Below the pieces are notes generated by a model that was not told where the DNA came from, ran no database searches, and worked only from the letters and a program-made list of their open reading frames with translations. DNA of 33,267 nt from a virus, in the IMG/VR virus record IMGVR_UViG_3300031351_000008, positions 1 to 33,267 of that record; one strand, given 5' to 3'. The position numbers were made by a program, and so were the translations under genes. Of this stretch, positions 1 to 33,267 are shown one piece after another (the stretch's first letter is position 1; each line of letters starts with the position of its first letter).

Positions 1-873
1 AGAGGCAACGCCAGCACTGACAGAAAGGATATTGAGGGCAAGCCAAAGTCCATTAACTTTCGCATAACTCCACTGGTCTAACATTAAGTTTCCGTCAGTA
101 TCTATATATATATTGTGTTCGTTATTGCCAGCCGAATCTTGAAGATATAACTTTGCACCCTTTACTGTTATGCCACTAGCATTAAGCAGTACTGTGCCAG
201 CACCAGCACTTATATTTCCGCTTGCATCTACCTTGCATTGAATTGTCCCAGTCTTGGTAGCCCTAGTAGTTAAGGCACTATCAGTTCCGTAGATGTTTAT
301 CCCTGTTGCAGAGTCTATTTCTACCCCAGATTCGTCATACCACTCACCGTCAACTACTACGTTGCTAGTTAGTTTAAGATGCCCTGCTGATAAATCCGTA
401 AGAGCAACCTTGCCATAACCATTGCCATCATCTATGGAACTTAAATCACCGAAGCAAGCTCCTAACAAAACGTGCCCGTCAGTAATGTCTATGGTACGGA
501 CTTTCCCATAAGTGCCATTATCTATATCATCTAAGTTGCCATCAGCCCCACTAAGAGTTATCCGATTAGCAGTTAACTGGCCTATTTCAACCTTACCATA
601 AGTCCCCCCATCAGTTATATCGTCTAAATCACCTCCACAATCCCCCAGGTCTGGCGGAGCGTAGTTGTAAATCATTTCAGACTTATCGTGGTGATGGCAA
701 TAGATTAAGGCATCCACGCTTGTTACTAAAGTAGTAAAGGTAACATCACCGTTTGAATCGGTATATTGCACATCAATATACGCTTTAGTATCGGCTCTAT
801 AAGCCTCACACCTGGCGTCTGAATAGGCTCTGCCCTTATCGTCTGCGAAATGGAATGATTCAGTTCTTGCCAT
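1..873 (-). CDS. Tail fibre or tail-tip structural protein (C-terminus outside window)
   Basis: An ATG at 873 opens a frame of 291 codons that runs off the left edge without a stop. The visible part holds three degenerate repeats starting near residues 81, 112 and 142 (GDLDDI, GNLDDI and GDLSSI, each followed by GxYGKV). After them comes a Gly/Ser/Ala-rich, beta-prone region typical of phage fibres (DASGNISAGAG, NIYIDTDGNLML). The repeat style matches host-contact fibres and tail-tip proteins, which bind the cell surface. The ATG abuts the TAA of the upstream gene, so it is the end of the tail operon seen here. The structural role is fairly safe; the exact part of the particle is not known. 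Confidence 0.75.
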   Translation of the reverse strand, partial: MARTESFHFADDKGRAYSDARCEAYRADTKAYIDVQYTDSNGDVTFTTLVTSVDALIYCHHHDKSEMIYNYAPPDLGDCGGDLDDITDGGTYGKVEIGQLTANRITLSGADGNLDDIDNGTYGKVRTIDITDGHVLLGACFGDLSSIDDGNGYGKVALTDLSAGHLKLTSNVVVDGEWYDESGVEIDSATGINIYGTDSALTTRATKTGTIQCKVDASGNISAGAGTVLLNASGITVKGAKLYLQDSAGNNEHNIYIDTDGNLMLDQWSYAKVNGLWLALNILSVSAGVAS

Positions 874-1224
874 TTAACGTGGTATCTCCTCGCCTTGTAA
901 AGCTAACCTGAGCACATAATCTACTTCGTCTGCTGTTTTATCTACCAATACATCCTCCCAGATGTCGATTACCTGATAACCAAGCTCATCTAGCTTTTCT
1001 TTTCTCATCTCATCAGCGGCTTGGGGGATGATTCCAGTGTGAAAGTAAACTCCTTGAACTCTAATGGCTATCATAAGCTCATCTAAGAGGAAGTCCACAT
1101 AAGTCCCCCCTTCTTCTATTCTCCCCCCAAAGAAAGGGACTTCTCTGCGAAAAGGAATGTTCCACTTTACAAGCCAGTTGTTTACAACCTTCTCTGGCGC
1201 ACTTAATAGTTCGTACTCACTCAT
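874..1224 (-). CDS. Vsr/DUF559-like (PD-(D/E)XK fold) protein, possibly without nuclease activity
   Basis: 116 residues from the ATG at 1224, which overlaps the upstream stop as ATGA and has AGGAAG about ten bases before it; a longer frame to 1290 lacks these signals. The layout is that of very-short-patch-repair and DUF559-type endonuclease folds: a hydrophobic strand after GGTYVDF, then AIRVQGVYFH, a Lys-rich helix (MRKEKLDELGY) and VIDIWED. Relatives normally carry an acidic motif (I-E-V-D-G) where this protein has I-R-V-Q-G, so the usual catalytic carboxylates are not obvious. It lies between two tail genes, so it may be a passenger nuclease relic or a structural re-use of the fold. Fold assignment is by eye. 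Confidence 0.55.
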   Translation of the reverse strand: MSEYELLSAPEKVVNNWLVKWNIPFRREVPFFGGRIEEGGTYVDFLLDELMIAIRVQGVYFHTGIIPQAADEMRKEKLDELGYQVIDIWEDVLVDKTADEVDYVLRLALQGEEIPR

Positions 1225-3188
1225 CCTGTGAAAACTTCCTGCACGGTTACGTTTACCTGCCCCGTCTTTCTGTTCCAAAACTTTCCCCATGTGACTTGCT
1301 GTGGCACGGTAGTAACTACTACCTTATATGATGTCCCTTGCCCTGCATCACCCGAAGGATAGAAGGTCAATAAGGTATTCGTGTTCGCTGCTGTCTGTAG
1401 ATTAGTAAAGGCATCCTCCATTTCGTTCCCTCTAGCAGTTACTGTAAATGTCCATGACTTAATCCTAGTGGGTCGTGCCATCCAAGTAAACATTAAGGAT
1501 TCCAGTTTAGGGGTTTCTGTTGCACTATCGGTAGTCATTTCTACCCCGAACTTAATGCGGTAGAACTGTGTGCCGATACGATGATAGAGTATATAAGTCT
1601 CGGTATCAGCCATTATGTTGTCAAGTAATGTCAATTCTCCTGAGTCAACATAGGCTAATACTGTGGTATAAGTGCCATCCGTAGTATTCCAAACTGTAGC
1701 CCCAACATCACTGGCTGCAAACCCGCCATCTGCATCATGTAATTTGTAGGCTTCCGTAGCGTCTGCTGTTCCTGTTTTCCTTGTACCACCGAATTGGTAT
1801 ACCGTAGGTAAGGGAGAGCTGGTAAAGTTCCCCATTGACACCCATCCGTTACCATCAAAGATGTCGTAATAGAGAGTTACATATCTGGCAGCCGTGCAAT
1901 TCTCTGTCAAAGGTTGGCATCTTAGAGCTACTTTAGGAATCACTGCTAAGGGTCTGAATATAGGGAGAGTGCATTTCCCACCTGTTGTAGCGTATGTATA
2001 GCCAGAAATCTCCATCGGGTTAGCATTGAAGTCAGGGAAGTCGCAGTATTTTATGCCCGTATCTTCACCCCACCATAATCTACCCCTAGCGTACATTGAG
2101 GATGGCGAAATATGAACACACCTTATTTCCTTATTTATCGCCGATGTAGTGTAGATTTGATGGTTGCCACCTAAAGTTCCGTGCCTCTTAAAGATTGAAG
2201 ATTTGTTAGCTGAACCACCATTGACGCAGTAAACCAGCCAATCCGCACTACCATCTATGTCATAAATAACACCCTGATACCCTGAAGGTAATCCGTCATC
2301 TTGGTCTGGCCCAACATCGGTTGTTAGAGAGGAAGTAACTTTCTTAATCCCTGGGCCTGTTGATACCCACACATAAGAGTTCCAGTACATACCAGCATGA
2401 CCAGCATAAGTATATGGGGGGAAGGAAATTTCCTGTTTATAGATTTGCTTTGTCCAGAAGTCTAAGGCAAACAATCCTTCATTGGTATGAACATATAAAA
2501 CAGGCTCACCTGTCGTTAATAACTTCCCTTGAAACATTCCATAGACAGTTCCTAAATAGCCTGAGAATTGCTTTGTGCTAACTGTTCCGTCTATGTCCCC
2601 ATAGGGTGAGAAATATAAAGTGTTTCCTGTAAGCCCACAGAGTCTATGGTCTATCACCGCCAGATGCCCCATCATGGTAGGCATCTCAGTCCATGTAGTC
2701 CCATCTGTGGATTTATATGATGTAGTTGCTGAGGATATTACTGCATAAGTAGCGGTCTCGTCCGTTACCACGCAATGCGAAATTGGGTCGTTTAATCCTG
2801 TCTGTTTAGAATCCCACTCACTCGTTCCAGTATTCCACTTGGCGATTAAATTATCCCCGTAAGCATAGGTAGAACCGAGAAAATCGAATATGTCAACACA
2901 GGCTTTATTAAAAGTGCCAGCAGTAGTTACCTTCGGCCCCATGATTAAACACTTCTCGATTGAAGTATTAACCCCTTCACTCCACCATAGCCTAGCGACT
3001 TCCCCGCCTAACTCAGACTCTAGTCCTACTCCGCCACGGAAGTCATGCCATTCTTTTAAACTCCCCTGTGAGACATCGGAATAAACAGGTTCACCCTGAG
3101 ACAATTTAGCTGTCCAGGGATTGACGTAAGACTCCCTGATGTCGCCTACGATGTCGTAATACTTAGAATTGAGTATTACTTGGTTCAC
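1221..3188 (-). CDS. Large phage tail structural protein (beta-rich, propeller-like)
   Basis: 655 residues starting with GTG at 3188, which overlaps the upstream stop as GTGA; the stop overlaps the next gene as ATGA. The middle has many short strand-and-turn units with Trp/Tyr and Asp-Gly (DGTTWTEMP, DIDGSADWLVY, RLWWGEDTGIKYC), as in beta-propellers or other repeated sheet folds. The last 130 residues (KSWTFTVTARGNEMEDAF onward) look like a separate compact beta domain. There are no transmembrane segments and no signal peptide. The position among tail genes argues for a virion part near the tail tip. No family is recognised with confidence. Confidence 0.7.
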   Translation of the reverse strand: MNQVILNSKYYDIVGDIRESYVNPWTAKLSQGEPVYSDVSQGSLKEWHDFRGGVGLESELGGEVARLWWSEGVNTSIEKCLIMGPKVTTAGTFNKACVDIFDFLGSTYAYGDNLIAKWNTGTSEWDSKQTGLNDPISHCVVTDETATYAVISSATTSYKSTDGTTWTEMPTMMGHLAVIDHRLCGLTGNTLYFSPYGDIDGTVSTKQFSGYLGTVYGMFQGKLLTTGEPVLYVHTNEGLFALDFWTKQIYKQEISFPPYTYAGHAGMYWNSYVWVSTGPGIKKVTSSLTTDVGPDQDDGLPSGYQGVIYDIDGSADWLVYCVNGGSANKSSIFKRHGTLGGNHQIYTTSAINKEIRCVHISPSSMYARGRLWWGEDTGIKYCDFPDFNANPMEISGYTYATTGGKCTLPIFRPLAVIPKVALRCQPLTENCTAARYVTLYYDIFDGNGWVSMGNFTSSPLPTVYQFGGTRKTGTADATEAYKLHDADGGFAASDVGATVWNTTDGTYTTVLAYVDSGELTLLDNIMADTETYILYHRIGTQFYRIKFGVEMTTDSATETPKLESLMFTWMARPTRIKSWTFTVTARGNEMEDAFTNLQTAANTNTLLTFYPSGDAGQGTSYKVVVTTVPQQVTWGKFWNRKTGQVNVTVQEVFTG

Positions 3189-4264
3189 TCAATCACCGCC
3201 TTAGCTGCTGGGTCAATTGCCGATATAATCGGAGTCCTTGAAGCATTTATCGCACCCGCTAAGATAGCTTCTTTGCCAGCGTTGATTAGCTTATCGTGTG
3301 GTAGATGAGCTATCGCTGCCTTTACGAACCATTCAGGGTTAATGTAAATATAGTCAGTATCAGCACTTACTTTAGCCTGAGAAGCCTGTCCTTCCCAGCG
3401 TAATCTTAAATCGCCATAGATTTTTACTTGGTCTTTGTCTAACTTTAAGGTATGTGGTGAGGTTCCTGTTCTTAAAATGCTCCAATCTCTGTGGTCTAAA
3501 GGATAGGTGAAAGTCCCCTTGCCTACTGTTTCAGTGGCTACGGCGGTTATAGTTGAACAGGTCTCCCCGCTTGTTTGTCCAGTAGCAGTTTCCCCTACTG
3601 CAAAAGTTCCATCCACATCTCGGACTAGAATATAAGTCGCACCTGAATAAGATACTATTCCCGTAGCACTAGAGGAATCGCCCACTACCTGCTCCCCTAG
3701 AGTAAAAGTATCTGATACCGTGCCTGTAAGTTTCTTGCCACCCGTATAGTCTTCTATCGTTATCCTGTGGATATACATGAAATTAGTGGGTATATTGTAT
3801 TCCCAGGTGTAGATAGTCTCATCGTCATTGGTCGTGCCTTCTACTAAAGTCGTTGAAGTCTCGTCTACCAATCCGAATAAATATCTTCTTGCTAATCCCT
3901 CGATTACCATGTTGATAGCGTTCAAATACTCGTTGGAGTAACATACATTGTGCAGTTCTAATCGAGAAGTGTTATCAAAATCTGCTGCTGCTGCGGGTGA
4001 TAGCGTTAACTTATCAGTGGTAGCCCAGTCTGTAACTAACTGAGACGTGCCGATATTCGTTCCTGCGTAACAGTAGGACTCATACCAATTAAGGTTGAAA
4101 AAGTCGTTCTCTTTACTGAAGAATTGAGGCGGTGACGTGCTACTTAAAACCGCACACGTTGTTGAGTTATCACCGTCGGTCATAACTACACCGAGAACTA
4201 AGTCTCCTATCTCTGAAGCCATCCATTGCCGTACTTGACTTAATGAATTCCTATATGTAGCCAT
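3185..4264 (-). CDS. Phage structural protein, probably tail or head-tail connector
   Basis: 359 residues from the ATG at 4264, with TAAGGAG just upstream. The N-terminal third is helical and aromatic (QVRQWMASEIGDLVLGVV, NAINMVIEGLARRYLFG). The centre has two copies of a short beta module seen in many virion proteins (GEQVVGDSSSATGIVSY and GETATGQTSGETCSTI). The C-terminal part has YIYINPEWFVKAAIAHLP followed by an Ala-rich helix. It sits in an overlapping gene row with the large tail protein downstream (GTGA), so the two are probably made in step. Structural role inferred from position and composition; exact part unknown. Confidence 0.65.
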   Translation of the reverse strand: MATYRNSLSQVRQWMASEIGDLVLGVVMTDGDNSTTCAVLSSTSPPQFFSKENDFFNLNWYESYCYAGTNIGTSQLVTDWATTDKLTLSPAAAADFDNTSRLELHNVCYSNEYLNAINMVIEGLARRYLFGLVDETSTTLVEGTTNDDETIYTWEYNIPTNFMYIHRITIEDYTGGKKLTGTVSDTFTLGEQVVGDSSSATGIVSYSGATYILVRDVDGTFAVGETATGQTSGETCSTITAVATETVGKGTFTYPLDHRDWSILRTGTSPHTLKLDKDQVKIYGDLRLRWEGQASQAKVSADTDYIYINPEWFVKAAIAHLPHDKLINAGKEAILAGAINASRTPIISAIDPAAKAVIE

Positions 4265-4295
4265 AGTTTCTCCTTAGTTCCTTTGATATGTCCAT
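4251..4295 (-). CDS. Possible 14-residue leader peptide
   Basis: ATG at 4295 is preceded by AAGGAGATAT at ideal spacing and reads 14 codons to a TAG inside the start of the next gene, whose own ribosome site (TAAGGAG) lies within this frame. It could be a coupled leader peptide or simply a by-product of two neighbouring Shine-Dalgarno sequences. Confidence 0.25.
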   Translation of the reverse strand: MDISKELRRNYGYI

Positions 4296-4305
4296 ATATC
4301 TCCTT

Positions 4306-4863
4306 CTAGAGCATCTTAAGAAACGAACCTCTGCGATGATTTTCTCCTGTTGCCTCCGTATAATAAATAGTCATTCGAACACAGTCCACATAAGCAATAA
4401 AAGTACCCCAGGCACTGCGGGCTGATAGCACAACTCCAAAATCAACACCCTTAACCATAGCTGCCGTAGGAGAGGCATTCCACTTATCACTAGCCCCTCC
4501 ATAAGACTTAAAAGTATCACTTGTCGGCCAGTTCAAAGAAACGTTAGCTTTATTATCACCAACCAATGCACCAGAGGCATCGAGTAATTGAACTCGATAA
4601 TCCCAACAAACATAACCCGGAGTGTTTATCTTCTTCTCTATCTCGACAAGAATACCATCAATAGTAGCTCCATCTGGTATAGCAGAGAAGTCAAATCCTT
4701 GTGCCTTCAACCTATAGGAATACTGCCCCAAACCTAAGGTTACTGTGGCATATTGATTGTCGCTTGCTCCAATGTTTGCTGGATTAGCCCAATTTACATC
4801 ATCTTCGGGATTGACAGACTGAGTGGTTTTTGTTGCGGGATACTTAATACCTGTATCAGCCAT
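4306..4863 (-). CDS. Phage virion-associated protein, jelly-roll-like
   Basis: 185 residues. It opens with a short lead (MADTGIKYPATKTTQS), then WANPANIGASDNQYATV and FDFSAIPDGATIDGILVEIE, a pattern known from uncharacterised virion proteins with a beta-sandwich: an Asp/Asn loop, then a GI-x-V-x-I strand. The final strand VRMTIYYTE closes the sheet, leaving a basic tail. The start follows the tail-fibre gene stop by a few bases with GAGGAAG upstream. It may be a decoration or carbohydrate-binding module of the tail. Function is inferred from context only. Confidence 0.6.
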   Translation of the reverse strand: MADTGIKYPATKTTQSVNPEDDVNWANPANIGASDNQYATVTLGLGQYSYRLKAQGFDFSAIPDGATIDGILVEIEKKINTPGYVCWDYRVQLLDASGALVGDNKANVSLNWPTSDTFKSYGGASDKWNASPTAAMVKGVDFGVVLSARSAWGTFIAYVDCVRMTIYYTEATGENHRRGSFLKML

Positions 4864-4867
4864 CTTA

Positions 4868-6454
4868 CTACGCTTCCTCGTTAATTGCTACTAAATCCCA
4901 TTTAGAATCAGTAGAGTTATATATAAATCCTAAATATATTGTTTTGCTTATTATTGTTGTAGTAGGCAAGGCAAACTCCATTGCTCTGTAAATAGCGTTC
5001 CATGCCAAAGCTCTTGCCGTGCCATTGTCTTTGATTCTGATTATCAATTTATTACTATTTGCGGGTGTTCCCGAAGGTGCCGCAAATGTAGCGCCTGCTG
5101 CTAATGCCGTTACCGTAAAGAAATTTCTCAGACTTCCGCCTGTCGGGGTAGGAGTAGCAGACGATGCGACAGTGGTTATTTCCTCCATAACATTAGAGGT
5201 AGCGATGAGAGTTTTGGTTGTAAGCACCTGCGAATCGCTTGTTCCAACTATTGTTCCTGTAACTCCATGCACTCCTGTAGTGGCAGCGTCATGGTCAAAA
5301 GCCCACTCTGAGGTAGGTGCTTTATGTGCTTCATCTTCTGTAGGGGGATTCTCTAAGTAAGCGTCTATGTCCGATATTCCAGCATCAGCCCAAGCAAGAG
5401 CAGTTTCGCTATCATCCCACATTAAATACTTATCAGCCCCAGGGTCGGCAGGGAATACGGCATCAGCACCGCCTACTGCATGAGAGGCAGTATGAGCTTT
5501 AGGAGCATTGTCTGCTGTTACATCTGCTCCTGCTTCTATCCCTGCTAATTTGTCATGGTCTGCCGATAATTCTGCATCCGTATTAGTAGCATCAACTGGT
5601 AATCCGTTGGCATCTGCTTTTAAGATTTGCCCTTCTGTTGCTGCTGAAGTGTGGTCATCTGTGGAGATAATACTATGCTGCTGGTTATGATGAGCGTCAG
5701 CATCAACAGCATGACCTGCTATATCTACACCATCTACTGTGCCAGTAACTACTATGTTTCCTGCAATTCCTAAACCTTTAGAGAAGGCGAAGTTATCTTC
5801 ACTTTCATCCCAAAAAACAGTAGGGAGATCAGTTACTCCTACTTGAAATAGGTAAATATCATCATCTGATGAGGGTTTAACATAAAATCCATTTGCCTGA
5901 AATCGCATATAACCATCACAATCAGAATTAAATACTATAAAGCATGGGTCTGCGTATCCGTTAAACATACCTAAATCTGCATTAAGGATACTCTGATTCC
6001 CAATTACAAAAACAGGAACATCAACTGCACCACCATTGGGAAGTGCAAGAATTAAAGCATTAGCATTTGCATCTGCTGTCTCCCAGCCTAGAGAAGCTAC
6101 TCCACCAAATCTAAAGAAAACATCATCTCCAATATCTATAGAGCCTGCAAGGGCTATACTCCCGTCTGCTTGAAGTAAGTCTGTTCCTTCTACCGCTAAT
6201 ACTCCAGCAGCACTTCTAGTAAGGGTGGTGTCTGAGGCGTGTCCTAGTTCTATCCCTGCATACTGGGGAATATCATCTGTATCAATGCTTAGTAATCCCC
6301 GTATCGTGGCGGGCGTAGCTCTAATCCAATAAGTTCCATTGAAGTAGAGCATATCGTTGGCTGTTTGCCCGTCTGCTTCGTGCGTATCAGTAGCTTCCCA
6401 TTCAGTTTTCGATAATTCAGTCCCTACATCAGTATGCTTAAATTCATTCGACAC
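4868..6454 (-). CDS. Tail fibre protein
   Basis: 528 residues from the ATG at 6454, which lies inside the last codons of the octapeptide-repeat gene. The N-terminus (NEFKHTDVGTELSKTEWEA, then NDMLYFNGTYWIRA) is a form common at the head of phage fibres. The middle is rich in Asp, His and Ala with DAHHNQQHSIISTDDHTSA and LSADHDKLAGIEAGAD, which are fibre-shaft motifs. The C-terminal region (TKTLIATSNVMEEITTVAS) ends in a compact beta domain (LIIRIKDNGTARALAWN). Such proteins form trimers and bind host surface sugars or proteins. Role fairly clear; receptor unknown. Confidence 0.75.
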   Translation of the reverse strand: MSNEFKHTDVGTELSKTEWEATDTHEADGQTANDMLYFNGTYWIRATPATIRGLLSIDTDDIPQYAGIELGHASDTTLTRSAAGVLAVEGTDLLQADGSIALAGSIDIGDDVFFRFGGVASLGWETADANANALILALPNGGAVDVPVFVIGNQSILNADLGMFNGYADPCFIVFNSDCDGYMRFQANGFYVKPSSDDDIYLFQVGVTDLPTVFWDESEDNFAFSKGLGIAGNIVVTGTVDGVDIAGHAVDADAHHNQQHSIISTDDHTSAATEGQILKADANGLPVDATNTDAELSADHDKLAGIEAGADVTADNAPKAHTASHAVGGADAVFPADPGADKYLMWDDSETALAWADAGISDIDAYLENPPTEDEAHKAPTSEWAFDHDAATTGVHGVTGTIVGTSDSQVLTTKTLIATSNVMEEITTVASSATPTPTGGSLRNFFTVTALAAGATFAAPSGTPANSNKLIIRIKDNGTARALAWNAIYRAMEFALPTTTIISKTIYLGFIYNSTDSKWDLVAINEEA

Positions 6455-6797
6455 TTGTTATAGTTCTCCCTGAAGATGACTGTGCTGTTCTTCCTACACT
6501 GTCTGTCAAAGTTCTCCCTGTATCAGAGGCGAGAGTTCTTCCTGAAGTTGATTGCAGAGTCCTTCCAGAACCATCCACTAAATCCCGTCCAGCCGTAGTT
6601 GTTGTTGTCCTGCCGTCAGACGATTGGGTAGTCCGCCCTGAGCTATCGCCTAGAGTCCTACCATCACTAGATACAGACGTTCTGCCACTAGTTGTTTGAA
6701 CTGTTTTCATTCCCTGTCCTGTATAAAACATAAACGGGAAAGTGTAGGGAAAGGACTCAGCTAAATCCGTTGCAATGCTACTTATTCGGCGTGTCAT
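6444..6797 (-). CDS. Octapeptide-repeat (x-GRT) phage structural protein
   Basis: 117 residues. The first 30 (MTRRISSIATDLAESF) look like a small folded or anchoring part. From about residue 35 to the end there are ten units with strict 8-residue spacing, each centred on Gly-Arg-Thr (one is Gly-Arg-Asp) with Ser/Thr/Asp between, e.g. SGRTLQST. So regular a period suggests a beta-solenoid or fibrous stalk. The start overlaps the end of the upstream coiled-coil gene and the stop overlaps the next fibre gene, so it is part of the tail-fibre transcription unit. It may be a fibre shaft or adaptor. The repeats are seen directly; the function is inference. Confidence 0.65.
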   Translation of the reverse strand: MTRRISSIATDLAESFPYTFPFMFYTGQGMKTVQTTSGRTSVSSDGRTLGDSSGRTTQSSDGRTTTTTAGRDLVDGSGRTLQSTSGRTLASDTGRTLTDSVGRTAQSSSGRTITSVE

Positions 6798-6939
6798 TCT
6801 TTTTAGGCTTTAATTCCTCAATCTGCTTTTGAAGCCTTGCGTTTTCTGCTTTTAACGATTCTCTTTCTTCTTCTAATAGACTGGTTCTTAGATAGGTCGC
6901 TCCGAGAAGTTGCAGTATCTTGTCTATTGATGTGTTCAT
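6778..6939 (-). CDS. Small coiled-coil protein
   Basis: 53 residues from the ATG at 6939, which has AAGGAGG three bases upstream; an in-frame TTG at 6966 is less likely. Residues 17-46 form a clear heptad coiled coil (LLEEERESLKAENARLQKQI) with a charged tail. Its first 122 bases overlap the end of the upstream gene in another frame, and its end overlaps the next gene by 20 bases. Small coiled-coil proteins in tail-fibre operons are often fibre chaperones or trimerisation partners, but nothing here proves that. Confidence 0.6.
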   Translation of the reverse strand: MNTSIDKILQLLGATYLRTSLLEEERESLKAENARLQKQIEELKPKKNDTPNK

Positions 6940-7297
6940 ACGCCTCCTTATGATTTGTAAGTTCAATCAACCTGACCAATTTCTTGAAATCTTTAATTGT
7001 CTCCTTGCTATCTTCTATCACTTCTTCTAGTTCCCACTTCCTGTCTATGTAACTCCAGCCATACCAATAATATCCCAATGGCTTCCATATAGTCCTTGAA
7101 CGCTCAGAGCCATCCCTATTCCTAGAACACGTTAATCCGCCATGACATTTTAGGGGTATCTCATTATGATTAAATCCAGCTAAGGGATGCTTATTATCTA
7201 TTCCTAGATAGGCACATAAGCCAAATCTGCCCTGTATTATGATGAATCCAATATCATCCTCTTCCCATTCATAGAGTGTTGTGCCTATTCTTACCAT
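6818..7297 (-). CDS. Conserved phage protein of HGGLT...W-x-G type, unknown function
   Basis: 159 residues from the ATG at 7297. A GTG at 7324, nearer to an AGGG sequence, is an alternative, and the frame stays open further upstream to 7378. The core has NKHPLAGFNHNEIPLKCHGG followed by YYWYGWSYIDRKW, a signature I recognise from uncharacterised phage proteins (HP-x-AG, then HGGLT, then WWxGFD), here with Cys-His-Gly-Gly and YYWYGW. The last 40 residues are Arg/Lys/Ser-rich, probably because this stretch also encodes the coiled-coil gene in another frame. Function unknown. Confidence 0.6.
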   Translation of the reverse strand: MVRIGTTLYEWEEDDIGFIIIQGRFGLCAYLGIDNKHPLAGFNHNEIPLKCHGGLTCSRNRDGSERSRTIWKPLGYYWYGWSYIDRKWELEEVIEDSKETIKDFKKLVRLIELTNHKEAYEHINRQDTATSRSDLSKNQSIRRRKRIVKSRKRKASKAD

Positions 7298-7335
7298 GTT
7301 TTTAGAGGGGTGATTAAGGCTCACCCCCCAAAGCC

Positions 7336-7683
7336 CTAGACTTCGGAAAGTCCCAACTCTACCGTCAAATCCCTGCAAGTATCCTGACTATAAATCTGGT
7401 CAATGTCCAGAGTTACAATCGAGTGCTCTCGCATAGGGACTCTAGGTATAGTCGTCCACTTCTTTTTAGTCTGTTTTTCGGTCAAAGCTGGCCTGTCCTC
7501 GAAGATACTCGTTCCGTCATCGTTGATGTCTATAATCATTGAGGTAGAACCTTCACCTGCTAGTCGGCACGTTATATGCACCCATTCGGGATAATAATCG
7601 GCATCGAGGTAATAAGTCCCCCCAACTTCCGTTTTGGAACGGGATATGTTCCCATCTATATACCAACGTAAAACCTTGTCCAT
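7336..7683 (-). CDS. Hypothetical phage structural protein
   Basis: 115 residues starting with ATG at 7683, with AAGGGGG six bases upstream. The sequence is beta-rich and acidic with strands such as VHITCRLAG and STSMIIDINDDG, then HSIVTLDIDQI and DLTVELGL at the end, as in small sandwich domains of head or tail proteins. No signal peptide or membrane segment. It sits between a decoration-type protein and the HGGLT-type protein in the late operon. Role unknown. Confidence 0.55.
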   Translation of the reverse strand: MDKVLRWYIDGNISRSKTEVGGTYYLDADYYPEWVHITCRLAGEGSTSMIIDINDDGTSIFEDRPALTEKQTKKKWTTIPRVPMREHSIVTLDIDQIYSQDTCRDLTVELGLSEV

Positions 7684-7711
7684 ACTACACCCCCTTAGAG
7701 GTCGTCAGTTT

Positions 7712-8362
7712 TTAGCGGATGTCGTCTGCTGTTAGTTCAGCCCACACGATATACGGAACCCAAGTTGAGTCCGTAGAAGCGGTGAAAGGGCTGAGGAACA
7801 TGGCTGCACCAGCCGATAGTAACCATGCTTCAGGCAGCAAGTTCAACTCAAAGCAGTTTTCCTTGTTTGCCATCGGCGCACCAGTCGTCAGCAAAGCATC
7901 AACCGTTGTTATCTGTATCATGGTGATGTAATCTGCATTGGTCAATGCCGTAGACGTGACTGTGTGCAAGGCTTCAGATTGTGGCGTAGTTACTATGTTG
8001 CTGTTGTGGTTGATTGTCGTCAACGCTGTTCCAGATGTTACCATTGTAGTAGCACACTGGGCGGCAGCTTTGGTTATCTCAACCTGAGCATAGGTAGCTG
8101 CTCCACCGTCTCCCGTCATGCTCATTCTTACGAATATAGGCAGAACATAAACGGCAGCACTTGTGGGAGCTATGAGTGCGAAAGTGTGTGCCAGGTCATT
8201 GTAGGCAGCCTCGGAATCTATGGCTGTATCCTCTGGCCCCAAACCAGCACTAAACACCTTGCCTTCCATTGCCCATCTGAGTATGCTGGGAGCTACAACC
8301 AAGTCTCGGTTTCTTGTTACTCTACCAGCGTGTGCAACCGCATTGTTGTCAGTAAAATCCAT
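7712..8362 (-). CDS. Phage virion protein, possible head decoration
   Basis: 216 residues, ATG at 8362 with GGAGGAAG eight bases upstream. Composition is Ala/Thr-rich with few charges; segments such as FALIAPTSAAVYVLPIFVRM and WVPYIVWAELT look like sheet-forming virion proteins. It lies just downstream of the coat and LamG-like genes, where minor head or decoration proteins are found. No catalytic motif. Assignment rests on composition and context. Confidence 0.55.
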   Translation of the reverse strand: MDFTDNNAVAHAGRVTRNRDLVVAPSILRWAMEGKVFSAGLGPEDTAIDSEAAYNDLAHTFALIAPTSAAVYVLPIFVRMSMTGDGGAATYAQVEITKAAAQCATTMVTSGTALTTINHNSNIVTTPQSEALHTVTSTALTNADYITMIQITTVDALLTTGAPMANKENCFELNLLPEAWLLSAGAAMFLSPFTASTDSTWVPYIVWAELTADDIR

Positions 8363-8426
8363 TATAACTTCCTCCTCTTCGTTATAAATTAGTTAGACGC
8401 ATAATCGACCTTAGCGTTTTGAGAAA

Positions 8427-9158
8427 TTACGGAATGTCTTGCCACATCTTGAGATAGCGAACGTAGGCTGGATTCGCACCGTCATCATCCCGTGTGCCAA
8501 AGTTTATAATCGCACACAAAGGAACATCGGCAACTGCGAGAGCTATGTATCCCACTTCTTTACGGTCTGCGTAAAGATAAGCGTTCCCACTGGCATCCAG
8601 TTTGACACGGAGGGTTCTCGATTCGTCATCTTCCCAATCTATCGCCGTGTCAACCGATTGCACAGTTCCGCCAGCAGACTGATTATTCACGCTTGCACAA
8701 TAGATACTCGATGTACCAAGGTCTGCGTCAATCACAAACCCAACGGCGTCAGTGGCAGCGTTATAGAGTGTGCCACCATCTGCATCAATCGTTGCAGCAG
8801 GACTTGTTTCGCTAACTGCATCAGAGAATCCGAAAAATATAATTGTTCCTGACACATCAGATAGCTTTAACCTAATCTCTATCTCAGGCTTTTGCGTAAT
8901 ATCGAATATCAGAGGGGTAGCGAAGTAGTAAATTACGTTATCGGTAGCACTTGTGGTAAGTGTCAGGCCGTTATAGCCTGCCCCTGTTAAAGCACTACCG
9001 GCAGCACCAGTGTAGTCATTGGTAGTATCAATCGCTTTCCCATTGAACCAATCCACTACGCACATGCGTTCAGTAGACGGGTTGCCTTTAATGTTGGTGG
9101 CAATCTCGGCTTGATTATCAAACACCAATTCACGCTCAACTCTTACTTGTTGACTCAT
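8427..9158 (-). CDS. Phage structural protein with lectin (LamG-like) beta-sandwich
   Basis: 243 residues from the ATG at 9158, which has GGGAGGAG at ideal spacing; an upstream in-frame start at 9200 adds 14 residues across that ribosome site and is unlikely. The run of strands (IYYFATPLIFD, PEIEIRLKLSDVSGTIIFFG, RTLRVKLDASGNAYLYADRK) is typical of concanavalin-like domains that bind carbohydrate or decorate capsids. Position next to the coat gene suggests a head decoration or fibre. Fold inferred by pattern only. Confidence 0.6.
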   Translation of the reverse strand: MSQQVRVERELVFDNQAEIATNIKGNPSTERMCVVDWFNGKAIDTTNDYTGAAGSALTGAGYNGLTLTTSATDNVIYYFATPLIFDITQKPEIEIRLKLSDVSGTIIFFGFSDAVSETSPAATIDADGGTLYNAATDAVGFVIDADLGTSSIYCASVNNQSAGGTVQSVDTAIDWEDDESRTLRVKLDASGNAYLYADRKEVGYIALAVADVPLCAIINFGTRDDDGANPAYVRYLKMWQDIP

Positions 9159-9224
9159 ATTTATTCTCCTCCCTTTATTTATTTGACGGTTTTGGAGCAC
9201 TCTTATTGAGCCACCGTCATTCTC

Positions 9225-9458
9225 CTAACCGACCTTCCAGGGTTTTATCTGCCTGGATGTGTAAGGGGCTGTCCCTTTGACAAACTTTCGCCGTGAGGGA
9301 TAACCGCCCTCGCCTTTCATTTTTATCATGGCGGGGAATGTCATCATTTTTACCATCAACCCACCACATTTAGGGCAGAGAGCGGTATTGTCCCCCACAT
9401 TTTGTATCTTTTCTATCTCAACTGCACACTCAGGACAGAAGTATTGATAGATTGGCAT
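9225..9458 (-). CDS. FmdB-family zinc-ribbon protein
   Basis: 77 residues. Begins MPIYQYFCPEC with a second pair CPKCGG at residues 28-33, so four cysteines (8, 11, 28, 31) form a zinc ribbon as in FmdB-type regulatory proteins. The rest is basic and aromatic (MIKMKGEGGYPSRRKF). In bacteria these small proteins are usually linked to regulation; in phage late operons they appear between head genes with unknown role. Here it starts two bases after the coat-protein stop, so it is made from the same message. Family call is good; role is not known. Confidence 0.75.
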   Translation of the reverse strand: MPIYQYFCPECAVEIEKIQNVGDNTALCPKCGGLMVKMMTFPAMIKMKGEGGYPSRRKFVKGTAPYTSRQIKPWKVG

Positions 9459-9460
9459 GA

Positions 9461-10324
9461 TTACGCCTTGCGTGTGTAGAAGCTGCGACCAAAGGTATCC
9501 CTTAGTTCGCCCACACCATAAATAACCTTGGTCTGGATGGTGATACGGTGATACTTGGGTTCGTCAATCTTTTGAGAATATGGGTTTGCTTGTATCACTG
9601 CACCTATCGCATCCTTGTGCATCATCACACCATAGTTACCTGTTCCGCTAGATACGGCAGTCAGGTTGTTGGTAATCTTCACTGGCATATTGTAGATGTC
9701 GCCAAACTTACCAGTAGCGACTACGGGATTTCTCACGTAATCATTCCTGATAAACTTGTCTATTTTCAGTAAGTCTGCCTTTGAAGATGGGTCAACGATA
9801 ATAGAACGGTTATCCTGGGGGACATCAGCCTCATCTAATCCCTCCATAAGGGTGATTATGATGTCATCAGTAAGGGCTTGCCCATCTGCACCGTAAACCG
9901 AATCATCTGATAAGGTTGAGAACAATGCCCCTAATGCAGTATCAACTGCCTTCACAACGGCGTAGCTTAACGACTCAGCAGCTTTGTTTAAGTAGCCAAC
10001 ATGGTCTTCAATGTTCGCCATCTCGGATATTTCTGCACTTGCACCTTTCCAGTTACTAACGGTTATGCTTGTGCCAGTAGTTGTAACATCACTCGCCGTT
10101 AATGCACTCCCAGGCGTAACATCACTTGCTGATGGTTCTGTGGTAATAGGGATATAAACCGTTGACCCTAATTTTAATTCCTTACGGTATTCGTGGTTGC
10201 ATGAATTGGTCACAACAAGATTGCTCTTTGCGAACTCAATTATGTTTTTGCTGAAAACCGTAGGTACCCAATACCTTGATATAAGTTGTGCAAGGGTTGG
10301 GTCAGTTCCAGTATTGTAAGCCAT
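9461..10324 (-). CDS. Major capsid protein (P22 coat-like)
   Basis: 287 residues, ATG at 10324 with GAGGAGG upstream. N-terminal helix and arm (AQLISRYWVPTVFSKNIIEF), then KLGSTVYIPITTE and an immunogenic-loop-like region (GTSITVSNWKGASAEISEMA). The following helix holds AVDTALGALF; the later DNRSIIVDPSSKADLLK and FGDIYNMPVKITNNL are the peptidase-free HK97-fold signature of P22-type and related coat proteins. It directly follows a scaffold-like gene, as expected: the scaffold guides assembly of this shell. No protease gene is seen nearby. Good confidence. Confidence 0.88.
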   Translation of the reverse strand: MAYNTGTDPTLAQLISRYWVPTVFSKNIIEFAKSNLVVTNSCNHEYRKELKLGSTVYIPITTEPSASDVTPGSALTASDVTTTGTSITVSNWKGASAEISEMANIEDHVGYLNKAAESLSYAVVKAVDTALGALFSTLSDDSVYGADGQALTDDIIITLMEGLDEADVPQDNRSIIVDPSSKADLLKIDKFIRNDYVRNPVVATGKFGDIYNMPVKITNNLTAVSSGTGNYGVMMHKDAIGAVIQANPYSQKIDEPKYHRITIQTKVIYGVGELRDTFGRSFYTRKA

Positions 10325-10334
10325 TTTTACCTCC

Positions 10335-11015
10335 TCATGTTATTCGTCCCTCCCGTAATGCTTCTTCGATTGCGTCTTTATTTTCCTTGTACTCTTTGGA
10401 AGACATATTAGCGATAGAGTCTGAAGTGAAATGTTTTCCACTTGAGGCATCGGAAAAGCCTTTGTCATAAACGGGAGTTTCTTTTTTGGTTTCTGGTTTC
10501 GGCTCGCCTGCTATCTCCCGTGCAAAATCTTCCAGCTCTTGTTTGTTTCGGACATCTGCTCTTTCTAGCACCTTTGCATTGACTCCAGTTCTAGCCGAAA
10601 TCTCTGCAATATCTATTGCCTTCTGTCGCAGACCCAAATTAATCTGTTCTCTTTTTACTGTTTCCTTCTCTTGCTCTACTTGCCTTTTGTCCTTTAAGAG
10701 TTGTCGTTTGGATTTAGCGTCTCTGAGCAATTCAGGGTCGTCTTTATAAGCTGTGTCTTGTATTCGGGAAATCTCAGAATCAAGCTCTTCGATTTGCTTT
10801 TGCAGGGCATCATTAGTTTGCCTGTGTATTTCAGCCTCTTGTTTGTAGGAATCTCTCTCCTGGTAAATTGGGGCGAGTCTCTTGTCTATCTCAGACTGAA
10901 TTCTGCGGTTAATGTCGTCCTGCTCTTTGGTTTCCGAAACCTCTGGCTTTCCTTCAGAAATGTCAGTTGAAGTTTCCTCCCCAGTTATCTCTGGTTGGTC
11001 TACTTTTGATTCCAT
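10335..11015 (-). CDS. Capsid scaffolding protein
   Basis: 226 residues, highly charged, helical and free of cysteine. Residues 35-135 are nearly continuous coiled coil (ERDSYKQEAEIHRQTNDALQ and RQLLKDKRQVEQEKETVK). The end is less charged with a basic tail (EALREGRIT) that could dock to the coat protein. Length, composition and position directly before the coat gene fit phage scaffolds, which fill the procapsid and leave when DNA enters. The ribosome site GGAGGTATAG is strong, but terminator-like hairpins lie just upstream of it, so expression may need read-through. Confidence 0.8.
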   Translation of the reverse strand: MESKVDQPEITGEETSTDISEGKPEVSETKEQDDINRRIQSEIDKRLAPIYQERDSYKQEAEIHRQTNDALQKQIEELDSEISRIQDTAYKDDPELLRDAKSKRQLLKDKRQVEQEKETVKREQINLGLRQKAIDIAEISARTGVNAKVLERADVRNKQELEDFAREIAGEPKPETKKETPVYDKGFSDASSGKHFTSDSIANMSSKEYKENKDAIEEALREGRIT

Positions 11016-11038
11016 CTATACCTCCTTTTAAAGCAAAA

Positions 11039-11054
11039 GCCAGTGAACACTGGC
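11039..11054. repeat. Perfect 16-bp palindrome upstream of the scaffold gene
   Basis: GCCAGTGAACACTGGC is a perfect palindrome, made of 7-base arms around AA. It lies between the terminator of the HNH unit and the scaffold ribosome site. It could be a hairpin in the mRNA or a DNA site for a dimeric protein. Confidence 0.5.
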
Positions 11055-11059
11055 CTTAA

Positions 11060-11086
11060 ATAGAAAAAACCCGAATTAACGGGCTT
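11060..11086 (-). terminator. Rho-independent terminator after the HNH gene
   Basis: On the minus strand CCCG-TTAATT-CGGG is followed by six T residues. The opposite strand also ends in a T-rich run, so it may work both ways. It closes the HNH and zinc-ribbon unit and lies upstream of the scaffold gene. Confidence 0.65.
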
Positions 11087-11132
11087 TCTTTTTACCGCTT
11101 TTCAAGGCAAGCGGTTTGCCTTTCGACCCTAT

Positions 11133-11606
11133 TTAATTGGTTTTTGCATAATTATGCAATGTGGTATGTTCACTAATAGTTAATAGCATTAGATTATCTA
11201 ATCTGTTATCATCCAAAATGCCATTTTTATGATGCACTACCTCCCAGGGCTGCAAATATCTACCTAAATGTTTAGCCACGACAAGCCGATGTTCCAGAAT
11301 ATAACCACTCTTAGTTGCCATGGGATAAAAGAAATCAGCTCTAGGTAAAAGTATCAAGGTATAACCATACCTTTTTATTCTTCCCCCCTTCCAATGGACA
11401 CCTTGAGAACCAAAACCATGATATTTCTCCAAATGCCCACTTTGCCTTTTCGATTTGCATGACCTACACCTTAATGTTGCAGGATTATTATTGGTTAATT
11501 GAACCCATCGTTCCTTGCCACAATCAATACAGGCATGCCAAATCCGTTTATAGTTTGCTTGATACCCAATCTCCCTTCCTCGTTTAACCTCACCCAATTC
11601 TGGCAT
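11133..11606 (-). CDS. HNH homing-type endonuclease with N-terminal zinc finger
   Basis: 157 residues. Two Cys pairs (26/29 and 47/50) form a zinc ribbon in the first third. The HNH_3-type nuclease core follows: GGRIKRYGYTLIL, then YILEHRLVVAKHLGR with conserved E-H-R, then WEVVHHKNGILDDNRLDNL, giving the His-His-Lys-Asn-Gly of the beta-beta-alpha metal site and the closing Asn. Proteins of this kind cut DNA and spread by homing in phages. The start overlaps the stop of the small zinc-ribbon gene as TAATG. Both lie between two structural genes and have their own promoter and terminator, as expected for an inserted unit. Confidence 0.88.
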   Translation of the reverse strand: MPELGEVKRGREIGYQANYKRIWHACIDCGKERWVQLTNNNPATLRCRSCKSKRQSGHLEKYHGFGSQGVHWKGGRIKRYGYTLILLPRADFFYPMATKSGYILEHRLVVAKHLGRYLQPWEVVHHKNGILDDNRLDNLMLLTISEHTTLHNYAKTN

Positions 11607-11734
11607 TACCTTCGTCTCCGTGGTTTATTCCAGTAAGGGGATTTACATTTAGGGCAAATGGTAATCTCTTCCTGTCGTGGTATCCATGTATGCCCACAGC
11701 GCTTGCAGGTCAATCTTGGTATTTTTAGCTTCAT
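11606..11734 (-). CDS. Small zinc-ribbon protein (paralogue of 26378-26509)
   Basis: 42 residues from the ATG at 11734. Pattern CKRCGHTWIPRQ ... CPKCKSPYWNKPRRRR: two CxxC pairs, Trp, then Ser-Pro-Tyr-Trp and a basic tail. Another ATG at 11746 would add four residues. The start at 11734 matches the N-terminus of the paralogue (MKLK against MKIK) and has TAAGGA just upstream, while the predicted transcript begins near 11746. The stop overlaps the HNH start. About half the residues are identical to the rightward copy at 26378-26509. Probably binds zinc and nucleic acid or a protein partner; role unknown. Confidence 0.75.
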   Translation of the reverse strand: MKLKIPRLTCKRCGHTWIPRQEEITICPKCKSPYWNKPRRRR

Positions 11735-11747
11735 ATCCTTACTCATT

Positions 11748-11776
11748 AGTATAACCGAAGTGTAAGGATTTGTCAA
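11748..11776 (-). promoter_or_regulatory. Sigma70-type promoter for the zinc-ribbon and HNH unit
   Basis: Minus strand: TTGACA (11776-11771), a 17-base spacer and TATACT (11753-11748). The -35 box is perfect and the -10 box has five of six consensus bases. The predicted RNA start falls near 11742-11746, leaving a very short leader before the ATG at 11734. Confidence 0.7.
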
Positions 11777-11785
11777 CCTTCGACC

Positions 11786-11813
11786 TTGACAAAAATTAAA
11801 TAAGTGTTATCAT
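11786..11813 (+). promoter_or_regulatory. Sigma70-type promoter for the 41-residue membrane protein
   Basis: TTGACA (11786-11791), 16-base spacer, TATCAT (11808-11813). It points right, back to back with the promoter of the zinc-ribbon unit, and ends about 20 bases before the small ORF starts. Confidence 0.6.
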
Positions 11814-11833
11814 GTTAATGAGGGAATGAGAAG

Positions 11834-11959
11834 ATGATGAAGTTTATTGATTGGGGATTTGATACTTTCGGGCCGTTCTTTCTAACGCTGCCCTTTTGGA
11901 TTTGGCTTTTAGCTGCCTATATTCATGCTAGGGTAACTAAGAAATCTACATTTTTCTAA
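11834..11959 (+). CDS. 41-residue membrane protein
   Basis: Reads MMKFIDWGFDTFGPFF, then one hydrophobic helix (LTLPFWIWLLAAYIHA) and a basic tail RVTKKS. A GAGGG sequence lies nine bases upstream and a consensus promoter precedes it. It is the only rightward gene in the late region, and its stop is two bases from the end of the convergent 1729-codon gene. One-helix phage proteins of this size with their own promoter are often accessory genes acting on the host membrane, e.g. superinfection exclusion; that role is only a guess. Confidence 0.6.
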   Translation: MMKFIDWGFDTFGPFFLTLPFWIWLLAAYIHARVTKKSTFF

Positions 11960-11961
11960 TT

Positions 11962-14900
11962 TTACTTTTCCCACCAGTATCCACCAGGTTGTTCTTCAGG
12001 TGGCTTTGCACTAGGTTGTTCTTTAGTTTCAGCTTCCTCCCCAAATATCTTCTCGTAGGCATTAATCCGCCTAATGTCAATATTATTTTCTTGAATCAAA
12101 CGCAACGCTATATTACGAGCTTCATCTGATTGTAAGGTTGATACTTTATTGGAAATGAATAATTTAGCATCAACTTCGGGATTTGCCTCTCGGTAGTCAT
12201 AGCGTGGTGAAGGTTGCTCATAATAAGCATTAAAATCTTTCTGCCAACCTTCCATTAACTCCCTGAAGGCTGAATCCCTCGTATATTCGCTGTAAATCAA
12301 TCTAAGCCAATCATCTGTTTCGCCTTGCAGGAAATCTATTATTCCTTGAATAGTTCGCTTGGGTTGTGCTACGGGCATTCCAAGTATATATCCTGCCATT
12401 TCAGGAATCTGTAGCTTAACTTTATCCCATTCCGCTTGATTGAGGTTATAAATAAAACTCTGAAGTTGCGAAAAAAGCTCAGTTGAAATTAAACCCTGCC
12501 CTTCAGACCATCCCTGAAATCCCGCAGAAAGCCATTGCCCGAATATGGGGAACCCAGACAACATTGTCCTTACAACATCATCTTTTGTCTTGTCTACAGC
12601 ATCCTCTTTATCTTTGTATAATCTAGCCCTTGTTATAATCCCTATCATAATAGAGGGGATAACGATTCCCAGCATTAGCTTCTTGACTAATTCCCCAAAA
12701 CCTTTTGCACCTGGCTTAGCCCCAAACTTCCCAAACATCTCAAACCTAGCCATATTCCAGTATTGGTTTAACTGATTAGTGAATATGGTCAGAACCTTCA
12801 TAAACTCGCCAGAACGATAGTATTCTGCTAAGTCCTTTACGCTAAAGAACGGTTGAGTTCGCCTGATAACCCGACTTGCATATTCGGCTGCTTCTTGTAT
12901 CTCGTTAGGATGGTTCCTCAAATATTCGTCAAATGCCCCTCGCCATAACGAATTAACAGCCAACTTATCCATGCTGGTTGTCAGGAGCATAAAGGCTTCC
13001 CTTGGAGCTAATTTCCTAGTAAGTTTCTTTTCCAAAGATGCTTTTAATCTGGCTTCAGCAATTTCCCTCTCCATTGTCCTAGCATATATTTGAGGGGATA
13101 ATTGCTTCATAAGTTGAGTGGTTTCTTTAGGATGAGATAGGAATGTCCCTAGTCCACGTAAAACAGGGATAACCCCTGCTTCTGACATCCCTGCAACAAA
13201 TGAGGGAAACTGTTTTAGGGCGGTAGTAAGATTTATGCCCAAAACTGCCGTTACCGCATTAACCCTCAAGGTTCTCATCATCTGTTCGGCATAATTAGTG
13301 GCTCTCAAGGGATTTACGTCAGCTACTTGTGTTATCCATTTATTTAGAACTTGATGTAAATGCCTTCCTTGCGTATTCTGTAAAGTGTATTTGAACTTGG
13401 GGTTTTGCATTATAAGCTGCAAATCGTTGATAATGGGTGCAAAGTTCTTATAATGAGCCGTCAATTCCAAGTGATTCCACCAGATTGACATAGCATCAAG
13501 GCTAACTGCCTGGATTGCTTCATGTGTTCTAGCACTAAGGAAACCCTTGGGTATCATTGATGATGCCCATTTAGCCATGAATTGCCGAGAGTCAGCCAAT
13601 GAGACAAGCTGCCACCAATCAATTTCGGGGTCTGCTCGCCAATCAATCTTTATAGGGAAATATTTTTCAACAAGTTCTAAATCCTTGCCTGTCATATACC
13701 TAAAGGTTTCAGCAACAGGTGTTCCAGATTGTGCAAAATAATCTTGCAGGAATGTAGCCGTAGCTTTTTCTTCAGGTGTTAAGCTATCTACAATCCGCTT
13801 TATTAAATCATCGCTAAACTTATTACCAACCCTTAGATGTCTTAAATTGTCTGGATTCAGGCTATGCAGGTAAACTCCTATTTTCTCGGCTGATGTTAGG
13901 ATAACTCCATCGAAATCCTCTTTAGTGGTAAATAATTTCCCGATATTAATGTTATTGTCTTTAGCGAATTGCAGGAATTTATCTTGCCATTCTATAACTT
14001 CACCCAATCTGGCACTCGTAGCCTCATTAACAGGCTTATAGAATGTGTCTTGCCACAATCCCTTATCTTCGTAGCCATCAAGCCTGTATAAAATCCGTTC
14101 CATGCGATAAGAACGAATCGTGAAGGCTTGTATTTTATCTATGAACTTAGCCCCAAACGGCTGTTTCAATGATTCCGAAGTAATAATTTTAGGAGGTTCA
14201 TCGGGAGGTTTTATAGAGTCAACAAGCTCGTTAATTCTTTGTTCAACAAAAGCATATCCCATATGGGATTTACGCTTCATGGCTTTAATGATATTCCGCC
14301 CTTGAGTTTCAGTTATAAATGCTGTCTTATCCATATATCTGTCAGTGGATAGTTTCAACATCCTTAAGATTGCATCATAATCAGCTTGATTTAATTTATC
14401 TTCGCCAATGAGAGCTTGCTTAACATCCTGTATTTCCTGTTCGGTTTTCGGGGTAATAACTTTCTTTTGCCCTATCGTAACAGGTCTGGCTCGTTGAACT
14501 GTTGCTAATACCTTATTGAGATTCTCATATCCAATATTGGTAAGATACCTAGAACCACTAACTTTCTTAAACAACTGGCGGTATTGCGTTTCAGAAATAC
14601 CTTTAATTTTAACGGTTGCCATAATAGACTGCCGTAGGTTCTTTTCCGATGGAACTAATTGCTGGCTAATCTCGTTTAGTTCTTTCCGTAAAGCAACCTT
14701 CGTAACTCCCTCTGGTAAGTTCTTGGCGGGTTCTGCTAACAGTGATTGAATCTCGGCTCGCCTAGTAATTAGGTTTGCTACTTCAGGAGCAACGCTAGAC
14801 GGGATTTCTTTAGGCTCAGTAAATATCAATCCTTCAACGGTAACTTCACCCTCTGGTATTACACCTGTTACTGTTTCAGCTTCGGCTAAGTTCAAAGCCT

Positions 14901-17151
14901 CTTGGTAAACGCTACGCATTTCTTGTAATTGATTCGCAGTAAATGGCTTGAGAGGACGAGGTAGTTCAGGATGCCTAGCCAACTTTATACCACGCCTGCC
15001 AGTCCTTCCCTGATAAGGCATTGCCCTGATACCTAAATCAGCTTCAACTTCCTCAAGGTATCTCCTTATCACTTGAGGAGTTTCACCAGCCACATCTCGC
15101 TGTGCTGTTAGTGTGGCTAATTCTTGTTGCAGTTTCGCACTATAAGGGTGAGCTTTTAATTGTGTGTTAATCTCGGCAATACGCGCCCCAATATCAGCTA
15201 GAATATTAGGGGCAACCTCTGGGGTAACAGGTGTAACCTTTGGAGTAACCCCTTCAGACACTCCAGCAACCACCTTCCCTGCCACAATATCCGTTAATCC
15301 AGTAACAAACGCCTGTGGTGTATTCTTGGCTATCAGGGCAGATATAGAAGTAGTTGTCAGTTCTTTACCACTTTGTACGGCAGCCACGATATTATCCATC
15401 GTTTGAGTTGTGGCTGCTATACCCTCATCTGCCGTGCTTGCAACGCCACTCCTAGCTGCTGCCTGTGCTTTAAGAACAGTAGCAGCCTGTTCAGTCATGT
15501 ATCGGTTATGAAAATTAAAGAGCTTATAAAGTATCTTTCCCTTCACGCTCAAAGAGGCATATTCTCTTTGCGTTGCTATTAACCTGATATATTTGGCATT
15601 GTTGTTAATATAAGTTTCAAGAGCTTTTCTTGTTCCTGTTGAAATTGCCTTCGCTGGCAATCGCAGGAGAGCACTTATCCCTTGCTCATATACCTCCACA
15701 GGTTTTAACACAACTCTACCAACTTGGGCAGCCGTGCCAGCAACGCCACCAGCCTGTGCTGCGGATTGTAAGGCTGTTCTAACTGCCCCAGCAGAAGGCA
15801 AAAGTGCCAATGTTAACATCGGGACTAGCCAATCCCCAATAAACTGCTCTCCCTTCGTATACCCTTCAAGACTCCATGAAGTAGTATATGCCCAGCTTGG
15901 AGTCGGCGGTGGAACCTTTTTATATTCTGCCAATTCCTCTTCGCTTACAGCCCCCATGGTAACTTCGCCTGTCTTTTTCTCCATCAAGTTATTGACATAC
16001 TCTTCTGGGTTCTCGATACCTTGACTTTTAGCCCATTCAACTAGCTGATTCTTATAGTCAGCCATCTGCTGTTCTTGTGGACTCATCCAATAATAGGGAT
16101 TAATACGAGGAATACCTTTCCATATAGAACTTAATACTGATTTTACCTTCTCCCCGAATCCTGCCTGTGCTTCTATAAACTCGCCAGTTTCAGGGTCAAT
16201 AGTCCCAACCGATTTAGAAGGGTCATCATCAGAGTAAACAGTATAATCAGGCATGACTTTGATGCCCTCCGCGATATAAACTCCCTCTTCAGGAATTTCT
16301 ATTGCACTAGTCGCTCCCTTTGCCTCAGCTCCCTCAAATGCTTCAGCAGGTACGAGTTCTTCCTTTGGGGCTGGTTCCTCATGCACCTCAGGAGATATTA
16401 CATCCCAACCTTCGGGGGATTGAGCAATAACTTCATTGGGTATAAGTCTCCCGTCATTGGCTCGTTGCTGTGCAATCCAAGTACCTGTGCCCTTATCGCC
16501 TATTACTGTTATTTCACCTGTCTTTATAACGGGCTTATCTACATCTGCAAAGTCCGCCCTAAACTGTTTAAGAGCCTTATCCCTGACAGTTCTCTCATTG
16601 TCAGAAATTATCTGCACAATTCCTCTTGTAGTTTCTACATCGTAGACATTTAATTTAGTCTCAGGGACTTTCTCTGGCTCTTTAGCTCTCGCCTCCCTTA
16701 GTTCCTCTTCTAACTTGTGGAGTCTTTCGTATGTAGGATGGTCTTTGGGGTATGTGTCTAGGATAGCCCTCTTTTCGGCAATCGTAATAGACGACATTCT
16801 TTGAACATCGTAAGAGGGTCTGTTGGGATACTTTTCTTCTAGCCTCTTTAATTCCTCAGCCCGTGCAGTATCTACAGACGACTTCCATTCACCTTCCTGT
16901 TGCTCAGCTAGAGTCTCCTGCTCGTTATACCAGTTTAATAAATCAGGGTCTTGAACTTCGGCTATCTTGTAACCAACCTTACTTTCCCCGAAATGTTCTT
17001 TCAGGAAGTTAGTCCGCCAACTGTTATATGCTGTTGTAACCTGATAACCCTGTTTCCCCTGTTCCTTTAACCCTGAAAGGAAATCGCCAACACCTGCGTC
17101 AATCTTCGGAGGCGGTTCTGCTACTTGAGTCTGTTTCTCCCACCAATACAT
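11962..17151 (-). CDS. Giant virion protein, probable internal or ejection protein
   Basis: 1729 residues, the largest gene in the window. The N-terminal 400 residues are charged and partly coiled. Around residue 445 is a hydrophobic amphipathic stretch (LVPMLTLALLPSAGAVRTAL), and near 1497 a clear membrane-like segment (GIVIPSIMIGIITRARLY). Long helical parts between contain TLTAQRDVAG and LNEISQQLVPSEKN. Residues of roughly 1190-1480 (MRTLRVNAVTAVLGINLTTA, VLTIFTNQLNQYWNMARFEM) resemble the C-terminal domains of phage 'large polyvalent' proteins; this is by eye. Both ends carry the same peptide, YWWEK. Such proteins usually ride inside the capsid and enter the host with the DNA. No peptidase or lysozyme motif was seen. 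Confidence 0.65.
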   Translation of the reverse strand: MYWWEKQTQVAEPPPKIDAGVGDFLSGLKEQGKQGYQVTTAYNSWRTNFLKEHFGESKVGYKIAEVQDPDLLNWYNEQETLAEQQEGEWKSSVDTARAEELKRLEEKYPNRPSYDVQRMSSITIAEKRAILDTYPKDHPTYERLHKLEEELREARAKEPEKVPETKLNVYDVETTRGIVQIISDNERTVRDKALKQFRADFADVDKPVIKTGEITVIGDKGTGTWIAQQRANDGRLIPNEVIAQSPEGWDVISPEVHEEPAPKEELVPAEAFEGAEAKGATSAIEIPEEGVYIAEGIKVMPDYTVYSDDDPSKSVGTIDPETGEFIEAQAGFGEKVKSVLSSIWKGIPRINPYYWMSPQEQQMADYKNQLVEWAKSQGIENPEEYVNNLMEKKTGEVTMGAVSEEELAEYKKVPPPTPSWAYTTSWSLEGYTKGEQFIGDWLVPMLTLALLPSAGAVRTALQSAAQAGGVAGTAAQVGRVVLKPVEVYEQGISALLRLPAKAISTGTRKALETYINNNAKYIRLIATQREYASLSVKGKILYKLFNFHNRYMTEQAATVLKAQAAARSGVASTADEGIAATTQTMDNIVAAVQSGKELTTTSISALIAKNTPQAFVTGLTDIVAGKVVAGVSEGVTPKVTPVTPEVAPNILADIGARIAEINTQLKAHPYSAKLQQELATLTAQRDVAGETPQVIRRYLEEVEADLGIRAMPYQGRTGRRGIKLARHPELPRPLKPFTANQLQEMRSVYQEALNLAEAETVTGVIPEGEVTVEGLIFTEPKEIPSSVAPEVANLITRRAEIQSLLAEPAKNLPEGVTKVALRKELNEISQQLVPSEKNLRQSIMATVKIKGISETQYRQLFKKVSGSRYLTNIGYENLNKVLATVQRARPVTIGQKKVITPKTEQEIQDVKQALIGEDKLNQADYDAILRMLKLSTDRYMDKTAFITETQGRNIIKAMKRKSHMGYAFVEQRINELVDSIKPPDEPPKIITSESLKQPFGAKFIDKIQAFTIRSYRMERILYRLDGYEDKGLWQDTFYKPVNEATSARLGEVIEWQDKFLQFAKDNNINIGKLFTTKEDFDGVILTSAEKIGVYLHSLNPDNLRHLRVGNKFSDDLIKRIVDSLTPEEKATATFLQDYFAQSGTPVAETFRYMTGKDLELVEKYFPIKIDWRADPEIDWWQLVSLADSRQFMAKWASSMIPKGFLSARTHEAIQAVSLDAMSIWWNHLELTAHYKNFAPIINDLQLIMQNPKFKYTLQNTQGRHLHQVLNKWITQVADVNPLRATNYAEQMMRTLRVNAVTAVLGINLTTALKQFPSFVAGMSEAGVIPVLRGLGTFLSHPKETTQLMKQLSPQIYARTMEREIAEARLKASLEKKLTRKLAPREAFMLLTTSMDKLAVNSLWRGAFDEYLRNHPNEIQEAAEYASRVIRRTQPFFSVKDLAEYYRSGEFMKVLTIFTNQLNQYWNMARFEMFGKFGAKPGAKGFGELVKKLMLGIVIPSIMIGIITRARLYKDKEDAVDKTKDDVVRTMLSGFPIFGQWLSAGFQGWSEGQGLISTELFSQLQSFIYNLNQAEWDKVKLQIPEMAGYILGMPVAQPKRTIQGIIDFLQGETDDWLRLIYSEYTRDSAFRELMEGWQKDFNAYYEQPSPRYDYREANPEVDAKLFISNKVSTLQSDEARNIALRLIQENNIDIRRINAYEKIFGEEAETKEQPSAKPPEEQPGGYWWEK

Positions 17152-18035
17152 TACGAATAACTCACCTGTCTTAATCTCGGTTGATAAACTGAAGGACGCT
17201 CACCCCTCATATAAGGTGTTTGTCCGTAGAATTCCTGATATAAGTCAGCTTGTTCCCCAGTAAGATATTGTCCGAATCCTTGTTCTAACTGCGCTTCAGC
17301 AGCCCTTTGTTCTTCTCTGGTAGGATAGCCTACTTGTTTTGGTTGGGTAGCTTCAAACCTTCGGCTTAATTCAGGGAACATATCGGTCATCCAGTTTTGA
17401 TAATAGACCGACTCTCCACCTAACGCTTCCTGTTGTTTATAAAAGGCTGGGCTATATTGTGGCGAAGGCTGATAGGCTTCCTGTGCCGATTCATACGACC
17501 TCTGCCTTGACCAGTCGTAATACTCGTCTGCTTCCTGCTGTCTCGTTTCAGCTTCCGTATATCTCCCCATCCACGCATCTTGCTGTCTCTGGGCACGGTC
17601 ATAATTAGTAACGAAATCGTCAAGAGTAGTAGTATAAAAGTCCCCTGGTTCTCTATAAGAAGCTAAATCACGATACTGTTGATATTCTCCCGAAGCCTCA
17701 GTTTCCCATTCCCCTAACTGTTCATTGGCGACCTCGTAGTTATCAAAGAAGTCTTTAATGGCTTCGAAATATACATCGTCAGGGTCTCGATATAACGCGG
17801 CATAATTCTTATACCTTTCATAAGCCTTCTTCTGTGTCGAGGTCCATTCTTCGGTAGGTTCTTCTTCAGGCGGCTCTTCCCCATTTCCGTCAGATGGGGG
17901 ATATTCCTTTTTCCACTTATCCAAGTTAGCGAAATAGTCATCTATGCTCGTAGGCCAAGGATAATTTGCCCCTTGATAAGTTTTCAGGAAGTTGAGGTAG
18001 TAATTGTATTCAACTATTTGTTCTGGAGTCCACAT
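17151..18035 (-). CDS. Tyr-rich protein with three internal repeats
   Basis: 294 residues. Three repeats of about 40 residues (near 3-42, 64-108 and 112-152) share the plan Y-x-x-Y, Leu, Tyr, Pro/Asp, then (I/L)DDYF or KDFFDNY and a polar helix end. An acidic Pro-Glu linker (EEPPEEEPTEE) separates the first two. The C-terminal half is rich in Gln, Tyr and Glu with a basic end. The stop overlaps the start of the 1729-residue gene (TAATG), which suggests that the products act together, perhaps as internal capsid or ejection proteins. No family recognised. Confidence 0.6.
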   Translation of the reverse strand: MWTPEQIVEYNYYLNFLKTYQGANYPWPTSIDDYFANLDKWKKEYPPSDGNGEEPPEEEPTEEWTSTQKKAYERYKNYAALYRDPDDVYFEAIKDFFDNYEVANEQLGEWETEASGEYQQYRDLASYREPGDFYTTTLDDFVTNYDRAQRQQDAWMGRYTEAETRQQEADEYYDWSRQRSYESAQEAYQPSPQYSPAFYKQQEALGGESVYYQNWMTDMFPELSRRFEATQPKQVGYPTREEQRAAEAQLEQGFGQYLTGEQADLYQEFYGQTPYMRGERPSVYQPRLRQVSYS

Positions 18036-18038
18036 GTA

Positions 18039-18773
18039 TTACCACCATGAAAAATTGCCTTTTCTAAGCCAGCCATAAGGCTGGCGATTATATGTTGGAT
18101 ATTGATATTTCTTGGGTCTTCCTTCTGGTTGTGAGGGTGTTGGAGGATATGTAGGCGCAGAAGGCTGTGCTGCTTTCGGAGGTTGTACTCTATTAGGATA
18201 TGTGCTAGGTGTAATTGTGGGAGTAGGGGTTGGGGTGAGAGTCGGGACAGGAGAAGGTGTAGAGGGAGTAGATGGAGTGGTGGGTTGAGCAAAGTATTCT
18301 ACCGCTATCTGTGCCCTTTGGGCGTTATACTCACTTTCGGATATTTTCCCGCTATGGAGTTGTAGTCCCAATAGTGCGATTCTGGACTTGAATTGGTCTA
18401 AGGTCATCCTCGCATAAGCAGGAACATCAGGTGGAGAGAAATTGTAAGGAGGCCCTTCAGAGGAAGGTGGTTGAGTTGCCCCATAAGGCGTTTGATTCGT
18501 TGGATATACAGGTGCAGTAGGAATCGTTTGCCCACCTCCCCCACCTGGCCCGATTGGGAGAGTATTCAAACCTGGTGGCATAACGGCTCCTGTCGTAGTA
18601 TCAGGTGGGGCAGGCAAGGGTTCGCCAGTCTCCGCCTGGTCGAAGTATCTTGTAGTTGCTTGTATCCTATAGGCGTTATACTCTGCCTCGGATATTTTCC
18701 CTTCAGACCACAGCCTGTAATATCGTGCTATCCTCTCCTTGAGTTGTTGTAAAGTTGTCTCTGGTCTCGCCAT
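18039..18773 (-). CDS. Protein with duplicated SHOCT-like helical hairpin and Pro-rich linkers
   Basis: 244 residues. Residues 7-45 and 123-162 are two copies of a helical hairpin: L-x-x-(F/L)K-x-RIA, then (E/S)GKISE-x-EYNA and R-x-Q. This is the pattern of SHOCT-like oligomerisation modules. They are joined by Pro/Gly/Thr-rich linkers (PSTPSTPSPVPTLTPTPTP) and end in a basic, aromatic tail GWLRKGNFSWW. The ATG overlaps the portal stop (TAATG). Probably a capsid-internal or portal-associated protein. The aromatic end recalls the YWWEK ends of the next large protein. Function is inferred. Confidence 0.6.
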   Translation of the reverse strand: MARPETTLQQLKERIARYYRLWSEGKISEAEYNAYRIQATTRYFDQAETGEPLPAPPDTTTGAVMPPGLNTLPIGPGGGGGQTIPTAPVYPTNQTPYGATQPPSSEGPPYNFSPPDVPAYARMTLDQFKSRIALLGLQLHSGKISESEYNAQRAQIAVEYFAQPTTPSTPSTPSPVPTLTPTPTPTITPSTYPNRVQPPKAAQPSAPTYPPTPSQPEGRPKKYQYPTYNRQPYGWLRKGNFSWW

Positions 18774-20449
18774 TATTTACCTCCTTGCCCTGGTGGTTGG
18801 CCTTCAGGGATACCGCCTTGTGCCTGTTGTGTTGCCTGTTTTCTTTGTGTAGCAATCACCTGTATTTGCTGGTTAATTAAATTCGCTGCAAAATCTGCCC
18901 CTAATAGCCTTAATCCCTTTTCCGCATCCCACCAATTAATTTCAGGGAATTGTTCAGTCGCTTTCTGTATTGCTACCTTCATCTTTATTGCCTCTGGGTC
19001 TTGCACTTGGGCTAGTTCCTCCCGTGCCGTGTCTATGTCAATAACTCCTAATTTAGTAGCCATCTCAATTAAGCCTAGTATCTGTATATCCTCATAAGGA
19101 TATGAGAGCTTAAAGTCCACATCCATGTAATAATCTTTGGCAGCTTCTAATTCTGCTGGGGTTACTTCTTCAATGTTATATTCTTTCCCTGACAGGATTT
19201 TACTCGTTACGGTAATTCCCTGTTTACGAAGTTGCTCACAAGCAATCTGGCAAATATCTGAATAAGAAAACTGCAACGCCTGTAGTCTCGGCAGTAAGAC
19301 TTTATTCTTATCTTCTCTTAATAACGAAAGAGCTGTCCCCGAATGTGGGGGCTGGTCTACTCCATACTCTACATCAGCGAATGTGGCTAGTTGCTCATTC
19401 CGTTGCATATTGGCGTAATCCACTTCAAAGGCTCGTGGAATATCCCTTCGGGGCAAATCCATAAATTTATGTGTATTGGGAAGATTAGCCATTGCCCCAG
19501 CATAATAAAGAGCTTTATCTATTGTAACGGGCTTGCCATCATCGCCCAGTATGTTGGGGTCATAAAGGTGAATAAGGGGTTGCTTTACTAACGCTTCGAC
19601 ATGAGAGGCAAGTAAACTTGCTTGTTGGTCTACTTGCTTATACTGCAATCTATTTGGAGCGTATATACTCTCGCCATCGAACTTGATACTAACCCCCGCA
19701 TCATCAAATATACTAGGATTAGTAGGCACGGTTACTAAACTTATCGGAGGACGTGGTAAATTGTGTGGCGTAGGTTCCTTAAGTGTGTTACTCCCCTTAT
19801 CATAAGGTGCCTGATGGCAAATGACAGTATTTATTTCCTGATTCCAATAATCCCAGACTTCTAGCGGGGCTTTATCTTTAACGTCCACATCAACACCAAA
19901 GTTGTCTTTAACGCTCTGCCGTGACCGCCATGTCCTACAAGCAAACCACAACACTCCATCTTCTCCAACGTCAAATATAAGATGTCGTGGGTCTAAGGGA
20001 AGATAGTTCCAAATTATCCTTCCGTCTTTCTCCTGGACTAAAACACGGACACCTATCCTGCCACGATTATTGTCAAACCAGATTAGAGCGTTCTTTAAGT
20101 CAGGCTTCTGTAAGCGTATCAACCTTTTGTCAGCTTCATAAAAGCCGAACCTCAGCATCCTCTCAATCTTCGATGCCAGATTTACACTCTCAGAAGAAGC
20201 AAGAGGACTGGGCGGTTTAACCCGAATGTTCATCTTTGAACGAGAAAGATAACCTTGACATTTATCAGCAAAAGCCCTCGGCCTGTTAGAAGTGCGGTTA
20301 ATTGCCCCCTCGTGATGGTCAAAATCAGGGTCATTGTTATGGTCTTTTATCTGCCAAAGGTTAAAGTCGGAATCATATCTTCCCCATAAAGGCTGAAAAT
20401 AATCTTTCCCTTTCTGGATTTTATCTTCTATTTCGTCAATTTTCTCCAT
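18773..20449 (-). CDS. Portal protein
   Basis: 558 residues, ATG at 20449 with TAGGAG upstream. The N-terminus (QPLWGRYDSDFNLWQIKD) has the usual lead-in, then NRPRAFADKCQGYLSRSKMN. The central part has beta strands of the wing (RRDIPRAFEVDYANMQRNEQ) and a later helical stem (SLLREDKNKVLLPRLQALQF, YSDICQIACEQLRKQ). The C-terminus is a Gln/Gly/Pro tail. The ring of 12 subunits forms the DNA gate and docks the terminase. It lies after the terminase and before the head genes, as usual. Very likely. Confidence 0.88.
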   Translation of the reverse strand: MEKIDEIEDKIQKGKDYFQPLWGRYDSDFNLWQIKDHNNDPDFDHHEGAINRTSNRPRAFADKCQGYLSRSKMNIRVKPPSPLASSESVNLASKIERMLRFGFYEADKRLIRLQKPDLKNALIWFDNNRGRIGVRVLVQEKDGRIIWNYLPLDPRHLIFDVGEDGVLWFACRTWRSRQSVKDNFGVDVDVKDKAPLEVWDYWNQEINTVICHQAPYDKGSNTLKEPTPHNLPRPPISLVTVPTNPSIFDDAGVSIKFDGESIYAPNRLQYKQVDQQASLLASHVEALVKQPLIHLYDPNILGDDGKPVTIDKALYYAGAMANLPNTHKFMDLPRRDIPRAFEVDYANMQRNEQLATFADVEYGVDQPPHSGTALSLLREDKNKVLLPRLQALQFSYSDICQIACEQLRKQGITVTSKILSGKEYNIEEVTPAELEAAKDYYMDVDFKLSYPYEDIQILGLIEMATKLGVIDIDTAREELAQVQDPEAIKMKVAIQKATEQFPEINWWDAEKGLRLLGADFAANLINQQIQVIATQRKQATQQAQGGIPEGQPPGQGGK

Positions 20450-20461
20450 ATATGCTCCTAT

Positions 20462-20503
20462 AAAAACAAAAGGGACCGCAAGCCTTTTACAGCCTGCGGT
20501 TCC
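20462..20503 (-). terminator. Rho-independent terminator (or attenuator) just upstream of the portal gene
   Basis: On the minus strand GGAACCGCAGGC pairs with GCTTGCGGTCCC around a small loop, followed by TTTTGTTTTT. The T run ends only a few bases before the portal ribosome site. Full termination would shut off all late genes unless there is a promoter or antitermination, so this may be a control point. Confidence 0.7.
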
Positions 20504-20531
20504 TCCGTCTTAGCTTATTAGTAAATGCTAA

Positions 20532-20948
20532 TTAGCTTTTAATCCAATCATCTCCATTCCAGACTTTGTTGTATTTCTCCTTATACACAACCCGTAAACC
20601 CACTATTTCTTTAGATTCCCTCTGATAGTCAGGATTGGTAGTAGCCCAAGTAACGCAGGTCTTATCAAAAAGATACCAATTCAAGCCACTCAATATCTGC
20701 AACTGGTCTTGGCATGGTAGCCAGTAATATAAATTCCTGTAATATCTTCGGACTACTTCAGTTGGGATTAGTTCACCCTCTGTGGCCTTGCCATCTTTGC
20801 CAGCTATTATTTTGTAATGTATAGGGTTTTTCCCCACAATCGGTGGCTCGCCATAATAACAGAATATATCGCCACATTGAGGTTTCCACGGTTCCTGTAT
20901 CTCCCCCGCCTTCTCGCACATCTTAATATAAGTTTCGCTAGTGTCCAT
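20532..20948 (-). CDS. Conserved phage protein (KMCEKA-EIQ ... LPxQDQLQ type), unknown function
   Basis: 138 residues. The sequence MDTSETYIKMCEKAGEIQ with EPWKPQCGD, and later YYWLPCQDQLQ, is a pattern shared by small proteins near terminase and head genes in many phages, commonly with WLPRQDQLQ. The ATG at 20948 has GGAGGAACC upstream that overlaps the end of the previous small gene. The gene is followed by a strong terminator. No catalytic motif. Function unknown. Confidence 0.65.
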   Translation of the reverse strand: MDTSETYIKMCEKAGEIQEPWKPQCGDIFCYYGEPPIVGKNPIHYKIIAGKDGKATEGELIPTEVVRRYYRNLYYWLPCQDQLQILSGLNWYLFDKTCVTWATTNPDYQRESKEIVGLRVVYKEKYNKVWNGDDWIKS

Positions 20949-20961
20949 AAAGGTTCCTCCT

Positions 20962-21111
20962 TTAATCCAATTTGATAGTTCTTTCTATAGTTATCAGAGT
21001 CGGCTTGCCTTCTCTGAGTTGAATTCTTATATTACCATAAGCAATAGGCCAGTCTATCTTATCAAGTTGTTCTTTGAGCTTCGCATCCTGTTGAGATTCT
21101 AATTTAGTCAT
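20962..21111 (-). CDS. Small DUF2292/YezD-like protein
   Basis: 49 residues. Core pattern DWPIAYGNIRIQLREGKP then TLITIERT matches the (I/V)xYGxIxIxxxxGK...IE plan of DUF2292 (YezD) proteins: a helix and a small sheet. The ATG follows the TAA of the terminase gene directly. Related in plan to the 54-residue protein at 29858-30022. Role in phage unknown. Confidence 0.65.
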   Translation of the reverse strand: MTKLESQQDAKLKEQLDKIDWPIAYGNIRIQLREGKPTLITIERTIKLD

Positions 21112-22530
21112 TTAAACATAAATAACAGGCTTAATGTCTGCTATCACGTGCTGGTGTTTTAACATCTGGTTGGCTATTGAGAAGCTCATTACCAAATCAT
21201 CATGTTTTAATCCCTCTGGTCGCCACGTCTTACCAACTAATTTCCAAATAAAATCCACTAGTTGTAAGACTTGAAGTTTGCAACGAGTAATCATGCTGCC
21301 ATTCTTGATATTCTCAGCCAATTCGCTTAAATAAGTCGTTCTATTGGACTGAGTTGTAGTCATACCAGCCCTTGATTTGGCTTTATCCTCATAGTAAAGG
21401 TTGGGATAGCGTAAATCTTTGAGTTTATTTAACACTGCCTCACCCAAACTATTGCTTTCTACTGCTAATATTGCATTAAAATACTTCCGGCAGAGCTTAT
21501 CTACTTCAAAAGCGAAAATGTCTGTTGAAATTATGTTCGTATTTATCACCGCAGCGACTTCCGCCTGCAATCCCTCTCTACCCAAGATAGTCAAAGTGGA
21601 GTAATCCTCCCCAATTCCCATTCCTACATCCACACCAGCGACATATCTCACCCCAACTTTAGGTTCTCTATATATCATCACCCCCATAGAAGTCGTTTCC
21701 AAGGGTTCTTCTACTCTATCTAATAATCTGTAAAGAGCATCCTTGTCAAAGAAACTCCATGCCGATAGAGGGGACAATGCTTCCTCAATACTTCGTGGGT
21801 ATTCTGCCTCTCTCTGGTGTTCTAGTGGGTATTCTCTTTTAATATCTGCCCACCAAGCCGCATCTCTGCCAGGGCGCACATCGGGAGGGTAAAAATGCGG
21901 AATAAAGTTATTCTCCCCTGCTTGTGCTGCCTTAAATATCCTCTTAGGAAGGCTATCAGCTTTTTCCTTTACAACAGTAAACACCCCGATGAGCTGTCCA
22001 CCTGCGTCTATGGTAGGCTTAATAGCTCCGTAGTTTTGTTCGGAGTAAGGGTGTTTATCCCATTCATCGGCAATTACTAATGATGCAGCTTCACCTGTTC
22101 CTGCTTGCTCAGTTGCAGGCAAGGCAGTGATTGTGCTACCCATCTCCTTGAAACCTAGTATTGTTGCAGAATTATCACTTAACGGAAATTGTAGCCAATC
22201 AGGTAAGCATTTATAAATGAATTTACACTTATTAAGAAGTATCTTTGCCTCATCCTCACCCATACTTAAAAGCAAAATCCGAGCATTCGGCTGAGTTAAT
22301 GCTTTCCGTATCGCATAAGCAGCAATTAACCAAGATAAGCCAATCTGTCGTGCTTTTAACACTACATGTAGTCGGTGCTTCTCAAAGGAGTCTATCAATT
22401 CCATTAAGTGAGGCCACATCTCAAAGTCAACTACGCCTTTGTTTGGGTCGCTGACTTTAACAAACTGGTAGAAATATCTAGGATTCCCCTTAATTTTGGC
22501 TAGTTCTACTATGTAATCATTGAGTTCCAT
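21112..22530 (-). CDS. Terminase large subunit (DNA packaging ATPase and nuclease)
   Basis: 472 residues from ATG 22530, which overlaps the upstream stop as TAATG; a start at 22566 would lengthen it into the previous gene. The Walker A variant KARQIGLS is near residues 59-66 and the Walker B LVIADEWD near 151-158. The RNase H-like nuclease has D301 (AGVDVGMG), E358 (AVESNS) and D444/D445 (KHDDLVMS). The protein pumps DNA into the capsid at the portal and cuts concatemers. Its first seven codons are copied upstream of the previous gene (see the direct repeat at 22510-22529 and 22914-22933). Confidence 0.93.
   Translation of the reverse strand: MELNDYIVELAKIKGNPRYFYQFVKVSDPNKGVVDFEMWPHLMELIDSFEKHRLHVVLKARQIGLSWLIAAYAIRKALTQPNARILLLSMGEDEAKILLNKCKFIYKCLPDWLQFPLSDNSATILGFKEMGSTITALPATEQAGTGEAASLVIADEWDKHPYSEQNYGAIKPTIDAGGQLIGVFTVVKEKADSLPKRIFKAAQAGENNFIPHFYPPDVRPGRDAAWWADIKREYPLEHQREAEYPRSIEEALSPLSAWSFFDKDALYRLLDRVEEPLETTSMGVMIYREPKVGVRYVAGVDVGMGIGEDYSTLTILGREGLQAEVAAVINTNIISTDIFAFEVDKLCRKYFNAILAVESNSLGEAVLNKLKDLRYPNLYYEDKAKSRAGMTTTQSNRTTYLSELAENIKNGSMITRCKLQVLQLVDFIWKLVGKTWRPEGLKHDDLVMSFSIANQMLKHQHVIADIKPVIYV
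22510..22529. repeat. Direct repeat, copy 1 (start of the terminase gene)
   Basis: TATGTAATCATTGAGTTCCA on the plus strand encodes the ELNDYI start of the terminase. Matches 22914-22933 with one change, a synonymous Asn codon. Confidence 0.8.
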
Positions 22531-22895
22531 TATTTGAACCAAGTATAGGGAGTGAAGTATCTCCAAGAGAAAGGTTCGCTTGCTGGTATTTGCTTGAATA
22601 TTCGCCCATTGTCATAAAGAAACCTAATTACTCGCCAATAAGCCTTTAGGGAAAACTTGACTGCTTTATACCAAAAGAAAGGTAGAGGATAATGAGCATA
22701 GATATAACACCGATAAAGATGGTCGAACCCTACTTCCCTTAACCCTAAAGCCCTAAGAATGGGGAGCATAGTGCGTTTGTTATTCTGAGTTATTCGTTCA
22801 ATAACTACACCATTTTCCCTTTCAAAAGGCTCTACCAGTCTGAAGTCCTTTATGAAATTTATTCCGTCTATAGAGTCTGTTGTTAGTTCTATCAT
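22530..22895 (-). CDS. Possible GNAT-fold remnant or unknown phage protein
   Basis: 121 residues, ATG at 22895 with AAAGGAGA upstream. The part around residues 36-68 (TQNNKRTMLPILRALGLREV then GFDHLYRCYI) looks like the C-terminal half of GNAT acetyltransferases (Asn, helix, LGF-REVG), but the N-terminal acetyl-CoA motif is absent, so this is only a hint. The end is very aromatic (SWRYFTPYTWFK). It ends on the terminase start and lies between two copies of a 20-bp direct repeat derived from the terminase start, so it may have been inserted there. Function unknown. Confidence 0.6.
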   Translation of the reverse strand: MIELTTDSIDGINFIKDFRLVEPFERENGVVIERITQNNKRTMLPILRALGLREVGFDHLYRCYIYAHYPLPFFWYKAVKFSLKAYWRVIRFLYDNGRIFKQIPASEPFSWRYFTPYTWFK

Positions 22896-22913
22896 CCATT
22901 CTCCTTTACTTTA

Positions 22914-22933
22914 TATGTAGTCATTGAGTTCCA
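22914..22933. repeat. Direct repeat, copy 2 (relic of the terminase start)
   Basis: TATGTAGTCATTGAGTTCCA: on the minus strand it reads TTG-GAA-CTC-AAT-GAC-TAC-ATA-TAA, the terminase start codons (ELNDYI) followed at once by a stop. It lies right after the stop of the 33-residue gene. Confidence 0.8.
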
Positions 22934-22934
22934 A

Positions 22935-23036
22935 TTACCGGCCCTGCCCTACTTTCTTCGTAACCTTACATCCACTCCTTCCCCTATTAGCTCTTATCCC
23001 TTTCCCTGAACCGTTATGCTTGGGTGTGTTCTTCAT
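22935..23036 (-). CDS. 33-residue basic phage protein
   Basis: MKNTPKHNGSGKGIRANRGR and then SGCKVTKKVGQGR: Gly, Arg, Lys and Asn-rich, one Cys, no hydrophobic stretch. This pattern (DGSGxGxRxNxGRGGC) occurs as a tiny gene next to terminase in other phages as far as I recall. The ATG lies inside the end of the previous gene with AAGGAAA upstream. Probably binds nucleic acid or a structural partner; unknown. Confidence 0.6.
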   Translation of the reverse strand: MKNTPKHNGSGKGIRANRGRSGCKVTKKVGQGR

Positions 23037-23160
23037 TTTCCTTTAATACATACTCCTCAAGTTTAGTGGCAAACTTTATTATTTCTTCTGCCCCTGTCCA
23101 CGCAGCCATCGTCTGGTGCGCCTGCTGTATCGCCCACATTCGTACTTGTTCTTTATTCAT
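23014..23160 (-). CDS. 48-residue helical protein
   Basis: ATG at 23160 with AAGGAGAAAATAA just upstream. Reads MNKEQVRMWAIQQAHQTMAA, then an amphipathic helix EEIIKFATKLEEYVLKE. All-helical, no cysteine. Overlaps the start of the 33-residue gene. Function unknown. Confidence 0.6.
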   Translation of the reverse strand: MNKEQVRMWAIQQAHQTMAAWTGAEEIIKFATKLEEYVLKENEEHTQA

Positions 23161-23192
23161 TTATTTTCTCCTTAAACCTTGTTTTTATATAT

Positions 23193-23534
23193 TTATGGAA
23201 TTAAATTCTCTAGCTTACGCACTAATTCTTCGCCAGATTCAGATATTTCTCCGTCTGATACAAAGCGGTAACGCCCATTAAACTCTAATCTGCCTACTAA
23301 TAAGTGTATCGCCTCATGCTTGGCGGAACGCTTAATATCCTTGTGAGGTTTATCCTTGTCGGGTAAATCGCTATTTAGCCTTACGGTGGCTACCATATCC
23401 TCTAAGTTAATGGCTATGTCGGCAAAAGACCTTTCTAACGGTTCATACTTAAAGTAAACTGCCCACCCTGTTAAGCCGAACTTCTCTTGCCACTTCTTAA
23501 ATTCCTTCTGGAATAACTCGAAGTCTTTGTTCAT
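23193..23534 (-). CDS. HExxH metallopeptidase-like protein
   Basis: 113 residues. HEAIH at 73-77 in the context RSAKHEAIHLLVGRLEF gives the two zinc-binding His and the catalytic Glu of zincins. A following Glu-rich helix (SESGEELVRKLENL) could supply the third ligand. The N-terminal part (KKWQEKFGLTGWAVYFKYEP) and the basic segment (KPHKDIKRSAK) match small phage proteins with this motif, which resemble SprT-like folds. ATG at 23534; the next gene starts 32 bases downstream of the stop. Substrate unknown. Confidence 0.7.
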   Translation of the reverse strand: MNKDFELFQKEFKKWQEKFGLTGWAVYFKYEPLERSFADIAINLEDMVATVRLNSDLPDKDKPHKDIKRSAKHEAIHLLVGRLEFNGRYRFVSDGEISESGEELVRKLENLIP

Positions 23535-23616
23535 TAAAACCCTATTTTTATATTGCGCATTTTTTAAGGGGTTACGCTGATTTATTTATGATTGATTGAT
23601 TAACTAGGGTGGGTAG

Positions 23617-23661
23617 GTAGATTGATTAGTAGGTTGATTTATTAGTAGATTGATTAGTTGG
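23617..23661. repeat. Direct repeat pair in AT-rich non-coding DNA
   Basis: GTAGATTGATTAGTAGG (23617-23633) and GTAGATTGATTAGTTGG (23645-23661) differ at one base and start 28 bases apart, inside a run of further GATT-type units from about 23588. No gene covers this stretch. It could be a protein-binding site, an origin element or a replication-slippage product. Confidence 0.55.
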
Positions 23662-23673
23662 TAGTATATATAG

Positions 23674-23826
23674 TTACTTTCTTTTCTTAGTTGGTTTAAA
23701 GCCGTGGTCTATTGCGTTAAGTAGTCTTCGTTGGGACTGAGCCTTCTTCTTAGTAGTGTGCTTGGCCTTCACTCCACCAGGGGTAGAGACTCTGTAACCG
23801 TCAACCTTCTTTATCTTTACTGGCAT
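23674..23826 (-). CDS. 50-residue basic phage protein (MPVKIKKVDGYRVSTPGG type)
   Basis: ATG at 23826 with AAGGAGGTATC upstream, the strongest site in this area. Reads MPVKIKKVDGYRVSTPGGVK then Lys/Thr, an Arg-rich helix (AQSQRRLLNAIDHG) and a basic tail. Matches my memory of a small conserved phage protein family with the VKKVxGYRVSTPGGVKAKGTT pattern near terminase genes. Possibly binds nucleic acid. Missed easily because of its size. Confidence 0.75.
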   Translation of the reverse strand: MPVKIKKVDGYRVSTPGGVKAKHTTKKKAQSQRRLLNAIDHGFKPTKKRK

Positions 23827-23849
23827 GATACCTCCTTGAATGAGTTGTA

Positions 23850-23897
23850 ATGTACCTTAGAGCCTCAAGAGAGGGGATTAAATAGGTTAAGATACAT
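23850..23897 (-). promoter_or_regulatory. RNA stem-loop upstream of the 50-residue gene
   Basis: On the minus-strand RNA ATGTATCTTA pairs with TAAGGTACAT over ten positions including one G-U pair. A small inner hairpin CCTC-TCTT-GAGG sits inside the loop. The opposite strand would have a C-A mismatch at the G-U position, so the structure favours the minus-strand RNA. It lies between two leftward genes and may be a processing or control element. Confidence 0.5.
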
Positions 23898-23938
23898 TCT
23901 ACTACCCAAGCCAATACACAAGGGCAGTTTTCGGATAC

Positions 23939-24229
23939 TTATCCCGTAACCTCCAGTAAATCACACGCTGTCCCTAAGTCTACACCATAGACTCCGACTG
24001 TTACATCATGGGCGTAATCAGGGTGATGTGAACTCTTGAAAGCGTGGCATATCTTCTCTAACCGGGGACGCCAGAAGGAATCAGTGAGCTTGTCTATAAT
24101 GTCGGGGTATGATGTAATACCCTCCCCTGTAATACCCTCTTTTGTAATACCCTGTGTAATACCCTTTCCCCTGAATCTTCGTACTGCTTCACTACTAGCC
24201 TTCTTCTGTTTCTCTTTGTCTTTATACAT
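23939..24229 (-). CDS. Phage protein with GIT repeats
   Basis: 96 residues, ATG at 24229 with AAGGAGGATA upstream; overlaps the end of the small terminase gene by eight bases. Basic N-terminus (MYKDKEKQKKASSEAVRRFR) then four Gly-Ile-Thr units (GKGITQGITKEGITGEGITS), encoded by a DNA repeat on the plus strand, GTAATACCCT. The rest (DIIDKLTDSFWRPRLEKICH, TVGVYGVDLGTACDLLEV) looks folded. Phage proteins with Gly-Val/Ile-Thr repeats after a basic helix occur next to terminases; function unknown. Confidence 0.65.
   Translation of the reverse strand: MYKDKEKQKKASSEAVRRFRGKGITQGITKEGITGEGITSYPDIIDKLTDSFWRPRLEKICHAFKSSHHPDYAHDVTVGVYGVDLGTACDLLEVTG
24113..24165. repeat. Four TGTAATACCCT units inside the GIT-repeat gene
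   Basis: Copies start at 24113, 24128, 24143 and 24155, spaced 15, 15 and 12 bases (multiples of three), so they encode Gly-Ile-Thr repeats in frame on the minus strand. A coding repeat, not a CRISPR. Confidence 0.8.
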
Positions 24230-24665
24230 TATCCTCCTTCCCTTCTGTCAATTCCTCATACTCCGCTTCCGCTTGTGTTAGGGCTTCCCGGTATAGAGCA
24301 GCAACTTGAGCGTTGTTTATATTTATCTGCACTCCCTCAGTGTAGATTCTATCCATCTTGTTTAATATATCCACAGCTCTTATAGAAGTGTCATCTAAGT
24401 CTTTGTTAGCTATCTTGGTTAAGTGTTGTTTGCGTTCCGTAACACTCATTACAGCGTCATTTTCAGTCTTGCTTCTTAGCTCTTTGAGACGAGCTTGTAT
24501 ATCAGGTTTTTTAAGGTTTTCATTAGCTATAACAGCAGCAGTCTTAGGTGAGTATTTAGCTAACTTTGCAGCCTCAGTAGCGTTACCTAGTTCAAAATAC
24601 TTAACGCAAAACGTTTCCTGTTTCTGAGTTAATCTTTTATTAATATCTAAATTTTCTTTTTTCAT
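24222..24665 (-). CDS. Terminase small subunit
   Basis: 147 residues from ATG 24665. Pattern RLTQKQETFCVKYFELGNAT then EAAKLAKYSPKTAAVIANEN is that of Terminase_2-type small subunits: a helix-turn-helix for DNA recognition followed by helices for oligomerisation. It binds the packaging site and hands DNA to the large subunit. No ribosome site precedes the ATG; the best minus promoter (TTGTCA, 17 bases, TATTGC) would start RNA almost at the ATG, so it may be translated leaderless. It heads the leftward late block and is divergent from the rightward cluster. Confidence 0.88.
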   Translation of the reverse strand: MKKENLDINKRLTQKQETFCVKYFELGNATEAAKLAKYSPKTAAVIANENLKKPDIQARLKELRSKTENDAVMSVTERKQHLTKIANKDLDDTSIRAVDILNKMDRIYTEGVQININNAQVAALYREALTQAEAEYEELTEGKEDNV

Positions 24666-24689
24666 TCGCAATAATACACGGAATAGTGT

Positions 24690-24719
24690 TTGACAAGAGT
24701 ATCGGTTAAGTGATACTGT
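24690..24719 (+). promoter_or_regulatory. Promoter of the rightward cluster with operator-like inverted repeat
   Basis: TTGACA (24690-24695), 18-base spacer, TACTGT (24714-24719) with a TG one base before it (extended -10). Between the boxes lies AGTATC-N8-GATACT (24698-24703, 24712-24717), a likely operator. A weak leftward promoter shares the -35 region. Confidence 0.55.
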
Positions 24720-24726
24720 ATAGACA

Positions 24727-24737
24727 GTTCTTTAACA
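24727..24737 (+). promoter_or_regulatory. boxA-like antitermination element 1
   Basis: GTTCTTTAACA matches the boxA consensus (TGCTCTTTAACA) of rRNA operons and lambda nut sites, which bind NusB-NusE. It is at the predicted 5' end of the rightward RNA, directly before the first stem arm. Confidence 0.55.
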
Positions 24738-24742
24738 ATTGA

Positions 24743-24761
24743 ATATAGCAGGCGAGGCAGG
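24743..24761 (+). repeat. Module 1 stem, 5' arm
   Basis: ATATAGC-A-GGCGAGG-CAGG. Pairs across the gene with 25208-25227 (CCTG-A-CCTCGCC-G-GTTATAT): 18 pairs with one mismatch, one bulged A and one G-U pair. A further GGGT:ACCC helix (24764-24767 with 25196-25199) follows an internal loop. Confidence 0.6.
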
Positions 24762-24782
24762 CAGGGTATAGGAGTGTCAAAT

Positions 24783-25196
24783 ATGGCAACTCAACCAACT
24801 TGCAAGGAACGAGTGAGAGAAAGCCTACGAGGTAGAATCACCGATTTGGAAAAGCTCTGGGAATTGTGGAAGCAAGACACAGAAGCTAGTGACCCTGAAC
24901 TTGGCAACTTCAACGAGTACGGACTTTGCCTTGATTATGTAGCCCCGGAAACATTTAAGAATCAAAGGCGAGGTTATCTCAGATACCAGTTAAGCTGGGG
25001 GGGACCAAGTGATGAGTTTAGGTTCTATCTAGACGAAAGCCTTAACCCAACTAGAATTGAGTACTGGTTCTTAGACTGGTTTGACGGAGCTAAAATCATA
25101 CTCAAAGGAAAAACCCTAGCCCTACTAGAGGAAATCTACCAAGATTTTAAGGAAACGGGAACAGTGCAATATAAAATAGGAGCAGCACAAAGTTAA
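24783..25196 (+). CDS. Conserved protein of unknown function, first gene of the rightward cluster
   Basis: 137 residues from the ATG at 24783, which has AGGAG eight bases upstream; an upstream GTG at 24774 overlaps that site. Core features: ELGNFNEYGLCLDYVAPETF, QRRGYLRYQLSWGGPSDEFR, then IEYWFLDWFDGAKIIL. I recognise this signature (LGNFNEYGLxxDYV ... RYQLSWGGPSDEFRF ... WFLDWFDGA) from small uncharacterised proteins of phages and mobile elements. N-terminal helix is charged. Function unknown. Enclosed by module 1 stem arms. Confidence 0.75.
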   Translation: MATQPTCKERVRESLRGRITDLEKLWELWKQDTEASDPELGNFNEYGLCLDYVAPETFKNQRRGYLRYQLSWGGPSDEFRFYLDESLNPTRIEYWFLDWFDGAKIILKGKTLALLEEIYQDFKETGTVQYKIGAAQS

Positions 25197-25207
25197 CCCC
25201 TAAGAGT

Positions 25208-25227
25208 CCTGACCTCGCCGGTTATAT
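25208..25227 (+). repeat. Module 1 stem, 3' arm
   Basis: Complement of 24743-24761. The flanking TAACCCCTAA-AG-CCTGACC is nearly the same as in module 3. Confidence 0.6.
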
Positions 25228-25241
25228 CCAGAGGTTAAATA

Positions 25242-25252
25242 GCACTTTAACA
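25242..25252 (+). promoter_or_regulatory. boxA-like element 2
   Basis: GCACTTTAACA, followed by ACTGAATA just as element 1 is followed by ATTGAATA. It opens module 2. Confidence 0.5.
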
Positions 25253-25265
25253 ACTGAATACTTTG

Positions 25266-25285
25266 GAGTTGATTCCTGGGCTGGT
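25266..25285 (+). repeat. Module 2 stem, 5' arm
   Basis: GAGTTGAT-T-CCTGGGCTGGT pairs with 25550-25569 (ACCAGTCCAGG-C-ATCAGCTT): 19 pairs, one mismatch, three G-U pairs. Confidence 0.6.
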
Positions 25286-25301
25286 AGGAAAGGAGACATA
25301 A

Positions 25302-25538
25302 TTGGCGATTAAACATCCTTTATGTGCAGTTAAAGATTGCCCTAGACCCGGCAAGCCCCAAATTTGCTTCTACGATGGCAGGTATCATCATCATGGTTGC
25401 ATACACTATAACTGTGGCTATCCAAAACATAGCGTAGAATTCAGAAAAGGTGGTTGGTATTGGATTTGTGATGAGCATTACGAACTACTAAAGCAGGAAC
25501 GTATAGCATGGCACGGTGGTGGAGTACCCCATAGCTAA
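25302..25538 (+). CDS. Cys/His-rich zinc-binding protein with TTG start
   Basis: 78 residues. The start codon is TTG at 25302, chosen because AAGGAGACATAA precedes it and no ATG fits. Cysteines at 8, 13, 22, 33, 38 and 56 with His at 29-31 (CFYDGRYHHHGCIHYNCGYP) and CDEHYELL form at least one zinc site. The rest is aromatic. No known family; probably a small treble-clef or ribbon protein. Enclosed by module 2 stem arms. Confidence 0.7.
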   Translation: MAIKHPLCAVKDCPRPGKPQICFYDGRYHHHGCIHYNCGYPKHSVEFRKGGWYWICDEHYELLKQERIAWHGGGVPHS

Positions 25539-25549
25539 CTAAAACATTT

Positions 25550-25569
25550 ACCAGTCCAGGCATCAGCTT
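25550..25569 (+). repeat. Module 2 stem, 3' arm
   Basis: Complement of 25266-25285 across the TTG-start gene. Confidence 0.6.
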
Positions 25570-25581
25570 CAAAGTATTTTA

Positions 25582-25597
25582 AATAACTGAGGGCAGG
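25582..25597 (+). repeat. Module 3 stem, 5' arm
   Basis: AATAACTGAGGG-CAGG pairs with 25781-25797 (CCTG-A-CCCTCAGTTATT): 16 pairs with one bulged A at the same place as in module 1. GGGT:ACCC follows as in module 1. A TTTTAAATAAC sequence just before it is a degenerate match to the boxA-like elements. Confidence 0.65.
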
Positions 25598-25619
25598 CAG
25601 GGTAAGAAAGGAGAATTAT

Positions 25620-25769
25620 ATGGCAGTAGAAAGCTGGAAGCAGGAGCTAGATAGAAAATATGAGCATTTAACCAATATGGGAGTTGTTGAAGTCATAGAC
25701 AAGGCGAATAAAGTTATCTTAAAAGCCATCGCAGAATTAGATATAATCAGAAAGGAAGAGGGATTATAA
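25620..25769 (+). CDS. 49-residue helical protein
   Basis: ATG at 25620 with AAAGGAGAATTAT upstream. Reads MAVESWKQELDRKYEHLTNM, then GVVEVIDKANKVILKAIAEL and a charged tail. Two amphipathic helices, no cysteine, no membrane segment. The stop is followed by ACCCCTAA as in module 1. Function unknown. Enclosed by module 3 stem arms. Confidence 0.6.
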   Translation: MAVESWKQELDRKYEHLTNMGVVEVIDKANKVILKAIAELDIIRKEEGL

Positions 25770-25780
25770 CCCCTAACAGC

Positions 25781-25797
25781 CCTGACCCTCAGTTATT
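25781..25797 (+). repeat. Module 3 stem, 3' arm
   Basis: Complement of 25582-25597; the 12 outer bases pair without mismatch. A competing local hairpin CCTAACA:TGTTAGG (25772-25778 with 25802-25808) overlaps it. Confidence 0.6.
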
Positions 25798-25824
25798 AAG
25801 TTGTTAGGCTCATAAAGACCAGAG

Positions 25825-25841
25825 CTTTAAGCCTGGCAGAG
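25825..25841 (+). repeat. Module 4 stem, 5' arm (tentative)
   Basis: CTTTA-AG-CCTGG-CAGAG can pair with 26544-26559 (CTCTG-T-CCAGG-TAAAG), 15 pairs with two bulges. A local hairpin (25806-25834, AGGCT/AGCCT and TAAAG/CTTTA) competes with it. Less certain than modules 1-3. Confidence 0.35.
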
Positions 25842-25856
25842 TAGAAGGAGAAGGAA

Positions 25857-26381
25857 ATGTTTTATCACAAAGACATCAAGGAAAGGTACACGCTCAAACT
25901 CGCAGAGTATCGAGAGACAAAAGAAACTCTACAAAAGAAAGTCAAGGCAACTCAAAAGAGGCTAGACAATCTAAATACTAAGTATAACACGATGCCCTAT
26001 CCTCACTGGCTAGATTATTACCTACACCCGATTGCCGAAGCCTTAACCGATGAATTCCCCAATTCTCATTATGAACTGGGGGGGCCGTTTGGCCTCGATT
26101 GTGAAACGTCTATTTCGCTCTATGAAGGCAAGAAACTACTAGCCTTTCTGCAATTCGTTCCTGGTAATTTAGACGAGGGGGAAATATTTCTTAGGGATTA
26201 TTCAGTTGATACTCACAGATTCGGCTCTGGCACAATCGGAGAGGTTAATGGCATGAATCACCCAAGTATCCCAATCCCAATAGATGCCGATATTAGCTGG
26301 TTCCTAGATAAGATACAATACTTTCATAGAACTGTCAGTCAATGGGAATCAGCTAACGTGCAAAACAAGGAGTCACAATGA
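25857..26381 (+). CDS. Hypothetical protein with N-terminal coiled coil
   Basis: 174 residues, ATG at 25857 with GGAGAAGGAA upstream. Residues 1-42 form a coiled coil (ETKETLQKKVKATQKRLDNL). The rest looks like one alpha/beta domain: HWLDYYLHPIAEALTDEF, then HYELGGPFGLDCETSISLY, and FLQFVPGNLDEGEIFLRDY. No known catalytic motif. The stop overlaps the next start as ATGA. Function unknown; probably part of the same accessory unit as its neighbours. Confidence 0.65.
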   Translation: MFYHKDIKERYTLKLAEYRETKETLQKKVKATQKRLDNLNTKYNTMPYPHWLDYYLHPIAEALTDEFPNSHYELGGPFGLDCETSISLYEGKKLLAFLQFVPGNLDEGEIFLRDYSVDTHRFGSGTIGEVNGMNHPSIPIPIDADISWFLDKIQYFHRTVSQWESANVQNKESQ

Positions 26382-26509
26382 AAATCAAGCTACCTAAACT
26401 AAAATGCCTCAGATGTAATTGGGAGTGGTTTCCTAAGAAGGAAGAGGTTAGGCGTTGCCCTAAGTGTGGCTCTCCTTATTGGGATAGGCCACGAAAGGGG
26501 AGACAATAA
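26378..26509 (+). CDS. Small zinc-ribbon protein (paralogue of 11606-11734)
   Basis: 43 residues from the ATG at 26378, with AAGGAGTCACA upstream and an ATGA overlap with the previous gene. Cys pairs CLRC and CPKC, then GSPYWDRPRKGRQ. It is about half identical to the leftward 42-residue protein beside the HNH gene. The last codons and stop lie in the stem of the terminator. Likely a zinc-binding adaptor or nucleic-acid binder; role unknown. Confidence 0.75.
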   Translation: MKIKLPKLKCLRCNWEWFPKKEEVRRCPKCGSPYWDRPRKGRQ

Positions 26510-26518
26510 CCTCTCCCC
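26497..26518. terminator. Bidirectional terminator between convergent units
   Basis: GGGGAGA-CAATAACC-TCTCCCC followed by TCTCATTTTCT on the plus strand, and by CTTTCGT on the minus strand. It ends the rightward cluster and meets the leftward operon. Confidence 0.65.
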
Positions 26519-26543
26519 TCTCATTTTCTAAAGTTGTGTTCTC

Positions 26544-26559
26544 CTCTGTCCAGGTAAAG
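26544..26559 (+). repeat. Module 4 stem, 3' arm (tentative)
   Basis: CTCTGTCCAGGTAAAG; shares GTCCAGG with the module 2 arm. It lies beyond the terminator, so it would only be in read-through RNA. Confidence 0.3.
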
Positions 26560-26749
26560 TTATCGTTCCATTCCATCTTCTATCCTATGATACGCATGAA
26601 TCTTCGCTAATCTTGTTGCCTTGTGCCCTTCTCTATCGGTGTATATCTCTTGTATATACTTATAACGCATCTTTGCATGGATAGGATTGGAGCATAAGGC
26701 ACAGACATAGCTCTCATCTGCGGTGTAGATTTCGTCTTTTAGGTTTCAT
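26560..26749 (-). pseudogene. Frame-broken small phage gene (CxxC protein)
   Basis: An ATG at 26749, six bases after the TAA of the previous gene begins, opens MKPK but the frame soon ends. One base away the frame is open to 26560 and reads DEIYTADESYVCALCSNPIH, then KMRYKYIQEIYTDREGHKAT and a His-rich helix. Removing one base from the four-base run at 26737-26740 would join them into 62 residues. Either a real mutation, a sequencing error or a frameshift. The C-terminal part looks like a conserved phage protein with a Cys pair. Confidence 0.55.
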
Positions 26750-26753
26750 TGTC

Positions 26754-26945
26754 TTAATACCTTTTCTCAGAACAGTTGCAAGAAGGGTATTGTCCTACGC
26801 CAAAGCCACAAACGGGACAAATATAATTGTGGATAGGACATTCGCCTATCGTTTGAGTTGGCTCAGGTTTAGGATTTCTAAGTGATACAAAAAACTCAGG
26901 ATGGGAACACATAGGAAAATCTACTTTGAATTTCCTCTTTTTCAT
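26754..26945 (-). CDS. Cys-rich zinc-binding protein
   Basis: 63 residues from ATG 26945, coupled to the preceding 17-residue gene as TGATG. Cysteines at 13, 36, 43, 46, 56 and 58 (CPIHNYICPVCGFGVG, then CNCSEKRY) suggest one or two zinc sites. Basic N-terminus. No membrane segment. Function unknown. Confidence 0.65.
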   Translation of the reverse strand: MKKRKFKVDFPMCSHPEFFVSLRNPKPEPTQTIGECPIHNYICPVCGFGVGQYPSCNCSEKRY

Positions 26946-26998
26946 CACCAACCTAATCCTTTTGCTAAGAATTTGAGAGCCTTCTTGATAAACTTCAT
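26945..26998 (-). CDS. 17-residue cationic amphipathic peptide
   Basis: MKFIKKALKFLAKGLGW. The ATG overlaps the stop of the upstream membrane-protein gene (ATGA) and the stop overlaps the start of the next gene (TGATG), so coupling on both sides supports translation. Five lysines fall on one face and Phe, Ile, Leu and Trp on the other face of a helix, the plan of membrane-active peptides. It sits among small membrane proteins. Membrane activity is inference; the overlap pattern is seen. Confidence 0.5.
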   Translation of the reverse strand: MKFIKKALKFLAKGLGW

Positions 26999-27243
26999 AA
27001 TACGGCTTCCAATACTAGCCTGACTGCCCCTGCTATAGAAAAGATGAGAATGATAATCCCTATACCAGCACCAGCAGCGTAATAGTGATGCTCTTTTCTC
27101 AGGTCACGCCTTAACCGTCTTGTCGGTTCATACTTGAGCTTGCCAAGAGTAATACCCTCAGCGATTCCCTCAATCATAGCGTGCCACTCTTGAGGAACGT
27201 CTAAGAAGTTACGAATATCAAACCAGCTAAAAAACCCTTTCAT
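26995..27243 (-). CDS. Small membrane protein, possible holin-related
   Basis: 82 residues from ATG 27243; the frame is open further to 27330 but overlaps the holin-like gene. The start lacks a clear ribosome site, so it is provisional. N-terminal aromatic helix (MKGFFSWFDIRNFLDVPQEW), a charged middle (EPTRRLRRDLRKEHHYYA) and one transmembrane segment near the end (AGIGIIILIFSIAGAVRLVL). It lies next to the holin-like gene, so a lysis-related role is plausible, not shown. Confidence 0.6.
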   Translation of the reverse strand: MKGFFSWFDIRNFLDVPQEWHAMIEGIAEGITLGKLKYEPTRRLRRDLRKEHHYYAAGAGIGIIILIFSIAGAVRLVLEAVL

Positions 27244-27274
27244 ATTGAATAGCAAGTATAGGACTACACCGTAT

Positions 27275-27541
27275 TTATCCTTTCGCCTTACTCCCAGCGA
27301 GGCGATGCAGTCCCACATCAATACCCGCACCTGCTAAAAAGGCAACCACTAAATTCTCCCAAGTCGCTACTCCCGACATCGCAGTAGAGCCGACTGCAAA
27401 TGTCGCACCGGCGAATAGCGACCTCAGAAAGGATGGCAAAAATTTAAGGGAAGCAAATTTCTCCCCCGATTTTGCCCACCCCAACAAAGCCGAAGCTATA
27501 CCTCCACCCATTGCTGATAATGTTAGATATAAAACATCCAT
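27275..27541 (-). CDS. Holin-like membrane protein
   Basis: 88 residues, ATG at 27541 with AAGGAGGATAGT upstream. Two or three hydrophobic segments: LYLTLSAMGGGIASALLGWA, LRSLFAGATFAVGSTAM and LVVAFLAGAGIDVGLHRL, rich in Gly and Ala, with a basic tail. Size and layout match phage holins, which make holes in the inner membrane at the end of infection. No endolysin is in the window, so lysis assignment rests on features alone. Confidence 0.6.
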   Translation of the reverse strand: MDVLYLTLSAMGGGIASALLGWAKSGEKFASLKFLPSFLRSLFAGATFAVGSTAMSGVATWENLVVAFLAGAGIDVGLHRLAGSKAKG

Positions 27542-27584
27542 ACTATCCTCCTTTTGCAGTATAGACCCTATACTTGCCTGTAAA

Positions 27585-27677
27585 TTATTTCCTTTTCCAC
27601 TTAATCAGAATTCCTAAAAGAAGCCCCGTGGCAAAAGCTATCGCCCCTATAGTAATGGGATTCCAATATTCAATCAT
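27585..27677 (-). CDS. 30-residue one-helix membrane protein
   Basis: MIEYWNPITIGAIAFATGLL then LGILIKWKRK: one transmembrane helix with a basic tail that should stay in the cytoplasm. A GAGG sequence is three bases before the ATG. It lies between a terminator-like hairpin and the holin-like gene. Confidence 0.5.
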   Translation of the reverse strand: MIEYWNPITIGAIAFATGLLLGILIKWKRK

Positions 27678-27682
27678 GTGCC

Positions 27683-27898
27683 TCAAATGCAAAAGCCGCC
27701 ATCTCTGACGGCTTCGGTACTCCTTCTACACTTGGCAGACGAGCTATTTAAGGCGAAATCACATCTTGATGAGGGCTTACTTTCCGCTTCAGTTACCTTT
27801 ATCGGCGCTAACCCATACGGGTCATCCTTGCCCCTCACCAAGACGTGATTACACGCCCTATTGTCAATTATACCACATCGTAAGAGGTTTCCGCTCAT
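27683..27898 (-). CDS. Doubtful 71-codon frame
   Basis: The ATG overlaps the upstream stop as ATGA, which is the style of real genes here. But the protein (MSGNLLRCGIIDNRACNHVL ...) has no family or fold feature I know, ends inside a terminator hairpin and covers an extended -10 promoter. It may be leader RNA for the lysis genes rather than a gene. Confidence 0.35.
   Translation of the reverse strand: MSGNLLRCGIIDNRACNHVLVRGKDDPYGLAPIKVTEAESKPSSRCDFALNSSSAKCRRSTEAVRDGGFCI
27690..27713 (-). terminator. Hairpin with GAGA loop and short T run
   Basis: Minus strand AGCCGTCA-GAGA-TGGCGGCT (8 pairs, one G-U) then TTTTGC. A terminator or attenuator upstream of the membrane genes. Confidence 0.55.
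27867..27875 (-). promoter_or_regulatory. Extended -10 promoter
   Basis: Minus strand TGGTATAAT, a perfect extended -10 with no good -35. It would drive the membrane-gene cluster downstream. Confidence 0.45.
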
Positions 27899-28164
27899 AT
27901 TTTCTTAGCCTGTTGAAGAATCTCCCTTATTCGCCGAGGGCTGAGATTGAATGTTATAGCTATCTCTTTCGCAGTTTTAGTGGCGGACATCTTCACTATT
28001 ATTTTATTTCGTTTGGCGATTCGCTCCTGCTGTTTAACCCTGCGTAACATACTTTCAACATCTCGTTTAGAACGGAAATCATAAATGCACTTAGGATAAG
28101 GACAATTTTTGCATATTCCTATACCACCTGACCAACCATGCCCTTTCATTAGTTCACATTCCAT
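27895..28164 (-). CDS. Small HTH protein with N-terminal Cys cluster
   Basis: 89 residues. Cysteines at 3, 18, 21 and 26 (CKNCPYPKC) could bind zinc. Residues 61-84 (TKTAKEIAITFNLSPRRIRE) form a helix-turn-helix like those of sigma- and resolvase-type domains. Basic middle. Likely DNA-binding and possibly the regulator of late or lysis genes. Its ATG lies inside the end of the frame-displaced duplicate upstream. Confidence 0.65.
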   Translation of the reverse strand: MECELMKGHGWSGGIGICKNCPYPKCIYDFRSKRDVESMLRRVKQQERIAKRNKIIVKMSATKTAKEIAITFNLSPRRIREILQQAKKI

Positions 28165-28306
28165 TTATATTTACCTTTTGGTGCCTTTTTTGTCGGTAAT
28201 TCCTCCGCTTTTTCCAGTCATTGAAACCTTCTCTTTTCCGCCTGTATCCCTTGATATAAAGCAGAGCCGTTCTAGCATCCCCGTCTAAAGTCTCAACCTG
28301 CTTTGA
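28154..28306 (-). pseudogene. Duplicated C-terminal domain, frame-displaced, no start codon
   Basis: Open frame with no ATG, GTG or TTG near its beginning. It reads VETLDGDARTALLYIKGYRR then KREGFNDWKKRRNYRQKRH, clearly alike to the end of the upstream protein (LQTLDDDAWDALMYVKGFNR, KIQSFSQWRKDMKNRKKH). A -1 shift from the upstream gene would fuse them. It may be a decayed tandem copy, a frameshift product or a sequence error. Confidence 0.6.
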
Positions 28307-28845
28307 TTAACATACTTTTGGGTATGTTTTTTACGGTTTTTCATGTCCTTTCTCCACTGTGAAAATGACTGTATTTTGCGGTTAAATCCCTTGACATACA
28401 TTAAGGCATCCCAAGCATCATCATCGAGTGTTTGCAGGGTCTCCCCTGCTTTAGCCTGAGCATATAAAAGTTTGCCCTCATCAAAGGAACTAAGCGAAGT
28501 AAGCGTTGTGCCTAATCTATCTTCTACCTCTGCTATGATAATTGCAGGCTTCACAAAATATCCTTCATTCTGAATTCGCCTACTTCTTTTGGAATCTTCC
28601 CTTAAATCATATTGCTTGGGCCACCTACCAAGATGGAGAATTTCTGCATTACTCAATACCCAAAGCGTTTGATACGGACACCATCGCAATTCAGCGAATA
28701 GATAACCTTCCCATACATATCCTGTTCCATCACATTCATCGCAGGTTCTTTCCTTGTATTGTCCTTTACCTGCACACTTTGGGCATACTCTTGTTTTACC
28801 AAGACAAGCTCGCCAATCCTTACAATGACGACAATCCTGCTCCAC
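28285..28845 (-). CDS. DnaJ-type zinc-finger protein
   Basis: 186 residues with a GTG start at 28845 (GAGGAGAAATA upstream). N-terminal Cys motif CRHCKDWRAC, then CPKCAGKG (21-28) and CDECDGTG (35-42), the CxxCxGxG repeats of the DnaJ zinc domain. The middle (YFVKPAIIIAEVEDRLGTTL) is a small alpha/beta part. The C-terminal helices (LQTLDDDAWDALMYVKGF) are copied downstream. Chaperone J-domain is absent, so it is not a DnaJ; probably a regulator or adaptor. Confidence 0.65.
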   Translation of the reverse strand: MEQDCRHCKDWRACLGKTRVCPKCAGKGQYKERTCDECDGTGYVWEGYLFAELRWCPYQTLWVLSNAEILHLGRWPKQYDLREDSKRSRRIQNEGYFVKPAIIIAEVEDRLGTTLTSLSSFDEGKLLYAQAKAGETLQTLDDDAWDALMYVKGFNRKIQSFSQWRKDMKNRKKHTQKYVNQSRLRL

Positions 28846-28910
28846 TATTTCTCCTCAATAAAGCCATCGCATTCTCGGTAATCCTTGCAGTCTCGGCAGT
28901 CTCCTGTCAC
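28845..28910 (-). CDS. 21-residue Cys-rich micro-protein
   Basis: GTG start at 28910 overlapping the methyltransferase stop (GTGA), with GGAG five bases upstream; stop TAG overlaps the GTG of the next gene. Reads MTGDCRDCKDYRECDGFIEE. Its CRDCKDYREC is nearly the same as CRHCKDWRAC at the start of the next protein. Coupling on both sides supports translation. Confidence 0.5.
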   Translation of the reverse strand: MTGDCRDCKDYRECDGFIEEK

Positions 28911-29614
28911 CTTAACTCCATAACCTCTTGACAACAGCGTTTGGCTGCGATTTCGCAGTATTTCTCTTCTATTTCTATGCCGATGCACTTGCGATTGTGA
29001 TGTTTGGCAGCAACCATTACTGAGCCTGTGCCTAAGAATGGATCCAAAATAATCTCACCAGGAGTTCTTGATATAAGTCGCTTAACCAATGCGAGAGGCA
29101 ATTGAGCGGGACCAAAACGCCCCTCTTTGAAGTTCGATTGCGGTGTGGCACAAGCAAACCAATTAACAGTATTAGTTTCATTCCAGCGTAGCATTGGCGT
29201 TTTATCGCCTTTACGGGCAATAATTACCCAATCCGTCATAGCATTCCACTCCCCCGATATTCGCCGAGTGCCTGCAACGAAGTTAGTCTTGCACCAGACA
29301 AAAAGTTGTGAATATGTCCACCCTATATCTTCTAGCATCGGCTTGAACCACCAAAGCATTCGTTCTGATACCGCCACATAAAGCCGACAGGAATTGGCTG
29401 CCACTTCAAAGGCAAGCTTCCCCCATTCCCTTGAGAAACTATGCCATTCCTCATCTGAAAGGCGGTCCTCAAAGGTATCCCCATAGTCAAGCCCGATATT
29501 GTAAGGAGGTGAAGTCAGCATTAAATCCACACTCTTATCGGGTAAAGTAGGAAGTATCTCCCTGCAATCCCCATGATAGATTGTTACCCACTTGTCTTGA
29601 TAATAAGGTGTCAT
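28907..29614 (-). CDS. DNA methyltransferase, beta class (N6-adenine or N4-cytosine)
   Basis: 235 residues. Catalytic motif TSPPYNIG at 34-41, then a target-recognition part, then the AdoMet pocket DPFLGTG at 191-197 followed by IGIEIEEKYCEIAAKR. The order (catalytic motif first) marks the beta class, like CcrM or HinfI-type enzymes. TSPPY does not by itself decide between adenine-N6 and cytosine-N4. No partner restriction gene is visible, so it is an orphan phage methylase, probably protecting phage DNA or acting in regulation. Confidence 0.9.
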   Translation of the reverse strand: MTPYYQDKWVTIYHGDCREILPTLPDKSVDLMLTSPPYNIGLDYGDTFEDRLSDEEWHSFSREWGKLAFEVAANSCRLYVAVSERMLWWFKPMLEDIGWTYSQLFVWCKTNFVAGTRRISGEWNAMTDWVIIARKGDKTPMLRWNETNTVNWFACATPQSNFKEGRFGPAQLPLALVKRLISRTPGEIILDPFLGTGSVMVAAKHHNRKCIGIEIEEKYCEIAAKRCCQEVMELR

Positions 29615-29796
29615 TTCCTCTCCGTAGGATTGGGCTTCTGTCTCATAAGTTTGTCTATCTCCTCAACATCTTCTATCTTCGTTTCACACTGAATACTATC
29701 CTTCTTAGGCGGTATCCAGTCCTTGCGTTTGAACCTCTTATAAATTCGAGGCCACCGTTTCCTGCTTTGTTCGTTTAAGCTATCTATAAAGTTCAT
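29611..29796 (-). CDS. Small basic protein upstream of the methyltransferase
   Basis: 61 residues from ATG 29796. Reads MNFIDSLNEQSRKRWPRIYK then RFKRKDWIPPKKD, an acidic middle and a charged end. The stop overlaps the methyltransferase start (ATGA). A terminator-like T run lies directly before the ATG. Function unknown. Confidence 0.55.
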   Translation of the reverse strand: MNFIDSLNEQSRKRWPRIYKRFKRKDWIPPKKDSIQCETKIEDVEEIDKLMRQKPNPTERK

Positions 29797-29799
29797 AAT

Positions 29800-29830
29800 A
29801 AAAAAGACGAGCACGGTTTCCCGATACTCG
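29800..29830 (-). terminator. Terminator-like hairpin with GAAA loop
   Basis: Minus strand CGAG-TAT-CGG-GAAA-CCG-TG-CTCG followed by TCTTTTTTATT. Lies between the DUF2292-like gene and the methyltransferase unit; the T run reaches the next ATG. Confidence 0.65.
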
Positions 29831-29857
29831 CCCCCCGACTTGTTCGATAAGGCTTAG

Positions 29858-30022
29858 TTAATCCTTAACGCTCTCTATCCTTCTCTTATGCACTACCTTT
29901 CCGTTCTCCATAATAATTTCAATCGTCCCATAAGGCACTTCACGCATTAGCATAATAGCCTTTGCCTCTTGAAGATTCAAGGTTTGTTTTACCTTTTCTA
30001 TCAGCTTTATACCGTCACTCAT
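29858..30022 (-). CDS. Small DUF2292/YezD-like protein
   Basis: 54 residues from the ATG at 30022, which overlaps the upstream stop (ATGA). Core REVPYGTIEIIMENGKVVHK then RRIESVKD fits DUF2292 (VxYGxIxIxxxxGKV). N-terminal helix LIEKVKQTLNLQEAKAIMLM. Related in plan to the 49-residue protein at 20962-21111. Confidence 0.65.
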   Translation of the reverse strand: MSDGIKLIEKVKQTLNLQEAKAIMLMREVPYGTIEIIMENGKVVHKRRIESVKD

Positions 30023-30381
30023 TTTAGAAACTTGTCTTTGAGGGATTGCAACTCTGATTCACTTATTATAAAACTACCGATAGGCATGGCTGTTGAATAG
30101 TTATTCTCAATCTCTCCAAATATCTCCCTCGCTACCTCTTGGCGGGCTTGCTGGATTAGCTCCTCAAAGACATTACCCATCATAAGCATAATGTCTTGTT
30201 TCTGCCCAGGTGTTTCAACGACAATTATGTGTTTGTCATACCATTCTACATCGGCATCTCGCTGGGCTTCGGCTGTTAATCTATATTCAGCAATATGCCC
30301 GCTATAAGCTGTCGCAAAATCTATCTCCAATAATTGCTCTAACTGTTCATCACTCAATACGGGTGGCTTCTCTTTCTCCAT
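30019..30381 (-). CDS. Hypothetical phage protein
   Basis: 120 residues, ATG at 30381 with GGAGGTAAC upstream. Helical and acidic: LSDEQLEQLLEIDFATAYSG, then EAQRDADVEWYDKHI, and FEELIQQARQEVAREIFGEI. Looks like a small phage early protein; function unknown. Overlaps the DUF2292-like gene. Confidence 0.6.
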   Translation of the reverse strand: MEKEKPPVLSDEQLEQLLEIDFATAYSGHIAEYRLTAEAQRDADVEWYDKHIIVVETPGQKQDIMLMMGNVFEELIQQARQEVAREIFGEIENNYSTAMPIGSFIISESELQSLKDKFLK

Positions 30382-30389
30382 GTTACCTC

Positions 30390-30629
30390 CTATTTATGAA
30401 ACAGGGCGAGAATCTGTTTACGGCACTGTTCAAATGCTCCATATTCAGGGTCAAGAGTTAGTTTGCCATCAAAGGGATTCTCCACCTTCTCTATCTCCTC
30501 GCATAGTTCCTTAATGAGTTTGTCAAGCTGGTCTGTTAGAACAATACTGGGGTGTTCTACTCCACATTGCCCATCATTCAAGCCTGCTCCATACATAATT
30601 AAAAGACCTTGTGCTATCTTCTCTCTCAT
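30390..30629 (-). CDS. Hypothetical phage protein
   Basis: 79 residues from ATG 30629, with AGGAGGGATGAT upstream; an in-frame TTG at 30647 lies before that site. Reads MREKIAQGLLIMYGAGLNDG, LTDQLDKLIKELCEEIEK and a Cys near the end. Small helical early protein; function unknown. Confidence 0.55.
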   Translation of the reverse strand: MREKIAQGLLIMYGAGLNDGQCGVEHPSIVLTDQLDKLIKELCEEIEKVENPFDGKLTLDPEYGAFEQCRKQILALFHK

Positions 30630-30630
30630 A

Positions 30631-31056
30631 TCATCCCTCCTGTTCAAGTTCTTTTATCTTAACTTTGAGATTTGCTTTTAATTCTTCCAGCTCCGGCACG
30701 GTAAAGTGCTTTTCTTCTGTGGCTTTATCTTCTAGTTCAACGTCAACACCTTCGCCGTAGAGAGCGATAATTGCCCGCCGATATTTCAAGGTTTCGCCAT
30801 CGCCATATTTATTACACCGCTTGCATTGCAAGTGTACATTCCGGGGATCAAAGAAGGTGGCTGCAAAGTTCCGTTTAATAAAGTGTCCTGCATCAGCTTC
30901 GGTTCGTCTAACTAGCTTTGAACAAGTAATGCAGTTCCCGTAATCCAATGTCCCAGTAGTGCGCTGGCAATCTTCCATGCGCCTCAATTTACTGAACAGA
31001 ACCCAGCACTCCTTCTTGAGCTTCCTTACGCTTTTATACTTTGGCTTCTTTATCAT
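30631..31056 (-). CDS. ninG: NinG-type recombination endonuclease (Rap-like)
   Basis: 141 residues. A Cys pair at 42/45 (CITC), then ADAGHFIKRNF, then DPRNVHLQCKRCNKYGDGET with Cys 78/81 and a helical end: the pattern of phage lambda NinG (Rap), which cuts branched DNA in recombination. The ADAGHFI and DPRNVH-xQC-xxCN motifs are hallmarks of the family. Overlaps the DUF551 gene by ATGA. It is in the replication and recombination block, as expected. Confidence 0.85.
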   Translation of the reverse strand: MIKKPKYKSVRKLKKECWVLFSKLRRMEDCQRTTGTLDYGNCITCSKLVRRTEADAGHFIKRNFAATFFDPRNVHLQCKRCNKYGDGETLKYRRAIIALYGEGVDVELEDKATEEKHFTVPELEELKANLKVKIKELEQEG

Positions 31057-31307
31057 CTTCCCTTCTGCTCTAAATCATGTGGATTTACGGGTAGTGGCAT
31101 CCAGTGAGTAATCTTGCCTACCCATTCCACTTTAGCAGGAACGCCGACATACCAAGTTTCATCCCTTCTATTATAAAACCCGATATTTATTGAGCATGAG
31201 TTCGCTATTAAAACCTCTTCTGATAGCCAAGGGTGATTTATATTCCATTGCCCTTCTGGTAGCCTGTCACTTACCTTTACCCAATCTTGAACCTGATTAC
31301 TACTCAA
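31053..31307 (-). CDS. DUF551 protein
   Basis: 84 residues with a TTG start at 31307, chosen because GGAGG lies five bases upstream; a GTG at 31313 overlaps that site. Pattern DWVKVSDRLPE ... EVLIANS ... NRRDETWYVG ... ITHWMPLPVNP is the DUF551 fold found in many phages. Function unknown. Confidence 0.8.
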   Translation of the reverse strand: MSSNQVQDWVKVSDRLPEGQWNINHPWLSEEVLIANSCSINIGFYNRRDETWYVGVPAKVEWVGKITHWMPLPVNPHDLEQKGR

Positions 31308-31354
31308 CTGCACCTCCTTTACTCATTAACTTAATCTCCTAACTCCAAATCACC

Positions 31355-31654
31355 TTAGCCTATTCCCTTGCTTTTCTTGTCCTTTAGAAATCTATCCCAG
31401 AAGTTCACCCATTCATTGCGAGGGATGGTCATCATCTCTGCAACTAAGGGTGAAATGTCAAACTTCTCAAGTGTTCCCCTTATCTCCCTTACTACCTGCT
31501 GGTGTTCTGCTAACATCTTCTCATAAGTATCATCGAGTTGGGCTACCATTCCTGCCAGCATTAATGGTGTGGTTCTGATTGTCTCCTCTTGTATAATTAC
31601 TTCTCTACCTTGAAACTTTATCTTAAATTCACTCAATACATCTGGCTTCTTCAT
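31355..31654 (-). CDS. Hypothetical phage protein
   Basis: 99 residues, ATG at 31654 with GGAG two bases upstream. Begins with a small sheet (EFKIKFQGREVIIQEETI), then a long helix (LMLAGMVAQLDDTYEKMLAE), and ends in Trp-rich NEWVNFWDRFLKDK. No recognised family. Confidence 0.55.
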   Translation of the reverse strand: MKKPDVLSEFKIKFQGREVIIQEETIRTTPLMLAGMVAQLDDTYEKMLAEHQQVVREIRGTLEKFDISPLVAEMMTIPRNEWVNFWDRFLKDKKSKGIG

Positions 31655-31660
31655 TTCTCC

Positions 31661-31864
31661 TTACTCCTCTGTCTCGCTTGGTAGTGGTTTTATATCCTCT
31701 ACATCTATGGCTGTGCATTGCCTTAATTCCTGATAGGCTTCCAACGCCTCAATGCCTAGCTGGATTGCCCCCACCCAGTCAATATCAGTCAATTTAGGGT
31801 TTGTGTTAGCAATGAGTTTTTGCTTAATAACCCTGTTTCTTTTAATAGCTTCTTCTAATGTCAT
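31661..31864 (-). CDS. Small hypothetical phage protein
   Basis: 67 residues from ATG 31864, which has GGAGGAG upstream; an upstream in-frame start would add 18 basic residues across this site. Reads MTLEEAIKRNRVIKQKL, then DWVGAIQLGIEALEAYQELR. The helix with IQLGIEAL recalls small phage proteins of unknown function. Confidence 0.6.
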   Translation of the reverse strand: MTLEEAIKRNRVIKQKLIANTNPKLTDIDWVGAIQLGIEALEAYQELRQCTAIDVEDIKPLPSETEE

Positions 31865-31868
31865 ATCT

Positions 31869-32198
31869 TTACTCCTCCTTAATACCCCATTCCTTGAGCT
31901 GGGCTTGCCACTTCTCATTACTTATCTCAAAGGCAGAACCACAATAATCACACTCATACTGCCGCTGTTCTTCTATCCACTTCACCACATCTTCTCTCCC
32001 TGCCTTCCGAGCCTCAGCCACTTCATTATCTCGTGAGTGATAGGTGATTTCAGCCTGGTGTTCTAAAGTTGCTTTATATTCCGTGCCTAATGCGTCAGCC
32101 TGCATCCATGTCCCAGGAATGCCTCGTTTCCCATACCAATCCTTTGTGAATTGGTTGTATTCCTCCAATGTCATCACAGTATCTTCCCATGTATTCAT
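31869..32198 (-). CDS. Hypothetical phage protein with CxxC
   Basis: 109 residues, ATG at 32198 with AGGAGGAATAGC upstream. Helical N-terminus (TLEEYNQFTKDWYGKRGI), a charged coil (SRDNEVAEARKAGREDVVKW) and a Cys pair near the end (ECDYCGSAFE). Function unknown. Confidence 0.55.
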   Translation of the reverse strand: MNTWEDTVMTLEEYNQFTKDWYGKRGIPGTWMQADALGTEYKATLEHQAEITYHSRDNEVAEARKAGREDVVKWIEEQRQYECDYCGSAFEISNEKWQAQLKEWGIKEE

Positions 32199-32199
32199 G

Positions 32200-32478
32200 C
32201 TATTCCTCCTTGGAGAGTTCTTGTTTCTCCATAGTATCTTTTGTATAATCTAAAAAGCTCGGCAATCCCTCAAAACTACCATATGCCACAGTTTTATCAT
32301 CCTCATCCCTGATTGTTATGGTTTTAACCTCGCCATTAGGCATTTGAATTGTGAAGTGTATTTTGGTTCGTGGTGCTTCCCAAGCCTTCATCATTTCATC
32401 GAACGCATTACAGGCATCTTCCAATGTATGACATATTTGACCTCCACCAACCTGAATTACAATTACTTTAGCTTCCAT
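32200..32478 (-). CDS. Hypothetical phage protein
   Basis: 92 residues, ATG at 32478 with GGAGGAATAT upstream. Beta-rich with one helix: AKVIVIQVGGG, then LEDACNAFDEMMKAWE and HFTIQMPNGEVKTITIRDED. Acidic tail. No family recognised. Confidence 0.55.
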   Translation of the reverse strand: MEAKVIVIQVGGGQICHTLEDACNAFDEMMKAWEAPRTKIHFTIQMPNGEVKTITIRDEDDKTVAYGSFEGLPSFLDYTKDTMEKQELSKEE

Positions 32479-32507
32479 ATTCCTCCTTTCTTTGTTCCCT
32501 CTCTGGG

Positions 32508-33267
32508 TTACAAATCCTCTTGAGATTGCTGTATATTCAGAAAGTTCGTTCCCTCATCATCGTATTGAAATGTCCATTGCATATTCTTGGGGTGTACTTT
32601 CTTATCAGCAGGGACTTTAGCATCAACGATTTTGAGTTTACTTGAATCCATTGCTAGGTAAAGGTCTGCGTTTTTGAGTGTTCCTTCACCCCCCACTGCA
32701 ATGTCTCTATGATAAGGCTTCTGCAAGCCAATAACTGCTGAACTATTCAATGGTACTAGCTTGTTACTGACCTTCTTTACTGCTGCCCCTATCACATAGA
32801 AATCTACACCATCAGGAGCATCTATATAATCAATAACATATAGAGTATCCGGCTCTTTAATATAGTCGTGAAAATTATTCTGAACAAAATAGATAAAGCG
32901 AGGCTGCTTCGCTAAGTCAATCCCCATTGCCTTGAAGCGGTCATACATCTGCTCTTGCCCACCTTCCATGTTGCTCAATAACTTAATATTTCTTTTGCCG
33001 AGATTCAGGGCTACCGTCCTATATAAGAATCCTGTCTTGCCACTAGACTTAGAACCCGCCACTATTGTAGTAGTCCCTGGGTAAAGGAATACATATTTTC
33101 GCAGGTCAAATGGCAATACTATATGGGAATCCCTACGCCCAGTCATATTCGTAAAGTCAATCGGTTGTGTGCCATCTTGAATGGGACGGTAATAGCCATC
33201 ATTTTTGCCAATAGGCTCACATATCGGATTGCCAACTTTAGGGTAACATAGTTCATGTATATACTTC
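32508..33267 (-). CDS. RecA/DnaB-like ATPase (N-terminus outside window)
   Basis: The frame continues past the right edge without a start; an internal ATG at 33146 has no ribosome site. Walker A is AGSKSSGKTG and the strand DTLYVIDYID gives Walker B. Between and after them are RecA-core-like pieces (LGKRNIKLLSNMEGGQEQMY, YVIGAAVKKVSNKLV, SSAVIGLQKP). The visible N-terminal part (PKVGNPICEPIGKNDGYYRP) precedes the ATPase core. Phage proteins of this type are replication or recombination ATPases, sometimes with an added DNA-binding or primase-like domain. Whether it acts as a helicase is open. Confidence 0.75.
   Translation of the reverse strand, partial: KYIHELCYPKVGNPICEPIGKNDGYYRPIQDGTQPIDFTNMTGRRDSHIVLPFDLRKYVFLYPGTTTIVAGSKSSGKTGFLYRTVALNLGKRNIKLLSNMEGGQEQMYDRFKAMGIDLAKQPRFIYFVQNNFHDYIKEPDTLYVIDYIDAPDGVDFYVIGAAVKKVSNKLVPLNSSAVIGLQKPYHRDIAVGGEGTLKNADLYLAMDSSKLKIVDAKVPADKKVHPKNMQWTFQYDDEGTNFLNIQQSQEDL

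Follow-up and report, generated by a model that had tools for sequence, protein, structure and literature searches.

The start of the gene encoding the large terminase subunit (TerL) in an unclassified phage occurs twice, that is, once at the head of the intact gene and once as a short copy farther upstream, with a 121-codon gene located between the two; the structure is probably a recombination scar at a gene-exchange boundary. The DNA analyzed (the window) is the whole 33,267-base record IMGVR_UViG_3300031351_000008.

The start of TerL is repeated upstream of a 121-codon gene

The terminase region is encoded on the minus strand, to which all coordinates in this section refer unless noted. 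The small terminase (24222–24671; Pfam Terminase_2, E 8e-21) is followed by genes of 96, 50, 113, 48, 33 (22935–23036) and 121 codons (22530–22895) and then by TerL (21112–22530), which is intact, encodes 472 aa and matches both Pfam Terminase_6N (E 4e-6) and PHROG phrog_2 (E 4e-27). The DNA from 21000 to 25000 had no blastn match in the phage collection. Short degenerate tandem repeats with 16- and 28-nt units are located in the intergenic region between the 113- and 50-codon genes (window 23613–23671); elsewhere, a 41-nt repeat with 80% identity (window 18310–18350 and 18661–18701) lies inside the gene at 18039–18773, its source being an internal protein repeat.

The sequence TGGAACTCAATGAYTACATA is found at the TerL start and at a second site 404 nt upstream (start-to-start), with the 121-codon gene between. 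The copy at 22510–22529, TGGAACTCAATGATTACATA, comprises TerL codons 1–7; the copy at 22914–22933, TGGAACTCAATGACTACATA, directly follows the TAA of the 33-codon gene. A first-pass annotation of this DNA had described 20-bp repeats at these positions with one synonymous difference, and this is confirmed: the copies are identical at 19/20 positions, and the sole difference is GAT/GAC. They are the only direct-repeat pair with at least 19/20 identity within 1.5 kb in the whole window, and none of 60 dinucleotide shuffles gave such a pair; a pattern search allowing up to three mismatches returned the same two sites only (0.01 expected). With a 1-nt gap, the repeat extends to TAA(T)TGGAACTCAATGAYTACATA and so takes in, at each of the two sites, the stop codon that ends the gene before it. 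The repeated length is 20–24 nt only, not the whole 404-nt block, so the gene has not been duplicated in tandem, as one of the two origins suggested for the structure would require; no duplicated block was found.

The two junctions differ by one nucleotide. At the TerL copy the junction is TAATG, that is, the stop codon of the 121-codon gene shares one base with the start codon of TerL, as the first-pass annotation had noted in placing this gene between the copies and ending it on the terminase start codon; TerL translation is probably coupled to the 121-codon gene through this overlap. At the upstream copy the junction is TAATTG, and because of the one extra T this copy has no ATG and is readable only as TTG-E-L-N-D-Y-I-TAA (22934–22911). 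Thus, both copies do encode the ELNDYI start, and the distal one stops at once, as previously described, after seven codons; because its ATG is lost and the stop follows so soon, the upstream remnant is probably dead.

The 121-codon gene belongs to a small family found near diverse terminases

The 121-codon gene has its own Shine-Dalgarno sequence (AAAGGAG) and a lower G+C content (38.0%) than TerL (41.3%) or the window (42.8%). We found no terminator-like site for it; in a search for the sigma-70 consensus only, promoter-like sites were no more common than in shuffled sequences and none was directly upstream of the gene. For its 121-aa product, Pfam, NCBIfam, PADLOC and the PDB gave no match and PHROG no significant one, and no known fold matched its AlphaFold model (mean pLDDT 70) significantly (E ≥ 0.1). 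No member of the family was found in the INPHARED phages, nor, in a pattern-limited search, in bacterial or archaeal genomes. The product is most likely a small accessory phage protein.

IMG/VR contains four members of the family: the window gene, L001 (45%), L003 (39%) and L090 (33–34%, cut by the contig end). These are located near terminase genes of three different kinds, in three kinds of phage. In L003 the family gene is directly before TerL, with a 22-nt overlap, and this TerL has no BLAST similarity to the window TerL; in L001 and L090 the family gene adjoins terminase genes but points away from the terminase operon. In these two loci a gene with a CxxC-type N-terminus is directly before the family gene (L001 4477–4842, L090 4711–5091; 37% identical to each other), and it is possible that this gene is a functional partner. 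In L003 the family gene and the TerL downstream of it start alike (6001–6022 and 6381–6402), with 15/19 nt in common after the ATG. One other non-repetitive pair was as good among the 36,585 ATG pairs in this 16-kb locus, and the likeness may be chance because part of it overlies the conserved TWLK end of the family protein.

The start of TerL is a boundary of gene exchange among relatives

Relatives of the window TerL were collected with alignment-based searches; a search with an alignment of four TerLs gave only relatives with ~30% identity, and one with an alignment of two TerLs gave a useful set. The syntenic relative G001 has a major capsid protein that is 70% identical and a TerL that is 39% identical to those of the window. 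The 121-codon gene was not detected in G001 or in 13 other TerL-relative records, many of which are fragments, so this absence is only suggestive. Between its 96-codon gene and TerL, G001 has genes that share nothing with those of the window.

Three relatives (L104, L105 and L106) have TerLs that are 77–80% identical to each other. Directly before each TerL is an unrelated gene, of 57, 77 and 54 codons, respectively, with junctions of −1, +1 and −4 nt, and each of these genes is translationally coupled to TerL. BLASTN similarity among the three begins about 5–23 nt inside TerL; the 300 nt upstream of the TerL start align no better than shuffled DNA, whereas the 300 nt downstream align far above it. 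In a second comparison (L107 and L109, TerLs 66% identical), L107 has an extra 60-codon gene before TerL that L109 does not have, and L109 shares a related gene farther upstream with L107. Judged from these alignments, the TerL start is a gene-exchange boundary among the relatives. The first-pass proposal that a gene was placed in front of the terminase without breaking it is therefore supported: TerL is intact, the 121-codon gene was not detected in related TerL records, and the TerL start is a place of exchange among the relatives.

The first-pass annotation had also raised the possibility that the repeat is conserved for another reason. Among nine relatives with a definable TerL start, none repeats its own TerL start farther upstream at a level above the null expectation; when the first 24 nt of TerL were compared with the upstream DNA, the best match was 14–16/24 in these relatives, equal to that obtained with shuffled queries, and 20/24 in the window. 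Thus, the repeat is not conserved at TerL starts.

If the 121-codon gene was acquired, the expected empty site would have T(T)GGAACTCAATGAYTACATAGTAGAA immediately after the TAA with which the 33-codon gene ends. A comparison with related phages for such a site, with the 33-codon gene directly before TerL, had been suggested as a check, and none was found among the relatives; in G001 and the 13 other records this is because the upstream neighbors differ, too. A scan for the empty site with a single TerL protein had no matches, and the 33-codon gene was not found ahead of any TerL examined. A terminase starting with MELNDYI was found in no other contig in IMG/VR, and a degenerate ELNDYI pattern matched only two non-terminase genes in that collection. 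The 33-codon protein, which has the motif GSGKGIRANRGR, had no tblastn match in the phage collection; the one homologue encountered (L092 13732–13872) is in the structural region past the capsid gene, not before the terminase, and we read this position as that of a small gene that may change its genomic place. The closest TerLs are only ~40% identical to the window TerL, so the event can be neither dated nor polarized.

A probable recombination scar and the alternatives to it

We favor a history in which TerL originally came straight after the 33-codon gene, the two meeting at the TAA(T)TGGAACTCAATGAYTACATA junction. The 121-codon gene would then have arrived on a segment that included its own ribosome-binding site, joined to this position by an exchange that needs little or no homology. 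This could have occurred in either of two ways. A related phage may have contributed the 121-codon gene together with its TerL, with the old start coming from the other parent; alternatively, the 121-codon gene may have been inserted and the junction copied during the insertion, in which case both copies would derive from one genome. Either way, a 20–24 nt remnant of the old TerL start would remain before the new gene, with the full TerL start behind it. A one-genome and a two-phage origin would both accommodate the single substitution and the 1-nt indel; we slightly prefer the two-parent origin over duplication during insertion, as no special enzyme has to be invoked. Within this history, the sequence of events, the donor and the enzyme are inferred. 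Judging by sequence, if the two copies recombined with each other, the 33-codon gene would again be followed directly by an in-frame TerL, now with a TTG start, and the present state is therefore reversible in principle.

The other origin that had been suggested, insertion with duplication of the target, would have a transposase- or endonuclease-like enzyme place the 121-codon gene into a staggered target and so duplicate 20–24 nt. Direct repeats of equal length that flank a foreign gene and a precisely preserved TerL agree with this; however, a region scan detected no terminal inverted repeats where the insert begins and ends, the 121-aa protein shows no similarity to transposases or endonucleases and its model has no significant fold match, and a duplication of 20–24 nt is unusually long for transposition. 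A search for further copies of the gene beside different repeats had also been suggested, and the window has none. We consider an insertion of this type unlikely; illegitimate exchange between two related phages, with the old TerL start remaining as a leftover, accounts for the structure no less well than target duplication. The duplication proposed in the first-pass annotation is correct in outline, though not in its tandem form, and target duplication of the transposon type finds no support. With neither terminal inverted repeats nor transposase similarity, a transposon or insertion sequence was rejected, as was a free-standing homing endonuclease gene (no endonuclease domain by Pfam, NCBIfam or PDB; PHROG and fold matches insignificant). 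In a bolder version, the 121-codon family would be a minimal mobile gene that has inserted more than once at the 5' ends of terminase genes and re-creates the target start behind itself. The hints are that family genes adjoin terminases of two unrelated families (in the window and in L003), that the window has its TerL start in duplicate and that the two gene starts in L003 are unusually alike; we regard this version as highly improbable. It is also very unlikely that the 121-codon gene is a standing neighbor of TerL that itself did not move, with the TerL start copied upstream later by a template switch. The L003 family gene that overlaps a TerL of an unrelated family, and the adjacency to terminase genes in L001 and L090, speak for such a history; the L003 arrangement also weighs against the scar reading, as the adjacency may be old or selected and the repeat perhaps the later mover. 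Yet the family was not detected in relatives of the window identified by TerL or major capsid protein, and a random copy would not explain the position of the upstream copy, which follows a stop codon exactly and shares the TAA(T)TGG context of a TerL junction.

The repeat might instead be functional, that is, a protein- or RNA-binding site, a packaging site or a leader mini-ORF, with its two copies controlling or coupling terminase expression. The upstream copy is indeed in frame, TTG-ELNDYI-TAA after a stop codon and just before the ribosome-binding site of the 121-codon gene, and the sole substitution is synonymous; against this, the nine relatives have no comparable repeat, the window has no RNA family match, the context of neither copy folds better than shuffled sequences (z 0.57 and 1.26), and the extra T removed the ATG of the upstream copy. 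A functional repeat is, in our estimate, quite unlikely, and a structured leader or other RNA element and a conserved TerL-start repeat were rejected on the same folding, RNA-family and relative comparisons. Chance similarity or an assembly artifact might be suspected for a short repeat in a single metagenomic record; the shuffles and the expected count, the intact reading frames throughout and the homologues of the 121-codon protein in independent contigs reduce this to a near-negligible probability.

Comparison with known systems

A recombination scar of the kind that we favor resembles one described in the mycobacteriophage Island3, in which gene 68 is a small orphan gene flanked by a ~50–60 bp repeat and absent in its close relative Brujita, an arrangement explained by recombination between short repeats (Pope et al., 2011; PMC3029335). 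In both phages a small orphan gene is flanked by a duplicated gene end, leaving a similar scar; however, in Island3 the repeat comes from the 3' end of the upstream gene, whereas here it comes from the 5' end of the downstream gene, TerL, and an empty-site relative (Brujita) exists for Island3, whereas an exact one was not found here. We searched the literature for this kind of scar at the start of a terminase gene, and this example was the closest that emerged.

The 121-codon gene may also be compared with morons, that is, additional genes that have been inserted where relatives have two adjoining genes (PMC3029335): it is a small, putatively foreign gene in a structural/packaging operon, was not detected in the relatives, several of which are fragmentary records with other upstream neighbors as well, and has a G+C content of 38% (vs 43% for the window). 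It differs in that we found neither a promoter nor a terminator of its own; instead, it appears to be translationally coupled to TerL.

The boundaries of mosaic modules arise by illegitimate or relaxed homologous recombination (PMC2327257, PMC3945230, PMC3029335), and DNA similarity in L104, L105 and L106 is likewise lost sharply near the start codon while the gene functions are kept. Such boundaries are usually scarless, whereas in the window seven codons of the former gene start are left as a remnant; the joint retains 20–24 nt of the former neighbor, stop/start junction included, which suggests where the former module boundary was. Together with these three relatives, the window marks the terminase start as a place of exchange at which translation of the packaging motor is kept. 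This is a clear but ordinary case of phage gene shuffling, with local consequences that leave the knowledge of phage evolution unchanged; most module boundaries leave no trace, and this one provides a readable joint in phage mosaicism.
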